A stretch of 64,000 nt of DNA from Vulcanisaeta thermophila (GTDB lineage Archaea > Thermoproteota > Thermoprotei > Thermoproteales > Thermocladiaceae), in the NCBI RefSeq assembly GCF_001748385.1, contig NZ_BCLI01000001.1, forward strand, positions 475,177 through 539,176. The letters run 5' to 3'. A program made the translations under genes and the position numbers. The first letter of the stretch is position 1, and each line of letters begins with the position of its first letter. The notes beneath the pieces are model-generated. The model saw only the letters and a list, made by a program, of their open reading frames with translations. It had not been told where the DNA came from and ran no database searches. Shown piece by piece: positions 1-64,000 of the stretch.

Positions 1-332
1 TGCCTTTGCTCCACCTCTCTAATCGCCTTGACTTCCTCCCATAGTTTATTGTTTTCCTCCCTTAATGCTTTAACCTCCTCCCAAAGCTTACTCTCACCCT
101 CCCTTAAAGCCCTCAGCTCCTCCAATATCTTATCCTGCCTACTTAATGAGTCCTTGAGTATATTGAGCATTGAGTTAATGACATTAACAACACCACCAAC
201 AACCTCAGTAAGCCTATCAATGGAAGCCTTAATATCAATAATACCAAGCTTAGCAGCAACAGTAAGCCTGAACTCCTCATCCTCATCCAAAGCCCTCAAA
301 AACCTCCTCTTATCCTCAGGACTAAGGCTCAT
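1..332 (-). CDS. DUF3782-type coiled-coil protein, 3' end cut by window
   Basis: The reverse strand encodes about 110 residues from an ATG at 332 and runs off the window edge, so the C-terminus is missing. The N-terminus MSLSPEDKRRFLRALDEDEE is typical of a family abundant in Thermoproteales and Sulfolobales (DUF3782, usually a PD-(D/E)XK-like C-terminal domain after a coiled coil). From about residue 60 it becomes a strong coiled coil with a repeating KLWEEVKALREE unit. Function unknown; the nuclease-like domain would lie outside the window and cannot be checked. Confidence 0.75.
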   Translation of the reverse strand, partial: MSLSPEDKRRFLRALDEDEEFRLTVAAKLGIIDIKASIDRLTEVVGGVVNVINSMLNILKDSLSRQDKILEELRALREGESKLWEEVKALREENNKLWEEVKAIREVEQR

Positions 333-548
333 CTAATTAAGAAGAAAGGAGGAAATAAACTAAATAAACCTTACGCAAAACCACAGTACCCATGAGCTCA
401 TCCTACCATCACCGCCATGAAATGTTTTCCCGAGCTCTCCTAACCTGCCTTGCATCTTCCTAAATCACCATGATGCGCCCTGGATTGCTCACGATTTTTG
501 ACATCCCTCATTGGCCTTTCCCGGTGCCTGCGCGCCCCGATTGGTTAA

Positions 549-1712
549 TCACTTCGTTATTGACTTCATGTACTCGCCCTTAATGTGTTGTATGAGTAGT
601 GGTAGGTTGATGTTCATGGGGCAGACCTCCCTGCAATTGCCCGAGTGGGTGCACAGCATTGCCGCTGGCCCTGCCACCTCGATGCCCCTGGTCACTGCGG
701 TCCAGGGTATGCCCATGGGCCCTGTGTAGGGTGGTTTGCCGAATAGTGGGCCCACGGCCCAGTACGTGGGGCAGTGCATGCTGCACCTGCCGCACCTAAT
801 GCATAGTAGTGCTTCCCAGAGCACGGGGTCCCTGGCCGCCCTTCTTCTTCCGTTGTCGATGAGTACCATGTGGAATTCCCTTGGTCCCTGGGCTGGGGAT
901 ACCCTGAACATCTCCACGTCGCCTGTGGAGCTTGGTCCCGCGGTTAGGTTAACGTAGGTGGGTGGGTAGTGGCCTGCGTAGGCTGCCTGGACCAGGGTCT
1001 CCATGACCGCGTGGTACAGTGTTGGGACTATCTTCTCCACACCATCATACACAATGTGCACTGGGGGGACCACGGTGGTCATCCTTATGTTACCCTCATT
1101 CTCCACCAGGAGCACGGCGCCCGTGTCAGCGGCTATGGCGTTGGCCCCCGTTATCCCCACCTGGGCCTTCATGAACTTATCCCTCAGGAACTCACGGGCA
1201 ACCTGGGCAATGGCCACCGGGTCCGGTTGTACGTTGATTCCAAGTTTCTCCTTCATTACCTGTGCGATTCTTTCCTTGGTCATGTGTAGGGCTGGTGCGA
1301 GTATGTGGCTTGGCTCCTCATTGGCTATTTGTACCAGGAATTCCCCTAGGTCCGTTTCCCAAACCTCATTACCCAACTCCTGAAGGTATGGCCTAAGCCC
1401 CGTTTCTGTGGCCACGTTGTTCTTACTCATCACAATGACCTTTCCACTACCCACTATCTTACCAACGATTTCCCTGGCCTCCTGGGGCGTATTAGCTAGG
1501 TAGAACCTGCCCCCAATCCTCTCCACGGACTTCCTGGTCATCTCGATGTAATGGTCCAGGTTCTTGATAACCTCCTCCTTGGCCTTCCTAAGCTCCCTGG
1601 CCAGGTCCTTTATGTACGGGTACTGCTCCAGGATTCTGTATACTGAGGGTATGTTCGAGGACTTAGCCCTCTCTATGGCCGTTTCCCAACCACTGGGTGG
1701 GTTTAATGACAT
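549..1712 (-). CDS. LUD-domain iron-sulfur protein (LutB-like)
   Basis: 387 aa. The N-terminal two thirds is a LUD domain as in LutB of the LutABC lactate oxidation complex; the C-terminal third is a ferredoxin domain. First cluster motif [12 protein letters not shown] is canonical. The second, [12 protein letters not shown], has three extra residues between the first two Cys compared with the usual CxxCxxxCP. It probably oxidises lactate or a similar 2-hydroxyacid, passing electrons to Fe-S partners, but no LutA or LutC gene is adjacent, so the substrate is inferred only from family. It is shorter than bacterial LutB (about 470 aa), lacking the long C-terminal extension. The start at 1712 gives [12 protein letters not shown]. 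Downstream on the same strand (upstream gene order) lies the AIR-synthase-related gene 41 bp away. Confidence 0.75.
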
Positions 1713-1753
1713 ACAATTGATTGTTGTGATGACTCAATATTTAAGTGATTAGG

Positions 1754-2758
1754 CTAACCCATTTTACCTCTGGCTTCAATGAACCTCATAATTTCATCCT
1801 CAAAGAAGCCGCTGTACTCCTCCACGGAGCCATCACTACCCACAACCTCCAGGGCTGGGCGCCCACTCAGTACTTCACCAGCTATGACCGCGTTTACGCC
1901 CAGGTTGTTTAGCCTGGAGAGTGCCTCGTCAACCCTCTCCCTGGGTATCGTGGCTATTAGCATGCCGGAGCTTAGGCTCCTTAGTGGGTCCAGGCCCAGT
2001 TTTTGGAATATTACCCTGGTCTCGGGTAGTATTGGTACCCTGTCCCTGTAAATCCTAACCCTGACACCACTGGCCTCCGCAACCTCGAGTAAGCCCTGGA
2101 TCAAACCGCCCTCCGTTGGGTCATGCATCGAGTGTGCCATGTCCGCCAGGGCCAGTGCCTCCCTAACCACGCTGACCTCCTTAATCAATTCCCTGGCCCT
2201 CCTGATCAACTCCCCATCAACACCCATCCTCATTAATTCCTCACCGTAATCACTGGCCAGTACAGAGGTTCCCTCAAGCGCCACGTACTTAGTAAGTAGT
2301 ACTAAATCCCCTGGCCTCGCGTTGGACGTGGTTACGTACCTCTCACCAATGCCCATCGCGGTTACCGAGGCTATGGGCCTATCAATGCCCGGTGTATACT
2401 CTGTGTGGCCTCCAATCAATGCTGCGTTTAATTCCCTAAGGGCTGAATCCACATCCCTCATTATACCGGCGATGCCCTGCACATCGAAACCACTGGGTAG
2501 CAGTAACGTGAGTAGGAACCACCTGGGCCTAACGCCCCTCACGGCTATGTCATTCGCCGGTATGTGTATTGCCAACCAGCCCAGGTTCTCCACGGCCCCT
2601 GTTATTGGGTCCGTGTGGGTCACTAGGTACTTACCCTGCCCTAGGTCGACCACGGCTGCATCCTCGCCAACCCCGGGACCCACAATCACCGCTGGGTCCT
2701 TAACCCCTGTCCTGGTGAGTACCAGCTCCCTTAGGAGTTCATTGCTTAGTTTAACCAT
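1754..2758 (-). CDS. AIR synthase-related protein (HypE-like, lacking the HypE C-terminal Cys)
   Basis: 334 aa of the PurM/HypE/ThiL/SelD superfamily. The glycine/aspartate-rich N-terminus (VGPGVGEDAAVVDLG) and the HTDPITGAVENLG stretch match the nucleotide-binding half, and HDPTEGGLIQGLLEVAEASG marks the second half. True HypE, which carbamoylates and dehydrates for NiFe-hydrogenase maturation, ends in PR(I/V)C; this protein ends EARGKMG without the reactive Cys. No hydrogenase or other hyp gene is present in the window. It therefore likely has a different ATP-dependent role, which cannot be named. It sits 41 bp before the LutB-like gene on the same strand and is divergent from ilvA. Confidence 0.7.
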   Translation of the reverse strand: MVKLSNELLRELVLTRTGVKDPAVIVGPGVGEDAAVVDLGQGKYLVTHTDPITGAVENLGWLAIHIPANDIAVRGVRPRWFLLTLLLPSGFDVQGIAGIMRDVDSALRELNAALIGGHTEYTPGIDRPIASVTAMGIGERYVTTSNARPGDLVLLTKYVALEGTSVLASDYGEELMRMGVDGELIRRARELIKEVSVVREALALADMAHSMHDPTEGGLIQGLLEVAEASGVRVRIYRDRVPILPETRVIFQKLGLDPLRSLSSGMLIATIPRERVDEALSRLNNLGVNAVIAGEVLSGRPALEVVGSDGSVEEYSGFFEDEIMRFIEARGKMG

Positions 2759-2800
2759 GTGTGTCCTTGACGTAAAGAATTAAAATTAATAACGCCATTA

Positions 2801-4042
2801 ATGGGCGTGTCCTTTGTCAGGGAGGTTTATGAGAGATCCCTGAGGGCCCTTGAGGTGATTAGGGAGGCGCAGTCAAGGGGCTTGATACATAGAACCCCAT
2901 TGATAAGGTCCGAAACCATAAGTAGCATGATCAACGCAAACGCCTGGTTGAAACTCGAGAGCCTACAAAAAACAGGCTCCTTCAAGGTCAGGGGGGCCTA
3001 CTTCGCGGTGCTGAACGTGGCCAGGTCGGGGGTTAAGCACGTGGTCACTGCATCCGCTGGGAACCACGCGCAGGGTGTGGCCTACGCGGCCAGGTTAATG
3101 GGGATTAAGGCCACGGTGGTCATGCCCCAGTACACGCCCTGGATCAAGATAGAGAGGACCAGGAGGTACGGAGCCGAGGTGGTACTCCACGGCGAATCCT
3201 ACACCGAGGCCGAGGGGTACGCTATGGACCTGGCCAGTAAATTGGGTGCTCACTATGTGCATGCGTACAACGACCTGGACATCATAGCGGGGCAGGGGAC
3301 CATTGGTCACGAGATAGTGGAGGACCTGGGTGATGTGGACTACGTGGTGGTTCCCGTGGGCGGTGGTGGATTAATCTCGGGGATAGCCTCGGTGGTTAAG
3401 ACCCTGAGGCCCAAGGTCAGGGTCATTGGCGTCCAGAGTGAGGGTGCCCCTGGGGCCTACCTAAGCCTTAGAAGTGGTAGGATTGTGACCATAGAGAGGG
3501 TTGACACCATAGCCGATGGTATTGCGGTTAAGAGGATTGGTGACATAACCTTCAAACTAATGAGCGAATTACTCGACGACATAGTCCTGGTTAACGACCT
3601 AGAGATTGCCAAGGCAATACTCCTAATAGCGGAGAGCGTAAAAACCATCGCCGAGGGCGCCGGGGCGGCTGCGGTGGCGGCCTTAATAGCTGGTAAGGTC
3701 AGGGTGAGTGGTAACGTGGTTGCCGTGGTCAGCGGCGGTAATATTGACATGACCATGCTCTTCAGGGTAATAACCAAGGCACTGGCCCTCGAGAGGAGGA
3801 TCGTTAAGATTAGGGGGTTAGTGCCAGACAGACCTGGGGTTCTGGGTAGGGTGGCCACGGTGCTTGGTCAGTTGGGTGTTAACATTCTGGATGTGATTCA
3901 CGAGAGGTATGACCCAACCATAATGCCCAATTACGTGGAGGTATCCTTCATAGTGGAGCTACCACCCGAGGAGAACGCTGGTGATGTGGTCATTAAGAGG
4001 CTGAGGGATGAGGGCTATAATTTTGTCATAGAAAAGCCCTAG
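2801..4042 (+). CDS. ilvA: Threonine ammonia-lyase with ACT domain
   Basis: 413 aa PLP enzyme that deaminates L-threonine to 2-oxobutanoate, first step of isoleucine synthesis or of threonine catabolism. The PLP lysine is in KTGSFKVRGA (about K62), the SAGNHAQGVAYAA motif follows, and the glycine loop VPVGGGGLISG binds the cofactor phosphate near residue 190. An ACT domain begins near residue 330 (GLVPDRPGVLGRVATVLGQL), which suggests amino-acid feedback. The length fits single-ACT threonine dehydratases. Divergent from the AIR-synthase-related gene, with AT-rich promoter DNA (2775-2792) between them. The RidA gene at 47.2 kb would act on its 2-iminobutanoate intermediate. Confidence 0.9.
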   Translation: MGVSFVREVYERSLRALEVIREAQSRGLIHRTPLIRSETISSMINANAWLKLESLQKTGSFKVRGAYFAVLNVARSGVKHVVTASAGNHAQGVAYAARLMGIKATVVMPQYTPWIKIERTRRYGAEVVLHGESYTEAEGYAMDLASKLGAHYVHAYNDLDIIAGQGTIGHEIVEDLGDVDYVVVPVGGGGLISGIASVVKTLRPKVRVIGVQSEGAPGAYLSLRSGRIVTIERVDTIADGIAVKRIGDITFKLMSELLDDIVLVNDLEIAKAILLIAESVKTIAEGAGAAAVAALIAGKVRVSGNVVAVVSGGNIDMTMLFRVITKALALERRIVKIRGLVPDRPGVLGRVATVLGQLGVNILDVIHERYDPTIMPNYVEVSFIVELPPEENAGDVVIKRLRDEGYNFVIEKP

Positions 4043-4086
4043 TTGTGAATAAGACTTAAATTGATATATAGTGAATAACTAACCCA

Positions 4087-4320
4087 ATGGGGATCCAAAC
4101 CATACTGAGGAGAGAGGTCAGGGGGTGCAGGGTCAATAAGCCCGTCCTCAAGGCCCTGGCGGCATCCCAACTGGGCCTTGCGGCCGCGTTGGCTTTGTTC
4201 TCCACAATCATAGACCCACCAATCCTGGTAATAGCCTCCGTAGCGGGTGCCGTGGGTATTGTTGAGGGGGTCTCCGTGGGGATTATGATTAGGTACCTAA
4301 GGAGGGGCTGTTTCACTTAA
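4087..4320 (+). CDS. Small membrane protein, unknown function
   Basis: 77 aa with two predicted hydrophobic helices (about residues 24-44 and 46-66) separated by DPP, a short basic N-terminus and a basic C-terminal tail RYLRRGC. No family recognised. A TATA-like ATTGATATATAG lies at about 4062-4073, roughly 20 nt upstream. Its last 8 bases overlap the end of the convergent methyltransferase gene. It could be spurious, but codon use resembles the neighbours. Confidence 0.5.
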   Translation: MGIQTILRREVRGCRVNKPVLKALAASQLGLAAALALFSTIIDPPILVIASVAGAVGIVEGVSVGIMIRYLRRGCFT

Positions 4321-4879
4321 TCTTTCTGGCAATCCCAATTATCAATGGGTACCTCCTGGTTATCCTCAATTCGAAGGTGCTTGGTATGGCCTTGCGCATG
4401 CACTCCTCACTGCATGAGTGGTTCCTAATGATGGGTATTGGGACCCTATCACCATCAACCTCCACCACAATGAAGACCCCGCGTGGCTTCAGGGTCCTTT
4501 GTACCATGCCCATTGACTCTTCATGAAAACCCCAGTGGTGCATTGTGAATTGGGTGATTACGGCGTCGAAGTACTCATCCCTAAGTGGTAGGGACCAGCT
4601 TGTGCCGTTTATGAAGTCTGGCTCCTTAAACCTAGCGGCCCTCCTGAGCATGGGTAGGCTCAGGTCCACACCAACCACCTGGAATCCCCTTTTACTGAGC
4701 ATGTGCGCCAACCGCCCAGTTCCTGGCCCTATCTCGAGCACCCTACCCGGTGGTTCTACGCTTTGAATAACCACATCACGAGCAATGGCGTACGACCAGT
4801 GGAGTAGCCTCATTCTGTCCAGTAGCCACAGGTATATGGTGGCAACCCCCTCGTTGAACACCTCGTAGCCCTGGCCCAC
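4313..4879 (-). CDS. Class I SAM-dependent methyltransferase
   Basis: 188 aa. Motif I VLEIGPGTGRL (residues 47-57), an acidic residue after beta 2 (VVGVDLSLPML), and the motif FDAVITQFTMHHW identify a UbiE/type 11 methyltransferase. Substrate unknown. A GTG start at 4879 fits the TATA element at 4901-4911 (centre 27 nt away), which also serves the divergent GH13 gene, so the two may be expressed together. The C-terminal region after residue 130 is short and has two Cys close together (HSCSEEC). Confidence 0.8.
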   Translation of the reverse strand: MGQGYEVFNEGVATIYLWLLDRMRLLHWSYAIARDVVIQSVEPPGRVLEIGPGTGRLAHMLSKRGFQVVGVDLSLPMLRRAARFKEPDFINGTSWSLPLRDEYFDAVITQFTMHHWGFHEESMGMVQRTLKPRGVFIVVEVDGDRVPIPIIRNHSCSEECMRKAIPSTFELRITRRYPLIIGIARKIK

Positions 4880-4900
4880 CTCGATTATTAACGAGACAAT

Positions 4901-4911
4901 ACTTTTATACC
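4901..4911. promoter_or_regulatory. Bidirectional TATA element
   Basis: ACTTTTATACC lies 28 nt before the GH13 ATG (4934) and 27 nt before the methyltransferase GTG (4879), measured from its centre. Read in either direction it looks like an archaeal TATA box, so one site may start both leaderless transcripts. Inference from spacing only. Confidence 0.5.
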
Positions 4912-4933
4912 TTTATCTGACTGACCCTGCGTA

Positions 4934-6322
4934 ATGCCCGTGGGTGTGTTTAGGCGTGGCAATTACTACTACCTGAGGTTCTCGGTAAATACTAAACCAA
5001 GGGTCGCCGCATTTCTAATGGGTAGTTTTACCGCGTTCATGAAGCCCATTGAGCTCAAGTTCTGCGGCTCTGATTATTGCGCCTACCTCTCGCTGCCACC
5101 GGGTAAGTACCTGTATAGGTATGTTGTTGATGGTGAGGTGGTCCTCGATGATGGGCCCGTGGAGAATGGGTACAACGTACTCATACTCAATGGGGGATTA
5201 CCCAGGCATGGCGCCGTGGGTAGGTTTTTCAATGCCATATACGAGGTATTCGTGGACAGGTTCAACTGCAGGAGGGCTGGTGACTTGAGGGATAGGCTTG
5301 GTGGTAGGCTTGGGGATGTCAGGGCAAGGCTTAGTTACATAAGGTCCATGGGCTTCGACGCCATTTACCTAACCCCCATTTTCAAGGCCATGTCCTACCA
5401 TGGATATGACGTTGTGGATTACCTACATGTGGATGAGGGCCTCGGTGGTGACAGGGAATTCACTAAATTGGTCAGGGAGGCGCATGGGCTTGGCATTAAG
5501 ATCATACTTGACCTGCCAATACACCACACGGGTTCTGAGCACCCAGCATTTAAGATGGCAATGGGTAATGACCCTGATTATGCACGCTGGTACTACATAT
5601 ATGGTGACTCATACGAAATATTCCCAAACGCCAAGAAAATGCCCAAGTTAAATGTCTACTTTGCGGGGGAGTGGATAAAGGGGGTGGCACTTCACTGGTT
5701 ATTGAGGGGTGTTGACGCCTTCAGAATAGACGTGGGGGCTGGGATACCACCCTGGTACCTGTGGGATTTAAGAAACTTCCTGAGGACACCCGTAATAGCC
5801 GAGGTCTGGGGTGACCCATTCCTATGGGGCCACGCGGTTGATGGGGTTATGAATTACCAGGTACGTGACGCCCTGGTTAAATTCCTAAGTGGGGAATTGA
5901 GTGCCGAGGAATTTGTTAGGGTGCTTAAGAGGCAATTGAGGACACTACCTAGGTATTTCCTCAGAAATTCCTGGCTCTTTCTAGGGACCCACGACACACC
6001 CCGGGCAATGACACTGCTTGGCGACATAAATAGGGTTAAGGCGGGCCTTGTATTTATTTACACATGGATAGGAACACCCATGGTTTACTACGGTGATGAG
6101 GTCTGCATGGAGGGTGGTGAGGACCCAGACAATAGGCGTTGCATGGATTGGGGGAGTAATTGTAGGGGGCTCAGGGACTTCATAATTGAATTATCAAGGG
6201 TGAGGCTTAATCCCAGGTACGTAAGGGCCGTGGGCAACTCGGTGATTTATGGAGATGAGAAGAGGGAGGTAATGATAAGGAGTGATAGGGGCAACGTTTC
6301 ATTTAAAATAATCACAAAATAA
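4934..6322 (+). CDS. GH13 alpha-amylase family glycosidase
   Basis: 462 aa. The first about 90 residues resemble a CBM48/34-type beta domain (PGKYLYRYVVDGE), then a GH13 barrel. Region I is DLPIHHTG, region II GVDAFRIDVGAG with nucleophile about D266, region III VIAEVWGD with acid about E290, region IV GTHDTPR with D354. The MSYHGYDVVDY segment is typical of the cyclomaltodextrinase/neopullulanase subgroup, although at 462 aa it is shorter than those (about 580). No signal peptide, so it acts in the cytoplasm on imported maltodextrins, consistent with the sugar ABC genes that follow. Confidence 0.88.
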   Translation: MPVGVFRRGNYYYLRFSVNTKPRVAAFLMGSFTAFMKPIELKFCGSDYCAYLSLPPGKYLYRYVVDGEVVLDDGPVENGYNVLILNGGLPRHGAVGRFFNAIYEVFVDRFNCRRAGDLRDRLGGRLGDVRARLSYIRSMGFDAIYLTPIFKAMSYHGYDVVDYLHVDEGLGGDREFTKLVREAHGLGIKIILDLPIHHTGSEHPAFKMAMGNDPDYARWYYIYGDSYEIFPNAKKMPKLNVYFAGEWIKGVALHWLLRGVDAFRIDVGAGIPPWYLWDLRNFLRTPVIAEVWGDPFLWGHAVDGVMNYQVRDALVKFLSGELSAEEFVRVLKRQLRTLPRYFLRNSWLFLGTHDTPRAMTLLGDINRVKAGLVFIYTWIGTPMVYYGDEVCMEGGEDPDNRRCMDWGSNCRGLRDFIIELSRVRLNPRYVRAVGNSVIYGDEKREVMIRSDRGNVSFKIITK

Positions 6323-6484
6323 TCATTCAAAGTGCCTGCATAATGGGTATACAGAGTTTAATCGCTAAAACATGATTAATGGCTTCACTAATTAATCTTC
6401 ATATAACAACCTATTTATGTAATATCGAATTATACATTGACTATTTAGCCAATGAAAACCGAGAAGTACTTAAAAAGGTAGTAA

Positions 6485-6494
6485 TATTTAAAAA
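6485..6494 (+). promoter_or_regulatory. TATA box of sugar ABC operon
   Basis: ATATTTAAAAAG, centre near 6490, lies 30 nt before the ATG at 6520. It decides that ATG rather than the in-frame ATG at 6379 is the start of the binding protein. Confidence 0.6.
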
Positions 6495-6519
6495 GAACCT
6501 TGTTGGAATTAACCCCGGT

Positions 6520-7926
6520 ATGAGGTCAATGGGTATATCAAAGGGGTTACTTGCGGGCATAATAGTTATAGTGGTGGTAATAGCAGTGGGCGCCTACTTC
6601 GCAGTTACCTATCACCCATCACCAAAACCCGCGGCGCCACCTGGTTTCGTAATACCCATATCTGAATTCACGACACAGAATGTCTATAACCCAAGCTGGG
6701 CTAAGACCTTCTGTTCCAAGGTTGGTAATGTGACAATAACAGTATGGAATACCTACAGCGTTAGTGAGAATGAGGCGTTCAACGCGTCCCTAGCATCCTT
6801 TGAGCAATTATACCCATGTATACGTGTTGAGGTTACTTACGGTGTGGGCATAGCAACGAGCAACTTCATATCAGCCGCCAAGGCAGGGCAGGCACCCATT
6901 GTATATAGGGACACGAGTGATGATGCGGGTAAGCTCTTCGCCGCCGGGTTATTACTGAACCTCTCCCAGTACTTACCGCCCTCGGTGTTCCAGGAGTACT
7001 TACCAGTGGCTGCCAGGAACTTCTACCTAAACACCACCAGTGCCCATGGTTACTATGGATTACCCGATAACATTAATTACATAGTCATGTTCTACAACAA
7101 GCAGTTTATAACATCACCACCCAACACCACAGACCAATTAGTAAACATGTGCCTTCAGGTAAACAAGACATACGGAATTTGGTGCATAGCCTATGGTGTA
7201 GGCTCAGAATGGGGTTATAGGTTTGCGGCTTGGTTCGCGGGGTTTGGTGGCCGCATCTTCGGGCCCGGTAACATGCCCGAGCTCAACTCCACAGCCATGG
7301 TTAATGCCCTGGAATTCTGGTACAACCTAACCTACTACCTACACATAAACGCGCCTGACATGAATCCAAGCCTAGAGGCCCAGTTATTCACAACGAATAA
7401 GGCAGCCATAATATTCGACGGTCCCTGGGACCTGGGCACCTACTTCAAGGCCCTGGGCTGTAACCTAGGCGCTGCCCCACTACCCATTGTTAGCCAGACT
7501 GGACTACGCGCAGCACCACTCATTGGCAGCACTGGTTGGGTCATAGCATCACCACAGGCTAGTGGTGCCACTCCACAGCAGATAGAGGCTGCGTTGGTAT
7601 TCATACTCTACATGACGGGGCCCACAGCCGAGGAGAACCTGTGGACGTATGCCCACGACATACCAGCCTACGTTGACGCGTACAACTACGCACTCAATCA
7701 ACTAAAGAGCGGTGCCCTAACACCTGCCTGTCTTAACCAAATAATGGAGGGCATACTAGAGCAGGCCCAGTATGGCCAGTCATTCCCCAACATACCGGCC
7801 ATGGCATACTACTGGCCGGCGTTCCACCAGTACGCCACTGAGTACTTCGCAAACCAAATAACAGCCCAGGCCGCGGCTCAGGGTATGGAGCAGTACATAC
7901 TCCAGCAGATGTCGCAGGGCGGTTAA
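6520..7926 (+). CDS. ABC transporter sugar-binding protein (maltose/maltodextrin type)
   Basis: 468 aa from the preferred start. An N-terminal hydrophobic segment (about residues 9-28, GLLAGIIVIVVVIAVGAY) would act as membrane anchor or signal. The body has the extracellular solute-binding family 1 fold: VTITVWNTYS, a segment on YYGLPDNINYIVMFYNKQ, and KAAIIFDGPWDLG near the middle. Many Asn-x-Ser/Thr sites are consistent with an exported archaeal protein. Start chosen at 6520 because the TATA box is 30 nt before it; an alternative ATG is 6529. First gene of a three-gene transport operon; likely ligand is maltodextrin because of the GH13 and GH57 neighbours (inference). Confidence 0.87.
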   Translation: MRSMGISKGLLAGIIVIVVVIAVGAYFAVTYHPSPKPAAPPGFVIPISEFTTQNVYNPSWAKTFCSKVGNVTITVWNTYSVSENEAFNASLASFEQLYPCIRVEVTYGVGIATSNFISAAKAGQAPIVYRDTSDDAGKLFAAGLLLNLSQYLPPSVFQEYLPVAARNFYLNTTSAHGYYGLPDNINYIVMFYNKQFITSPPNTTDQLVNMCLQVNKTYGIWCIAYGVGSEWGYRFAAWFAGFGGRIFGPGNMPELNSTAMVNALEFWYNLTYYLHINAPDMNPSLEAQLFTTNKAAIIFDGPWDLGTYFKALGCNLGAAPLPIVSQTGLRAAPLIGSTGWVIASPQASGATPQQIEAALVFILYMTGPTAEENLWTYAHDIPAYVDAYNYALNQLKSGALTPACLNQIMEGILEQAQYGQSFPNIPAMAYYWPAFHQYATEYFANQITAQAAAQGMEQYILQQMSQGG

Positions 7927-8841
7927 GTGGTGAGTTGGGTAATGGCCGGCCTTCAAAATTATTATAAGTTAAGTAGACTTCTCACCAACTACCTATACCT
8001 ACTCCCCATAATCGCCGTGGTCCTATTCCTATTCCTCTACCCCGTGGCCTTCGCGGTTTACATATCATTCACGAACTTCGACTTGTACCACCTATTCACG
8101 TACACAGTGATCGGCTTTAGGATTTATGAGCAGATACTAACGAGCAGCACCTTCTACACACTCCTCCTAAACACCGTTATCTGGACCGTGGGGAGCCTAG
8201 TACCCATGGTCCTTGTGGGCTTCGTGCTAGCCTTAATACTTAACCAGAGGGATATTAGGGGCAGGAATGTATTCTTCACATTATTCCTAATACCCTGGGC
8301 ATTCCCAGCCTACATATCACTCGTTATATGGTCGGGCATGTGGAATTATAAGTATGGCATTATTAACAAGTTCCTGGGACTGCTCGGGATACCACAAATT
8401 AATTGGTTGAACACCATACCGCCGGCTTGGTTTGCGTTAATACTCACGAACCTATGGTTATCATTCCCATACTACACGGCGGTATTCCTATCAAGCCTCC
8501 AGAGCATACCCGGTGAACTCTACGATATAGCCACTGTGGATGGGGCCAGTGCCTGGCAGAAGTTCACTAGCATCACCATGCCCATGATGAGGAGCGCCAT
8601 CGCCTTCGTCTCCGTGGGTGGCTTCGTTTTCACATGGAACAACTTCTACCCAATATACATACTGACAGGTGGCGGTCCCGGCATAGCCACCAACATACTC
8701 ATTGTTTACATGTACCAGGAGGCCTTCTCGTACGGTTATTATAACATCGCCGCGGCCTACTCCGTCATATCAACAATAATACTGATAATAATGGCATTGA
8801 TAATGCTGAGGGTGGGTAGGGTCCTCGAGGTGATAACATGA
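7927..8841 (+). CDS. ABC sugar transporter permease (MalF-like)
   Basis: 304 aa with about six membrane helices. The EAA loop reads GELYDIATVDGASAWQKFTSITMPMM, which contacts the ATPase. A GTG start directly follows the stop codon of the binding protein; an ATG lies five codons on (7942). Pairs with the next gene to form the membrane channel. Confidence 0.88.
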   Translation: MVSWVMAGLQNYYKLSRLLTNYLYLLPIIAVVLFLFLYPVAFAVYISFTNFDLYHLFTYTVIGFRIYEQILTSSTFYTLLLNTVIWTVGSLVPMVLVGFVLALILNQRDIRGRNVFFTLFLIPWAFPAYISLVIWSGMWNYKYGIINKFLGLLGIPQINWLNTIPPAWFALILTNLWLSFPYYTAVFLSSLQSIPGELYDIATVDGASAWQKFTSITMPMMRSAIAFVSVGGFVFTWNNFYPIYILTGGGPGIATNILIVYMYQEAFSYGYYNIAAAYSVISTIILIIMALIMLRVGRVLEVIT

Positions 8842-9698
8842 ATAGGTACAGCCTTAAGTATGCGCTCATAAACGGTGTTAGGTTGGCGGTGTCCTACATT
8901 ATCCTGGTGATCACGGCAGTGATATCCATATTCCCCATCTACTACATAATAATAACCTCACTCAACCCAATACCCACCCTAGCCTCCATAACCATAACAT
9001 CGCTACTTCCCGAAAAACCCTCACTGGGCGCCTACTACTACATAATCTTCAGGGAGCCCTTCATACTATGGCTTAAGAATAGCCTAATACTGTCCAGTGG
9101 TACCGTGGCCATAACCCTAATCATAGCATTCATAACGGGCGCAGCCCTCTCGAGGCTCGACATACCAGGTAAGAGGACCCTGATTGTGACGCTGTACGTA
9201 ATTACCTTCTTCCCATTCGTAGCCACGGCACTACCGCTATACCTACTCTTCGCATCACTTCACCTAATAAATTCATACATAGGATTGATACTCGCATACT
9301 CAGGGGGTACCTCAATATTCAGTGCATACCTGGTTAAGATATTCATCGACAAAATACCCAGGGATTACGAGGAGGCGGCCCTTATCGATGGGCTTAATAG
9401 GCTTGAGGCATTCTTCAGGGTCTTACTGCCCATGGCTAAGCCCATAATAGCCTTCATAGCATTAATAGCCTTCATGGGGGCCTACACGGACTATGCCCTG
9501 GCCAACGCCTTCATAACCAGTGGCAACCTATGGACACTGACCCTGGGCATGTACTACCTGGCCTTTGTTAATAGGGCCACGCTTTATAACGTCCTAGCGG
9601 CATTTGCGGTGCTGATGGGTGTGCCCATTTTCATAGTATTCATAGCCTTCCAGAAATACTTGGTCCAGATATACGCCATGGGTGGTGTCAAGGCCTAA
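8838..9698 (+). CDS. ABC sugar transporter permease (MalG-like)
   Basis: 286 aa, six predicted helices. The EAA loop DYEEAALIDGLNRLEAFFRVLLPM is clear. Overlaps the preceding permease by 4 bases (ATGA), so translation is coupled. No ATPase gene follows; an MsiK/MalK-like ATPase shared between transporters and encoded elsewhere would be needed. Confidence 0.88.
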   Translation: MNRYSLKYALINGVRLAVSYIILVITAVISIFPIYYIIITSLNPIPTLASITITSLLPEKPSLGAYYYIIFREPFILWLKNSLILSSGTVAITLIIAFITGAALSRLDIPGKRTLIVTLYVITFFPFVATALPLYLLFASLHLINSYIGLILAYSGGTSIFSAYLVKIFIDKIPRDYEEAALIDGLNRLEAFFRVLLPMAKPIIAFIALIAFMGAYTDYALANAFITSGNLWTLTLGMYYLAFVNRATLYNVLAAFAVLMGVPIFIVFIAFQKYLVQIYAMGGVKA

Positions 9699-9735
9699 TG
9701 AATGCAAGTTCATAAAAGGAAAACAATAGGATAAA

Positions 9736-9744
9736 ATTTAAATA
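9736..9744 (+). promoter_or_regulatory. TATA box of the GH57 gene
   Basis: ATTTAAATA centred 26 nt before the ATG at 9766; the mRNA is probably leaderless. Confidence 0.6.
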
Positions 9745-9765
9745 TCAAAGATAATACGTTTACTC

Positions 9766-12540
9766 ATGCCAGTAATTAATAAAATAACCGGAACAATACT
9801 ACTAATGGTCTTGCTGGTATCGGTGGCAACCATAGTCCATGCACAGTGCAATTACACGGTAACCTTCAATGTGGAGCCCACAAGCGGGCCCGCCTACATA
9901 ACCATATACCTCTCTGGTTTACCACCAAACCAAACCGTTTACCTACACTGGGGTATTGAACCATACCCACAGGGTCCCTGGTCGGACATAACGGATACAC
10001 TGATGAGTTGGGATGGTCATAACTACACCGTGACCATTGGGCCCTTCCAACCGGGCACGTGGGTTGCCTGGGTATTTCATGATGCAACCACCAACACCTG
10101 GATTAACTACCAATGCCAACCCTTCTGGAACTGGAACGTTAATGTTAACCCACCCAACCAGGGATTGACATGGGCCTACGTGTACCCCAACGGTTCCATC
10201 CTAATAACGATGTTAGGCAGGGCTCCAGACAACGTGATACTATGGTACGGCTTAACCTCAGGCCCTGGTAATGTGCCCTGGTACACCGTGAACGGCACGC
10301 CAGGCGCTATGCAGGCCCAGATGTCCTTCAACCCACTCTGGGGTAATTACTCCGTGCTAATAGGCCCATTCAAGCCTGGCCAGTGGATTCAGTGGGTTTA
10401 TTATGATGAGAGCACCAACACGTGGCTCCACTGCTCCAGCAACTTAGTAATGGGTTCCGTGGTTTGCACGCCCAACGGCAACTTCGCAATTCAAGATGTA
10501 TACTCACCGCTTGTGTTTATAAATGCCACGTATAGTAGGTACGTCTATACCGAGGGTCAGGTGGCCACTGTCTACGTGACCTTCGAGAATGAGTTCCCAA
10601 GCCCCATCACCGTTAATCTAATCCTGAACATCAATGGCCACACCTACAGTTACAATGGGGTTTCCGTGCCCACGGGTTACTCCGTGGTGGCGCTGAACTT
10701 CACGGTGGACCTGCCCCAGGGAATATACACGCCAACGCTCTACGCATACAGTAATGGGGAGTTGCTCACAGAGGCTTCACTACCCAACCTATACGTGTTG
10801 AATACCACGGGTAAGCCGCCCATTAGCCTGGTCATTGTTTGGAACATGCACCAGCCACTGTATATAGAGCCCAACGGAACCTGGGAGCAGGCATGGGCCC
10901 TACTTCACACGTGCCATGACTTCTTATGGAATGGAACTTGGGTTGGTGCCTATGAGTTGCAGGCTATGTTGATTAATGAGTATAACGTAAGCGTCACAAT
11001 AGACTTCACCCCGGTCCTGCTATACCAGTGGGAGACCATACTAAGCGAGGGTAGGTTCCCATACGAGCCCGTTTGGCCAAGCCCATCACAGCTGAATGTG
11101 AACCTGACCCAATGCATTGAAGCCATTAATTACACGCTGAACCTGTACAGGGAGGAGGCTCAGGAGGGTAAGTTGGAGATCTTAACGGTACCCTTCTACC
11201 ACCCACTCCAGGCAATAATATACGATAATGGGTGGCAGAGCGACTTGATAGCGCAGTTACTCATGGGTGAGGAGATGACGTACAGGGTATTCGGCGTAAA
11301 CGCAACGGGTGCCTGGACCCCAGAGATGGCATTTAACATGGGCCTTGTGCACCTATACAATGAGACTGGCATTGAATTCACAATACTGGACGCACAGGCT
11401 TTCCTACCCTACGTAACTGTGGTAAACGGAACACCCAGTGAGTATGGTCCCATCATTGTTAAGGACTCCCTGGGTGAGCAAATAATCGTGCTCTTCAGGG
11501 ATACGGACCTGTCCAACGCCTTCTCATTCCAATACTTCAGCCAGCCACCCCAGGTCACCGCTAGGGAGTTGATTCACTACCTGGCTAGGATCTACATGCA
11601 ACACCCGGGTGCAGTGGTCGTGGTTGCCCTGGACGGTGAGAACCCACTCATATTCAACCCCATGACTGGGCCCTACGACCTAAACGCCATATACCAAGCA
11701 CTCAGTGAGTACCAGGGACAGTGGCTCATTACGCAGACGGCTGAGGAGGCCATTAAGACCCACAGCCCAGTGGCCGTGGTCACCAACCTACCCGAGTCCT
11801 CCTGGAACCTAAACCTAAACAATTGGAATAATGGGTACCCTGGCAAGATAGAGATATGGGATTCCGTGGCCAATGCCAGGGAGTACCTGGTAGCCTTCAC
11901 CAAGGCCGTTGGGATGCCCATATCACCAGTCATTCCACTACCCTTCAACACAACACCTAACTCCACAAACCCAATATACACACTATGGAACTACCTATAC
12001 ATTGCAGAGGGCAGTGACTGGACGTGGCAAACGGGCCCACCAAACTACGGACCCGCATGGTTTAAGGAGCAAGCCCTCACGTACACAAACGCAATAATAA
12101 ACACCATAAAGGATTGGCTGTCCCAGGTGAGGCTCATTAGGTATGAGGTTGAGGACTGCGAATTAGTCGTCCAGATATACAACGGACTAAACTACACACT
12201 CCACGTTAATCTGGTTGCAAGTAACTCCACATACTCAGTATCAATACCAATAACCCTAAGACCCAGGCACATAACCACAGTACCAATAATGGGGATAACC
12301 AACGTAACCACAATAACACTATACTCACCAGTAACGGACAACGAACTAGGAGCCCACCTAATACCCATAAGCAGCTACGGATTCCCATTAAGAACCTTCA
12401 CAATACACACAACAAGTAATACACAATGTACGGTCAAGGGTAATGGAAACAACGATACAAACCCCGTCGCAGCACTTACGGCGTTCATAGCCGGCGCATT
12501 AATCATAATAACCGCACTGGTAATTATGAGAAGACACTGA
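9766..12540 (+). CDS. Secreted, membrane-anchored GH57 amylase/amylopullulanase
   Basis: 924 aa. A signal peptide (about 1-26, ending VHAQ) is followed by two similar beta domains (about 30-120 and 130-225), each ending in a motif of the type PG.W..WV..D..TNTW, probably starch-binding. The GH57 catalytic domain begins with VIVWNMHQPLY (HQP near 362). The candidate nucleophile is E520 in AWTPEMAFN and the acid/base D623 in ALDGENP. The C-terminus has a hydrophobic helix (about 900-920) and RRH, a membrane anchor. Very rich in Asn-x-Ser/Thr. It would cut starch outside the cell and feed the ABC transporter just upstream; GH57 specificity (amylase or pullulanase) cannot be settled by eye. Confidence 0.88.
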   Translation: MPVINKITGTILLMVLLVSVATIVHAQCNYTVTFNVEPTSGPAYITIYLSGLPPNQTVYLHWGIEPYPQGPWSDITDTLMSWDGHNYTVTIGPFQPGTWVAWVFHDATTNTWINYQCQPFWNWNVNVNPPNQGLTWAYVYPNGSILITMLGRAPDNVILWYGLTSGPGNVPWYTVNGTPGAMQAQMSFNPLWGNYSVLIGPFKPGQWIQWVYYDESTNTWLHCSSNLVMGSVVCTPNGNFAIQDVYSPLVFINATYSRYVYTEGQVATVYVTFENEFPSPITVNLILNINGHTYSYNGVSVPTGYSVVALNFTVDLPQGIYTPTLYAYSNGELLTEASLPNLYVLNTTGKPPISLVIVWNMHQPLYIEPNGTWEQAWALLHTCHDFLWNGTWVGAYELQAMLINEYNVSVTIDFTPVLLYQWETILSEGRFPYEPVWPSPSQLNVNLTQCIEAINYTLNLYREEAQEGKLEILTVPFYHPLQAIIYDNGWQSDLIAQLLMGEEMTYRVFGVNATGAWTPEMAFNMGLVHLYNETGIEFTILDAQAFLPYVTVVNGTPSEYGPIIVKDSLGEQIIVLFRDTDLSNAFSFQYFSQPPQVTARELIHYLARIYMQHPGAVVVVALDGENPLIFNPMTGPYDLNAIYQALSEYQGQWLITQTAEEAIKTHSPVAVVTNLPESSWNLNLNNWNNGYPGKIEIWDSVANAREYLVAFTKAVGMPISPVIPLPFNTTPNSTNPIYTLWNYLYIAEGSDWTWQTGPPNYGPAWFKEQALTYTNAIINTIKDWLSQVRLIRYEVEDCELVVQIYNGLNYTLHVNLVASNSTYSVSIPITLRPRHITTVPIMGITNVTTITLYSPVTDNELGAHLIPISSYGFPLRTFTIHTTSNTQCTVKGNGNNDTNPVAALTAFIAGALIIITALVIMRRH

Positions 12541-12710
12541 GCACACTACTAAATGGGGTTATTAAAAATCATTATTTGTATCAACACCACAACCACCGAA
12601 CCCGGATTCCGTGGTTAATCAAGCCCACTGCATTGACTCATCGATTATCGATTTAAAAAAGTATAAATTACCCTTCCCAACATTACTAAATTCAGAACAA
12701 TACATTACTA

Positions 12711-12718
12711 TTTAAATA
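12711..12718 (+). promoter_or_regulatory. TATA box before the NifX-like gene
   Basis: TTTAAATA, centred 28 nt before the ATG at 12743. Confidence 0.55.
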
Positions 12719-12742
12719 AATGAGGGTAGGAAACACCACCGT

Positions 12743-13142
12743 ATGATTAGGATAGCCTTCGTATCCAACGATGGGGAAACCATAAGTGATGGCCACTTCG
12801 CACATGCAAAGTACTACGTAATATACGATGTCGATGAGAACACGGGAGAGGCCAGGAAGGTTGAGGTTAGGGAGAACCCACTGGGTAACTTGCCATGATC
12901 CTGAGGCGATTCATGAGGCCATTAGTAGGCTTAATATACCAGCGCATGGCGTTGCCAAGTATGAGTGGCTTCATGAGAATGTACTCAATGATGTTAATGC
13001 CGTGATAGCCAGCGGCGCCTGCCAAACCAGTTATTCATACTTCACAACATCCGGTGTTCAACTATCCTTTGTGGAGCCAGGGACTTCAATAAACGAAATA
13101 ATCAACTATTTAACCGACGCAATAAGGGAGGGACAGGGATAA
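12743..13142 (+). pseudogene. NifX/NifB-type cofactor-binding domain protein, frameshifted
   Basis: From the ATG at 12743 the frame reads MIRIAFVSNDGETISDGHFA and ends at a TGA (12896-12898) right after ENPLGNLP. The +1 frame continues without a break from HDPEAIHEAISRLNIP to the stop at 13142, including VNAVIASGACQTSYSYF. Joined, they give about 133 aa, the size of a dinitrogenase iron-molybdenum cofactor biosynthesis (NifX/NifB) domain protein. One extra base near 12885-12896 explains it. Either a recent inactivation or a sequence error; the promoter looks intact. Such proteins bind metal-sulfur cofactors; this one stands beside a sulfur-transfer block. Confidence 0.7.
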
Positions 13143-13291
13143 GCCTCTGGTTCAAATTCCCCATAAGGTTTAATTTCGTACCTTCCAATCACGAATAACC
13201 CCAATTCGCTCGGGATTTTTCGGGCAATGACCTGTGTTAATTAACCAGGTTCTTGATGGTAACTGGAATTACCCACGAATTAAATATGACC

Positions 13292-13477
13292 CTAGGCCTG
13301 ATTGCCGGTGGTCTGGAGTATTGAGTAGTATCTGTTTAGGATGGGGCATCCACGGCCACCACTCATGCATAGGTTGATGAATTTATTCCTGCTAACCCTC
13401 CAATCCTCGGGTGGCATTAATATGCACCTTTCCCCATCAGCCGTCTTTTGATAGAATACGCACCTGGTTTGGGACAC
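13292..13477 (-). CDS. Small four-cysteine protein, unknown
   Basis: 61 aa starting with GTG at 13477. Four Cys (about C6, C18, C37, C44) suggest a metal site. Its own TATA box (TTTAAATA on the minus strand, 13497-13504) is 23-24 nt before the GTG, which supports a real leaderless gene. It lies 44 bp after the SelD-like gene on the same strand. No family recognised. Confidence 0.55.
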   Translation of the reverse strand: MSQTRCVFYQKTADGERCILMPPEDWRVSRNKFINLCMSGGRGCPILNRYYSILQTTGNQA

Positions 13478-13521
13478 AGGTAAGGGCGTGTCTCGTATTT
13501 AAATTACTACCACTTAATTAC

Positions 13522-15261
13522 TCAGTGTATGTTGAAGTCATTGAACTCACCCCTGTACTCACTCAACCTATAATCCACTCTCTCCACAACACCCACTGGG
13601 CTGCTCCTTATCCATTCCAGGAGGGCCATGACCTCGCTCTCGCCACCCTCGGCAACCACCTCAACAGTCCTATCGGGCAGGTTCCTGGCGTACCCTGTGA
13701 GCCTTAAGGACAATGCTTGCCTCCTTATCATGGGCCTGAAACCAACACCCTGCACCTTGCCGTAGATCCTTGCCTCAAGCCTAACGAGCTTACCGCAGGT
13801 GGGTTTTATGCGTCTTAGATCCTTGAGTAGGTCCACGTTGGTGACCAGTTTGCTTAGTAGGGATTTGTTTACGATGTACTTGCTAATCCAGTCAGGGACA
13901 ATGAGCCTACCTGAGCCCTTACCAATGACCTCGCCAATTACCATGGGCTCAACACCCTCAATACCCCTAAGATCCCTAATTATTGAGTTGATAACATCAT
14001 CACTGGCCACTATGGCGATGGCACCGTTGGTCCCAGCCGTGGAGTCCGTGATTATGTACCTAGAGGCTGCGTACTCATTAACCCTAGGCTCAATAAGTGG
14101 CACATCCCAAAGCCTAATGTCAACGTTTGATTGCTCGGCGATCTCCTTGAATACAAATATCCCGGGGCCGCTTATGTCTATGGTCACTGCAATGTGCTCC
14201 TCAGGTCTGAACTTACCGCCCACCTCGGGCAGGTACTTATTTATGACCCTGGCGACCTCCACGTTTGGTTTTGATAGTATGTCCATGATCTTAACCTTCA
14301 ATTTCTCGAGATCCCCAATACTCATGACGTTACTCTCAAAGTCCCTCATTAACTCCTCATCCACGTGGGCCGTTAGGTACGTGGAGATTATGGCCAACTC
14401 ACCAAAGGGCCTGGTCACAAGCACCTTGAACCCCTGCCTAACCTCGTCATAGAACATTGGTGGTTCCTTATCCAGGTACCCAATCACGGTGGAGCCCATG
14501 AGTAGGTAGTTAACGCTCGGTTGTTCCTTGATGATGATGTTGAAGCCCCACCTCCTACCAAAGTCCGTGTAATTCCTGAGCAACTGCTCCCTCAATTCAT
14601 CCGTGGGTGCGTCGTAGACTGGGTATATGTCTATGTCCCTGTAAACACCCTTAATGAACAAGTCATTAAGCGCATTACTAACCGCGGTGGCCACCTGCCT
14701 GTAATTCCCAGGGTCCTCCGTGGGGTCTATTATCTGTATCGTATCATTATTAGCCAGTAGGTACCTATCGCCTGGGCTCGCCCTGATATAGTCAAGGAGT
14801 GCGAACTCAGCACCCTGCCTCGTGGATACTATGGAGTGGCCCTTACCAATCCTAACCCTAGCCCTTGAACTACCCAACTGCCTATACAACTCAAGAACCA
14901 CCTTGGCGAATTCATCAGGTGATGAGGCCCTGGACTGGTGAACCTGAAGCAGCACCAGGGCCACGTCTGGGCTTATCCTGTCCACATCGCCTGGGTCCAC
15001 CTTAACGCTGGGTATGCCGTAAATCCTCCTAATTAATTCGTAATCACCCACTTTACTCAACACGGCAACGTCCTCCCTATGCTGTATCTCGAGGTTTAGC
15101 CTTGATAGTTCATCCTTCATTAGGGAGAGGGCTGGGTATAGCACGTCGTATAGGTCCACCTTCACTGAGCAGCCAATGGCTAGGGATAGTAGGTTTACCC
15201 CAAGGCTCATGTACCTGTTGAGCCTCTCCCTAAATGCTGTTATTCTATCGCTCATGGTCAC
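13522..15261 (-). CDS. SelD-like protein fused to C-terminal acylphosphatase
   Basis: 579 aa. The N-terminal part is related to selenophosphate synthetase: GCSVKVDLYDVLYPAL (C31, K34) keeps the Cys-x-x-Lys spacing of the SelD active site, and TIQIIDPTEDPGNYRQVATA matches the SelD substrate loop. The middle (about 290-480) carries a second AIR-synthase-like domain. The last about 90 residues form an acylphosphatase domain, GKVQGVGFRPMIRRQA with GYARNLPDRTVEVVAEG, the catalytic Arg and Asn being present. Overlaps tusA by 4 bases. A SelD-related protein beside TusA has been linked to sulfur or selenium metabolism in archaea; no selenoprotein is visible here. The exact reaction is unknown. Confidence 0.75.
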   Translation of the reverse strand: MTMSDRITAFRERLNRYMSLGVNLLSLAIGCSVKVDLYDVLYPALSLMKDELSRLNLEIQHREDVAVLSKVGDYELIRRIYGIPSVKVDPGDVDRISPDVALVLLQVHQSRASSPDEFAKVVLELYRQLGSSRARVRIGKGHSIVSTRQGAEFALLDYIRASPGDRYLLANNDTIQIIDPTEDPGNYRQVATAVSNALNDLFIKGVYRDIDIYPVYDAPTDELREQLLRNYTDFGRRWGFNIIIKEQPSVNYLLMGSTVIGYLDKEPPMFYDEVRQGFKVLVTRPFGELAIISTYLTAHVDEELMRDFESNVMSIGDLEKLKVKIMDILSKPNVEVARVINKYLPEVGGKFRPEEHIAVTIDISGPGIFVFKEIAEQSNVDIRLWDVPLIEPRVNEYAASRYIITDSTAGTNGAIAIVASDDVINSIIRDLRGIEGVEPMVIGEVIGKGSGRLIVPDWISKYIVNKSLLSKLVTNVDLLKDLRRIKPTCGKLVRLEARIYGKVQGVGFRPMIRRQALSLRLTGYARNLPDRTVEVVAEGGESEVMALLEWIRSSPVGVVERVDYRLSEYRGEFNDFNIH

Positions 15262-15500
15262 CGCCTCCTAATGATGATTCTCCAGTAACCATTCTCCTGA
15301 ACAACCCCAAGGACCTCATGACCAGCCCTCCTAACGGCATTCGGGACATTCTCACAACTGGGTGGGTTATCCACTAAAACCTCCACCACAGAACCCGGTT
15401 GAGCCTCCTTGAGCGCCTTGAGCGCGAATACCTGTGGGTATGGGCATGCATAGCCCCTTGCATCCACTACGTACTTATCATTAATCCTATCAGCCCTCAC
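15258..15500 (-). CDS. tusA: TusA/SirA/YedF family sulfur carrier
   Basis: 80 aa. The signature GYACPYPQVFALKALKE carries the persulfide Cys of TusA-type carriers; the C-terminal beta strand (YWRIIIRRR) is also typical. A second Cys occurs at DNPPSCENV. GTG start at 15500 lies 25 nt after a TATA-like TTTAAGTAA (minus strand, about 15521-15529). Translationally coupled to the SelD-like gene. It likely passes sulfur (or selenium) between the DsrE-like and SelD-like proteins (inference). Confidence 0.88.
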   Translation of the reverse strand: MRADRINDKYVVDARGYACPYPQVFALKALKEAQPGSVVEVLVDNPPSCENVPNAVRRAGHEVLGVVQENGYWRIIIRRR

Positions 15501-15605
15501 AACCCATTGATGAATCCATTACTTAAATCACTGGCGAAGTGTGCATTTTTTGCTATGCATTTTCTGCATATTGATAAGTAACGACTATATTTAGTGCTAT
15601 TTAAA

Positions 15606-16043
15606 TTAGAGGGTAATCACCTTATCGGCCCAATCCACCAACTCGGCCAGCTTACCCACCATGACCAGGTCATCAACCACATCAATAAGGTCCTCCCTGG
15701 AAACCCTCATACCACCCAACTCAAAGGGTTGAACACAAACAAAGACCCTGACATGACCCATGTCCTTGGCCTGCCTAATCATCTCATACCAAGGGTAGAA
15801 CCTACCCTGACCAATGAGGGAGTTCAACCCATTAACTATGGAGTTAACCAGGCCCGTTAGTGAGCCGTCTGATTGGTAATCCCTGATGGAGCTGGCCGCG
15901 TTCTTGAGGAATGCCAGGGATCCCGATGCCGTGGTGTATATGGACACCTCATGACCCATGGAGACCAGGCCAAGGGTTATTGTGCCCAGGGCAATCAACC
16001 TGTCCAGGGTTGAGGAGACCAGTATAATCAACACCTTACCCAT
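15606..16043 (-). CDS. DsrE/DsrF-like sulfur-transfer protein
   Basis: 145 aa from ATG 16043. The start GKVLIILVSSTLDRLIALGTITLGLVSMGHEVSIYTT is the DsrE-like fold, and VRVFVCVQPFELGG holds the conserved Cys region. Start chosen because a TATA box (TTTTAAGC, minus strand, near 16070) is 27 nt before it. DsrE-like proteins usually pair with TusA, which is the next gene. Confidence 0.8.
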   Translation of the reverse strand: MGKVLIILVSSTLDRLIALGTITLGLVSMGHEVSIYTTASGSLAFLKNAASSIRDYQSDGSLTGLVNSIVNGLNSLIGQGRFYPWYEMIRQAKDMGHVRVFVCVQPFELGGMRVSREDLIDVVDDLVMVGKLAELVDWADKVITL

Positions 16044-16090
16044 TGCTGTGATTACGTCATGGGCGCTTAAAAGTGGTTTGGTGTGTGCAT

Positions 16091-16618
16091 TTATTGCGCA
16101 CTCCTCACCTTCCTGAGCCTCTCCTTTAGGCCGTTGAGGCAGGCTTCGCAGCATAGGTAGTAGGTTCTCCTGCCCCTCCTGTAGATTATGGGGTTGAGTA
16201 TTGGCCCACCGCAGTAATCGCACACTAACTTAGTGGTTAATACCCTGGGGCTCATGGGCTTAACCGCTAGGAACACGGCCTCCCTATCCTCAATCCTGTC
16301 AATCAACTCCGCAAGCTCATCAAGGCTCCTACCCCTCAGTATGAGCATGTACCTCCCATCTATCAACTTATAGCTTTCACCAATGTCCGCATGGGGTGTC
16401 CTAACTATCACGAAGGCCCTGGGCGAGTCCTCGGGAACCTCCACGGTGAACCTAACCCCCTTCCTAACGAGGGAGTCTATGGCCCTTGATACCGTGGCCC
16501 TACTAACGCCAAGCCTCTCAGCAATTTCTGTAACACTTGCCCTGGAGTTAACCCTCAGTATGTCGAGCACTCTGTACTCAATGTCCGTGAGCCTACTAAC
16601 AACTTTTTCACCAGCCAT
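16091..16618 (-). CDS. copT: Copper-responsive regulator, HTH plus TRASH domain (CopT/CopR type)
   Basis: 175 aa. An Lrp/AsnC-like winged helix lies at residues 10-55 (ASVTEIAERLGVSRATVSRAID). The C-terminal TRASH metal-binding domain is CDYCGGPI...YYLCCEACLNGLKERL (about 132-168). This is the regulator of the archaeal copTMA system, which senses copper and controls the chaperone and ATPase. The genes for both follow divergently from 16682. A shared TATA-like element at 16641-16649 is 27 nt from its ATG. Confidence 0.85.
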   Translation of the reverse strand: MAGEKVVSRLTDIEYRVLDILRVNSRASVTEIAERLGVSRATVSRAIDSLVRKGVRFTVEVPEDSPRAFVIVRTPHADIGESYKLIDGRYMLILRGRSLDELAELIDRIEDREAVFLAVKPMSPRVLTTKLVCDYCGGPILNPIIYRRGRRTYYLCCEACLNGLKERLRKVRSAQ

Positions 16619-16640
16619 ACAATGGCTTAAGCAATTTGCT

Positions 16641-16649
16641 CTAATAAAG
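16641..16649. promoter_or_regulatory. Shared promoter of copT and copM
   Basis: CTAATAAAG reads as a TATA-like element in both directions. copT starts 27 nt to one side. copM starts 37 nt to the other with GGAGGT at 16669-16674 before its ATG, one of few clear Shine-Dalgarno sequences in this window. Confidence 0.4.
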
Positions 16650-16681
16650 GTTTAGGTGCCAGTGCATGGGGAGGTAATTGT

Positions 16682-16861
16682 ATGGTTAAGGTGGACCCAG
16701 TGTGCGGTATGGAGGTGAGCGAGGACACACCATACAAGACCCTGTACAGGGGCAAGATCTACTACTTCTGCTCAAGGATGTGCAAGGAGGAGTTCGAGAG
16801 AGACCCCGAGAAATACCTAAGGGAGGGACCAAGGGGGATGCCGGGACACACGCATCATTAG
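16682..16861 (+). CDS. copM: Copper chaperone, YHS/TRASH domain (CopM)
   Basis: 59 aa, beginning MVKVDPVCGMEVSEDTPYKT. The motif DPVCGMEV followed by YYFCSRMCKEEFERDPEKYL is a YHS/TRASH domain with three Cys, and the tail ends in HTHH. It would bind Cu+ and hand it to the ATPase 13 bp downstream. Shine-Dalgarno GGAGGT precedes the ATG. Confidence 0.85.
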   Translation: MVKVDPVCGMEVSEDTPYKTLYRGKIYYFCSRMCKEEFERDPEKYLREGPRGMPGHTHH

Positions 16862-16874
16862 TGGTGGGTAGTAC

Positions 16875-19298
16875 ATGGGCAGTAGTGAGGATGAACTGGC
16901 CAACCTGAGGATTGGGTTGAGGTTCCAGGGAAACACGAGGGAGGTGCCGTTCAAAATCATTGGCATGCACTGCGCCACGTGCAGCATCACTGTTCAGAAG
17001 GCCCTGCTAAGCGTTGATGGTGTTTTGGCGGCAACCGTGAGCCTGGCCTCGGACGAGGCAAGGGTGATTGTTGACCCATCCAGGTTTGATTACTCAAGGG
17101 CCCTGAAGGCAGTGCAGAGGGCTGGTTATGACATATACAGGGAGAGGGTTATCCTGGTGCTGAGGGTGTTGGAGCCCGATGACGTGAAGGCCGTAATGGA
17201 CGCCCTAAAACTACCTGGGGTCTTCAGCGCCATACCAAACCCGGTGAATCACACGGTTACCGTGGAGTACAACCCACTTGAGGTGGGCGTGGGCGATTTG
17301 AGGGGTGCCATTGAGAGGGCTGGGTTTAAGGTGGTTGAGGTGGTTGGTGGGCAGGAGGACTTTGATGTGGATAGGAGAGCCGTGGAGGCTGATGCCAGGG
17401 ATCTAATGAGAAGGTTCCTAGTGGCCCTACCACTGACCGCCTCCATATTCCTGCTAGAGGCATTGATGGGCATGGGCATCGTGAGTGGGTGGTTGTATGC
17501 GTGGCTCTCCCTGGCCCTGGCAACCCCAGTTCAGTTTTACTCAGGGCTTAGGTTCATTAGGGGTGCGGTTAGGGCCTTTAGGAATGGCACGGCTAACATG
17601 GACACGCTCGTGACCCTCGGAACCCTGAGCGCCTACACATTCAGCCTCCTGGTCCTTGCAGGGCTACTGAGTGGTGGTGTCTTCTTTGATGCCAGCGCCG
17701 CGGTCATAACCTTCGTATTGATGGGTAAGTACCTCGAGGCCAGGGCGAGGCTCAACGTGGGCTCTGCGGTCAGGGAGCTAATGAAGCTGCAGCCTAGGGT
17801 TGCCAGGGTGATCAGTGATGGTGTGGAGACCGAGGTTGATGCCTCGGAGCTGAAGCCAGGGGACCTGGTGATTGTTAGGGAGGGGGACACGGTGCCCGCT
17901 GACGGTATAGTGAGCACCGGCGATGCCCACGTCAACGAGTCCGCAATGACCGGTGAGTCAAGGCCTGTGCGTAAGTCCGTGGGTGATGTGGTACTAGCGG
18001 GAACGCAGGTGGTTAGGGGTTACCTGGTCCTATCGGTGACGAGGAATGGTAGGCACACACTACTCGCCCAGTTGATTAGGACCGTTAGGCAGGCCCAGGG
18101 ATTAAGACTCCCAATACAGACGTTGGTTGATAGGGTTGCTGCGGTGTTTACCTGGGTCGTGATAGCCATAGCAATAACCACATTCCTAACCTGGTACCTA
18201 GTGGGGGCCCCGCTTTACACCGCTGTGCTTCACATGGCTTCTGTGCTCGTGGTTGCATGCCCATGTGCCCTGGGACTCGCAACACCAGTTAGTGTGGTGG
18301 CTGGTGTGGGGAGGGCGGCGCAGAGGGGGCTTCTGATTAGGAATCCAGAGGCTGTGGAGAGGATGGTCAAGGTCAGGGTAATGGCATTTGATAAGACAGG
18401 CACACTCACCGAGGGATCCTACGAAGTGATATCCGTGATCGGCAGTGAGGATACGCTAGCAATGGCGGCCATAGCCGAGCAGGGATCATCACACCCCATA
18501 GCAAGGGCAGTACTAAACCACGTAGCAAGGCTTGGGCTTAATGTGCCGAGGCCCGAGTCCATGGAAACACTACCTGGGATGGGTGTTGTGGCTCAGTGGG
18601 GTGGGCACACAATAGGCGTGGGTAATGAGAGGTTAGTTAATGGGTTCGGGGCGGAAATACCCAGTGAAATAAGGAGGAAGGTTGAGGAGTTCAGTGGATA
18701 CTCAACGGTGTATGTGGTTAGGGATGACGCTGTGGTGGGGGCCATAGTTGTTGGTGACAGGATTAGGGACGAGGCCGCAACGGTAGTAAATAAACTAAGG
18801 GAGGCTGGGATCAACGTGGCCCTACTCACTGGCGATAACAAGGAGGCCGCAATGGCCATAGCCAATAAACTGGGCATACCCAGCAGCAATGTCTATGCGG
18901 AATTAACCCCGGATGATAAGGTGAAGATCATTAGTGAATTGAGGGGTAGTGGCTTGGTGGCTATGGTTGGTGATGGTATTAATGATGCGGCGGCGCTGAG
19001 CATGGCTGATGTGGGCATAGCAATGGGTGGGGGCACGGACGTGGCAAAGAGCGCCGGCGATGTCATACTAATGCGCAACGACCTAAACAGCATCCTAGAC
19101 CTAATCAGGATATCCAGGAAGATAATGAACAACGTGAAGCTAAACCTAGCATACGTATTCACCTACAACTCAGTACTAATACCCATAGCCGCCGGTGCAG
19201 TGCCAGGGTTAACCCTACAACCACAGTGGGCAGGGCTACTCATGGCGTTGAGCAGCATAACCGTAACACTAAACGCACTCAGATTGAGGAAGGCCTAG
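16875..19298 (+). CDS. copA: Cu+-exporting P1B-type ATPase
   Basis: 807 aa. The first heavy-metal domain has GMHCATCSITV (C33, C36); a second (about 90-155) keeps the fold but has no CxxC, so cannot bind copper the same way. Membrane CPC is at 462-464, the phosphorylation motif DKTGTLTEG starts at D506, then SSHPIAR and GDGINDAAAL. The conserved helix-8 region is NLAYVFTYNSVLIPIAAG. Exports cytoplasmic Cu+. Ends 4 bases into the convergent HEPN gene. Confidence 0.93.
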   Translation: MGSSEDELANLRIGLRFQGNTREVPFKIIGMHCATCSITVQKALLSVDGVLAATVSLASDEARVIVDPSRFDYSRALKAVQRAGYDIYRERVILVLRVLEPDDVKAVMDALKLPGVFSAIPNPVNHTVTVEYNPLEVGVGDLRGAIERAGFKVVEVVGGQEDFDVDRRAVEADARDLMRRFLVALPLTASIFLLEALMGMGIVSGWLYAWLSLALATPVQFYSGLRFIRGAVRAFRNGTANMDTLVTLGTLSAYTFSLLVLAGLLSGGVFFDASAAVITFVLMGKYLEARARLNVGSAVRELMKLQPRVARVISDGVETEVDASELKPGDLVIVREGDTVPADGIVSTGDAHVNESAMTGESRPVRKSVGDVVLAGTQVVRGYLVLSVTRNGRHTLLAQLIRTVRQAQGLRLPIQTLVDRVAAVFTWVVIAIAITTFLTWYLVGAPLYTAVLHMASVLVVACPCALGLATPVSVVAGVGRAAQRGLLIRNPEAVERMVKVRVMAFDKTGTLTEGSYEVISVIGSEDTLAMAAIAEQGSSHPIARAVLNHVARLGLNVPRPESMETLPGMGVVAQWGGHTIGVGNERLVNGFGAEIPSEIRRKVEEFSGYSTVYVVRDDAVVGAIVVGDRIRDEAATVVNKLREAGINVALLTGDNKEAAMAIANKLGIPSSNVYAELTPDDKVKIISELRGSGLVAMVGDGINDAAALSMADVGIAMGGGTDVAKSAGDVILMRNDLNSILDLIRISRKIMNNVKLNLAYVFTYNSVLIPIAAGAVPGLTLQPQWAGLLMALSSITVTLNALRLRKA

Positions 19299-19660
19299 GG
19301 ATCCAGTCCTCTTCTTTTCAATTCCTCAAAAACCCTACCCGCAATCTCAACAATACCCCTATACTCCCTATTCCCTATTATCCTGGCCACAACGTCTGTG
19401 TTAACCATGGCGTATTGATGAATTACTATGTTCCTAAACCTAACCACAGACCTATACCTGGCGAAATCCTCGGAGCTTAAGACACCGGCATCAATGTATC
19501 CCTCGGCACCAAGCCCTAGGAGTGCGGATGCCCTCATAACAATGTCAATCAAAGCCTGCGCCTGCAACTGAAGAAGGTGTATTGCTGCGTTAAGCCTGTA
19601 AACATCATTAAGATCCTCAACTCTTAACCTGTCAAGTAACTCCGTATACTCCAGGATCAA
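19295..19660 (-). CDS. HEPN-domain toxin (HepT-like)
   Basis: 121 aa, TTG start at 19660, the only start before an in-frame stop. The HEPN nuclease motif RNIVIHQY (R-x4-H-x-Y) sits near residue 76-84. Partner of the frameshifted nucleotidyltransferase directly upstream (20 bp). In MntA-HepT systems the transferase AMPylates HEPN at the Tyr of this motif and neutralises it; here the partner may be damaged. Confidence 0.75.
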   Translation of the reverse strand: MILEYTELLDRLRVEDLNDVYRLNAAIHLLQLQAQALIDIVMRASALLGLGAEGYIDAGVLSSEDFARYRSVVRFRNIVIHQYAMVNTDVVARIIGNREYRGIVEIAGRVFEELKRRGLDP

Positions 19661-19679
19661 CTTTAATTACTTATCGCCC

Positions 19680-20089
19680 TCATTTACCAACCACCGCATT
19701 GAACTGGATCCTCAGGAGGTCCAGCTTCTCCGAATCTATCATGAAGTCTATACAGGGCTTCAAAATCCTCAACATAATATCCAGGTACTGTACTCATTAA
19801 AATCCCTGGCGTACAGGAGCTTACCCCTGCCCAGGGCACTTATTATTAGTGTGCATGGTATGGACTCGTAATTATTAAGCACAGGCAGGTCCACGTCCTC
19901 ATCCCTAACACCCAGGAACCTAGCCAATGCATACTGAAGATCCGCATCCCTCTCCACATCCTCAAGGTAAACGGCAATGTCCCAATCACCCTTAACCACA
20001 CCGCCCCAGGCCCTGGACCCATAGAGCACCGCAAAGACCACGCCGTAGTCACGCCATGGGAATTCCCTAAGCACGGCAACATGGATCAA
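19680..20089 (-). pseudogene. Minimal nucleotidyltransferase antitoxin (MntA-like), C-terminus frameshifted
   Basis: The frame from 20089 (TTG; GTG 20074 gives MLREFPWRDYG and fits the promoter better) encodes LYGSRAWGGVVKGDWDIAV, the GSx10DxD nucleotidyltransferase core, and stops at 19769 after NEYSTWILC. The adjacent frame then continues QYLDIMLRILKPCIDFMIDS and ends with VVGK at 19680, 20 bp before the HEPN start. One missing base near 19788-19792 joins them into about 136 aa. The catalytic part is intact; only the helical tail is lost. Confidence 0.65.
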
Positions 20090-20091
20090 GC

Positions 20092-20100
20092 TTTAATTTT
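20092..20100. promoter_or_regulatory. TATA-like element between the two HEPN/MNT modules
   Basis: TTTAATTTT centred near 20096 is 27 nt before ATG 20123 (21 before 20117) on the plus strand and 22 nt before GTG 20074 on the minus strand. Confidence 0.35.
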
Positions 20101-20116
20101 ATTCCTAACCCTCATT

Positions 20117-20533
20117 ATGGCAATGCAGCCAGTGGACTGCGATGAGTACGCAAGGTGGATTAAGCAGGCCGAGTATACACTAAAGTCCATAGAGGCTGAC
20201 CTGGGCATTGGCGCGTACTCATGGGCATGCTTCAAGGCTCAACAGGTGGCTGAGTTCTCACTAGAATCAATACTAAGGGCGCTTGGGAGACCAGCCTTCG
20301 GACACAACCTAGTGGCATTCTTAAACGAGCTAGTAAGCATCTGCCCAGGTCTCACGAGCGAGCTCAGGTTCTGTGTGGGCTACCTGGATAAGATGTACGT
20401 AACGCCCAGATACCCAGACGCGCTGACTGAGGGCGTGCCTTACGAGAGGTACACCCGTGAGGAGGCCCTTAAGGCTTATGAATGCGCGGAATCAATAATG
20501 AACTGGGTAAAGGGTTGCTCACCATGTCGATAA
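20117..20533 (+). CDS. HEPN-domain protein (nucleotidyltransferase-associated)
   Basis: 138 aa from ATG 20117 (or 136 from 20123). YARWIKQAEYTLKSIEADL and CFKAQQVAEFSLESILRALG match the second HEPN class that partners MNT proteins. The RxxxxH nuclease motif is not obvious; AFGHNLVAFLNEL carries the conserved His. The C-terminus overlaps the next gene by 10 bases. Confidence 0.75.
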   Translation: MAMQPVDCDEYARWIKQAEYTLKSIEADLGIGAYSWACFKAQQVAEFSLESILRALGRPAFGHNLVAFLNELVSICPGLTSELRFCVGYLDKMYVTPRYPDALTEGVPYERYTREEALKAYECAESIMNWVKGCSPCR

Positions 20534-20892
20534 GCTGGGTCATAAGGGAGAGGGAGAGGGCCAGGGAGGAAGTTATTAGGGAGGTGATGGAGTACGTAAT
20601 GAAACTAAGGGCTAGGTGGGGCAAACTCACGGCAATACTCTACGGATCATACGCAAGGGGTGACTTCAACCTATGGAGCGACGTCGATGTAATACTCATA
20701 ACAGAGCACTTCAGGGGCAGGGAATTCATAACCAGATGCGTGGAATTAATCGACGCACCACCAAGGCTAGAACCTATATGCTGGACCCCGGAGGAGGCCC
20801 GGAAGGCCATGAAGAAGCCCTGGTGGATTGAGGCACTGAAAAACTCCATAGTATTGATTGACGACTACGGTTTAATGGGGTCAGGACCTTAA
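20524..20892 (+). CDS. Nucleotidyltransferase-domain protein (MNT)
   Basis: 122 aa from ATG 20524, MSISWVIRERERAREEV. The motif LYGSYARGDFNLWSDVDVILI is a textbook GSxARGxxxxxSDxD active site. Overlaps the HEPN gene, so coupled. The pair is a toxin-antitoxin-like or nucleotide-modifying module distinct from the HEPN/MNT pair on the other strand. Confidence 0.85.
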   Translation: MSISWVIRERERAREEVIREVMEYVMKLRARWGKLTAILYGSYARGDFNLWSDVDVILITEHFRGREFITRCVELIDAPPRLEPICWTPEEARKAMKKPWWIEALKNSIVLIDDYGLMGSGP

Positions 20893-21519
20893 GTACCAAT
20901 CATCGCCCCCATCTAATCATCCCTAACGGAATCTACACAAACCACAAGGGAATCCAAAAGGGCACTTTGCCACTTCGTGATCCTTAAGACCGCCTTAATT
21001 GGTTCATTAGAGGGCTAGGCCCATTAATAGGTAGTCAAGGAGTAACCTGTACAGATTATTGGGCAATGAATTAGCTAGTGACGTCCTTGTTAGTGAGGGA
21101 CCTTATATCCTGGGCACTACAAACCCTAGCGATCTCCATAGATTGAAGCGCTGTGAACATCACATAGATTCCTGGATCCACATTGTACGTGGTAAAAACC
21201 CAGTAAACCTATCGGCACCCATGGATCCTTAACACCCACCAGGGATTACTGGCCTCCTAACCTTAAACCCATTAATTAATGCATTTATTTTATTACTCAA
21301 TACTGGGAACAATGTAATTAAGTCCTTAATTATGTTCACGGTTATCTGCTCATGGCTCTTCATAATATAATCACTATAATATAATCACTGGGCTTTATCC
21401 AATGCTGTGGTTATTACGTGGCTCATGTACCTAGTATCTCCCTGGCTCAGCACTACCTGGGTTTCAACTAGGTTTTACCACTTTCCATCATTAATCAATT
21501 GGGAAATAGAAATCTTCCC
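20893..21519. other. Gene-poor stretch with decayed reverse-strand fragments
   Basis: No intact gene seen. On the minus strand, 21229-21363 is an open frame of 44 aa beginning MKSHEQITVNIIKDLITLFP, and 21071-21208 is a 45-codon open frame without ATG start containing DPGIYVMFTALQSMEIARV. Both look protein-like and may be remains of genes lost beside the toxin-antitoxin modules. A 14-17 bp unit (ATAATATAATCACT) is repeated in tandem at 21362-21389. Confidence 0.35.
21362..21389. repeat. Short tandem duplication
   Basis: ATAATATAATCACT occurs twice in direct succession. Lies just upstream of the decayed 44-aa frame. Possibly replication slippage; no function assigned. Confidence 0.6.
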
Positions 21520-21879
21520 CTATTCAACCAAAACCCTGGCATTACTAACGGGCTTAATATCCAAAACCTCAACCTCATCAAAAATCCTTATACCCAACCT
21601 CTCCCTCACATCCCTCGGTATCGTGAACTGCCTAGCATCAGTGTGCCTAGTCCTCAACAACCTGGCGTGCTTAATGATAACGACCTCACCATTATACCTA
21701 ATTGTGATGTCGGCATACCAATACCTAACCAATCCCAAGGCCCTGACAAGGCTCGCTGGTATCAAAACCTGGTTATTAACATAAACCCTCGCCCTGTACG
21801 GTAAGGACGTCACTGTGTAAATAACCCTCCTGCCTTTACCCCCCATTCCATTACTTCCACCCTGTCTGTTCAACTCCAT
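21520..21879 (-). CDS. Tandem AbrB/SpoVT-domain DNA-binding protein
   Basis: 119 aa with two swapped-hairpin motifs: ARVYVNNQVLIPASLVRALGL (about 29-50) and ARQFTIPRDVRERLGI (about 82-97). Two AbrB-type domains in one chain suggest a pseudo-dimeric DNA-binding regulator; homologues often act as antitoxins or regulators. No toxin gene adjacent on the same strand. Confidence 0.75.
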   Translation of the reverse strand: MELNRQGGSNGMGGKGRRVIYTVTSLPYRARVYVNNQVLIPASLVRALGLVRYWYADITIRYNGEVVIIKHARLLRTRHTDARQFTIPRDVRERLGIRIFDEVEVLDIKPVSNARVLVE

Positions 21880-22051
21880 ATTAAATAAATCAGACTGGGA
21901 ATAGAAATATAAACCCTTCCTGAAAATTAAATTGAATTGGTACTTCAGGGGCTTTACTATTAATGACTTCCTATTCCCATACCCTTTATGAATACCTTAT
22001 GTGCTAAACCCGTGGATAAATTAGTAGGCCCCTAAACACAACCCCTCATAA

Positions 22052-22492
22052 ATGAGTAATCAAACCTCTCATCAAAGCGTAATGAGTGATGAGGACATGG
22101 TCACGGCGCTCAGGAGGAGCATGGATAGGGTGCCCTCGCCCACGTACAGGGACGTGGTATCCACATTAATAAGCTCATACGCAATAGGTAGTGATGTTGC
22201 TGATGTGCTAATGCTGAAGGTGGAGCACCTAATGAGGGAGAGGGAGAATAGGCTTAGGACCGCTGTGCAAACCCTGGGGCTTCTCATGGAAACATACCTA
22301 GTAATAACCCTACTCCTGCCAATACTATTGATCCTAATAACCATAACATTAACACCACTGGGGCCCCTCAGACTGGGTCCCTTGGTGCTGGACCCCACGG
22401 TACTACTGCTAATCACCGTATTCGTATATTCACCAATAATGGGGTTAATCATGTACTTAATAATCGATAGCACGGTAACCAGCCTAGAATAA
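22052..22492 (+). CDS. Short type II secretion F-like (TadC/FlaJ) membrane protein
   Basis: 146 aa. The soluble half has the T2SF pattern (REREN RLRTAVQTLGLLMETYLVITLLLP) followed by two or three membrane helices. It corresponds to one half of a normal FlaJ/TadC core protein, and no ATPase or pilin gene is nearby. May be a free-standing half-module or a remnant. Assignment by pattern only. Confidence 0.5.
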   Translation: MSNQTSHQSVMSDEDMVTALRRSMDRVPSPTYRDVVSTLISSYAIGSDVADVLMLKVEHLMRERENRLRTAVQTLGLLMETYLVITLLLPILLILITITLTPLGPLRLGPLVLDPTVLLLITVFVYSPIMGLIMYLIIDSTVTSLE

Positions 22493-22535
22493 ACACCGCC
22501 AGGGCTTTTACGCTGGTTGGCTTGGTAATCCTACT

Positions 22536-22883
22536 TCACGACCTTAGGTACTTATCCTCACCCCTAATCCAGTCATCCCTAACTGGGCTGTAGACGTCAA
22601 TCACTACGGAGTCCTCAAGGGCATGCACGGAGTGCGGTGTGTTAGGTGGTATGTGGACTATGTCCCCAGGCCCAACCATGTACTCCTCACCCCCAACTCT
22701 AAACCTTAACCTACCGCTTAGAACAATGGATACCTGCTCATGCACATGTGAGTGCTCCCTTACCTGAGAGCCCCTTCTTAGTATGAACTTCGCTATGGTT
22801 ATGTTACTCCCGTGCACGTGGTACCTGAGGATCAACTCATTAATGGCCTCCCAAGCCTCACTCCCACTTCGTATTAGGGGCAC
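22536..22883 (-). CDS. Cupin-domain protein
   Basis: 115 aa, GTG start 26 nt after a TATA box (TTTTTAAA at 22905-22912). Cupin motif 1 is REHSHVHEQVSIVLSGRLRF (three His and Glu as metal ligands) and motif 2 PGDIVHIPPNTPHSVHAL. A single small metal-binding barrel; substrate unknown. Confidence 0.85.
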   Translation of the reverse strand: MPLIRSGSEAWEAINELILRYHVHGSNITIAKFILRRGSQVREHSHVHEQVSIVLSGRLRFRVGGEEYMVGPGDIVHIPPNTPHSVHALEDSVVIDVYSPVRDDWIRGEDKYLRS

Positions 22884-23013
22884 AGTAACTGGGTTGTATA
22901 CCCATTTTTAAATAATCCAGTTATGCTCAATATGCATAAGCCCTGGTTAATAATACATTTAATATAAAATTGAACCAGCAAAACTTAAAAACTAATAGAC
23001 ATAGTCAATTCTT

Positions 23014-23241
23014 ATGGCGAAAGCTCAGAAAAATTATACATTGACTCTGAAGATCATAAACGCCTATGGAGGCGCGGTGACGAGCAAGAACCTGACGTCC
23101 TTGAGCGCATACTCCTTCATTGATGCCCAGGGCTTCATTGAGAGGTTCTCGGCATTGGCCATTTCGCCGAATGCCACGGACCTAATTGGTTACTACGAAT
23201 ACGTCCACCTCAGGTTCATATCAATTGGGCTTTACAGGTAA
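23014..23241 (+). CDS. Hypothetical protein, 75 aa
   Basis: 75 aa starting MAKAQKNYTLTLKIINAYGG. A TATA box (TTAAAAA, 22985-22991) lies 27 nt before the ATG, so probably expressed as a leaderless message. Predicted mixed alpha/beta with no Cys and no membrane helix. No family recognised. Confidence 0.5.
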   Translation: MAKAQKNYTLTLKIINAYGGAVTSKNLTSLSAYSFIDAQGFIERFSALAISPNATDLIGYYEYVHLRFISIGLYR

Positions 23242-23285
23242 TGAAATAGATCAAGCGGTTAGGGTTAAACCATGGACACCGTGGT

Positions 23286-23630
23286 TTGGGCTTGGGCGTA
23301 ATGCTTAATACTGGATTGGGTTTACCCGTTACTGTGGGTGTGATTATTGAGTTTGCCGTAGACCCCATTGGGACGGGCTCAACAAGTGTTGGTGATTACA
23401 TAAGGGCTGTTGTTAGGGTTTTGGATAAGCTTGGTTATAAGTACCAGGTGGGTCCCATGGGGACTAGCGTGGAGCTCCCCAGCGTTTCCGAGTTGGGTAG
23501 GTTGCTCCAGGAGGTTCATGATGAGTTGTATAGGCTTGGGGTTAAGAGGATTGTTACCACAGTGAGGATTGATGATAGGAGGGATAAGGCAATTACCATG
23601 GAGTACAAGGTTAGGAGGGTTGTGGGTTAA
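23286..23630 (+). CDS. MTH1187-family thiamine-binding protein
   Basis: About 114 aa (the start could also be ATG 23301). Core EFAVDPIGTGSTSVGDYIRAVVRVL and later YQVGPMGTSVE match the YqgV/MTH1187 (DUF77) fold, a small ferredoxin-like protein that binds thiamine or a similar pyrimidine. Translationally coupled to the next gene (stop and start overlap by one base, TAATGG). Confidence 0.82.
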   Translation: MGLGVMLNTGLGLPVTVGVIIEFAVDPIGTGSTSVGDYIRAVVRVLDKLGYKYQVGPMGTSVELPSVSELGRLLQEVHDELYRLGVKRIVTTVRIDDRRDKAITMEYKVRRVVG

Positions 23631-24091
23631 TGGTCAAGATCAGGGTTAGGTTGGGTGGTGTGTTTGATGATGAGGAGTTCTTCAACGTCAAAATGAAATG
23701 CACCAAGTGCGGAAGGTGCTGCTTTAATACTGAGATGGAGTTGCTGCCCGAGGATGTTGAGAGGCTCGTGAGGCTTGGCTACCCCATTGAGTACTTCGCC
23801 ACTGTTGTGAATGGTGTGGTGAGGCTTAGGAATGTGAATGGGCATTGTGTATTTCTTAATGAGAACACCATGGAGTGCACGGTGTATGAGAATAGACCCA
23901 TTGGTTGCAGAATATACCCTGTGGTTTACGATGACGTGGAGGGCCCGTACATAGATAGGGAGTGCCCTGCATGGGACACCGTGGATAAGGGCGAGCTGAA
24001 GAGGTTGGGTGGTTACCTGCCGCTGTTTGTGAGTAGGTCCAGGATGACGCTGGATTGGGTTAGGTTGAGGTATGGTTATCCTCGCCGTTAG
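23630..24091 (+). CDS. YkgJ-family zinc/iron-chelating cysteine-rich protein
   Basis: 153 aa. The signature CTKCGRCCFNTEMELLPEDVERL with later GHCVFL, MECTVYENRPIGCRIYP and ECPAW is that of the YkgJ family (formerly Fe-S oxidoreductase), eight Cys in total. Overlaps the thiamine-binding protein gene. Confidence 0.85.
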   Translation: MVKIRVRLGGVFDDEEFFNVKMKCTKCGRCCFNTEMELLPEDVERLVRLGYPIEYFATVVNGVVRLRNVNGHCVFLNENTMECTVYENRPIGCRIYPVVYDDVEGPYIDRECPAWDTVDKGELKRLGGYLPLFVSRSRMTLDWVRLRYGYPRR

Positions 24092-24288
24092 TTATTTGTA
24101 AATATACATAGCATGTAAAAGCGGCGTTTTCACTGGGTATTTCATGGTTATTAATTTTAATATTAACTTAATTAGCTTAGTTAACTTACCACGTGATACC
24201 TGCCCCAACTACTGGGTGCTTCTATCCGTATTGTGCTGATATATTCAACTATTTTCACAATTTAGTACTAAATAACTCAACAGAAGCA

Positions 24289-24296
24289 TTTATAAA
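24289..24296 (+). promoter_or_regulatory. TATA box of 2-oxoacid oxidoreductase operon
   Basis: TTTATAAA centred 32 nt before ATG 24325; argues against the in-frame ATG at 24193. Confidence 0.5.
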
Positions 24297-24324
24297 CCCC
24301 CATGTTACACGCACATTGACCGAC

Positions 24325-24882
24325 ATGGGCAAGCTCACTGAGCTCATAATATTGGGTAGGGGCGGACAGGGTGGTGTTACCGCTGCCAGGATCCTCGTCT
24401 CCGCGGCGCTTAAGGATGGTAAGTGGGGCCAAGCCATCCCTGAGTTTGGTGCTGAGCGTAGGGGTGCCGTGGTTAAGGCCTACGCTAGGATTTCCGATGA
24501 GCCCATTTCAATGCATAGTAATGTTAGGAGAGCTGACGTACTTGTGGTTTTGACGTCGAGAGTCCTGGATTTGGTTAACCTGGATGAGTTGATGAAGAGT
24601 CCTGACTCCATAGTCATAGTTAACTCGCCAACATTTGTGAAGACGGGCTACAGGACTTACTACGTGGATGCCACTGGGATTAGTGAGAAGCTGGGGCTTG
24701 TGATTGCTGGCTGGCACATTGTTAGTACGCCCATGATTGGCGCCGTGGTTAGGGTTACTGGCATAGTGACCCTGGACTCCGTGATAAGGTCGCTACCTGA
24801 GTTCATTGGTAGGGAGAGCCTGGTTAGGCTTAATGCCGAGGCCGTTAGGATGGGTTACGAGTCCGTGAGGGGTGGTGAGTGA
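24325..24882 (+). CDS. porG: 2-oxoacid:ferredoxin oxidoreductase gamma subunit
   Basis: 185 aa from MGKLTELIILGRGGQGGVTA. The GRGGQGGVTAARIL motif is diagnostic of the gamma subunit. First of four genes (gamma-delta-alpha-beta) whose ends all overlap, so one mRNA. The complex converts pyruvate or a related 2-oxoacid and CoA to acyl-CoA, reducing ferredoxin. Confidence 0.9.
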   Translation: MGKLTELIILGRGGQGGVTAARILVSAALKDGKWGQAIPEFGAERRGAVVKAYARISDEPISMHSNVRRADVLVVLTSRVLDLVNLDELMKSPDSIVIVNSPTFVKTGYRTYYVDATGISEKLGLVIAGWHIVSTPMIGAVVRVTGIVTLDSVIRSLPEFIGRESLVRLNAEAVRMGYESVRGGE

Positions 24883-25154
24883 TGGCAGCGGATAAACTCA
24901 GGGGCTTGTTACTTTCATTCCCAAGGGCTGGTGCTGGCGGTAATACAGGGACTTGGAGGGTTTACAGGCCGGTGATTAATTACGCCAAGTGCACAAAGTG
25001 CGGCCTCTGCTGGCTCTACTGCCCCGAGAACGTAATTGACTGGCTTGAGGATAAGAACGTGAGGATTGACTACACATACTGCAAGGGCTGCGGTATATGC
25101 GCCGATGTTTGCCCTGTGAAGGCAATAGACATGGTGAAGGAGGGTGAGGTGTGA
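24879..25154 (+). CDS. porD: 2-oxoacid:ferredoxin oxidoreductase delta subunit (ferredoxin)
   Basis: 91 aa with two canonical 4Fe-4S motifs CTKCGLCWLYCPENV and CKGCGICADVCPVKA. It carries electrons from the TPP centre to external ferredoxin. Overlaps both neighbours by 4 bases. Confidence 0.92.
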   Translation: MMAADKLRGLLLSFPRAGAGGNTGTWRVYRPVINYAKCTKCGLCWLYCPENVIDWLEDKNVRIDYTYCKGCGICADVCPVKAIDMVKEGEV

Positions 25155-26356
25155 TGACCCAGGCAGTGGCTAGGCAGGTTAGGAAGGTCCTGGTTGGGGA
25201 TCACGCGGTTGCCGAGGCCGTTAGGCTAGCCAGGGTTCAGGTGATCTCGGCATACCCAATAACCCCACAAACACTCATTGTGGAGAGGATTAGTGAGATG
25301 ATAAGTAAGGGCGAGCTTAAGGCTGACTTCATAAGGGTTGAGAGCGAGTTCGCGGCGTTGGCCACGGTGTACGGGGCAGCGGCCGGCGGTGCCAGGGCAT
25401 TCACGGCGACCTCAAGCCACGGGCTGTTCTATATGTATGAGATGCTTTGGTGGGCTGCGGCGTCCAGGCTTCCCCTGGTCATGGCCGTGGTCACCAGGGT
25501 TGTGGGTCCACCGTGGAATATACACAATGAGCATAGTGACCTACTGGCCATTAGGGATAGTGGTTGGGTGATTGGTATGGCTCAGAATGTGCAGGAGGTC
25601 TTTGACATGACACTCACGGCCTTCAGGATTAGTGAGGATGAGAGGGTGTTGCTGCCCGTTGCCGTGGGTTTGGACGGGTTTATACTGAGCCACACCGCGG
25701 AGCCCCTTGATGTGCCGTCGCAGGAGGACGTGGATTCCTTCCTACCACCAAGGAACCCCAGGATACCCTACGTGGTGGAGCCCAATGGTGAGGCGATAAC
25801 AATGGGCAACCTGCCCAAGGATGATGTTTACCACGCAATACTTAAGGAGTTGATGGATGAGTCCATGGAGAATGCCAAGAAGGTTATTGCGGAGGTGTAT
25901 GGTGAGTATGGTAAGTTGACCGGTAGGAATTATGGACCGCTGACTGAGTGTTACAGGTGTGGTGATGCTAAGTACATTGTCATATCCATGGGTGCCTGGA
26001 CTGGGGATATACTCAATGCCGTTAATAGGCTCAGGAACGAGGGATATCCCGTGGGCGTGCTTAGGATTAGGTACCTGAGGCCATTCCCAGATGAGGAGAT
26101 CTCCTCATGGATAAACGGAGTCAAGGGCGTGCTGGTGTTTGATAGGGATTACTCGGCGGGCTATGGTGGTGTCCTGGCCGGTGAGATTATGGGCCTTGTG
26201 CCCCATAACGTGTCCTTTAAGGGGGTGATTGCTGGTGTTGGTGGGTTCGATGTCTCCGTGGATGAGTTTGCGGAGTTGATAAGGGACTTCATTGATAAGA
26301 CCGAGAGGGATGGGCCCATGAGGGTTAGGAAGTCCTGGTACATACCCAGGAGGTGA
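25151..26356 (+). CDS. porA: 2-oxoacid:ferredoxin oxidoreductase alpha subunit
   Basis: 401 aa, containing VISAYPITPQTLIVERISEM and FIRVESEFAALATVYGAAAGG, hallmarks of the alpha subunit, and a domain II segment YIVISMGAWTGDILNAVN. Pyruvate is the likeliest substrate by subunit type, but 2-oxoisovalerate cannot be excluded. Confidence 0.9.
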   Translation: MMTQAVARQVRKVLVGDHAVAEAVRLARVQVISAYPITPQTLIVERISEMISKGELKADFIRVESEFAALATVYGAAAGGARAFTATSSHGLFYMYEMLWWAAASRLPLVMAVVTRVVGPPWNIHNEHSDLLAIRDSGWVIGMAQNVQEVFDMTLTAFRISEDERVLLPVAVGLDGFILSHTAEPLDVPSQEDVDSFLPPRNPRIPYVVEPNGEAITMGNLPKDDVYHAILKELMDESMENAKKVIAEVYGEYGKLTGRNYGPLTECYRCGDAKYIVISMGAWTGDILNAVNRLRNEGYPVGVLRIRYLRPFPDEEISSWINGVKGVLVFDRDYSAGYGGVLAGEIMGLVPHNVSFKGVIAGVGGFDVSVDEFAELIRDFIDKTERDGPMRVRKSWYIPRR

Positions 26357-27267
26357 TGGTCATGGTCACAATGACGGAACTACACAGGTACGGGAGGACC
26401 AAGTTCATAATGCCGGGGACGGCCGCATGCCCCGGCTGCCCATTGCAGGTTGGCATGAGGCAGTTGGCCATGGCGCTTGATGGCAAGATGGTCATGGTAA
26501 TACCCGCCGGGTGCTCAAGCGTTATACCAGGCACGGCGCCCAACACCGCCTACACATGGCCCACGCTTCACGTCCCCTTCGCATCAAGCCCTGCGGTGGC
26601 CAGCGGTTTGGTTAGGGCGTTGAGGCAGAGGGGTGTGGATGGGCCCGTGGTTGTTTGGGCAGGTGATGGCGGCACTGCGGATATTGGCTTCGCAACACTG
26701 AGTGGGGCTGCCTATAGGAATGATGATGTACTCTACATAATGGCTGATAACGAGGCCTACATGAACACTGGGATACAGGCAAGCGGCACAACGCCCTGGA
26801 TGGCTTGGACCACCACATCGCCTAGCGGTAAGACTGAGGAGCGTAAGGAGGTGGACTTGATAATGCTCATGCATAAGATACCCTACGTCGCCACTGCAAG
26901 CATTGCCTTTCCCATGGACTTCATAGACAAGGTTAGGAGGGCCGTGAGTATAAGGGGGTTCAAGTTCATACACCTACACACCCCATGCCCACCTGGTTGG
27001 AAGATGGATGACTCATACACAATAAGGGCCGCTAGGCTGGCGGTGGAGACGGGTGCCTGGATACTGTGGGAGTACAACCAGGGTAGGCTCACCATAAGCC
27101 CACCGAGCATTCCGTATAAGGATAAGTCCAGGAGGAGGCCCCTTGAGGAGTACCTAAAGATCCAGGGTAGGTTTGCCCACCTAAAGCCCGAGGATGTCAA
27201 GGCCATGGAGGAGAGGATTGATAAGCAGTGGGACTTAATACTGAAGCTAGCCGAGATATTCAAGTAA
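26353..27267 (+). CDS. porB: 2-oxoacid:ferredoxin oxidoreductase beta subunit
   Basis: 304 aa. N-terminal cluster Cys in [14 protein letters not shown] motif [20 protein letters not shown] followed by DNEAYMNTG. Further conserved Cys at PAGCSSVIP and HTPCPPGW. Several starts are possible (GTG 26353, ATG 26356, 26362). Last gene of the operon, ending 56 bp before the serS start. Confidence 0.9.
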
Positions 27268-27323
27268 ACTTCAAAGACAAGTCTCCCTTAATCCTTATAA
27301 GCGGTGCTTTGGATTACGTGATA

Positions 27324-28703
27324 ATGAGCTGGTCATTACTAGAGGCGCTTAGAAGCAATCCCGACATTGTGAGGGAGTCCCTGAGGAAGAGGAGGATGGA
27401 TACGTCAGTGGTGGACAGGTTCCTGGATCTGGACAGTAAGTGGAGGAGGGTTAAGGCCGAGATTGATGAGCTGAGGCACAGGCACAATGTCATTAGCAGG
27501 GAGATAAGTAAGTTGAGCGGTGAGGAGCGCGAGGCCAGGATTAAGGAGGCCAAGGAACTACTGAGCATTATACAGGCTAGGGAGGAGGAGTTGAAGAGGC
27601 TTGAGGAGGAGAGGGAGAGGATTCTCAGGGGCATTCCCAACCTGGTCCATGAGTCCGTACCCTACAACTGCCCCGAGGGTGTGGATGCCATACCCATTAG
27701 ATTCTACGGAACACCCAAGGTGTGGACTGGTTACCTCAACGACTTCAAGGAGCAGACCGAGAGGTTTGGCTTCAAGGTTCCGTACGAGGTCATTGATTGG
27801 AAGCCCGTGGGGCATGCGGACATGCTTGAGGTGGTTCTTGGCCTTGGGGATACGGTCAAGGCTGGCGAGGTTGCTGGGTCCAGGTTTTACTACCTCTTTG
27901 ATGACATAGTCATGCTGGACTTTGCAATATTACTCTACGCAATAGACCACATGACCAGGAAGGGCTTCAGGCTCGTGCTGCCACCCTACATGCTCAAGTA
28001 CGAGGTGCTTTCCGAGATCTTAGACATGGATACCTTCAAGGACATGGTGTATAAGATAGAGGATGAGGACCTATACCTAATAGGGACTGCGGAGCACCCA
28101 ATAGCGGCTTACCTGAGGCGCACGGAGCTCCTTGAGGATCAATTACCACTGCTCTTCGTTGGTGTGTCACCAAGCTTTAGGCGCGAGGCAAGTGCTGGTA
28201 ATAGGGATATGAAGGGTATCTTCAGGGTGCACCAGTTCCACAAGGTGGAGCAATTCGTATTCTGCCTACCAGAGGATAGTTGGAAGTGGCATGAGGAGTT
28301 GATAAGGAATGCCGAGGAGCTCTGGCAGGGACTTGACATACCATACAGGGTGGTTCTACTCTGTGCGCATGACATGGGTAGGTGCGCGGCCAAGCAGTAC
28401 GACCTGGAGGCTTGGATGCCCGCCCAGGGTAGGTATAGGGAGATGGTGTCCTGCAGCAACTGCACAGACTGGCAGTCCGCCAAGTTGGGCGTTAGGGTTC
28501 TTAGGAAGAATATGAGGAGGGATTTCGTACACACCCTAAACTCCACGGCAATAGCCAGCACCAGGGCCATAACGGCAATACTGGAGAATTACCAGGAGCC
28601 CGACGGCACCGTGGTCATACCCAAGGTGCTCAGGAAGTACCTGGAGGTATTTAGTAAGGCGCCCGTGGACGCCATACACCCGAGGAAGAAGGAGACCAGG
28701 TAA
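27324..28703 (+). CDS. serS: Seryl-tRNA synthetase
   Basis: 460 aa class II synthetase of the common (bacterial-type) form. The N-terminal antiparallel coiled coil spans about 35-105; motif 2 is [20 protein letters not shown] and motif 3 [20 protein letters not shown]. Start at ATG 27324 ([20 protein letters not shown]) because the TATA box CTTATAAG (27294-27301) is 26 nt before it; the longer in-frame ATG at 27228 lies inside porB. Confidence 0.93.
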
Positions 28704-28710
28704 CCTATGC

Positions 28711-29463
28711 CTAACCCCTGCTCAGTGGTTCTGAGCCGTTCCATAGGTAGTTGAAGTAGGTCTTGGCTATGTCTATTATGTAGTCCTGCCTTGAGTATAG
28801 GCTTATGAAGTCGTTGACGTGCTTAATAATCAGGACCACGCCCCCATTACCAATGGAACCACCACCAAAGAGTTTATCCCTAATCCTAATGTGTATCCTG
28901 GGCGGTAGGTCCTTAACATCCCCAGCCAGTTCCTGGGGCACCAGGAGCCTAACCTCGTTATCCCTGGAGACCTCCACGAGTATGGAGAGTATCTTGTAGT
29001 CAAGGAATTCCCTGTAGGGCATTGCGAGGTCCACATTGCCATTGCCCATGGACCTAATCATCAACTCCCTGGCGCTGTCCAGCCCCTTGACTACGTACAT
29101 GACCTCGCTCTGTGCGGATACCCTTCCCCCGTAGGTGGACTCGTACATTAATTGTAGGGAGTCTATTAGTGGCTTTATGGAGTTTATGTACTCACTGAAC
29201 CTCTGGTTAATCCTGTTGAATACATCCTCAGGGGCCACTGCGTAGAATATCTCAGGTCTCCTCTTATCATCTATCTCCACAAAGCCCATCCTGTACAGCC
29301 TATGGAGTACCGTGTAGATTTTGGAAATGGGTATGTTGGCCTTATACGCCACGTCCCTGGCCGATAATGGTCCCTCCTGAACCAGGGTTATGTATGCCTT
29401 CACATCATAACTACTGAGCCCCGCGAACTTGGCCAGATCCCTGAGCCTCTTTTCAATGCTCAT
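28711..29463 (-). CDS. TrmB-family transcriptional regulator
   Basis: 250 aa. A winged helix at about 17-75 (LSSYDVKAYITLVQEGPLSA, ARDVAYKANIPISKIYTVLHRL) is followed by a phospholipase-D-like sensor domain as in TrmB. TrmB proteins bind sugars, but this effector domain differs and the ligand is unknown. Divergent from the tes-like gene with only 65 bp between, so it may control that gene or itself (inference). Confidence 0.82.
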   Translation of the reverse strand: MSIEKRLRDLAKFAGLSSYDVKAYITLVQEGPLSARDVAYKANIPISKIYTVLHRLYRMGFVEIDDKRRPEIFYAVAPEDVFNRINQRFSEYINSIKPLIDSLQLMYESTYGGRVSAQSEVMYVVKGLDSARELMIRSMGNGNVDLAMPYREFLDYKILSILVEVSRDNEVRLLVPQELAGDVKDLPPRIHIRIRDKLFGGGSIGNGGVVLIIKHVNDFISLYSRQDYIIDIAKTYFNYLWNGSEPLSRG

Positions 29464-29528
29464 TTAACACACCTCTGAGAGTATCAAATGTTGACAAAGC
29501 TTTTAAATAATAACCCCATTTCACCGTA

Positions 29529-31250
29529 ATGGAGCAATTAACGGTTACGAAAACGGCCATTGAGGTTCAGGAGCAAAGGCCAAGGAGGCCCCTTGTGGAT
29601 CTAAGCCGTTTCAACATACCCAGGCACTACAGGTCTGCCCTTGAGAATGAGAACCTACAGAGGATGTGGAAGAGGCAGTTCAAGCTCCCTGACCATGTCA
29701 GGGTTGTTAAGGTATCCATGTCCGTATGCCCAGTATGCAGTAGGCAAATACCAATGGTGGTTTACGAGGAGGATGGGGCAATATGGCTTAAGAAGACATG
29801 CCCAGAACACGGTACATTCAGGGACCTATACTGGGGCGATGCCGAGCTCTACTACTACTTCCTCCAGTGGGATACCCCCGAGTACATTGGTAAGGGCACC
29901 GCAAACCCCAACACCGACCTGAACTACTACCTAACCGCGGGTAGCTGCCCCCAGGGTTGCGGCCTATGCCCCGTTCACAAGACCAACACCGTACTGGCAA
30001 TAATAGATGTGACTAATAGGTGCAATATGAAGTGCCCGGTGTGCTTCGCAAATGCCTTCGCAGCGGGCTACGTCTATGAACCCACGCTGGAGCAGATTGA
30101 GCAGATGATGAGGACATTAAGGGCCCAGAAGCCCTGGGCCCCAAACGCCATTCAGTTTAGTGGTGGTGAACCCACCCTTAGGAATGACCTGCCCGAGATA
30201 GTGAAGATGGCCAAGAGGCTGGGCTTTGACCACGTTGAGGTCAACACCAATGGCATTAGGCTGGCCAATGACATAGACTTCTACAAGAAGTTACTGGATG
30301 CTGGTATGTCAACGATATACCTACAGTTCGACACCATAAACCCCAATAACCAAGGCGTCTGGAGGCATAGGCTTTATGACCCCAGGGCCTACGCAGCCAT
30401 TAAGAGGAGGGTTATTGAGAATGCCAGGAAGCTTGGGCATAGGTCCATAGTGCTCGTGGTCACCATGGCCAGGAACTACAACGATAAGGATATTGGTGAG
30501 ATCATAAACTTCGCCATTGAGAATAGGGACGTGGTTAGGTGGATAAACATACAACCAGTCTCCTTCGCTGGGAGGGCTAGGGAGTACACACCGGAGGAGA
30601 TTAGGCAGTTTAGGATAACAATACCCGATGTAATAAATGAGATCGAGGCCCAGACCAATGGGAAGATTAGTAAGTGGGATTGGAGGCCCGTGAACTGGCC
30701 CGTGGCCATTGGGAAGCTTGTGGAGACCGTGACAGGCTCACCAAAGCCCCTCTTCGAGAACAATCCAGTATGTGGCGCATCCACATTCATCTACTATGAC
30801 GAGGACACCAAGGACATAGTGCCAATAACGAAGGTGGTTGATGTTGATGGCTTCGAAAAGACCGTGTGGGAGCTTCACAAGAAGGCTGTTAGGGGTGGTA
30901 TTTGGAGGGGCATAGCAACCGTCGAAACACTGAAGCTCCTTAGGTACGTTAAGCACAAGGGGTTCAGGGACATACTGGCCAACTTCCTAATTAGGAAGGA
31001 TTATGAGTCCCTGGGACAGGTAATGTTCAATGTGGTGGGCCTGGGCATAATGCACTTCATGGACGTGTTCAACTTCGACATACACAGGATTCAGAGGTGC
31101 GATATACACTACGCGACGCCCGATGGTAGGATAATACCCTTCTGCACAATGAACAACTTCCACAGGGATAGGATCGAGCACAGCTTCAAGATGGATGTTA
31201 AGGATTGGCTCAGGATCAAGATGGTTAAGAACACATCAGCCTTTGTATAA
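29529..31250 (+). CDS. tes: Radical SAM protein, tetraether lipid synthase (Tes) family
   Basis: 573 aa. N-terminal Cys-rich part SVCPVCSRQIPM with KKTCPEHGTF, then SCPQGCGLCPVH, then the radical SAM motif RCNMKCPVCFANA (C165, C169, C172) and SGGEPTLRNDL. This architecture and the CPEHG..D.YWGD..LYYYF stretch match the MJ0619-type Tes enzymes, which join two archaeol tails to make GDGT membrane lipids. Thermoproteales membranes are rich in tetraethers. A paralogue with another radical reaction is possible. TATA box (TTTTAAATA) at 29500-29508. Confidence 0.78.
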   Translation: MEQLTVTKTAIEVQEQRPRRPLVDLSRFNIPRHYRSALENENLQRMWKRQFKLPDHVRVVKVSMSVCPVCSRQIPMVVYEEDGAIWLKKTCPEHGTFRDLYWGDAELYYYFLQWDTPEYIGKGTANPNTDLNYYLTAGSCPQGCGLCPVHKTNTVLAIIDVTNRCNMKCPVCFANAFAAGYVYEPTLEQIEQMMRTLRAQKPWAPNAIQFSGGEPTLRNDLPEIVKMAKRLGFDHVEVNTNGIRLANDIDFYKKLLDAGMSTIYLQFDTINPNNQGVWRHRLYDPRAYAAIKRRVIENARKLGHRSIVLVVTMARNYNDKDIGEIINFAIENRDVVRWINIQPVSFAGRAREYTPEEIRQFRITIPDVINEIEAQTNGKISKWDWRPVNWPVAIGKLVETVTGSPKPLFENNPVCGASTFIYYDEDTKDIVPITKVVDVDGFEKTVWELHKKAVRGGIWRGIATVETLKLLRYVKHKGFRDILANFLIRKDYESLGQVMFNVVGLGIMHFMDVFNFDIHRIQRCDIHYATPDGRIIPFCTMNNFHRDRIEHSFKMDVKDWLRIKMVKNTSAFV

Positions 31251-31321
31251 TCAGGGCAATACACCACCCAATTAAACATAGGAATATTAAAATAACTAAA
31301 ATGCACAACCAATAACCAACT

Positions 31322-32506
31322 GTGGAATCCACACCATCAATAAAGCCAATACTCGAGGATAGGGAGCCAATGCTCATCATAGCACCGCCACTCAACGACT
31401 CCATACTCACATCACTCTTCATAATAAGCGAGAGGGCCAGGAGGGGGTGGATAACACATGCCAGGTGGCTCACCCAATCATCGCTTCGGGACTTGGGGGA
31501 TTTGAGGGATATCATTGATAGGTACCCCGTGGTGTTGTTCGTGGACCCACCCACAAGATTTAACCTTGAGGGAATAACCAACGCGTTCAGTGATAAGAGG
31601 GTTTACTCGATACACTCGGTCAAACCCACGTGGTTAAGCGCCGATGTGGAGCTTGAACTCGATAAATCAGTGCCAAGGACACTATGGGGATTAATGGGTA
31701 ACGAGCCCCACGTTGATGCTAAGTCGCTGATGTTCTTAATAGTGGCGTTGGTTCATGAGTCAACGGTTTCACACCAGGTCGACAGGGTTTTCGATAAGAT
31801 GCCACTGGTTGATGCGGAGGTTCTTGAGTACCCATCAATACCAGGACTACTAATAATGCCACTCCACAAGGCTCTCTCTCACTCCATATCGCCAGTGGTG
31901 CCAAACGTGACGGGTAATGAGGAAAGAGCCAAGGAGCTGGTGAGGGGGTTGTTAGGTAGGGTTGATGTATCCTTTGGGGATTTGTCGGGCGATAAACTGC
32001 TTGAGCTGTTTAGGGACATTGCCAATGAGTTGGTGGTGAGTGGGGTTTATACGTCATACCTTGATAAGGTAATGTCAGGACTTATTAAGTGGAAATCCAC
32101 AAAAGTGGATACCCTGGAGATACTACTGGCAATAGAATCCCAATTAACACTTTGGCGTTACATAGTGGGCGTTGCGCAACCAGTAACGAACCCAGACACG
32201 TTGGTGAGCAGAGGTGATTTGATGGGCACGGTGGATGAGTACCTGGGAATCCTCGGCCACGCATTGAATGAATTATTAAGGAGTGGTAAGGCCACATTAA
32301 ACGTTAATGAACCACTACCCATCGCGGATAGACTATGCAGCGTCTCCACATTCACCAATAAATCCTTCACCCTGGAATTCCCTAAAGCTGGTTGGGTAAT
32401 CAACTGCCCAGGGGCTGGTGGTGATGATGACTTAGTATTTAATAGGTATGGGTATTCAATGGGCGTTAGGTTGGTGGGGGAGGGTGAGGGGAAGGGTAAT
32501 ACTTAG
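31322..32506 (+). CDS. Diverged DHH/RecJ-Cdc45-like protein (tentative)
   Basis: 394 aa with GTG start 31-32 nt after ATATTAAAATAA (31284-31295). MLIIAPPLNDSILTSLFIISERARRG and VVLFVDPPTRFNLEG sit where a DHH phosphoesterase has its first motifs, and IPGLLIMPLHKALSHSISPVVPNVTGNE resembles a segment of crenarchaeal RecJ-like proteins. No DHH triad or other catalytic Asp/His cluster is seen, so it would be non-catalytic, like Cdc45-type RecJ proteins. It overlaps pcc1 and precedes eS1, a gene order I associate with the crenarchaeal RecJ-like gene. Assignment is uncertain. Confidence 0.5.
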   Translation: MESTPSIKPILEDREPMLIIAPPLNDSILTSLFIISERARRGWITHARWLTQSSLRDLGDLRDIIDRYPVVLFVDPPTRFNLEGITNAFSDKRVYSIHSVKPTWLSADVELELDKSVPRTLWGLMGNEPHVDAKSLMFLIVALVHESTVSHQVDRVFDKMPLVDAEVLEYPSIPGLLIMPLHKALSHSISPVVPNVTGNEERAKELVRGLLGRVDVSFGDLSGDKLLELFRDIANELVVSGVYTSYLDKVMSGLIKWKSTKVDTLEILLAIESQLTLWRYIVGVAQPVTNPDTLVSRGDLMGTVDEYLGILGHALNELLRSGKATLNVNEPLPIADRLCSVSTFTNKSFTLEFPKAGWVINCPGAGGDDDLVFNRYGYSMGVRLVGEGEGKGNT

Positions 32507-32738
32507 GATACCTACGCAGTCTAGGGATGACTGTGAGGCTTTGGTGAATTCCTTGAGGGTTGATGAGGCTGGATTACCAAGGGGTTTGGCCTCGAGCATT
32601 TGGTGTGATGGTGATGTCATGGTTTACGAACTAAACTTTGATGTTAATGGCAATAAATTACTGAGTGTGTACAACACCCTTGATGACTTAATACGGAATG
32701 TGAAGGCTGTGCTCAATTCCCTATCCCGTATTAAGTGA
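32484..32738 (+). CDS. pcc1: KEOPS complex subunit Pcc1
   Basis: 84 aa from the GTG at 32484 (MRGRVILRIPTQSRDDCEAL); a longer start at 32448 is possible. Small CTAG/Pcc1 fold: C-terminal helix LLSVYNTLDDLIRNVKAVLNSL. KEOPS makes the t6A37 modification of tRNA. Overlaps the end of the preceding gene. The Bud32 kinase subunit is encoded at 38.5 kb. Confidence 0.75.
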   Translation: MRGRVILRIPTQSRDDCEALVNSLRVDEAGLPRGLASSIWCDGDVMVYELNFDVNGNKLLSVYNTLDDLIRNVKAVLNSLSRIK

Positions 32739-32786
32739 GTCAATAAAATTTATAAGTAGTGAGGGGTATGGAGGGCTGGGACCACC

Positions 32787-33446
32787 TTGTCGACGCAGAG
32801 GCAGGCAAAGACTGGTAAGTGGATGATTAAAAAGTGGTTCACTGTGTATGCTCCAGGTATATTCAATGATGTTGAGATAGGTGAGGTGCCCGCTAATGAA
32901 CCCAGCGCCATCATTAATAGGACTATGGAGATAACTCTGTTCGACATAACCAGGGACCTGGGACACCTACACATAAAGTTGAGGTTCCAGATAAATAATG
33001 TCGAGGGTGATAAGGCGAGCACCGTGTTTAAGGGCATGGAATTAACAAGGGATTACATAAAGAGCCTAATTAGGAGGGGCTCAAGCCTCATTCAGTTAAT
33101 CCAGGACGTAACCACAAGGGACAACGCCCTACTGAGAATCACCGTACTAGCCATGACACCCACAAGGTGTAAATCAAGCCAGAAGAGGGCCATTAGGAAG
33201 GCCTTTATGGAGGAACTAAGCAAAATGGGGCCCAAGCTCAGCTTTGATGAATTCATAAAGGCTGCTGTGTTTGGTGATGTGAACAATCAATTATTCACCG
33301 TGGGTAAGAAGATATACCCATTGAGGAAGGTGGAGGTGTATAAGATAAAGGTCCTTAGGTACCCCACCACAACACAGGGTGCCGCACAGGGTGAGGTTAA
33401 GGTGGCTGAGGCTCAACCAACCTCAGAATCCTCGCCCTCCCCATGA
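32787..33446 (+). CDS. rps3ae: 30S ribosomal protein S3Ae (eS1)
   Basis: 219 aa, TTG start at 32787, 35 nt after TATA box TTTATAAG (32749-32756). KKWFTVYAPGIFNDVEIGEV and RCKSSQKRAIRKAF are strongly conserved in eS1. The 3' end overlaps the convergent KH-protein gene by 34 bases. Confidence 0.93.
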   Translation: MSTQRQAKTGKWMIKKWFTVYAPGIFNDVEIGEVPANEPSAIINRTMEITLFDITRDLGHLHIKLRFQINNVEGDKASTVFKGMELTRDYIKSLIRRGSSLIQLIQDVTTRDNALLRITVLAMTPTRCKSSQKRAIRKAFMEELSKMGPKLSFDEFIKAAVFGDVNNQLFTVGKKIYPLRKVEVYKIKVLRYPTTTQGAAQGEVKVAEAQPTSESSPSP

Positions 33447-34072
33447 CCACCCAATAACTTATCCACACCCCTCATGAGCTCCCTATACTTAACCTCCCTA
33501 CGCCAATTACTTAACCACCTATAAACCGTGCTGTGTTGGCGACCCTTGATCAACATCTCAAGGGCCTCCTTAGCCGCCTTGACATTCTCGTAGGGGCCCA
33601 GTATAGCCACAACCCTATCACCAATTATGATGCTCGTTTCCGTGATCTCCTCTATGGTTCTCTTAGCCCTGCCATTCTCACCTATTATCCTGGCCTTAAC
33701 CCTGCTCATGTGCCCTGGATCCTTGTCTATGTAGTCCCTGAGGTCAATCACGTCCAGTACGTAGTCATCATTCTCGAGTTTCTGCGCCTCCTCATACGTG
33801 AAGCCGTAGGAAATTGCCTCTATCACGTTCTTCGCCTTCATTAATTCCTCAAAGGTTGTGTTCTCCATGGGGGTTAGTACCACCTCACCACCCTCCTGGT
33901 TTATGGTCAACCTAACCCTAAAGTCGCTCTCAATCCTGTCCTTAACATCCACTATGGACCTAATCCTACCCCTATCAACCACTACCCTGAGCCCACCCTT
34001 GATGTAATCACTTATCATTGAGTTCCCACTGACCACGGCCTTTAAATTACTTCCCTTCTTCGTGTGTTTCAT
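33413..34072 (-). CDS. KH-domain RNA-binding protein, archaeal Pno1/Dim2 type
   Basis: 219 aa with two KH domains: the first around ISDYIKGG...VDVKDRIESDFRVRLTIN, the second around SRVKARIIGENGRAKRTIEE with the GxNGR loop. Homologue of eukaryotic Pno1/Dim2, which helps 18S/16S rRNA 3'-end maturation. Acidic C-terminal tail GHGEGEDSEVG. Confidence 0.85.
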   Translation of the reverse strand: MKHTKKGSNLKAVVSGNSMISDYIKGGLRVVVDRGRIRSIVDVKDRIESDFRVRLTINQEGGEVVLTPMENTTFEELMKAKNVIEAISYGFTYEEAQKLENDDYVLDVIDLRDYIDKDPGHMSRVKARIIGENGRAKRTIEEITETSIIIGDRVVAILGPYENVKAAKEALEMLIKGRQHSTVYRWLSNWRREVKYRELMRGVDKLLGGHGEGEDSEVG

Positions 34073-34142
34073 AATTATTGATTATTATAATTATTAACCT
34101 GTAAGAAAAATTTTAAAAACTAGACCCAGTATGACTGGTTAT

Positions 34143-35354
34143 ATGAGTTTACCCAGTATACCCAGTGAACTCCCAACGATCAACCTATGCCTAAGGGGTA
34201 AGGTACTGGTTAGGGTGGACATAAACGTACCAATAAACAGGGAACAGGGTGTGATCCTGGATGAGTACAGGATAGAGGCGCACTCATCAACAATTAAGTA
34301 CCTCGTGAATTCAGGGGCCTCCGTGGTGGTCATAGCACACCAGGGCAGGCCCGGTGACCCTGAATTCACATCCCTCGAGCCTCACTCGAGAGTCCTCTCC
34401 AAGTACCTGGGCTTTGATGTTAAGTTTATTGATGATGTGATGGGGCCCAGGGCTAGGGAGGAGATAATGAATCTCGGGCCTGGGGAGGTTCTAATGCTTG
34501 ATAACCTTAGGTTCGTTAGTGAGGAGGTAATTGAGGGGGAGCCCCAGAAGCTGGCTAATACTTACCTCGTGAGTAGGTTGAGGCCATTATTCAATTACTT
34601 CATCCTGGACGCCTTCGCCACTGCGCATAGGTCACAACCTAGCATTGTGGGTTTCCCATACGTAATGCCCAGCTGCATGGGCCTGGTTATGGAGAGGGAG
34701 GTAAAGGCCCTGGGTAAGGTGTTAACCAGCGACTCCTCGAAGGTCCTAATAGCAGGGGGTGCCAAGGTGCCTGAGACGGTGAAGGCCATTAAGGCCCTGT
34801 TGAGGAAGGGGTTGGTTGATAAGGTCTTGGTTGGTGGTGTTGTGGCCGAGTTATTCCTTGGCATTGAGAATAATAATGAGAAGTTAGTAAGTGCCAGTAA
34901 GGCAACCCAGGAGGTCATTAATGAGGCTAGGGAAGTGCTGAGTCAATGGAGGGACTCCCTCGTGCTCCCTGTGGATGTGGTGCAGAGTGATGGGTCATGC
35001 GTGGAGCCCGCCAGGGCTTCAATGCCCATTTACGACATAGGCCCAGCAACCATAGACCTATTCAATAAGTACATTTCCCACACAGACATCGCCATTATGA
35101 CTGGGCCCATGGGCCTAGTGGAGAATGAGAAGTTCGCCATTGGCACCAGGGAGGTTATGAGGGGCATGGTGGAGAATGCGGAGTTCACGGTCATAGGCGG
35201 TGGGCACACCATAATGTCCGCCAGGAAGTTCGGGTTCTTTGGTAAGATTAGCCACGTATCCACAGGTGGTAGGGCCTTTATTCAATTCCTCGCAGACCCA
35301 TACCTACCTGGGATAAAGGCCCTCGAGGAGTCAAGGAGGAGGTTCTGGGTGTGA
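34143..35354 (+). CDS. pgk: Phosphoglycerate kinase
   Basis: 403 aa from ATG 34143. KVLVRVDINVPIN, DEYRIEAHSSTIKYL, VVVIAHQGRPGDPE and the C-terminal GGGHTIMSARKFG nucleotide site define PGK. The ATG at 34131 is only 16 nt from the TATA box (TTTTAAAA, 34111-34118), whereas 34143 is 28 nt, so 34143 is preferred. Overlaps gap by 4 bases, a glycolysis/gluconeogenesis pair. Confidence 0.93.
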   Translation: MSLPSIPSELPTINLCLRGKVLVRVDINVPINREQGVILDEYRIEAHSSTIKYLVNSGASVVVIAHQGRPGDPEFTSLEPHSRVLSKYLGFDVKFIDDVMGPRAREEIMNLGPGEVLMLDNLRFVSEEVIEGEPQKLANTYLVSRLRPLFNYFILDAFATAHRSQPSIVGFPYVMPSCMGLVMEREVKALGKVLTSDSSKVLIAGGAKVPETVKAIKALLRKGLVDKVLVGGVVAELFLGIENNNEKLVSASKATQEVINEAREVLSQWRDSLVLPVDVVQSDGSCVEPARASMPIYDIGPATIDLFNKYISHTDIAIMTGPMGLVENEKFAIGTREVMRGMVENAEFTVIGGGHTIMSARKFGFFGKISHVSTGGRAFIQFLADPYLPGIKALEESRRRFWV

Positions 35355-36403
35355 TCATGACCGTCAAGGTCGGCATTGTGGGTTACGGAACCATTGGTAA
35401 GAGGGTTGCGGATGCCGTCATGAGGATGGACGATGTGGAACTCGTGGGCGTTGTTAAGCAAAGCCCCGATTATGAGGCCCAGGTCGCGATTAAGAAGGGG
35501 ATTAGGTTGTATACGTATGAGGACAGGATTGAGAAGTTCGAGAAGGCCGGGATTAAGGTGTCTGGGTCAGTACAGGACTTACTAAGCAGGGTTGACCTGG
35601 TCATAGACGCAACACCGGATGGGGTTGGTGCCGAGAATAAGGCCAAGCTTTACGAGCCCAGGGGTGTGAGGGCTATATTCCAAGGCGGTGAGGAGAGCGA
35701 CGTTGGTGAGGTGAGCTTCAACGCGCTGGCTAATTACGAAATGGCTGTGGGTAGGAGGTACGTCAGGGTGGTTAGTTGCAACACAACGGCCCTCTCCAGG
35801 TTGATCTCGGCATTCCTACTGCATGGGTATAGGATTAGGAGGGTTAGGGCGTACATAGCCAGGAGGGGTGCTGACCCAAGGGAGTTTAAGAAGGGCCCCA
35901 TTAATGACGTGGTCTTCAACCCAGCAACCGTGCCCAGCCATCACGGGCCTGACGTTAATACCGTGATACCCACGGTTAACATTGTTACCATGGCCATTGC
36001 AGTACCCACAACAATAATGCACCTACACATGGTGAACATCGAGTTTGAGGGGCAGGTCACCAGGGGTGAGGTGGTGAAGGTCCTTGAGGAGACACCTAGG
36101 ATACTACTATTCAATGCCAGTAGGGATAAGTTCGAGTCCCTCGCGCAAATAATCGAGTGGGCCAGGGACATGGGCAGGCCCAGGGGTGACCTGATGGAGA
36201 ATGCGGTGATTGAGGACTCAGTCACGGTTTACCAGAATGAGGTCTTCTTAATGCAGGGTGTTCACCAGGAGAGTATTGTGGTCCCCGAGAATATAGATGC
36301 CATAAGGGCCGTTATGAATACCATGGGTAAGTGGGAATCCATCAGGAAGACCGATGAGAGGCTGGGCATTGTCATGACGGGCAAGAATTACAACATGGCG
36401 TAA
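35351..36403 (+). CDS. gap: Type II glyceraldehyde-3-phosphate dehydrogenase (archaeal)
   Basis: 350 aa. Rossmann motif VGIVGYGTIGKRVADAV; catalytic Cys in VVSCNTTALSRLI; RRGADPREFKKGPINDVV is typical of the archaeal type. Phosphorylating GAPDH working with PGK, mainly gluconeogenic in crenarchaea that also use GAPN or GOR. GTG start at 35351 (or ATG 35357). Confidence 0.94.
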   Translation: MIMTVKVGIVGYGTIGKRVADAVMRMDDVELVGVVKQSPDYEAQVAIKKGIRLYTYEDRIEKFEKAGIKVSGSVQDLLSRVDLVIDATPDGVGAENKAKLYEPRGVRAIFQGGEESDVGEVSFNALANYEMAVGRRYVRVVSCNTTALSRLISAFLLHGYRIRRVRAYIARRGADPREFKKGPINDVVFNPATVPSHHGPDVNTVIPTVNIVTMAIAVPTTIMHLHMVNIEFEGQVTRGEVVKVLEETPRILLFNASRDKFESLAQIIEWARDMGRPRGDLMENAVIEDSVTVYQNEVFLMQGVHQESIVVPENIDAIRAVMNTMGKWESIRKTDERLGIVMTGKNYNMA

Positions 36404-36434
36404 TGGCTTTAAAGGCTGGGGTTCCCATAACACA

Positions 36435-37487
36435 ATGAGCCTGGAATTACTCAGTAGGTTATCAAATGAGGTTGGTCCCTCAGGCTTTGAGGACAGGGTC
36501 GTCAAAACCGTCCTGAATGAAGTTAGGGATTACGCCGACGAGGTTAGGATAGATAATATGAACAACCTAATAGTTAGGGTGGGTAATGGCCCCTACAGGG
36601 TGCTCGTGAGCGCCCACATCGATGAGGTGGGCGTTATGATATCACACATCGACTCGAGGGGCTTCATAAAGGTGATCCCAATAGGCGGCCTTGACGTGTG
36701 GACCTTATTGAATAAGGAGTTGGTGTTCATGGGTAAGAATGGCGATGTGGTGGGTACGGTGGGTGTGGACCCACCACACCTACGTAGGGAGAAGCCCCCA
36801 TCAAGTTTTGATGAGATTTACGTGGACGCCGGATTCACATCGGCTGATGAGGCCTATAGGAGTGGTTTGGCGCCGGGTGTTCCGGGTACCTTCAACTCAT
36901 TATTTAGGCATAGGGGTAGTGTGATAATGGGGAAGGCGTTGGATGATAGGGTTGGTTGTTATGTGCTGATACAGGTACTGAGGGATGTGCGTAATAAGGT
37001 GGGTGGTGACTACTCGGTGTACTTCGCATGGAATACGCAGGAGGAGTTGGGGCTTAGGGGCATCAATGCCGTGGTTAATTACGTAAACCCGAACCTGGCA
37101 TTTGTTGTGGAAACCACCGTGGCCGCTGACGTACCAAACAACCCGGAGCATCAGTGGATAACCAGGGTTGGGGGTGGTGTTGCCATCAGGGCGGCTGATA
37201 GGTCAATGATAACAAACCCAAGGCTCCTATCCAAGGCACTGGAACTGGCGAGCAGTAGGGGTGTTAAGTACCAGGTCCAGGTTAATCCGTATGGCGGGAC
37301 TGACGCGGGCGTGATACACGTACACGGTACTGGGGTACCCACGTTAGTGCTTTCTACTCCTGCGCGGTACATACATGAGCCCACGTCAGTGGCTAGCCTG
37401 GATGATGTGGAGCAGGTGAGGAGGTTGCTCCTGGAGTTGCTCCTAAACCTTGACTACCTGAGGCAGGGCATTACACTTAGTGTTTAG
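36435..37487 (+). CDS. M42 family aminopeptidase
   Basis: 350 aa. Metal ligands: SAHIDEVGVMI, KALDDRVGCY (bridging Asp), NTQEELGLRG (general base Glu pair), AFVVETTVAADVP and PYGGTDAGVIHVHG. Tetrahedral M42 peptidases trim peptides after the proteasome in archaea; earlier annotated as endoglucanases. TATA box TTTAAAGG 26 nt before the ATG. Confidence 0.92.
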   Translation: MSLELLSRLSNEVGPSGFEDRVVKTVLNEVRDYADEVRIDNMNNLIVRVGNGPYRVLVSAHIDEVGVMISHIDSRGFIKVIPIGGLDVWTLLNKELVFMGKNGDVVGTVGVDPPHLRREKPPSSFDEIYVDAGFTSADEAYRSGLAPGVPGTFNSLFRHRGSVIMGKALDDRVGCYVLIQVLRDVRNKVGGDYSVYFAWNTQEELGLRGINAVVNYVNPNLAFVVETTVAADVPNNPEHQWITRVGGGVAIRAADRSMITNPRLLSKALELASSRGVKYQVQVNPYGGTDAGVIHVHGTGVPTLVLSTPARYIHEPTSVASLDDVEQVRRLLLELLLNLDYLRQGITLSV

Positions 37488-37532
37488 GCATCGCAATAAG
37501 TTTAATAATTGGTGAATCCCGTGAACTTGAGA

Positions 37533-37988
37533 ATGAGTGTTTCCGGCGGTAAGCAGGTGCTCACGTTGATTGGTAAGGGACAGGCGGTGGTGGGCAAAAC
37601 CTTTAGGTTACTCTCCATACCCGAGGAGTGCAGGAGGTGCAGGCTCTACAACATATGCATGGCCAGGGTTAAGCCGGGCAGGGTTTACAGGATAGTGAGT
37701 GTTAGGTATGTGAACCTACCCCAAACATACAAGTGCCTACTCACGGGTGAGGATATGGTGCCCATAGTGGCTGAGGAACAACCCATCGTGGTCCCCATAC
37801 CCACCAGGTCCTTCATTGAGGGTGTGGTGATGACTTACGTGAAGCCCAGGGTTAATTGCAATGAGTTAAGGGCTTACCTAAACCAGGCGATTAATGAGGG
37901 GACTAGGGTGAGGGTGTTGAGGGGCTTGGGGAGGGTTGTCTGTGGTAACGAAAGCTACACGTTGGCTGAGGTCATACCCCTCGATTAA
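37533..37988 (+). CDS. UPF0179 family protein
   Basis: 151 aa from ATG 37533, chosen because TTTAATAA (37501-37508) lies 28 nt upstream; TTG 37509 and GTG 37512 are alternatives. Pattern VLTLIGKGQAVVGKTF, ECRRCRLYNICM and GRVYRIVSVR is that of UPF0179. Four or more Cys suggest a metal or Fe-S site. Function unknown. Confidence 0.8.
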   Translation: MSVSGGKQVLTLIGKGQAVVGKTFRLLSIPEECRRCRLYNICMARVKPGRVYRIVSVRYVNLPQTYKCLLTGEDMVPIVAEEQPIVVPIPTRSFIEGVVMTYVKPRVNCNELRAYLNQAINEGTRVRVLRGLGRVVCGNESYTLAEVIPLD

Positions 37989-38447
37989 TCACGCCATCAT
38001 TGAGAAGGCCTCCGGCGTGTACTTGAAGTCCTGGGGCAACTTACCCACGCGCTTGTAGTACTTAATCAACCTGTGTATTTTGGACTCCACGAGCGTCAAA
38101 CCCCTCCTGGCGCTCAAGTCCTTTGGATGCTCCTCAAGGTGCTTCCTAATCCTCACAGCCCTCCTAATTAAGTTCATGAGATCCTCCGGTAGCTGCGGCG
38201 CCAGGTTGTGCTCCTCGAGGACCTTGGTGATGCTCTTACCGAGTATGGGCTTCACAAGCGGTATCCCATACTGATCCCTAAGGATCACACCAATCATTGA
38301 TGGTGAGAAGCCCCTCTTAGCCAACTCAATCACCAACTGCTCCACCTCCTCCTGCGTGTAGGAGACCCAGGCGGGTGTGGCTTTGGAAACGGGCCTCGTG
38401 CTGCCACTCCTACCACGCTTATGCCTACTCCTATGTGGCACAACCAC
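37989..38447 (-). CDS. rps15: 30S ribosomal protein S15 (uS15)
   Basis: 152 aa. The archaeal/eukaryotic N-terminal extension ([27 protein letters not shown]) precedes the S15 core ([30 protein letters not shown]). Follows bud32 by 24 bp on the same strand; ends next to UPF0179 convergently. Confidence 0.95.
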
Positions 38448-38471
38448 GGTTCACCCAACTCTTTAAAAACA

Positions 38472-39131
38472 TTACTTAACGGCATACCTAACAAGGCTCC
38501 TAACCCTACGCAGAAACCTCAAAACCACACTGGCAAACTCCCCACCAACCTCACTGGAGTAACCACTGTAGAAGCGCCTAAACAACTCCTCATGGGCGTC
38601 CTTACGCAGTGCCTCCAGGGATCTTAGGGTTACGTTTAGGTCAATGGCCAGTTTATACATGGCCCTTGAATCACTAACCGTGGGCTCCTTACCAAGGAAT
38701 TCGGAAAGTCCGAAATCAATCATGTACAACTTACCATCAACCACAAGGGCATTCGCCGGCGTTGGGTCCCCATGAACCAAACCAGCCCTGTGAAGCCTAC
38801 CCAGGTAAACGCCCAACTCCTCCATATACCCCAGGGACTCCCTGATCAACCCACCCATTATGAGGCTCACCAGGGGCATGCCCCTCAGGTACTTCATCCT
38901 AATTCTCGCATTCATTACATCCACATCGTAAACCACCGGGGCTAGGACACCGAGCTCCCTGGCCCTTATTAACGCCCTGGCCTCGTTTATGGTCCTGAAC
39001 CTACGTATGTACTCATCAAACTCCCTCCTCCTATAACCCTTGGGTATTCTCTCCTTCACAATGACCCTCATACCAAGCCAATCCTCTAGGTAGAGTATGG
39101 CCTCCGCACCCATTGCAATAATCTTACTCAT
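38472..39131 (-). CDS. bud32: KEOPS kinase/ATPase Bud32
   Basis: 219 aa. Small RIO-like kinase: GAEAILYLE, VIVKERIPKGYRRREFDEYI, catalytic loop LVHGDPTPANALV and DFG-type MIDFGLSEF. Forms KEOPS with Kae1, Cgi121 and Pcc1 for t6A synthesis. Kae1 is usually fused or adjacent in archaea but is not in this window. Confidence 0.92.
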   Translation of the reverse strand: MSKIIAMGAEAILYLEDWLGMRVIVKERIPKGYRRREFDEYIRRFRTINEARALIRARELGVLAPVVYDVDVMNARIRMKYLRGMPLVSLIMGGLIRESLGYMEELGVYLGRLHRAGLVHGDPTPANALVVDGKLYMIDFGLSEFLGKEPTVSDSRAMYKLAIDLNVTLRSLEALRKDAHEELFRRFYSGYSSEVGGEFASVVLRFLRRVRSLVRYAVK

Positions 39132-39175
39132 TAATGAGGATGTGTAAGTGTCCCTGTTATTTAAACGTTTATTAT

Positions 39176-41044
39176 TTACGCCTCTGCTTTCCTAGCCTCG
39201 GCCCTCACCATGGAGTCCCTAATGACCTCCACTATATCCATTACCTTAACCTTATCCTCAACCCCCTTAACCCTGGCCGCGTCTGTGAGCATGGCGTTGC
39301 AGAATGGGCATAGGGTGACTATGGTGTTGGCGTTGGTCTCCATTAACTGCTCAAGCCTAATGTGACTTATCCTCTTCTTCTCGGGCACATCATACCAGTA
39401 ATTGGCACCGCCCGCACCGCAACAGAAGGTCTGCCTGCCATGCCTCTTGGCCTCCCTTAACTCACCGAGGCCCCTAATTATGATTCTCTGGGGCTCCACT
39501 ACCTCGTTGTACCTGGCTAGGTAGCATGGGTCGTGTATTGTGAAGACGGTGCTATTCGCCTTGTTAATCCTGATCCTCCCCTGCCTTATTAATTCGTTTA
39601 TGAACTCAACATGGTGGTAAACCTTAACGTTGCTCATCCAGGGATCCACCTTGGGGTAGTCATTCTTGAAGGTGTTGTAGCCGTGGGGGCATATGGTGAT
39701 TATGCCCTTAACATTGTACTTCCTAAACAACTCAATGTTATTCAAGGCCATCTCCTGGAACCTACCCTCCTCACCAAGCCTCCTGGCCGGGTCGCCGCAG
39801 CATGTCTCCTCATCGCCCAGGACTGCTATTTTATCCAGCATCCCAGCCTCACGCAGGACCTCCACAAACGCCCTTATTATCTCCCTAGCCCTATTATCAA
39901 AGCTCCCCATACAACCAACCCAGAGCAGGTACTCGAAGCCCTGGTTCTCCTGCACCGTCTTAACACCCAACTCCCTAAGCCACTCATGTCTCCCGTAGTT
40001 TGCCATGCCCATGGAGTTTCCGTACTGGGATAGGTTAAGGAGTAGGTTGGACTTCTTCTGATCCAGCCTGCCCAGCTCCACTAGCTTGCGCCTGAGGTCC
40101 ATTATTATGTCAATGTGCCTAACACCCACGGGGCAGCTCCACGTGCAGGCACCGCAGGTGGTGCATGACCAGAGCTCATCCTCACCAACAACCTTGAGGG
40201 CCTCGGCATCAAGACCGCTGGAATTCCTAAGCAGTGCCAACTTCCTAACCAGGACCCTTGGGGAGAGGGGCCTACCGGCCGCGGTGGCTGGGCATGCCTC
40301 CTCGCAGGCGCCTATCTCCACGCATGTTGAGAAGCTGTGGATCTCGTAGTTCTCAAACTCACTGAGCTTCTCAACGCCCATCCTGACCTGGCTAACGTCA
40401 ACCTTACCATCTATTATATCCCTCATATTGAAGGGCATCCTCACATTGGGCAGGCCCCTGTCGAAGTTCATGTAGAGATTAACCTCGGGTTTTGCGTAGA
40501 ATAGGACTATGAGTAGGTAATCAGCGACTGTGATTACCATCTTAACGTCCGTGTAGAATAATGAGGGCATTATTGTCAGGGCCAGCGTACTCGCGGTTAA
40601 CACGATTATTGCCATCAGGATTCCCTGTAACGTGGTTGATTTCCTTCTGAATTCCCTATCCACATTCAATTCACCGTGAACCCTAAAGGACCTGGCAAGG
40701 ACCTGAACCCTCCACACAAAGGCGCCCACCAGGCCCGCAATTAGTGGTGTGGCCACGCCGAACATCACGTAGTGCGCGATCTCGTACTGGTAAATCCAGG
40801 GGTAGAGGATTGTGTAGAGCATGGAGAGGGAAACACCGGCCAGTATGGAGAAGTGCATGAAGTCCACCATGGACCTCCTAACCCCATTAACTTCATACCT
40901 CAGAAACGCAATTAGGCGATTAATGCTCAGGGGTAGTTTATTCACCCTAACCTCATTGTAAAGCCTGGCGATCAAGGCTATTATTAGGGCTATGTTTATG
41001 GCGTACAGGGTATAGAGTGCGTAGACCAGGGGTTCATTTGACAT
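39176..41044 (-). CDS. EtfD-like membrane iron-sulfur oxidoreductase (ETF:quinone type)
   Basis: 622 aa. The N-terminal ~200 residues hold about five membrane helices, with His residues possibly binding heme b as in NarI/HdrE. The middle has ferredoxin motifs CVEIGACEEACPA and CTTCGACTWSCPVGV; the C-terminal half has two CCG domains, CCGDPARRLG and CCGAGGANYWYD, as in HdrD/GlpC. Directly downstream of etfB-etfA. This layout matches membrane proteins (EtfD, Rv0338c type) that pass electrons from ETF to quinone, used in acyl-CoA dehydrogenation. Function inferred from context. Confidence 0.8.
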   Translation of the reverse strand: MSNEPLVYALYTLYAINIALIIALIARLYNEVRVNKLPLSINRLIAFLRYEVNGVRRSMVDFMHFSILAGVSLSMLYTILYPWIYQYEIAHYVMFGVATPLIAGLVGAFVWRVQVLARSFRVHGELNVDREFRRKSTTLQGILMAIIVLTASTLALTIMPSLFYTDVKMVITVADYLLIVLFYAKPEVNLYMNFDRGLPNVRMPFNMRDIIDGKVDVSQVRMGVEKLSEFENYEIHSFSTCVEIGACEEACPATAAGRPLSPRVLVRKLALLRNSSGLDAEALKVVGEDELWSCTTCGACTWSCPVGVRHIDIIMDLRRKLVELGRLDQKKSNLLLNLSQYGNSMGMANYGRHEWLRELGVKTVQENQGFEYLLWVGCMGSFDNRAREIIRAFVEVLREAGMLDKIAVLGDEETCCGDPARRLGEEGRFQEMALNNIELFRKYNVKGIITICPHGYNTFKNDYPKVDPWMSNVKVYHHVEFINELIRQGRIRINKANSTVFTIHDPCYLARYNEVVEPQRIIIRGLGELREAKRHGRQTFCCGAGGANYWYDVPEKKRISHIRLEQLMETNANTIVTLCPFCNAMLTDAARVKGVEDKVKVMDIVEVIRDSMVRAEARKAEA

Positions 41045-41062
41045 TTTGAATCACCAACAAAA

Positions 41063-41986
41063 TCACTTCTTCAGCAACTCCCTGAGTTTATTCGTTAGGG
41101 CTGGCACGAATTTGTAGAGGTCCTCAACAACACCGTAGTCGCAATTCTTGAAGAATGGCGCATTGGGGTCGTTGTTAATGACCACGACAACCCTTGACTC
41201 CATCATACCCGCCAGGTGCTGTGGCTGCCCACTTATGCCAATGGCCATGTAGAGCTTGGGCCTTACCTTATGGCCGCTGAGCCCAACCCAGTGGTCCTCG
41301 CTTAACCACTTGAGGTCCGCGGCTATTGGCCTTGAGCAGCCGATCTCAGCGCCCAGGACCTTGGCCAGGTCAAAGGCCAGTTGCAAGTCCTCCTTCTTCT
41401 TGAATCCCCTGCCCACGGAGACTATCAACTCTGCATCCTCAATCCTAACCCCACCCCTGGCCTTCTCCTCTGTGGAAACCACCTTAACCTGGCCCACGGA
41501 CTTTACCTGGAGGGTTTCCTTACTCATTGATGTGGGCTTCTCGGTGGGCTTGAACCTCGCTGGTGGTGCCATTAGGATTGCGGGTTGCTTAACCCCAGCC
41601 GTGACTTGGGCCCTACTACCAATACCGTTGAATGACACCTCAAACGTGTCGCCGCTTGGTTTTAGATCCGTTACGTCCATTATCAGGGGAGCTCCCAGGG
41701 ATTGGGCCACCATGGGCATCGCGGTCCTGTAGAACTTATTGATGGGTGATATTATCAATGCGTAGTTATTCGCCCTGGCCAGTTCCAACACGGCATTTGC
41801 TAGGGATTGCTCATCCACTACACCCTGTACTATGAAGGCCTTTGATACGCCGTACCTCTCAAGGCCTGTGGCATCACCGCCAACGACTAGGTAATGAACC
41901 ACGGCATCGCCAACCCTTTGGGCAAGCCCCACTAGTCCGTAGTCCCCCTGGGAACCCACTATGAGTATGTTGACCATGCCCATCAC
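41063..41986 (-). CDS. etfA: Electron transfer flavoprotein alpha subunit
   Basis: 307 aa. FAD-binding C-terminal domain: ELIVSVGRGFKKKEDLQLAF, CSRPIAADLKWLSEDHWVG, IGISGQPQHLAGM, INNDPNAPFF. Carries electrons from dehydrogenases to the EtfD-like protein encoded 18 bp downstream. Overlaps etfB by 4 bases. Confidence 0.93.
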   Translation of the reverse strand: MMGMVNILIVGSQGDYGLVGLAQRVGDAVVHYLVVGGDATGLERYGVSKAFIVQGVVDEQSLANAVLELARANNYALIISPINKFYRTAMPMVAQSLGAPLIMDVTDLKPSGDTFEVSFNGIGSRAQVTAGVKQPAILMAPPARFKPTEKPTSMSKETLQVKSVGQVKVVSTEEKARGGVRIEDAELIVSVGRGFKKKEDLQLAFDLAKVLGAEIGCSRPIAADLKWLSEDHWVGLSGHKVRPKLYMAIGISGQPQHLAGMMESRVVVVINNDPNAPFFKNCDYGVVEDLYKFVPALTNKLRELLKK

Positions 41987-42777
41987 CCCCGCGTTATGAT
42001 CCCCTCCTGAATCAATGCCTCTATTAATTTATTGACCTTATCATCCACACTACCCTCCTTAATAATAACGCCCTTACGCCTAACCTGAACCAGCGAGACA
42101 CCCTTAACCTCCATGGGGGACCCCAGGGAGATCCCAAGGTCCGCAAGGCTTAGCTTGTTAATGGGCTTCTTCATGGCCATCCTAATCTGCAGTAATGGTG
42201 GTATTCTGGGCACGTTGATCTCCCTGGTCACAGTAACCAGCGCCGGTGTCGTGACCTCCACTGTCTGCACGGCCTCCTCCAAATCCCTCTTAATGGTTAA
42301 TTTATTACCATCAACCCTCAACTCCCTGGCGTAGGTAACCACGGGAATCCCCAACTCAGCGGCAACCCTCGGGCCCACCTGCCCCGTGTAACCATCTATG
42401 GAAGCCTCACCAGCGAGTATCAGGTCGAAATTCCCCAATTTCCTAATGACCGCAGCTATGACCTTTGCAGTCACCAACTGGTCGGTATTTACCAGGGCAT
42501 TGTCAGCCACTAGGAATGCCTCATCTGCGCCCATGGCCAGGACCTCCCTAATGAGACCCTCAGCCTCCTGAACCCTCTTCTGAACTGGTCCGTACTTTAG
42601 TACCGAGATTGCCCTGACCCTACCACCAACCTTCTCCTTAATCTGAACAGCGGCCTCCACCGCATTCCTATCAATATCACTTATCTTGAGTGGTGTATTC
42701 TCAATATCGAGCTTATCACCAGACACTCTTAACTGCCCCGTGTCCAGTGCCAGTTTCACCAAGGCTATTAACTCCAT
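41983..42777 (-). CDS. etfB: Electron transfer flavoprotein beta subunit
   Basis: 264 aa from ATG 42777 (MELIALVKLALDTGQ), 28 nt after the minus-strand TATA TTTTAATTA near 42805; GTG 42795 is the alternative. DLILAGEASIDGYTGQVGPRVAAELGIP is the typical beta-subunit nucleotide-binding part. First gene of the etfBA-etfD operon. Confidence 0.93.
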   Translation of the reverse strand: MELIALVKLALDTGQLRVSGDKLDIENTPLKISDIDRNAVEAAVQIKEKVGGRVRAISVLKYGPVQKRVQEAEGLIREVLAMGADEAFLVADNALVNTDQLVTAKVIAAVIRKLGNFDLILAGEASIDGYTGQVGPRVAAELGIPVVTYARELRVDGNKLTIKRDLEEAVQTVEVTTPALVTVTREINVPRIPPLLQIRMAMKKPINKLSLADLGISLGSPMEVKGVSLVQVRRKGVIIKEGSVDDKVNKLIEALIQEGIITRG

Positions 42778-42904
42778 ACCAGCGGTACTGCGCACATCAG
42801 TTAATTAAAATTACCCATATGTAAAGAATATATAGAAGCCACGAAGGCATGGGCTTGGGCACGGACCTAAAACTTAATTAAGGAGTGAGCCCTCGGGTAA
42901 CCGT

Positions 42905-43339
42905 ATGGCGAAGAGGGGTGGACCACGTCAGGTGGGCGTACCCTATAGGTTCCACAAGACGCCTGGCATATTCATGAATAGCGTGGTTGCTGTGGCGGAT
43001 AATAGCGGTGCCAAGCTCGTTAAGGTAATAGGCGTTGTGGGGCACACGGCGAAGCCCGTGCATAGGCAGATACCAGGGGCTGCGGTGGGTGACATGGTGG
43101 TTGTGAGTGTGATTGAGGGGAAGCCTGAGGTAAGGAAGCAAATACTGAGGGCCATAGTCATTAGGCAGAGGAGGCCATACAGGAGGCCCGATGGGACCTG
43201 GGTGGCCTTTGAGGATAATGCCGTGGTGATAACCGACGAGAACGGAGTGCCCAAGGGTAGTGAGATTCATGGCCCAGTGGCCATGGAGGCCGCACTAAGG
43301 TGGCCTGGCATTTCGAACCTAGCCACCATGGTTATTTAA
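42905..43339 (+). CDS. rpl14: 50S ribosomal protein L14 (uL14)
   Basis: 144 aa. [39 protein letters not shown] and [20 protein letters not shown] are conserved uL14 segments. Lies apart from the main ribosomal cluster. Its stop codon is immediately followed by the stop of the convergent gene. Confidence 0.95.
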
Positions 43340-44008
43340 TCAGGCCTTACGTTTAAGTACAATCCTCATAACATTTGCCCTAAGATCCTCGGAGACTATA
43401 TCGTAACCGTAGTAGTTAACGAAGCCCTTTATGAAGGAGGATAGTATCTTATTATCAATATCCGTAACACCACTGGGGCCAATGGCCATTAACTCTATGG
43501 TGTCCTGATTAAGTTTCTTAACCTCTAGGTGCCTAACGGCAAATAGCCTCGTCATCCTTGACATGGCCTCCAGGAGATCCTCCAAATTATTGAACTCCGT
43601 ACTTATCAACGCAGCGGTTTGGGTTCCATACTTCTCATAAATACCCCATAAATTATTCAATGCATTAACCGCCTCAGCCCTTAATTTCTCAGGCACATCA
43701 CCACTTGATGCAATCCTTGAAAGGGTTCCCAGGATTAATTCGCAGACCTCCTCTATGAGTTTCATGGGCATGGGGATCACATCCATGGAGCTGAGTATTT
43801 TGTATAAACGCCAGAAGTGGAGTAGGTCTGAGGGTTCGAACCCATCCCTTATTAACTCCGCGGTTAGTTTCAATCCTTCACCGGCCGCGTAGAATATGGT
43901 CTTCCCCCTGGACTTAGCTATTCTGGAGAGTTCATTGGCTATGGTTCTGGGTACCATTATTGTAGTCCTTGAAAGTTCCTCCTCACCCTCACTATTTCTC
44001 TCGCTCAT
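43340..44008 (-). CDS. Conserved hypothetical protein with ribbon-helix-helix-like N-terminus
   Basis: 222 aa. Residues 14-45 (SRTTIMVPRTIANELSRIAK, then SRGKTIFYAAGEGL) resemble a ribbon-helix-helix DNA-binding domain. The rest is predicted helical without known motifs. A TATA-like TTAAATATA (44038-44046, minus strand) precedes the ATG. Might be a regulator. Confidence 0.55.
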   Translation of the reverse strand: MSERNSEGEEELSRTTIMVPRTIANELSRIAKSRGKTIFYAAGEGLKLTAELIRDGFEPSDLLHFWRLYKILSSMDVIPMPMKLIEEVCELILGTLSRIASSGDVPEKLRAEAVNALNNLWGIYEKYGTQTAALISTEFNNLEDLLEAMSRMTRLFAVRHLEVKKLNQDTIELMAIGPSGVTDIDNKILSSFIKGFVNYYGYDIVSEDLRANVMRIVLKRKA

Positions 44009-44124
44009 GTTAATTACTATTTATGTGAATACTATCGTATATTTAAGCCTTATTGCCCGTAATACATCAAAGACCCATGTATAATATTCTACGTAATTCC
44101 CCACCCAGGTATAGAAATTATTAA

Positions 44125-44598
44125 TTAAGGTGTGAAGTAGACAAGGTACCTAACAATACCACTATAACCGCTAAGCCTAATTACATCAATCTCCAGGTAA
44201 CTGGGGAATCGGAGCGTGGTTACCTTTAGGAAGTTCCTAATGCCATTGACATGGATGTACGCCGAGTAGATGGCATTACCCTTAGCCTCAACCACTGTCC
44301 CATCAACATCATTATTATTCAGGTCTGGGAGCTCCAACTCCCTGAACTGCCAGGGTTCTGAGTCCAGCCTGATGGCGTAGAGCTTCTCTATGGTCTTCCT
44401 CCCAAGCTTCAACTCACTAATTTTACTCTCCAGAACCCTCTCATTGACGTTGTATGGCAGTGCCAGGGCTAGGTACGTTAATTCCTCATTAACAAAGAAC
44501 TTATGCGGTGGAACCTTAAATGAGTTAACCTCAACACCATTAATCACCTCCTTAACCTTAACCGAGGACCTGAGGAACTCCGGTATTGATGATGACAT
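44125..44598 (-). CDS. Hypothetical protein, 157 aa
   Basis: 157 aa starting MSSSIPEFLRSSVKVKEVIN; predicted mostly beta, no Cys. A TATA box (TTTAAATA, minus strand, 44621-44628) lies 26 nt before the ATG and also inside the end of moeA. No family recognised. Confidence 0.55.
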   Translation of the reverse strand: MSSSIPEFLRSSVKVKEVINGVEVNSFKVPPHKFFVNEELTYLALALPYNVNERVLESKISELKLGRKTIEKLYAIRLDSEPWQFRELELPDLNNNDVDGTVVEAKGNAIYSAYIHVNGIRNFLKVTTLRFPSYLEIDVIRLSGYSGIVRYLVYFTP

Positions 44599-44623
44599 TA
44601 CCGTAAACCAAGGGCGTTAGTAT

Positions 44624-45877
44624 TTAAAAAACTGACCTTATAAGGAAAACCTCAACCTCATCACCCTCATCAAACCCCTCCCTATTCTCGGGAACCACAA
44701 GTATCCCATTACCACGAACCAGGGTACTCAAAACACCACTGCCAGTCAGGGCTAGGGGCTCTACGTAAACCCTACCATCGGACCCCCTGAAAACCCTAAC
44801 CCTAACGAAGGACCTGGTATTGACCGGCGTGGCCACCCTCCTAGTCAGTACGCCCCTAATCACTGACCTGGGCTCCTCCTCGCCATTAACCATCTTCAGG
44901 ACTATGGGCCTTACAAGCACGTCAAAACCCGTTAGAGCGGCCACCGGGAACCCACTGAGCATGAAGACTGGCTTACCATTAACCACAGCCACACTATTGG
45001 GTCTACCTGGCCTAATGGACACACCGTGCACCAGGAACTCGGGCTTCAACCTCATGATAGCCCTTATGGTGTAGTCCACCTTACCCACCGAGACCCCGCC
45101 CGTCGTTATCACAGCATCAAAACTCCTCAATGCATCACCCACAACCTCCGCTATCCTCTCCTCATCATCACCCACAATGCCCAGGTAGTGGGGTTCACCG
45201 CCGAGGGTCCTCACCATACCCTCAATGACGAACCTGGAACTATTGATCACCTTACCCGTGGGTGGTGGGGAGCCGCCCAGGGACTCCACCTCCAGTAATT
45301 CATTACCTGTACTCACAATGGCAATCCTTAGGTTGTAAACCCTAACCCTGGAAATCCCCATGGATGCGAGGACCCCGAGGTCCCAGGGCATTAGTTTCGT
45401 ACCCCTCCTGTACATCAACTCACCGGCCCTCACATCCTCACCCCTCCTGGACACATTGCCCATTGGCGGTACGGCCCTCAAAACCTCCACGTAATCACCA
45501 ACCCTCCTGGTATCCTCATACATCACCACGGCATCGGCGCCCGGGGGTAAGGCGGCGCCAGTGCTTATCTCCACGGCCTCCCCAGGCCCAATTACGAACT
45601 TACCAGGGTCATCACCCACCGCTAGGAAGCCCTTAACCCTAAGCATTATTGGGTTTGTTGGTGAGGCGCCGAAGGTATCCGCACTCCTGACCGCGTACCC
45701 ATCCACAGCGGACCTATTAAATCCTGGCACATCAAACCCAGCCACCACATCCTCAGCAAGGTACCTCCCCAGGGCATCACTAAGGGGAACCTCCACAGCA
45801 CTGGGTACATGCCTAACGTGCTTAATGGCCTCATTGACCACGTAGTCCACGGGCATCGTGGATTTGAAGCCCACGTT
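44624..45877 (-). CDS. moeA: Molybdopterin molybdotransferase MoeA
   Basis: About 417 aa from GTG 45877 (ATG 45856 is an alternative). GFDVPGFNRSAVDGYAVRSAD, VGDYVEVLRAVPPMGNVSRRGED, ITTGGVSVGKVDY and MLSGFPVAALTGFDVLV are MoeA hallmarks. Inserts Mo or W into molybdopterin for the oxidoreductases of the cell; a decayed one lies at 51.2 kb. Divergent from the next gene. Confidence 0.92.
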   Translation of the reverse strand, partial: NVGFKSTMPVDYVVNEAIKHVRHVPSAVEVPLSDALGRYLAEDVVAGFDVPGFNRSAVDGYAVRSADTFGASPTNPIMLRVKGFLAVGDDPGKFVIGPGEAVEISTGAALPPGADAVVMYEDTRRVGDYVEVLRAVPPMGNVSRRGEDVRAGELMYRRGTKLMPWDLGVLASMGISRVRVYNLRIAIVSTGNELLEVESLGGSPPPTGKVINSSRFVIEGMVRTLGGEPHYLGIVGDDEERIAEVVGDALRSFDAVITTGGVSVGKVDYTIRAIMRLKPEFLVHGVSIRPGRPNSVAVVNGKPVFMLSGFPVAALTGFDVLVRPIVLKMVNGEEEPRSVIRGVLTRRVATPVNTRSFVRVRVFRGSDGRVYVEPLALTGSGVLSTLVRGNGILVVPENREGFDEGDEVEVFLIRSVF

Positions 45878-45974
45878 AATCAACAAACCAACGCGCCTTA
45901 TATTGAATACTGGGCTTATGAATACGGGTTACTCAAGGGGAAGTAATTTAAGGGTCCACGGCAATGCACAACCA

Positions 45975-46433
45975 ATGAGCGAGTTAAGAATGCCCCCGAG
46001 GATCAAGGTACTGGAGGCCCTCGGCGCCATTGCAGATGGTAGGGTACAGGTAATAAATGACAATGAAGCCCTTGTGAAATCCTCAGACGGGACCAGGGAG
46101 TACAGGGTCTACGTGAACGTGGGGTCCAGGGAGGTGGATAGCACGGATAATGGCACGGTACACAGGGGCTACGTGGGATACCCAATAATAGCATTCCTCA
46201 TGAAAAAGGGACTACTGCCGGTGAACGAGGAGTTAGCGGGGAAGTTGAGGGGGGTACCCTGGAGGAAATTGAATGAGGAGTACAAGAACTACGCCAGGGT
46301 TATGGAGGCGATAATAAGTGAGAGGGGGCTTGATAGGGATGAGGTTGATAGGTACATAAACATGGTAATGGCGAGGCTGAGGAGGATGAACCTAAGGCGG
46401 GTGGCGAAGTACAACGAGGCGGTGGAGGAGTGA
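45975..46433 (+). CDS. Conserved hypothetical protein, 152 aa
   Basis: 152 aa from ATG 45975 (MSELRMPPRIKVLEALGAIA), 26 nt after AATTTAAGG (45944-45952). HRGYVGYPIIAFLMKKGLLP and a basic helical C-terminus (MVMARLRRMNLRRVAKYNEA) look like a nucleic-acid-associated protein of unknown role. Stop abuts the convergent Cas4-like gene. Confidence 0.6.
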   Translation: MSELRMPPRIKVLEALGAIADGRVQVINDNEALVKSSDGTREYRVYVNVGSREVDSTDNGTVHRGYVGYPIIAFLMKKGLLPVNEELAGKLRGVPWRKLNEEYKNYARVMEAIISERGLDRDEVDRYINMVMARLRRMNLRRVAKYNEAVEE

Positions 46434-47132
46434 TTAAACCCTGAAGGGGCAACGGGACCTGAAGGGGCAGGAGACGCACTTACCAGGGCTTGGGGATGCG
46501 GTGGGCTCCCTATTACCGAGCCAATAATCCAGGGCCCACCTAAGGTCAACCTCCACGGACCTGTCAAAAGGTAGTACATGAATCACGGCATGCCTTAAAC
46601 GGAGTTTAACGGGCAGTAGGGATGTATTGCCCAGGTACTTACTCAGTAATTCCCTACGTATAAGCACCCTCAACTTACCAACCAGGTCTAAATCCCTGGG
46701 TGCCTTAACAATAACCACAAGGGGCTCCCTACCAAGGCCAAGCCTATCCACAAGGTACGCGTAGAGCTGTGCCTGAACATACTCATGCCTAAACAGGGTG
46801 TCCAACCACCTGTTGCTTGTTTTCAACTCCACAACAAACCTCGCCACACCATTCATGAAAACCACAGCGTCCGGAACACCCACAACCTTAACGTCATTGA
46901 TGTCCAGCGCCAGGGTTAAGGTGGCAATGACCAGGGGCCTACTACGAACAATACCCATCAACTCCCCGCCACCCACCCTAATATCACCAAATACCTCGTC
47001 ATGAATAATCCCGCCAAGCTCCATGGACGGTGTCTCGGGGACGCTATCATTAAGGCTAAGGTGTAGGCTGTACTCACAGTAAAATTGCCTAGCTATCTCC
47101 GAGACGAGCACGTAACCTCGCCCAGGACCCAC
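46434..47132 (-). CDS. Cas4-like RecB-family nuclease (PD-(D/E)XK)
   Basis: 232 aa. One Cys near residue 19 (QFYCEYSLHL), nuclease core GVPDAVVF with ARFVVELKTSN (D and ExK), QAQLYAYLV, and C-terminal CVSCPFRSRCPF; the four Cys can hold an Fe-S cluster as in Cas4. No CRISPR array or cas gene is in the window, so it is probably a stand-alone Cas4-like exonuclease of repair. Confidence 0.78.
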   Translation of the reverse strand: MGPGRGYVLVSEIARQFYCEYSLHLSLNDSVPETPSMELGGIIHDEVFGDIRVGGGELMGIVRSRPLVIATLTLALDINDVKVVGVPDAVVFMNGVARFVVELKTSNRWLDTLFRHEYVQAQLYAYLVDRLGLGREPLVVIVKAPRDLDLVGKLRVLIRRELLSKYLGNTSLLPVKLRLRHAVIHVLPFDRSVEVDLRWALDYWLGNREPTASPSPGKCVSCPFRSRCPFRV

Positions 47133-47175
47133 CAGGTCATTTTTAACCCAGGGATATTAATTAAGCGATTAGGAA

Positions 47176-47559
47176 TCAGGACTTCACGGCAATGACACTA
47201 ATCTCCACCAAGGCACCGCCGGGCAGGTCGGCCACGCCCACAGTCATCCTAGCCGGCGGGTTGGTCTGGAAGTACCTCGAGTATACTTCATTGAACTCCG
47301 AGAACTTACTCGAATCCTTAAGCGCAACGAAAACCCAAACCACATCACTAAGCGAGAAACCCGCGGCCTCAAGTATGGCCTTGACATTCTCAAGAACCCT
47401 CTCAGTCTGCTCCCTAACACCACCACTCACTAACTTGCCTGTGGATGGATCAATGGGTATTTGACCACTAACAAAAACCATGTTATTGACCAGGACACCC
47501 TGGGAGTATGGACCAATGGGTTTGGGCGCCCTCTCAGTAAAAACCACGCCCCTAACCAT
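47176..47559 (-). CDS. ridA: RidA family imine deaminase
   Basis: 127 aa from ATG 47559 (MVRGVVFTERAPKPIGPYSQ), 26 nt after TTTTAAAG near 47586. VFVSGQIPIDPSTGKL, and the catalytic Arg in PPARMTVGVADLP with the final VEISVIAV. Hydrolyses reactive 2-iminobutanoate released by IlvA-type enzymes, such as the one at 2.8 kb. Confidence 0.93.
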   Translation of the reverse strand: MVRGVVFTERAPKPIGPYSQGVLVNNMVFVSGQIPIDPSTGKLVSGGVREQTERVLENVKAILEAAGFSLSDVVWVFVALKDSSKFSEFNEVYSRYFQTNPPARMTVGVADLPGGALVEISVIAVKS

Positions 47560-48084
47560 CAATGAGTCGCTAGGGGCCCCCTTTAAAAGCATCAAGGTTT
47601 TGACAGGGCACAGCACCTCAATTAGTAATTAAAAGGGCTTCCAACCCTTAAACAACGCAAGGGCCAGGGCCAGCACCACAGTCCTCATACCAGTGCATTA
47701 GCCCAGGGAGAACCATTCATAAAGACGCCATGTGGGGTTTGTGGTGTTTTGTACATTCCTTGTGAGAGCCTTTAGGGGGTTGGTACCGTGGGTGTTGTTT
47801 CAAATCTATGGGTTGTTTCGTGTTGTTTTTACGTAAATTCTCTAAATGATTTGGAGGGTCCTTTAGGTCGATAAGTTATATATCAGCTTCATCTGATGAT
47901 GATCCAGTGACAATGGAAAGAACCTCACTGATCCTCATTACACGTAGTACTGTTTAAGTATTGTTAATAATTATTAATACTAATATGTAAAATACCATAC
48001 TTCAGCCTCACATAACCGCTATTGATTCCTCGGTTAATGAAAATAGGACAATGCTTTAAAAGGGATTACTTAATGGTGAAGTTA
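47560..48084. other. Intergenic region without a recognised gene
   Basis: About 525 bp. It holds the ridA promoter (47581-47592), a T/G-rich stretch at 47740-47835, a TATA-like GTTATATAT (47874-47882) followed 25 nt on by ATGATGA (47896-47902) and CTGA (47928-47931), reminiscent of C and D boxes but too close, and the TATA box of the next gene (TTTAAAAG, 48055-48062). Confidence 0.4.
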
Positions 48085-48963
48085 ATGCCCCTGTTAGATA
48101 TCTATAGTGATGTACTAGGTTATTTGTTCTGGCTTCTACTACTAATTGTAGTTATACAGCCATGGCTATCAATGAAGTCCATGCAGCATGCTAGGTTAAG
48201 GCTTATGGGAATTATTGAGCATAAGTATGGTTATAGGGTGATAACCATGATTCATAGGCAGGAGAAGGTTGGTTTTCTAGGCATCCCAGTCTACCGTTAT
48301 ATAGATATTGAGGACTCTGAGGCTATAATAAGGGCCATTAGAACTACACCACCCAACATGCCGATAATGCTCATACTCCACACCCCAGGGGGCCTTGTTT
48401 TAGCGGCATCGCAAATAGCAAGGGCCCTTAAGTCACATCCAGCTAAGAAGATTGTAGTGATTCCTCACTATGCCATGAGTGGTGGTACTTTAATTGCCTT
48501 GGCTGCTGATGAAATAGTAATGGATCAAAACGCAGTGCTTGGGCCACTGGATCCTCAAATAGGGGGACCTGGTGGTGCATATTATCCGGCTCCATCAATA
48601 CTAAGGGCGGTTGAGGTCAAGGGCAAGGATAAGGTTAACGATGAAACCCTAATACTTGCTGATGTTGCTGAGAAATCCCTAAGGCAGGTTAAGGAGTTGG
48701 TTAAAGAGTTACTGAAGGGGAAAGTTGATGATAAAAAGGTTGAGGAGATAGCGGATAAGCTTGTGGGTGGTTACTACACTCATGATTACCCGATAACTGT
48801 TGAACAGCTTAAGGAGATGGGGCTCAAGGTATCCACTAACGTACCACCGGAGGTTTACGAACTAATGGACCTGTATCCACAGGCAAGAACAAATAGGCCA
48901 GGTATAGAGTACTTACCGTACCCAATAGTACCTAGACCTGCATCAAGTGAGAGAAGAGAGTGA
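48085..48963 (+). CDS. SDH-type Clp-fold serine protease, membrane-anchored
   Basis: 292 aa from ATG 48085, 26 nt after its TATA box (ATG 48073 is too close). One N-terminal membrane helix (YLFWLLLLIVVIQPWL), then a ClpP/SppA-like domain: LILHTPGGLVLAASQIARAL, catalytic Ser in HYAMSGGTLIALAADEIVMD, GPLDPQIGG. This is the PF01972 family of membrane-associated archaeal proteases (Ser and probably Lys or Asp). Role unknown. Confidence 0.83.
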   Translation: MPLLDIYSDVLGYLFWLLLLIVVIQPWLSMKSMQHARLRLMGIIEHKYGYRVITMIHRQEKVGFLGIPVYRYIDIEDSEAIIRAIRTTPPNMPIMLILHTPGGLVLAASQIARALKSHPAKKIVVIPHYAMSGGTLIALAADEIVMDQNAVLGPLDPQIGGPGGAYYPAPSILRAVEVKGKDKVNDETLILADVAEKSLRQVKELVKELLKGKVDDKKVEEIADKLVGGYYTHDYPITVEQLKEMGLKVSTNVPPEVYELMDLYPQARTNRPGIEYLPYPIVPRPASSERRE

Positions 48964-48981
48964 CCGAAGACTCGCAGTGAA

Positions 48982-49253
48982 ATTACGTCCCAGGGAGTCT
49001 TCTACGCCAGTAATATTGGAGGCAGGTATGCCTACACCTTAGCTGCTGCATCAATACTAATGTTTACTTCTCCTGGCTTGCAATGATAGTAACCGCATTC
49101 ATTAAGTCAATGCAGGTAGACTAATTAGTGAGCCTATGGCTTTGGTATGGCTCAATAGTCATGAATACCCGGGATGAATTGGAGGAGACCTTCGCAGAGT
49201 TAAGGGCAGGCACCTTCATTAAACATGAGCCCGAGGTCAATTATATTGATTAA
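48982..49253 (+). pseudogene. Remnant of an MFS transporter 3' end
   Basis: Three overlapping frames carry protein-like pieces: SQGVFYASNIGGRYAYTLAA (48982-49086), FSWLAMIVTAFIKSMQ (about 49068-49121) and MNTRDELEETFAELRAGTFI (49161-49253). They look like the last helices and cytoplasmic tail of a sugar/organic-acid MFS protein, broken by frameshifts. The rest of the gene is missing. Confidence 0.45.
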
Positions 49254-50440
49254 GTGGAATCATTCACTAAATGTTCTTCAGCCCTACTCCTATACATGAA
49301 ATATATTATTAAATCATACGTAATTTTCATTGACCCACTGATTATGAATGGTAGAGAGTAGAGGCTTAGGGAAATTAAATCACCAACTATTAATGATCCA
49401 GGTAAGGTGCTTATGCTCCTTGCAGTGTTGGTTATGGCGTTAGCTGCAACTCTTTCCTCATCCTTGAATATCTGTGCCATAAATGCCTGCCGAGTCGGTA
49501 CATCCATTTGAGAGACACTCTGCCTCAATAGGAGGAATATGAAGCTTCCCAGGAATGTTCCAGCCAACGGCACTAGTATTAGAAACACATTTGATATTAT
49601 ATGTGTATACACCATTGTTCTTAAGTTACCAATCCTCTCAGCTATTAATGGCGCAATAATTAACGATAATGCCGTAACCACGTTAACAATCATGAATACA
49701 ACGCCTAACTCCCTCAAGGATACGCCATAACGAATATAGAACCAGTATGATAATAATGACTGTGTCACTAACCCGCCGCCAAATGCATCTATTGTGAATA
49801 ATATTGATAGGTTCCTAATGTCAACAACCGCAGACCTACTTAACCCCCTTAACCCTAAATCCCTCCTAGTGGTCTCAATATCACTTAATGTGTTATAAAC
49901 AATAATCATTATTAGACCAGCAAGGGCGTAAATTAGGTACATTGACCTAATTGCATGTATGTTATTCCCAAAGTAGGCTGGTAATGATGATGCAAGGGCA
50001 CCAATCGATGAAGCCGAGTAACCAATGAGGTTGTAAATACCTAGGATCCTACCTAATTTATCACCCGTAAACCTAGGTAACACGCCTGTTTCAATTGATT
50101 GAAAGGGACCAGCCTCAGTTCCTGTGGCGCTTATGTTACCTATAAGTAGTGCCAATGCCATTACTGGGTATAATGAAGATGAGAACAATAATATGCCTGA
50201 AATGAACATGAGAAAACTAAAGATGATTAACAATCTCCTCCTACCAATTACGTCACCAAACCAGGTTAATAATATGTTTGAGAGAACATTGCCGAGAACC
50301 ATAAGGAATAAGGAGGCGCCAACATAAATGGGTGGGAAACCCAACATGGCTAGGTAAATGGGTGTTAGTACACTAACAATACCGAAGACAAAGGTTCTTA
50401 GTCCCTTAATGAGTAAGATTAAGTAAACATTCTTATGCAT
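49250..50440 (-). CDS. MFS transporter
   Basis: 396 aa, about 12 helices. Motif A-like WFGDVIGRRRLLIIFS between helices 2 and 3, and FQSIETGVLPRFTGDKLGRI. Close to drug/multidrug-type crenarchaeal MFS proteins; substrate unknown. AT-richer than its neighbours. ATG 26 nt after a TATA-like GCTTTAATA. Confidence 0.85.
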   Translation of the reverse strand: MHKNVYLILLIKGLRTFVFGIVSVLTPIYLAMLGFPPIYVGASLFLMVLGNVLSNILLTWFGDVIGRRRLLIIFSFLMFISGILLFSSSLYPVMALALLIGNISATGTEAGPFQSIETGVLPRFTGDKLGRILGIYNLIGYSASSIGALASSLPAYFGNNIHAIRSMYLIYALAGLIMIIVYNTLSDIETTRRDLGLRGLSRSAVVDIRNLSILFTIDAFGGGLVTQSLLSYWFYIRYGVSLRELGVVFMIVNVVTALSLIIAPLIAERIGNLRTMVYTHIISNVFLILVPLAGTFLGSFIFLLLRQSVSQMDVPTRQAFMAQIFKDEERVAANAITNTARSISTLPGSLIVGDLISLSLYSLPFIISGSMKITYDLIIYFMYRSRAEEHLVNDST

Positions 50441-50573
50441 TGGTAAATCATTAGGTGAGATAGTATTAAAGCTTAATTATTCAATATTTTAATTCTAAGA
50501 AAACATGTGTATGAATGTTAGACTTAGTTTATTCTGGTGGGCCCGCCGGGACTTGAACCCGGGATCTCCCGCG

Positions 50574-50599
50574 ATCCCAGGGTGCACGCGGGAGCGCCT
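50574..50599 (-). other. tRNA-Val intron at canonical position 37/38
   Basis: 26 nt. Removal leaves A37 and C38, as expected for tRNA-Val. Boundary could shift by a few nt; the bulge-helix-bulge fold fixes it. Confidence 0.7.
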
Positions 50600-50607
50600 T
50601 GTAAGGC

Positions 50608-50628
50608 TTTTGCGGGGCCCTCGCCCCT
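50608..50628 (-). other. tRNA-Val non-canonical intron at position 29/30
   Basis: 21 nt inside the anticodon stem, between CCC (27-29) and GC (30-31). Without its removal the stem cannot form. The boundary is unambiguous from the flanking bases. Confidence 0.75.
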
Positions 50629-50679
50629 GGGCATCCTACCAGGCTAGACTACGGGCCCTTGGCATTAGTTTCCCCTTGT

Positions 50680-50688
50680 TTTTTAAGT
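50680..50688 (-). promoter_or_regulatory. TATA box of tRNA-Val
   Basis: CTTAAAAAA on the minus strand, centred 26 nt before the tRNA 5' end. Confidence 0.55.
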
Positions 50689-50798
50689 TCTTTGTTTCGT
50701 TGTTTGTGTAATCCTGTTTTCACAGGTTTCTCCCTGTATCATTTTTATTTTAAGTGGTAGTTTATTAAGTGGTCGTGACACGGCATTAATGACCCAAC

Positions 50799-51002
50799 AT
50801 GGTCACACTAGAGGACCTGGCCAAGAGGGAGTATGAGATTGAGGTTGAGGGCAAGAAGTACAGGCTAAAGCCCACGAAGGTTTGGAAGGTGCAGCCACAG
50901 GGTAGGAAGGGCTTCGTGACGGGCCTCTTCAAGACACCCGATGGTAAGACTGTGAGGAAGGTTATTGCGAAGCTTGACGAGCACGGGAACATAATAACGT
51001 GA
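50799..51002 (+). CDS. cren7: Chromatin protein Cren7
   Basis: 67 aa. [20 protein letters not shown] followed by [13 protein letters not shown] matches the Cren7 SH3-like beta barrel with its conserved W and GRKG loop. Small basic DNA-bending chromatin protein of crenarchaea. Preceded by AT-rich TTTATTAAGT (50760-50769). Confidence 0.92.
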
Positions 51003-51176
51003 AACGCACCACCTAGCCAACCCAAGCCTCAAAATCATTAAAACCACTCTATTTCCCATACCCACGTATGCTCCTTCATATCTATAGGCAGTTTCGTAGA
51101 TAAAAGTTTTATTTCAATATATTTATGATATATGCATATAAAAGAATGCTTTTTAAACAGTTGCAACGTATTACTT

Positions 51177-51837
51177 ATGTTCCGATCTGTATTTACCATA
51201 TACCTCTACCGTGGCGTTGGGCGTGGAATGAAGGTTACCGTTGACGGTAATAAGATCATAAAGCTCACAGGATTTAATGAGCACCCTGTCTCTCACGGTC
51301 ACTTGTGCGGTAAGGGCGTCTCTGCCATTATCTTTAAGGAATGCGCAGAGTAGCGCCCATAATGAGCGGGTTGAGACTTGAGGATGTTATAGACCCAACT
51401 AAGGGCTCGAAGATACCGGAGAACACACCACACCTATACTCCAACAGGTTCCTAACACCCAGTGGTAAGGCCAGATTCTTCCCCATTAAGTATAAGCAGG
51501 GCATCATAGGCAATAGAGGGTTCATACTAATCACCGACAGGGGTATCCTCATGTATAATACTGATAATGAGATTAGGAAGGTAAGTGGTAAGTTCGAATG
51601 GAGGTATTCATGAACCCAGAGAGTGCTAAGGCCCTCGGTATAACCAAGGGCAGTGGTCAAGTTAATTTCTAACTGTGGCGAGGAGACCTTCAGGGTTAGT
51701 AATGACGTATTGAGGAATACGTTATTCGCGTACATGCATGATGGGGGATAAACTACGTGGTCTACACAGGGTTCGACCATACATGAAGACCCAGGTACAA
51801 GGTCACCCCAGTTAACGGGACACCACTAAGGCGGTGA
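51177..51837 (+). pseudogene. Decayed molybdopterin oxidoreductase (formate dehydrogenase-like)
   Basis: 51177-51353 encodes GVGRGMKVTVDGNKIIKLTG and HPVSHGHLCGKGVSA, the N-terminal 4Fe-4S domain, but CxYCGVGCG has become LYRGVGRG, losing Cys ligands. 51341-51613 encodes SNRFLTPSGKARFFPIKYK, from the C-terminal part; then ESAKALGITKG and, after stops, YKVTPVNGTPLRR. The catalytic middle of what should be a gene of 2 kb or more is missing. A promoter-like TTTTTAAAC precedes it. Confidence 0.75.
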
Positions 51838-51876
51838 TTAAAACCTATATTAAATTCCATTATTGAGTTATTACCT

Positions 51877-52200
51877 GTGTACGTAGTTGGTGACTGCAGG
51901 GTTAATTGTGAGGTTAGGCTTGGTGGTAAGTCCATCATACACAGGAGGTTCACGCATGGCAATCACATCTACGAGACAAGCCTCTGCGCGGTAATCCATG
52001 GTGATGATGTACTTGATAAATGGTGTGTCTATGAGGACGGGTATGTGGAGAGGAGGGGCTCTGTTAACTGTGGTAATTTCGTGGGGCCTAACGCGTATAA
52101 GGACCTAATTCCAGTGTTTATGGATCTCTTGAGGAGCCTTGACCCCAGGCTCTTTGATTCACTGTTCAATTCAATAATATCGCTTGTTCACTGCGGATGA
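51877..52200 (+). CDS. Hypothetical cysteine-containing protein, 107 aa
   Basis: 107 aa with GTG start 27 nt after TATATTAAA (51845-51853). Six Cys (about 7, 11, 37, 50, 65, 106). No family recognised. Position between the molybdoenzyme remnant and MFS/EamA/MobA genes suggests a former link to molybdoenzymes (inference). Confidence 0.5.
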   Translation: MYVVGDCRVNCEVRLGGKSIIHRRFTHGNHIYETSLCAVIHGDDVLDKWCVYEDGYVERRGSVNCGNFVGPNAYKDLIPVFMDLLRSLDPRLFDSLFNSIISLVHCG

Positions 52201-52225
52201 GTAAGGGTTTAAAGTGGTTATTTTC

Positions 52226-53374
52226 ATGAACCCTGTGGAATTTAGGAGGTGGTTCCTTGTGGGGATTGCCTCAGCATCCTTCTTCCTCAGTTACTTCTCA
52301 AGGCTTGCCTGGGGCATTGTCTCGGTATACTCAACCCTCAGGCCTACGATTGTTGAGGATAGCATAGTATTCTCACTGTTCTTCATAGGCTACGTAATTG
52401 TTCAATTACCCTCGGGCTTCGTTTCGGATAGGGTTGACCCCAGGTACGTGATCATGGCGGCGCTTGTGGGGCTTGCCCTATCCTCCCTGGTCTCGGGTCT
52501 TGGTGATAGTATGTTTGTGGAGTACATAGCGAGCTTCTTCATGGGCCTATCCGCGGGTTGGGTTTACCCAGGCACTGTTAAGTTGATATCCATGAACTTC
52601 AGGGGTAAGGACTTACCCATAGCCATGGGTTACTACAGCCTTGCATGGCCCCTATCCATAGTGCTCGCGGGCGCCGTGCTACCATTCATTAGTATAAACC
52701 TTGGCTGGCGCTGGGCCTACTACGTGGTGTTCCTGGTCTCAATCATAACCTCAATCCTATACCTAACAATCAAACCGGGCATGGCGGGTAATGGGGGTCG
52801 TCCACAACGGGGTTTGGTGGATTTCTCGGTGTTTAGGAATGCCAACGCGTTGGTGGTTAGCTTCTCGGGCTTTCTATTCTTCCTATCCTACTGGATAATA
52901 ACGCTGTACGCGTATAAGTACTTCCTAACCCTTGGACTCAACGACTACCTAGCGGGCTTCGCATACTCACTACTGGCTTTGGCGGGTATACCATCAACAA
53001 TAATCGCGGGTTACATCATTAGGCGATTGGGGGTTAAAAACACCCTGGTAATATTCGAGGCAGCCTACGGAATACTCACCATACTACTCAGCTTACCCCT
53101 TGGTGCTTGGGTGATCACCGTGGCGGCCTTCATGGGCTTCGTGAGGTTTGTAATAACCCCAGCAAACTCCACCGCGGTCTCGCTAATTGGTGGTGAAAGG
53201 GCAGGCAGTACGTCGGGCATGGCCAACTTCTTCTGGCAGTTATCCGGTGCCGTGGCCCCGGGCATTGCCGCATACGTGCTCCTAACCCTTAATTATAAAT
53301 ACTTATGGTTGATTTCGGGCATTGTAATAATAATCTCGGCCATAATATACCAATTCTTACTAAGACTTAACTAG
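52226..53374 (+). CDS. MFS transporter
   Basis: 382 aa from ATG 52226 (MNPVEFRRWFLVGIASASFF; GTG 52214 also possible). About 12 helices; motif A-like SGFVSDRVDPRYVIMAALVG. Resembles organic anion or oxyanion (nitrate/formate-type) MFS permeases of archaea; substrate not assignable. Confidence 0.85.
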   Translation: MNPVEFRRWFLVGIASASFFLSYFSRLAWGIVSVYSTLRPTIVEDSIVFSLFFIGYVIVQLPSGFVSDRVDPRYVIMAALVGLALSSLVSGLGDSMFVEYIASFFMGLSAGWVYPGTVKLISMNFRGKDLPIAMGYYSLAWPLSIVLAGAVLPFISINLGWRWAYYVVFLVSIITSILYLTIKPGMAGNGGRPQRGLVDFSVFRNANALVVSFSGFLFFLSYWIITLYAYKYFLTLGLNDYLAGFAYSLLALAGIPSTIIAGYIIRRLGVKNTLVIFEAAYGILTILLSLPLGAWVITVAAFMGFVRFVITPANSTAVSLIGGERAGSTSGMANFFWQLSGAVAPGIAAYVLLTLNYKYLWLISGIVIIISAIIYQFLLRLN

Positions 53375-53426
53375 GGTTTGTGGGTAAAGGATTTATACCG
53401 CCAATTAAACCGCGTAATGCCAATCT

Positions 53427-54251
53427 ATGGGTGGGAGGAGGATTTGGCCCGGCGCATACGTCATGGGCGCCGCCGCCCTCTGGTCCACAATAGGCGTGGC
53501 CAGTGTCTACAGTGGTAACCCTGTTCTCCTGGCCCTGTTCAGGTCAGTCTTTGCCTCGATACCCTCTGTCATCCTCTACAGGTCCGTTAACAAGGGTGCA
53601 TTATTCACCGGGCTTGCCCTTGGCGTTCTATTTGCTGTGTACCCACTGGCCGCGGTGCTTGTGGGGCTTGGCGCAGCTGCATTTCTTCTCTACACGGCGC
53701 CCCTATGGACCACACTAATAGCCCTGTCCTTCAGGGAGAGACCAAGTGCCAAGGGTGTTGTTGGCGTGGTTTTGATAATAACCGCCATACTAATAATAAT
53801 CATGGAGACGTCAAGGGGCTTACTAAGCTCCATTGGGGTGGTAATGGGCCTACTATCGGGCATCTCCTACGGAACATACATAGCCCTGGCCAGGTACTAC
53901 GTGAGGAGCACCAATGAGTTGGAGGTCTCCCTGGGCTCAATACCGTATACGTTAATAGTCACGGCACCCACAGCCCTAATCTACGCACTGCTCCTCCACG
54001 GGTTCGTCCACGTGATAACCAGCGGTTTATGGGGCCTCTACATGGGCGTGATGGCGACCATAATCCCCTACAGGCTCTTCTCCATGGGCATATCGAGGCT
54101 AAGGGCATCAACGGCCTCCATAATAGCCACCCTGGAGCCTGTCCTAGCCTCAGTATGGGGCTTCCTACTCTTTGGGCAGGTACCCACGGTAGCCGAGGCC
54201 GTGGCATACGCATTAATAATAGCGGCATCCATAATCGTATCATTCGAATAA
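53427..54251 (+). CDS. EamA/DMT-type transporter
   Basis: 274 aa, about ten helices in two EamA repeats. Repeat 1 contains GAAALWSTIGVASVYSG and AAFLLYTAPLWTTLIALSFR; repeat 2 contains STASIIATLEPVLASVWGFL. Substrate unknown. TATA ATTTATACC at 53389-53397. Confidence 0.85.
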   Translation: MGGRRIWPGAYVMGAAALWSTIGVASVYSGNPVLLALFRSVFASIPSVILYRSVNKGALFTGLALGVLFAVYPLAAVLVGLGAAAFLLYTAPLWTTLIALSFRERPSAKGVVGVVLIITAILIIIMETSRGLLSSIGVVMGLLSGISYGTYIALARYYVRSTNELEVSLGSIPYTLIVTAPTALIYALLLHGFVHVITSGLWGLYMGVMATIIPYRLFSMGISRLRASTASIIATLEPVLASVWGFLLFGQVPTVAEAVAYALIIAASIIVSFE

Positions 54252-54284
54252 ACACATTTTAAGCACAGAAACTACACGGAAACG

Positions 54285-54872
54285 GTGAGGGTAGGGGCCA
54301 TAGTACTGGCCGCTGGGGAGGGGAGGAGGTTCGGGGGCAATAAACTACTTGCCAAGGTCAATAACGAGCCCATAATAATCAGGGTCCTCAGGGCGCTGGA
54401 GGGGTTGGATAGGGTTGTGGTGGTTGGCGCCTACGCCGAGGAATTAATACCACTACTCAGGAATGAGGTCGTTATTTACAACCCATGGTTCAGGGAGGGA
54501 ATGAGCACATCACTAAAACTGGGGGTTAGGTTCTTCCAGGACTACGATGCCGTCCTCGTGGTACTGGCGGACATGCCCCTCATAACCAGGGAAACCATAG
54601 CAAAAATAATCAACGCATACCACGAGGGATGCGCAGCGGTGGTGCCCACCCACGGTGGTGTCAGGGGAAACCCAGTACTAATCCATAAGTCGTTGTACCC
54701 GGAAATAATGGGGTTGAGTGGGGACGTCGGCGCCAGGGAGATACTGAGGAATAAAACCAACATCTGCACCGTGGAATGCGGGCCGGAGGTCACGGTGGAC
54801 GTGGACCACAGGGAGGACTTGGATAGGGTAAGTAGAGTCCACGGTCTGAATCAACACGACGTGGTGGAATGA
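54285..54872 (+). CDS. MobA/MocA-like molybdopterin nucleotidyltransferase
   Basis: 195 aa. GAIVLAAGEGRRFGGNKLLA is the NTP-binding signature with the lysine of MobA/MocA; VVLADMPLITRETI and PVLIHKSLYPEIMGLSGDVG follow. It would attach CMP or GMP to molybdopterin. GTG start 28 nt after CATTTTAAG. Last of the transporter group after the molybdoenzyme remnant. Confidence 0.85.
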   Translation: MRVGAIVLAAGEGRRFGGNKLLAKVNNEPIIIRVLRALEGLDRVVVVGAYAEELIPLLRNEVVIYNPWFREGMSTSLKLGVRFFQDYDAVLVVLADMPLITRETIAKIINAYHEGCAAVVPTHGGVRGNPVLIHKSLYPEIMGLSGDVGAREILRNKTNICTVECGPEVTVDVDHREDLDRVSRVHGLNQHDVVE

Positions 54873-55434
54873 TGCGCGACTTAGCGAGTCCTACATAACC
54901 TTCGTCAGGGAGTGGCTTTAGAGAGTGTACTTTCGCACAGTGTCTCATTGCTCATCTTAACCTACTTAACAACCTCACTCATCAATTCGGAATTAACCAC
55001 GAAATTAAAAAGCCTAACCCGAACCCTGAGAGAGATTTATAAGTGGATAGGCGTAAACTAAGGCGGTGTGGATGGCCAGGATTACTGAGGGGTGATGACC
55101 CATTCATGAACCGAACAGGGAAGGCTCAGGGATCAACTCACAGTTATCCAATTGATACCAATAATATATTAAATGGCACCACTGCTATTTTAAGTGAAAC
55201 GAGCAATGCATCAACAAGTGATCACCTCTTCACCATTACATGATGATTCCAAAGCCGTGCCTTACCGAGGCCTCCCTGTGTGAGCTGGAGCCAGCGCGCG
55301 CATTGAGTTACGTGTATGTAGTCTATATATTAATTGCGGGCATATATTTATACGTGAATTAACGGCATGGATCCTCGGGACTTCTACTGTATATATAGAC
55401 GTGACTTATAACACCACCTTAATCCCCCTTTAGT
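54873..55434. other. Intergenic region, no clear gene
   Basis: 562 bp. A TATA box TTTATAAG (55037-55044) is followed by CTGA (55085-55088), three bases, and GTGATGA (55092-55098), the layout of D' and C' boxes of a C/D RNA, but matching outer C and D boxes are weak. No supported coding frame. Confidence 0.35.
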
Positions 55435-55803
55435 TCAATAATGAGATATAATAATGTATAACAGTGCTTCGAGGAAGCCTAAGGGTACATAACATAGTGT
55501 CAACCATGGCTTCCGCAAAATATACATCAACCAAACAACACATAGTTCAAGAATGCCCTGAAGAATAATCAGAAATCCAAATAAACCCAGGGGTATACTG
55601 GCTATACAGAGAATTAATCCATTTATAAAGAACCAGAGATAAAGTATAAAGTTAATAAATCTAGATAAGTAATAAATAATCAATGAAGTGAGCACGTTGC
55701 GGGTAATTATGAGGAAAATATCGATTAAAGACAACGGCTTTATAGAATAAGGTCTCACCCTAATTACTATGAGATTCAATAGTAGGCCCATAATAAACCC
55801 CAT
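55435..55803 (-). CDS. Small polytopic membrane protein
   Basis: 122 aa with about four hydrophobic helices; no known family. Start overlaps the stop of the M48 protease gene by one base, so coupled. In a bacteriocin-like operon this position would suit an immunity or export protein, which is conjecture. Confidence 0.6.
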   Translation of the reverse strand: MGFIMGLLLNLIVIRVRPYSIKPLSLIDIFLIITRNVLTSLIIYYLSRFINFILYLWFFINGLILCIASIPLGLFGFLIILQGILELCVVWLMYILRKPWLTLCYVPLGFLEALLYIIISHY

Positions 55804-56990
55804 TAGTGCATAAAGCCAGGGTAAAACCCATGCAGTATTAAAATTAGGGCCAGGTTTAAGGCGTAAATTATGACAAAAGGGATGAGGGAACGCAGATACT
55901 TACCCAAATCCCTATACATTATCAATGGTGAGGTAAGGGTTATTACGAGGTAGTAAGCACCGTATAGTGCCTGATTAACGTGAATGATGGGCCTAATGGG
56001 CGTCAGGAATGGGAGTAATGATAGGAGGTAATACAGCATGAGGATAACCCTGGCATCACTGAGCCCTATGCCCACAGCCTTATACATGAGCATGCCTATG
56101 TAGGATATTAGTAGCAATAGGATAAATGCGGAAGACGCAAACAACACAGCGAATAATGCCAGGAAGCTCCCAGGAATCACGTGAGCCAAGGCTTCAGTGA
56201 CGCTGATGGATAAAGTGGTGACCAATAACGCCAGATAGGGTGCGAGAACCTTCAGGTGCCAGGGTATTGAATCCACATTAATACTTACAGGCCTAGAGCC
56301 CCTGATTGGGTGTGGGTCAAATAACCTAGCTAATCCCCCACGTTCAGGCACCTTTGATAATGCACGTTTAAATGCATGAACCATGCCATGAGTCACAACT
56401 AGAGCGTCAGCCTCAGACTCCAGTTGTTTCATGAATGTATGGATCAGGATAAGGGCCACGAACACCCCAACCGCGTATATTAGCGGATAAGCCAGCAAAT
56501 CACTCGCCAGCAGGGGCTCAAGTAACAACCAAGCTTCGTAGTAGAATAGGTAGAATGCCATTAGCGCTAATATCAACATTTTAACATGGTTATACTTAAT
56601 ATGGCCCTCTTCATGCTTTATCACAGCAAGCAACTCATCATTACTTAATACATTGATGAAACTCCTACTGATGACTATTGCATTTATGCCGGGGGCTATG
56701 GGTACGCAGGCATTGAGTACTGGTTTACCACCGTACCTGGTGGATACGCTATCATCGGCAACATAGTAATTCTCCCTATGCTCAAGTTCACGTAATTTAG
56801 CCGCAACATCACGCCTCACTAATACCAGGGTCAATGCTATTATTAACAATGATACGATTAATGAAACCACACCATTCCTAAACATATTATAGAATAACAC
56901 GTCAAACGCCAGGCCTATGAAAAAGGATAGCCAGAACTGGGGTATAAACATAAAGTAGAAAAAATTTGATTTTGATTTTGAACCTGACAT
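55803..56990 (-). CDS. M48-family membrane metalloprotease (HtpX-like)
   Basis: 395 aa. Zinc motif KHEEGHIKYNH (H126, E127, H130), third ligand in QLESEADALVV, flanked by many membrane helices (two before, several after). Larger than typical HtpX (about 290), with an extra C-terminal membrane part. Lies 9 bp after a gene for a highly hydrophobic peptide, which it might process. Confidence 0.85.
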   Translation of the reverse strand: MSGSKSKSNFFYFMFIPQFWLSFFIGLAFDVLFYNMFRNGVVSLIVSLLIIALTLVLVRRDVAAKLRELEHRENYYVADDSVSTRYGGKPVLNACVPIAPGINAIVISRSFINVLSNDELLAVIKHEEGHIKYNHVKMLILALMAFYLFYYEAWLLLEPLLASDLLAYPLIYAVGVFVALILIHTFMKQLESEADALVVTHGMVHAFKRALSKVPERGGLARLFDPHPIRGSRPVSINVDSIPWHLKVLAPYLALLVTTLSISVTEALAHVIPGSFLALFAVLFASSAFILLLLISYIGMLMYKAVGIGLSDARVILMLYYLLSLLPFLTPIRPIIHVNQALYGAYYLVITLTSPLIMYRDLGKYLRSLIPFVIIYALNLALILILHGFYPGFMH

Positions 56991-56999
56991 ATTATTACC

Positions 57000-57302
57000 T
57001 CATAACCCAGCAAATACGCCTCCGATGATCAACCAACCATATGGTGTTAACACCGAAGCTCCCACTGCCATAGCTGCAAGTAAGGTTATCCCTCTACTTG
57101 CTGCGAACCATGCTGCACCTAGCGTAAATCCTATTACAAAACTACCTCCTGCAGAAACAAGTGGGGTCCATTGGCCAGTGAGCCAACCGTATATTGCATT
57201 TACTAGTGGTATCCATGTCGTTATCAGCGTTAGTATTGTCACCATGTATAGTGCCGCCGCCTTTATTAGTAGGCCCTTATTTATATTGGTCTTGGTCATC
57301 AT
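57000..57302 (-). CDS. Very hydrophobic 100-aa peptide, possible protease substrate
   Basis: 100 aa: a charged start MMTKTNINKG, a hydrophobic helix (about 11-40), then a long Gly/Ala-rich hydrophobic part from about 50 to 100 ending YGWLIIGGVFAGL without charge. This composition recalls membrane-active peptides such as circular or two-peptide bacteriocins. First gene of an operon with M48 protease, 25 nt after a (TA)7 promoter. No sequence match to a known family was recognised. Confidence 0.65.
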   Translation of the reverse strand: MMTKTNINKGLLIKAAALYMVTILTLITTWIPLVNAIYGWLTGQWTPLVSAGGSFVIGFTLGAAWFAASRGITLLAAMAVGASVLTPYGWLIIGGVFAGL

Positions 57303-57321
57303 CCTTTTTTATTTTAGCTGT

Positions 57322-57335
57322 TATATATATATATA
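57322..57335 (-). promoter_or_regulatory. Alternating TA promoter of the peptide/M48 operon
   Basis: Seven TA repeats ending about 20-33 nt before the ATG at 57302 form an unusually long TATA element. Confidence 0.5.
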
Positions 57336-57481
57336 CTTCTGGGGAGTTATTTTAAGTGGTTCGATAGAAAAATCCTGGCTATCTTCCTCAGCCTTGCCAT
57401 TACCATGCTTATGTACCCCTCAACCCACCCCTGAATAATCCGTAACTCATAAATGAATGTGATGGGGCCGTCATGAATGTG

Positions 57482-58470
57482 TTATTTTTCTGGGGTGAAT
57501 TCTATGGTCCAGTTGTAGAGTGTGTAGCCTAGTATTGCTGTTCCCTGGTTATTATTGTTGAATTCCATCCCCACCTGTATTGCGTCTAGGTAATAGGTTG
57601 ATGGGTTGTAAATATTGACACCGGCCCTTTCTAGGTAGGGGCCCATGTTCATTAGTATGTATGTGATGGGTACGCCCACCTCACCCTCGAGTTTGTATGG
57701 CGCTAGTATGTACACGCCAGTCCACCCACTTGCCGAGCCAGTCCTTGGTAGGACGTAGACGTACCAATCCAGTTTCTCCATGGTTCCGTTGATTAGGGTT
57801 GGTATTTCCATGGTCCCGGTGTATATGAAGTAGGGGTTGGATGATAGGTTCTCGTTCCAGTACATCCAAATCATGACTTCGAAATCACCATAATGCAGGT
57901 ATGTGGTGTTTGGGTTCCTCGTTAGCCATATGTCGTAGGAGAAGTCATCAATTGTTCCTTCATCACAGTAGACCGTGAAGTTGAGTATTGAGTAGAAGTT
58001 TGGTAGTTGGGACACAATCATTGGTATAGGGGTAGTTCTGGGGATACCCTTGTTTGTCCGGCGAATGGGAACCACATCTCCCTCCCATACATCAACCCTG
58101 GGTACCCATCCACTGGGATTGAAGGTGTTATCTTTTGAATGCCGGACATGTTAATTGTTACCTCCAGGTATGGTGTGAATATCATGTTAGTGATCCCCAG
58201 TGCGTACTTTATATTCCACAGGAATGGTGATGCAAAGAGGGGGTGCTTCCTCCGTATAGCACGGCCATGGAGTACCCATTATCTGATTGGTATGACCCTA
58301 TTAATGAGAGGCCCTTGGCCTCCGTTGGGAATAGGGTTATTGATTAGGCACCATTGGCTTGTTGGGTATGGTTTATGGATTTTATGCCCATCCTGTTAAT
58401 TATTAGGTATGTGATTGAGCATATTATTACTCAAGGCAAGCCCAATTAATACAATGGTAACTCGTTGCAT
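57482..58470 (-). pseudogene. GH12 endo-glucanase gene, several frameshifts
   Basis: The open part 57482-58075 (197 aa) has catalytic [11 protein letters not shown] and [13 protein letters not shown]. Upstream another frame gives [20 protein letters not shown] and [17 protein letters not shown] up to a stop at about 58018; further pieces ([15 protein letters not shown]) are in yet another frame, and ATG 58470 starts MQRVTIVLIGLALSNN, the signal peptide. At least four frame breaks. GH12 enzymes of crenarchaea hydrolyse cellulose-like glucans outside the cell. No longer functional. Confidence 0.75.
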
Positions 58471-58535
58471 GGTCACTATGGGCAACGGTGCAATGCTGAG
58501 TAATAAGCTTTATCGCGTGGAGTTATGTGCGTGGT

Positions 58536-59393
58536 TTATTGAGGGGTTAGTATATTCTTTATGAATTCATCCCTTAATTTTCGTACATCCTCCTCAGTTG
58601 GTTTTCTTATGGTGGCCATGTCCGTTATTGCTTGGTCCACGTACTGGAGCGGCACCTTTTCGAATAGGGGTATGTTGATGGTACCACCCTCGTATTGATA
58701 ATCTACCTGGTAAACCTCCTCAATACCACCCTCACAGGCCTTGTATGATTCGAAGACGGCCACGAACTTCCTCTTTAATTCATCCGCCACTATTGCCAGG
58801 GTTAATGTGCCTATCTTATTCAGTAGGTAGCCCTCGGTGTACACGCCATCCGCGCCTGTTACCACGTAATCCACGTACCCCGCGAAGTGGGCCATTGCCG
58901 AGTCAGGGATTACCCTGGCCTTCACATACTTTGAGTATTCCCTCAGCGCCTCGGTGGCTTCGTTACCTGGCCTTGACTCCAGTATGTACACCTCCTCTAT
59001 ACATGGTGACCAAGCCCTCAGCGCCATGCCCACTGCATTGCTGTGGCTTATGGTCATTACCCTGGACCCACACTTAATTGGGTACTTACCCAATTGCTCC
59101 AGGAGCCTCTTACCCGCCTCCTCCTGGTACGCCCTCAGCCTCCCCACCACGCCCCTGAGGTCTAGGTTCCTATTCACCGCCTCGTTTATTACATCGGCCA
59201 GGTTCCTCAGGGTTGCCATGCCCGGCCTGGTACTTAGTAATCCATTCACCAGCCTCATTACTCCATCCTGGTCATAACCAAGCTCCAGGGCTACCTCAAT
59301 GGCTTCTAGTGATTTCTGTAGGTACCATGTGGCTCCGTGCGTGGTGTCCCTCCTGAGCTCGTTTATTATTTCGTTTATTTCCACGGGGCTCAT
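58536..59393 (-). CDS. eIF2B-alpha family protein (ribose-1,5-bisphosphate isomerase-like)
   Basis: 285 aa. ILESRPGNEATEALREYSKY and VVTGADGVYTEGYLLNKIGTLTLAIVA are conserved in the eIF2B-alpha/MtnA/R15P isomerase superfamily; the N-terminal helical part is short. The group includes archaeal R15P isomerases and true eIF2B-like proteins, and the two cannot be distinguished by eye. Divergent from the DUF89 gene. Confidence 0.8.
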   Translation of the reverse strand: MSPVEINEIINELRRDTTHGATWYLQKSLEAIEVALELGYDQDGVMRLVNGLLSTRPGMATLRNLADVINEAVNRNLDLRGVVGRLRAYQEEAGKRLLEQLGKYPIKCGSRVMTISHSNAVGMALRAWSPCIEEVYILESRPGNEATEALREYSKYVKARVIPDSAMAHFAGYVDYVVTGADGVYTEGYLLNKIGTLTLAIVADELKRKFVAVFESYKACEGGIEEVYQVDYQYEGGTINIPLFEKVPLQYVDQAITDMATIRKPTEEDVRKLRDEFIKNILTPQ

Positions 59394-59444
59394 TAACTAT
59401 TTAGTGTATAAATACTTTAATACTAACTCCCACTGTAGCCCGTA

Positions 59445-60296
59445 ATGAAGTACCTTGAGGTGCCCGAGTGCCTCCTGTGCGCCGTGGAGTCCAGGTTCAA
59501 TGAGCTCAGGAAATTCGGCGTCAAGGACCCCAGGGCCTATAGCGAGGTCTCACTGACCATGTCCAGGGTCATGGGTGAAGGCAGGTCACCACTCTTTGTG
59601 GAGACCTTCAACACCGTGATCAGGGTACTGGGTAGGGAGGACCCGCACGAGAGTGAGAAGAGGGAGCTTGAGGAGTTGGGTGCCTTAATGGCTCAGGAGG
59701 TGGAGAGGCGCCTGGGTGATGACTTGATTGGTTATTTCGAGGTAGCCGCGGCGGCGAACTCCGTGGACGTCCCAATGAGGGATTACCAATTCGACATAAG
59801 CGACTTCGTGGATCAACTATTCGAGAGGGCCCGCTGGATAAACGTGAGCGGTGATGGGTTGTTGAGAGTGTTAAGCAAGGAGCTTAGTATTGGCTATGTG
59901 GTTGATAACTCAGGGGAGTTCCAGATCGATAAGTTATTGATTAAGGAGCTTACGAAACGCGGGCACAGGGTAACGGTCTACGCCAGGGGGAGGGCCTACG
60001 AGGTTGACGTAACCGCAGACTACGTGAGGGAGTCACTGAGTGTGTTACGAAACGTCACCGTGGTATCCACAGGCAATAACTACCCAGCATTCTTTAGCGA
60101 AAAAATTAGGGAGTCCCTCTCAAAGCATGACCTGGTCATTGTTAAGGGTGTCGGTAATCTTGAGGCGTACCTGGAGAATAATGATAAGCTGAACATAAGG
60201 CCCCTATTCCTATTCAGGGTTAAGTGTGGACCCATGATTAGGCTCTTTAACGTACCCAAGGGAACACCTGTAATCTACACCCCAACCCCTATTTAG
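59445..60296 (+). CDS. DUF89/ARMT1-like protein (damage-control phosphatase)
   Basis: 283 aa. N-terminal ECLLCAVESRF, AAAANSVDVPM, metal/phosphate site VVDNSGEFQIDKLLIKEL and IVKGVGNLEAYLE are the DUF89 pattern. These metal-dependent phosphatases remove harmful sugar or cofactor phosphates. Begins 52 bp from the divergent eIF2B-like gene. Confidence 0.85.
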   Translation: MKYLEVPECLLCAVESRFNELRKFGVKDPRAYSEVSLTMSRVMGEGRSPLFVETFNTVIRVLGREDPHESEKRELEELGALMAQEVERRLGDDLIGYFEVAAAANSVDVPMRDYQFDISDFVDQLFERARWINVSGDGLLRVLSKELSIGYVVDNSGEFQIDKLLIKELTKRGHRVTVYARGRAYEVDVTADYVRESLSVLRNVTVVSTGNNYPAFFSEKIRESLSKHDLVIVKGVGNLEAYLENNDKLNIRPLFLFRVKCGPMIRLFNVPKGTPVIYTPTPI

Positions 60297-60477
60297 TATT
60301 ATTTATAAATAGATTCATTATTGTTACATAAATAGGAAAGTAATAGCGCTTATGTCTCGTGGTCTTTGCTCATATGTTTCATAATTATTCTTATTTATAC
60401 ATAATTAAACCAGTGTAAAATACCCCTTGAAGTAGGAATTAAGAAATACTTATATACTCTCCCGTGCATAATTGCAT

Positions 60478-61542
60478 GTGAAGTTCGCACTTAAGTGTAG
60501 CCCTGGCCAGAAAATTGAAAGGAGGAGTGAGAAGGTGGCCATAATAGGTGCCGGACCAGCCGGGCTTGGTGCGGCGGGTTACTTGATATGTAAGGGTTTT
60601 CAGGTGGATGTTTATGATAAACTACCCGAGCCAGGGGGCCTGATGATTTTTGGAATCCCTGAGTATAGGGTTCCCAAGAAGAATGTTAGGGCCGGTGTTA
60701 AGGAATTGATAGACCTCGGCGTGAACTTCATACTAAAAACAAAGGTGGTGACTGACGATGAGGAGCATGTGGATGGTGATGACTTCGTCGAGAGGAGGGT
60801 TCACCTTGAGGAGTTAATTAATAAGTATGATGCGGTCCTCATAGCCACAGGCACCTGGAAGTCAAGGACCCTGGAGGTACCTGGCGAGAACCTGAAGGGA
60901 GTTTACCTAGCCCTGGATTACCTGTACAGGATATACACGAGCGAGTTGGGTTACCTACCCAAGAGCGTGGTTTACCCAGTGGGTGATAGGGTCGCGGTTG
61001 TTGGTGCCGGCCTAACAGCTGTGGACGCGGCCATAGAGGCCCAGAGGCAGGGTGCCAAGGAGGTCTATGTGCTCTATAGGAGGACTATTAATGAGGCACC
61101 CGCGGGCAAGATGGAGATACAGAACCTGATCAAGAGGGGCATCAAGTTCGTGGAGCTCGTGGGCATAACGGAGATCCTGGGAAAGGATCACGTGGAGGCC
61201 GTTAGACTCATCAAAATGAGACTTGGGAAGCCAGACAGAAGCGGTAGACCGGCTCCGGAGCCCATACCGGGTAGTGAGTATGTTATGGAGATGGACAATG
61301 TGATAGCGGCCGTTGGTGAAATACCCACACCACCCTTCAAGAGGGAGTGCTGCGGCATTAAGTTAACGCCACGCGGAACCATAGACATTGACCAGAAGCA
61401 CAGGACCACAAGGCCCAAGGTCTTCGCGGCGGGTGACGTGGCCACCGGACCAAGCCTAATAGGGAAGGCCCTCAAGAACGGCATTGACGCGGCCATGGCT
61501 ATTGAGGAGTACCTAACCAAGGGTGGTTGGAGGCAGGTATAA
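60478..61542 (+). CDS. GltD-like FAD/NAD(P) oxidoreductase
   Basis: 354 aa from GTG 60478, 27 nt after CTTATATAC (60447-60455); TTG 60472 is the alternative. FAD site VAIIGAGPAGLGAAGYL, DKLPEPGGLMIFGIPEYRVP, NAD(P) site VAVVGAGLTAVDAAIEA, and FAAGDVATGPSLIGKAL. Related to glutamate synthase small subunit and NfnB but lacks their N-terminal Fe-S domain; no large subunit nearby. Electron partner unknown. Confidence 0.82.
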   Translation: MKFALKCSPGQKIERRSEKVAIIGAGPAGLGAAGYLICKGFQVDVYDKLPEPGGLMIFGIPEYRVPKKNVRAGVKELIDLGVNFILKTKVVTDDEEHVDGDDFVERRVHLEELINKYDAVLIATGTWKSRTLEVPGENLKGVYLALDYLYRIYTSELGYLPKSVVYPVGDRVAVVGAGLTAVDAAIEAQRQGAKEVYVLYRRTINEAPAGKMEIQNLIKRGIKFVELVGITEILGKDHVEAVRLIKMRLGKPDRSGRPAPEPIPGSEYVMEMDNVIAAVGEIPTPPFKRECCGIKLTPRGTIDIDQKHRTTRPKVFAAGDVATGPSLIGKALKNGIDAAMAIEEYLTKGGWRQV

Positions 61543-61549
61543 TAAGAAC

Positions 61550-62503
61550 ATGTTAGAGGTCTCACTTAAATACACGCCCAAAAACCCAGCAATTGTGAGG
61601 CTCCTCTCCTTCAGGATAGGTGGCGAGAACCACGTTGGGGTACTCACGAGTAAGGGGGTGCTCGATCTACCCAGGGCTTACGTTAAAATCTACGAGGCCG
61701 ACGAAGCCCCCGACTTCACCTACGATATGAAGGCTTTGATCTCCTACGGAAAACCAGTACTTAACATAATCAACGACCTGGTGGACAGGGCGGTTAGGGA
61801 GGGTGGACAGGATCTATTCCTAAACCCCGAGGGTATTGATTGGTTACCGCCCATCACCAACCCTGAGAAGATACTGTGCGTTGCCGTTAATTACAGGGCG
61901 CACGGTGAGGAAAGCGGAGCCAAACCACTCGAGAAGCCCTACTTCTTCCCCAAATTCCCCAACGCATTGGTTGGTCATAATAAGCCCGTCATAAAGCCCA
62001 AGGTTTCCAAGCAAGTGGATTGGGAGGTGGAGCTTGGCGTGGTCATTGGTAAGCGGGGTAAGTACATAGGGGTTAATGAAGCCATGAACTACGTGTTCGG
62101 TTACGTAGTAACAAATGACATATCCATGAGGGACTGGCAATTCCCAAGCATAAACCCATACGGGATGAATTGGATACACGGTAAGACCATGGACACGGCA
62201 ATGCCCGTGGGCCCATACATAGTCACGAAGGACGAGATAGAAGACCCACACAACCTAAGAATAACACTGAGGGTTAACGGCAACACGGAGCAAGACGACA
62301 ACACAAGGAACCTAATATTCAAGGTACCAGAACTCATCTACTGGGCATCCCAGGGAATAACACTGAGGCCGGGTGACCTAATAAGCACGGGCACACCATC
62401 CGGCGTTGGATTCCCAAAGGGCAAATTCCTAAAGAACGGCGATGTAGTAGAGGCTGAGGTTGAGGGTATCGGCGTACTGAGGAATTACATCGTTGAGGAG
62501 TAG
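61550..62503 (+). CDS. Fumarylacetoacetate hydrolase family protein
   Basis: 317 aa from ATG 61550. ILCVAVNYRAHGEESG, WEVELGVVIGKRGKYI and GYVVTNDISMRDWQ hold the metal-binding Glu/Asp residues of FAH enzymes. Such proteins act as 2-keto-3-deoxy sugar-acid dehydratases, hydrolases or decarboxylases; the substrate cannot be read off. Eight bp after the GltD-like gene. Confidence 0.85.
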   Translation: MLEVSLKYTPKNPAIVRLLSFRIGGENHVGVLTSKGVLDLPRAYVKIYEADEAPDFTYDMKALISYGKPVLNIINDLVDRAVREGGQDLFLNPEGIDWLPPITNPEKILCVAVNYRAHGEESGAKPLEKPYFFPKFPNALVGHNKPVIKPKVSKQVDWEVELGVVIGKRGKYIGVNEAMNYVFGYVVTNDISMRDWQFPSINPYGMNWIHGKTMDTAMPVGPYIVTKDEIEDPHNLRITLRVNGNTEQDDNTRNLIFKVPELIYWASQGITLRPGDLISTGTPSGVGFPKGKFLKNGDVVEAEVEGIGVLRNYIVEE

Positions 62504-62747
62504 GGAGGCCAAGGGTAAACACTCAAACCCACGCCCAGGGTTGGGTTAGCCACCGCGTGATTGATAATTACTAAAGGGTAATGACTTATCCCTCAACCTT
62601 ACAATGATGTCGCGTACCTAAGCACATCTAAAGTTTCCACGTACCTTCGCTTGCTCATATGTACCATCACGTGAATCTAATGTTAAGAGCCCCTAAGGTT
62701 ATGAAGTGGTAAAGTGTTAAAGAGTAAAGTGGTGATAGTGATATTGT

Positions 62748-63500
62748 ATGAGTACGAATAAAATAAGGGGTAAACTCACAGTTGAAAACCTATGGTCCAT
62801 GCCCGGTAACACACCACTCTTCGCCAAATTACCCCAGTACTTTCCCGACGCTGAGGTTCTCCAGGTGTTCTTTGAGGCGGATCCGGACGGCGCCGCTGAG
62901 ATTGTTCCCTCGGATCTAGAAATACCGGTACCCACTGAGGCAATTATTACATTCTTTAAATTCCCGTTTAGCACCTTAGGCCCATACAATGAATTCGCTG
63001 TGGACATTAAGGTACTGCTTGATGGTCAGGAGAAGTACTACACGGCATATAATTATGTTAATAGTGATGTGGGATTAGCGGCGGGCCGTGAGATCTGGGG
63101 CGTTCCGAAGAAATTCGCGGTATTGGACATAAGGAGGAGCTTTGACTTGGTTTATGGATTTCTCGAGAGACCCGAGGGGTTGAGGTTAGTCACAGCGGTT
63201 ATTAGGCCCGAGGAGCCAGCTAAAATTGAGCCGCTGCCAATAACGAGGCTTGCACTTAAAGTGATACCACCTGCGGGTGATGGTGCTGAACCACTCATAC
63301 AACTGGTAGATAGGTATAGGCATAGGTTAACACCAAAGAGTGTATGGACAGGCCCCTGCACGCTGACGTTTAATAACAGAAGCGATATAGACCCACTATA
63401 CAGGTTGGGACCAAGGAGAATTATCAGGTGTGTCTACGGTACATTTGATTACATACTTGATTTCGGAAAAGTCGTTAAGAACTACAGCAGGAGCAAATAA
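62748..63500 (+). CDS. Acetoacetate decarboxylase family protein
   Basis: 250 aa. GREIWGVPKKFAVLDI carries the Schiff-base Lys (K121 or K122) as in ADC (EVWGYPKK); FEADPDGAAEIVPSDLEIP and YNEFAV are also typical. May decarboxylate acetoacetate or be one of the ADC-like lyases and aldolases. Own promoter region in the 244 bp gap upstream. Confidence 0.82.
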   Translation: MSTNKIRGKLTVENLWSMPGNTPLFAKLPQYFPDAEVLQVFFEADPDGAAEIVPSDLEIPVPTEAIITFFKFPFSTLGPYNEFAVDIKVLLDGQEKYYTAYNYVNSDVGLAAGREIWGVPKKFAVLDIRRSFDLVYGFLERPEGLRLVTAVIRPEEPAKIEPLPITRLALKVIPPAGDGAEPLIQLVDRYRHRLTPKSVWTGPCTLTFNNRSDIDPLYRLGPRRIIRCVYGTFDYILDFGKVVKNYSRSK

Positions 63501-63695
63501 TTGATTTAATATTTTTCAATTTAAAATCCATCATGCACGCTCATTAATTTCCCCCTTTATCATAAATAAACCATGCAATAGCTAAATCCTCTAGCACGCT
63601 TCCTTATAGGCATTAACAACGAGCTATCAAATCCCCTGGATTCTATTTATGATTCAAATTATTTTGAATGGCGTTACTTTTGAGTTGATTGGGAA

Positions 63696-64000
63696 TTATA
63701 CGCACGCGTTCTTTAGGGTTTCTTCGCATTTCTTGGTTACGTCCCTGGGTATTCTTGGTATTGCGTTGGCGAGTACCTTCCTTGCCAGGTCAAGCTTCTC
63801 CGTCATGACCTTCTCCACGAGTTCCGCCGTCACTGGTTGGTGTGGTACCCATATGTCGTAGTCGGTTATTAGGGCTAGTAGTGAGTAGCACATGCCCAGT
63901 TCCCTGGCCAGGTTTATCTCGGGTACCAACGTCATGCCTATTATGTCGCATCCATACACATCCCTCCAAACCCTGGACTCTGCCTTTGTGGAGAATCTGG
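63696..64000 (-). CDS. mtnP: S-methyl-5'-thioadenosine phosphorylase, 5' end cut by window
   Basis: The minus strand continues from the window edge as [28 protein letters not shown], the phosphorylase family 2 signature with the purine-binding region, to a stop at 63696. Recycles methylthioadenosine. About 100 aa of the C-terminal part are visible. Confidence 0.88.

What the first reader, a model, noticed from the sequence alone, without database searches (positions are those of the whole stretch)
55435..57302. Operon of a 100-aa hydrophobic Gly/Ala-rich peptide, M48 protease and small membrane protein
The three genes are tightly packed (9 bp gap, then 1-base overlap) behind an unusual alternating-TA promoter, in an AT-rich accessory region. 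The peptide ends in a long charge-free glycine/alanine-rich part, like membrane-active bacteriocins, and the protease has a clear HEEGH site with extra membrane helices. A plausible reading is an archaeal antimicrobial or signalling peptide with its maturation protease and immunity or export protein. No known family was recognised for the two small proteins.
Basis: partly seen in the sequence, partly recalled or inferred. Interest (0 to 1): 0.62.

Follow-up and report, generated by a model that had tools for sequence, protein, structure and literature searches.

The report
Archaeal bacteriocin-like peptide operon with protease
A hot-spring archaeon carries a three-gene set (a small greasy peptide, a membrane protease and a SpoIIM-like membrane protein) that recurs, in very different sequences, in other heat-loving archaea and resembles bacterial circular-antibiotic gene clusters, but with a candidate processing protease built in, the step nobody has identified in bacteria.

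Summary
The 'unusual' promoter is an ordinary archaeal TATA box.

The arrangement is not a one-off. One relative of the same genus (G003) has four such operons, types A-D, in the order peptide / HExxH membrane protease / SpoIIM-like protein; type D is intact in G009. Sulfolobales hold seven more. There every detectable peptide homologue (7 of 7, in 197 genomes) sits beside the protease. Other copies are decaying, as bacteriocin loci often do.

The third window protein, without a Pfam match, is a divergent SpoIIM-like protein (14.2 bits against the operon SpoIIM profile, 0 of 4,000 shuffles). SpoIIM is considered class-defining for bacterial circular bacteriocins, whose leader protease is unknown.

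Best reading: a secreted membrane-active peptide, cut by the M48 protease, exported and/or tolerated through SpoIIM. It works like a circular-bacteriocin cluster but is not shown to be one: no ABC ATPase, no precursor profile hit, no evidence of a ring. Peptides of different types share size, position and composition, mostly without demonstrable sequence homology. Activity is untested.

The parts
57321..57335 (-). TATA box (alternating TA run), centred about 26 bp upstream of the peptide start codon
   Evidence: read directly from the sequence; position typical of a leaderless archaeal transcript (established knowledge)
57000..57302 (-). Candidate precursor peptide, 100 aa: basic N-terminus, hydrophobic helix ending near Pro32, then an almost uncharged Gly/Ala-rich part
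   Evidence: composition; AlphaFold2 gives four helical segments at low confidence, pLDDT 56
56997..57001 (-). Shine-Dalgarno-like GAGGT overlapping the peptide stop codon, before the protease ATG
   Evidence: sequence
55803..56990 (-). Membrane M48 metalloprotease, 395 aa, candidate maturation protease
   Evidence: Pfam PF01435 43.5 bits, E 4e-11
56601..56615 (-). Zinc-binding/catalytic motif H126-E-E-G-H130
   Evidence: invariant HExxH in the alignment of type A proteases
56406..56420 (-). E191-S-E-A-D195, the ExxAD motif that supplies the third zinc ligand in M48 enzymes
   Evidence: conserved ExEAD columns; role from knowledge of family M48
55435..55803 (-). Divergent SpoIIM-like membrane protein, 122 aa (motif order N..NG..ILELC), candidate export/immunity partner
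   Evidence: profile score 14.2 bits, E 0.0029 against 1,440 ORFs; 0 of 4,000 shuffles reach it; hhalign P 2.8e-4

Best explanation
The operon makes a secreted, membrane-active peptide used against competitors (an archaeocin). The 100-aa precursor inserts through its basic, signal-like N-terminal helix. The M48 protease, itself in the membrane, cuts it within or after that helix and frees the uncharged Gly/Ala-rich C-terminal 55-70 residues. The SpoIIM-like protein moves the product out and/or protects the producer. Shown: gene order, M48 family membership, SpoIIM-like third protein, recurrence of the module, patchy distribution and decay. Inferred: that the peptide is the protease's substrate, the cut site, export/immunity by SpoIIM, and antagonistic function. 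A closed ring is possible but not shown.
For: Same order in diverged operons of the same genus: G003 type A, B and C, D; G005 C and D; G009 D. Seven Sulfolobales operons in five of 118 good-quality genomes of that order. Gene spacings are mostly between -76 and +15 bp, one is +99. SpoIIM is over the Pfam cut-off in B (57.9 bits) and in one S copy (29.7), just below it in others. Proteases hit M48 over the cut-off in A and in the S types tested. SpoIIM genes outside these operons do not adjoin such proteases: 1 of 31 loci checked, and that one is operon B. All peptides put their Lys/Arg in the first 25 residues and have 0-1 after. Peptide genes do not occur apart from the protease in the Sulfolobales order. 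Type A copies are frame-broken in G011 (a single-contig genome), G009 and G036, the gain-and-loss pattern of bacteriocin loci. SpoIIM is class-defining for circular bacteriocins (PMC13289728), and loss of the DUF95/SpoIIM protein leaves mature bacteriocin inside the cell (PMC7132975).
Against: No activity data. No ABC ATPase next to any operon except an apparently unrelated one near G003 type A, although bacterial circular clusters carry one (PMC8534725). Peptides match no bacteriocin family. Peptides of types A, B, C, D and S cannot be shown to be homologous by sequence, except D with B; window versus G003 type A peptide is not significant alone. The window SpoIIM-like protein is below the Pfam threshold, and the G003 type A one scores only 0.9 bits on its own. 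D-type protease and SpoIIM have no Pfam hit. Structure models are of low confidence.
Confidence: 0.58

Rival explanations
1. Peptide signalling: the same processing chain releases a hydrophobic pheromone that reports cell density or kin, not a weapon.
For: Identical genomic anatomy would be expected; co-occurring types A-D in one genome could be separate channels.
Against: No linked receptor or regulator was noticed in the neighbourhoods; predicted products are large (about 60 aa) and very hydrophobic; frequent decay fits weapons better.
Confidence: 0.13
2. Membrane housekeeping: an HtpX-like quality-control protease with a SpoIIM membrane-remodelling partner, the peptide being a small regulator or a substrate.
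For: M48 proteases of the HtpX type do membrane quality control (established knowledge); SpoIIM has been linked to membrane remodelling in archaea (PMC5898192).
Against: Other M48 relatives are present in most genomes of the class anyway; the operon is patchy, diverged, multi-copy and often decayed; SpoIIM genes outside the operons sit elsewhere without M48.
Confidence: 0.15
3. A selfish toxin-antitoxin-like element: the peptide is toxic inside the producer and the protease and/or SpoIIM protein neutralise it.
For: Compact operon, patchy distribution, decay, hydrophobic membrane-active peptide.
Against: A conserved three-gene order with an export-type membrane protein is more than addiction modules need; no stand-alone pairs were found in the Sulfolobales search.
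Confidence: 0.08
4. The 100-aa ORF is not a real gene, or the window copy is dying; only the protease matters.
For: Several relatives are pseudogenes; peptide sequence conservation across types is mostly not significant.
Against: TATA box, SD and TAATG overlap are in place; all three window ORFs are intact; the decayed G036 copy keeps 52% identity over 33 aa; a peptide of similar size and composition heads every complete operon.
Confidence: 0.06

Closest known systems
Head-to-tail cyclized (circular) bacteriocins, e.g. enterocin AS-48 and leucocyclicin Q clusters
   Same: Small hydrophobic Gly/Ala-rich precursor with an N-terminal leader, together with a SpoIIM (DUF95) membrane protein regarded as class-defining (PMC13289728)
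   Different: No ABC ATPase in the operon; every complete operon has a dedicated M48-like protease, while bacterial clusters almost all lack one (PMC8534725) and only a few carry M48 or M50 (PMC8659200); no match to circular bacteriocin profiles; archaeal; ring not shown
Epipeptides (EpeX with the M50 protease EpeP)
   Same: Membrane-embedded metalloprotease thought to cut and export an antimicrobial peptide (PMC10885120)
   Different: M50 not M48; a differently modified, shorter peptide; no SpoIIM partner known to me
Sulfolobicins (SulA/SulB)
   Same: Proteinaceous antagonism known from Sulfolobales, small operon (PMC8628083, PMC3718332)
   Different: Two proteins with signal peptides; no M48 or SpoIIM partner described in the passages read; homology to these peptides was not tested
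HtpX/Ste24-type M48 membrane proteases
   Same: HExxH with ExxAD and membrane helices; Pfam M48
   Different: Operon with a peptide and a SpoIIM-like gene; weak, sub-cut-off match to HtpX equivalog models

Membership tests
Head-to-tail cyclized (circular) bacteriocins | SpoIIM/DUF95 protein in the cluster | tested here: met
   Operon type B 57.9 bits and an S copy 29.7 bits over the Pfam cut-off; window copy SpoIIM-like but below the cut-off, 14.2 bits against the operon profile, 0 of 4,000 shuffles
Head-to-tail cyclized (circular) bacteriocins | Precursor matches known circular bacteriocin profiles | tested here: not met
   Pfam and NCBIfam scans of window and related peptides give no bacteriocin family
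Head-to-tail cyclized (circular) bacteriocins | ATP-binding transporter protein in the cluster | tested here: not met
   Walker A/ABC signature scan of 16 related loci and 45-64 kb of the window: only one ORF with both motifs, near G003 type A
Head-to-tail cyclized (circular) bacteriocins | Compact helical (saposin-like) core | tested here: inconclusive
   Four helices predicted for the window and a Sulfolobales peptide, pLDDT 56 and 53
Head-to-tail cyclized (circular) bacteriocins | N-to-C peptide bond (ring) | not testable with these tools
   needs mass spectrometry (mass 18 Da below the linear core)
Peptidase family M48 | HExxH plus ExxAD zinc site and profile score over cut-off | tested here: met
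   HEEGH, ESEAD; PF01435 43.5 bits against 20.3
HtpX equivalogs | Score over the NCBIfam cut-off | tested here: not met
   best 27.1 bits against 275
SpoIIM (PF01944), window third protein | Score over the Pfam cut-off | tested here: not met
   no Pfam hit; only remote profile similarity
Sulfolobicins | Homology to SulA/SulB | not tested
   sequences not at hand; Ellen et al. 2011 not held

The most novel reading that the evidence does not exclude
A family of head-to-tail cyclized membrane peptides in thermophilic archaea in which the operon's own M48 protease removes the leader and joins the ends, so that three genes suffice: the maturation enzyme missing from bacterial circular bacteriocin clusters.
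Probability: 0.17. Interest if true: 0.87.

Novelty: new variant of a known kind. Interest (0 to 1): 0.68.

Why it matters
No protease for leader cleavage of circular bacteriocins has been characterised (PMC8534725, PMC8659200). Here a peptide, an M48 protease and SpoIIM form a minimal, recurrent three-gene unit in thermophilic archaea, including complete genomes of Sulfolobales, an order with genetic tools. That makes the maturation question testable and adds a candidate class of archaeocins to a phylum where very few antagonistic proteins are characterised. Products from hyperthermophiles should also be unusually stable. I found no description of this unit in the papers held; Makarova et al. 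2019 (mBio 10:e00715-19) could not be read and may list parts of it.

Tried and rejected
Close relatives of the window M48 in genome contigs, viral contigs and plasmids: none. Sulfolobales proteases in genome contigs, viral contigs and plasmids: none. A weak 100-aa hit in G047 lies in a flavoprotein-like ORF: chance. PDB relatives of the M48 or SpoIIM by sequence: none. No fold search was run because both models are of low confidence. A-type and B/C-type proteases do not align beyond the HExxH region, so a common origin of all operon proteases is not claimed. Stand-alone proteases of the B/C kind in the own genome (C5) and in other Thermoproteales (L133, L135-L141) lack the partner genes and were not counted. 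'Unusual promoter' rejected: ordinary TATA box.

Full report
Observation. The three minus-strand ORFs are present as described. The peptide (57000-57302) is followed after 9 bp by the M48 gene (55803-56990), which overlaps the third gene (55435-55803) by one base in TAATG. An SD-like GAGGT precedes the protease. The TA run upstream (57321-57335) is centred about 26 bp before the peptide ATG and is an ordinary archaeal TATA box. The protease is a clear M48 member (Pfam 43.5 bits, cut-off 20.3) and not an HtpX equivalog. The two small proteins match no Pfam or NCBIfam family.

Where the genome sits. The genome (G000) is a 2.02-Mb archaeal assembly; its genus holds twelve genomes in the set. Contig lengths of relatives (2,374,137 for G008, 2,298,983 for G004, 2,432,148 for G011) match, from memory, Vulcanisaeta distributa, V. 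moutnovskia and V. souniana, and G228 (2,694,756) matches Sulfurisphaera tokodaii. The 2.43-Mb size of V. souniana is stated in PMC9872577.

The same unit elsewhere: type A. Sequence search with the peptide found only itself, a frame-broken copy in G036 beside an M48 remnant, and a chance hit. The M48 search led to G003, where a 108-aa Gly/Ala-rich peptide, a 407-aa M48 and a 157-aa membrane protein lie in the same order (L008/L102); the three proteins are 23-35% identical to those of the window. G009 and G011 hold frame-broken copies. G011 is a single-contig genome, so its decay is probably real; G003 and G009 are lower-quality assemblies. G019 has a close M48 (40% identity) with one internal stop.

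The third gene is SpoIIM-like. A search for SpoIIM (PF01944) in G003 gave two accessory copies that are preceded by a HExxH membrane protease, and before that by a small Ala/Gly-rich peptide: type B in L098 (79 aa, 489-aa HEVQH protease, SpoIIM over the cut-off) and type C in L099, with a better copy in G005 (L105) and further, partial ones in G002 and G001. Sequence alignment put the window protein onto these SpoIIMs. A profile of operon SpoIIMs scores the window protein 14.2 bits (E 0.0029 among 1,440 ORFs; with a smaller profile lacking the short L134 member it was only 0.19). None of 4,000 shuffled versions, half of them keeping the hydrophobic pattern, reaches 14.2 (best 8.1). Profile-profile comparison gives P 2.8e-4. 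The G003 type A protein alone is not significant (0.9 bits), but it is related to the window protein (3-4 of 2,000 shuffles). I call the window protein a divergent SpoIIM-like protein, not a Pfam member.

Wider distribution. The B/C-type protease profile, run over 398 genomes of the phylum, found operons in Sulfolobales. With the Sulfolobales profile, five of 118 good genomes of that order carry the unit: L142 and L158 in G377, L144 in G228, L143 in G297, L157 in G476, L159 and L160 in G336, each with a peptide (103-113 aa), an M48-like protease and a SpoIIM-like gene; the SpoIIM ORFs of L160 and L157 look truncated, and G297 has an additional broken set (L145). The SpoIIM profile then revealed type D in G009 (intact), G003 and G005: a 105-107-aa peptide, a HEEHH protease and a SpoIIM-like protein. 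G003 thus has four different units. Spacings are mostly between -76 and +15 bp, one +99. Among 31 SpoIIM loci of the class only the type B locus has a HExxH membrane protease next to it by an automatic count; type C (L041) was missed because its protease gene is frame-broken. The association is therefore special to these operons.

The peptides. They are mostly 79-113 aa, 24-32% Gly+Ala, with 3-5 Lys/Arg in the first 25 residues and 0-1 afterwards; the rest is neutral or slightly acidic. Sulfolobales peptides share a leader-like L-A-x-x-P...A motif. Sequence homology between types could not be shown except for D and B (0 of 1,000 shuffles), and window versus G003 type A peptide is not significant (181-208 of 2,000). 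The claim of equivalence rests on position, size and composition. AlphaFold2 gives helices with low confidence for the window peptide and a Sulfolobales one.

Mechanism. In bacteria a small hydrophobic precursor plus SpoIIM is the mark of circular bacteriocins (PMC13289728). Removal of the DUF95/SpoIIM protein of leucocyclicin Q left mature bacteriocin in the cell (PMC7132975). No leader protease is characterised (PMC8534725), though a few clusters carry M48 or M50 genes (PMC8659200), and a membrane M50 protease cuts and perhaps exports the epipeptide EpeX (PMC10885120). By analogy, the window operon most likely makes a precursor whose N-terminal helix is removed by the M48 protease, with SpoIIM serving export or immunity. 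Differences are real: no ABC ATPase near the operons and no bacteriocin profile match. It works like such a cluster; membership is not claimed.

Novelty and limits. No description of this unit was found in the held papers; Makarova et al. 2019 and the sulfolobicin paper could not be read. Activity, processing and cyclization are untested.

Noticed in passing
window 57482-58185 (minus strand): A GH12 glycosyl hydrolase gene next to the operon is split between two reading frames (Pfam GH12 match starts at profile position 60), so it looks frameshifted or dead.
   Followed up: partly
window 51132-51613: Two short ORFs in different frames resemble pieces of a molybdopterin oxidoreductase, probably a decayed gene; recognised by eye only.
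   Followed up: no
L158:166-1763 and L159:377-1975 (minus strand): Divergently from two Sulfolobales operons lies another hydrophobic 112-133-aa peptide followed by a 394-420-aa membrane protein, perhaps a second, different peptide system.
   Followed up: no
L133 (G000:C5, 2665-4101): The window's own genome has an orphan M48-like protease of the B/C kind without peptide or SpoIIM, in a neighbourhood (ABC-type permease, MFS transporter) resembling the one that holds the type A operon in G003 and G011, suggesting a shared insertion hotspot.
   Followed up: partly
L198 (G108:C1, 3314-5916): In a distant family of the phylum a SpoIIM-like gene lies near a HEIRH membrane protease and an ABC-2 type permease; no peptide gene was recognised.
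   Followed up: no
L134 (G043:C27): A Thermoproteales relative has the protease and a 111-aa SpoIIM-like protein, but the region of the expected peptide is masked by an assembly gap.
   Followed up: partly
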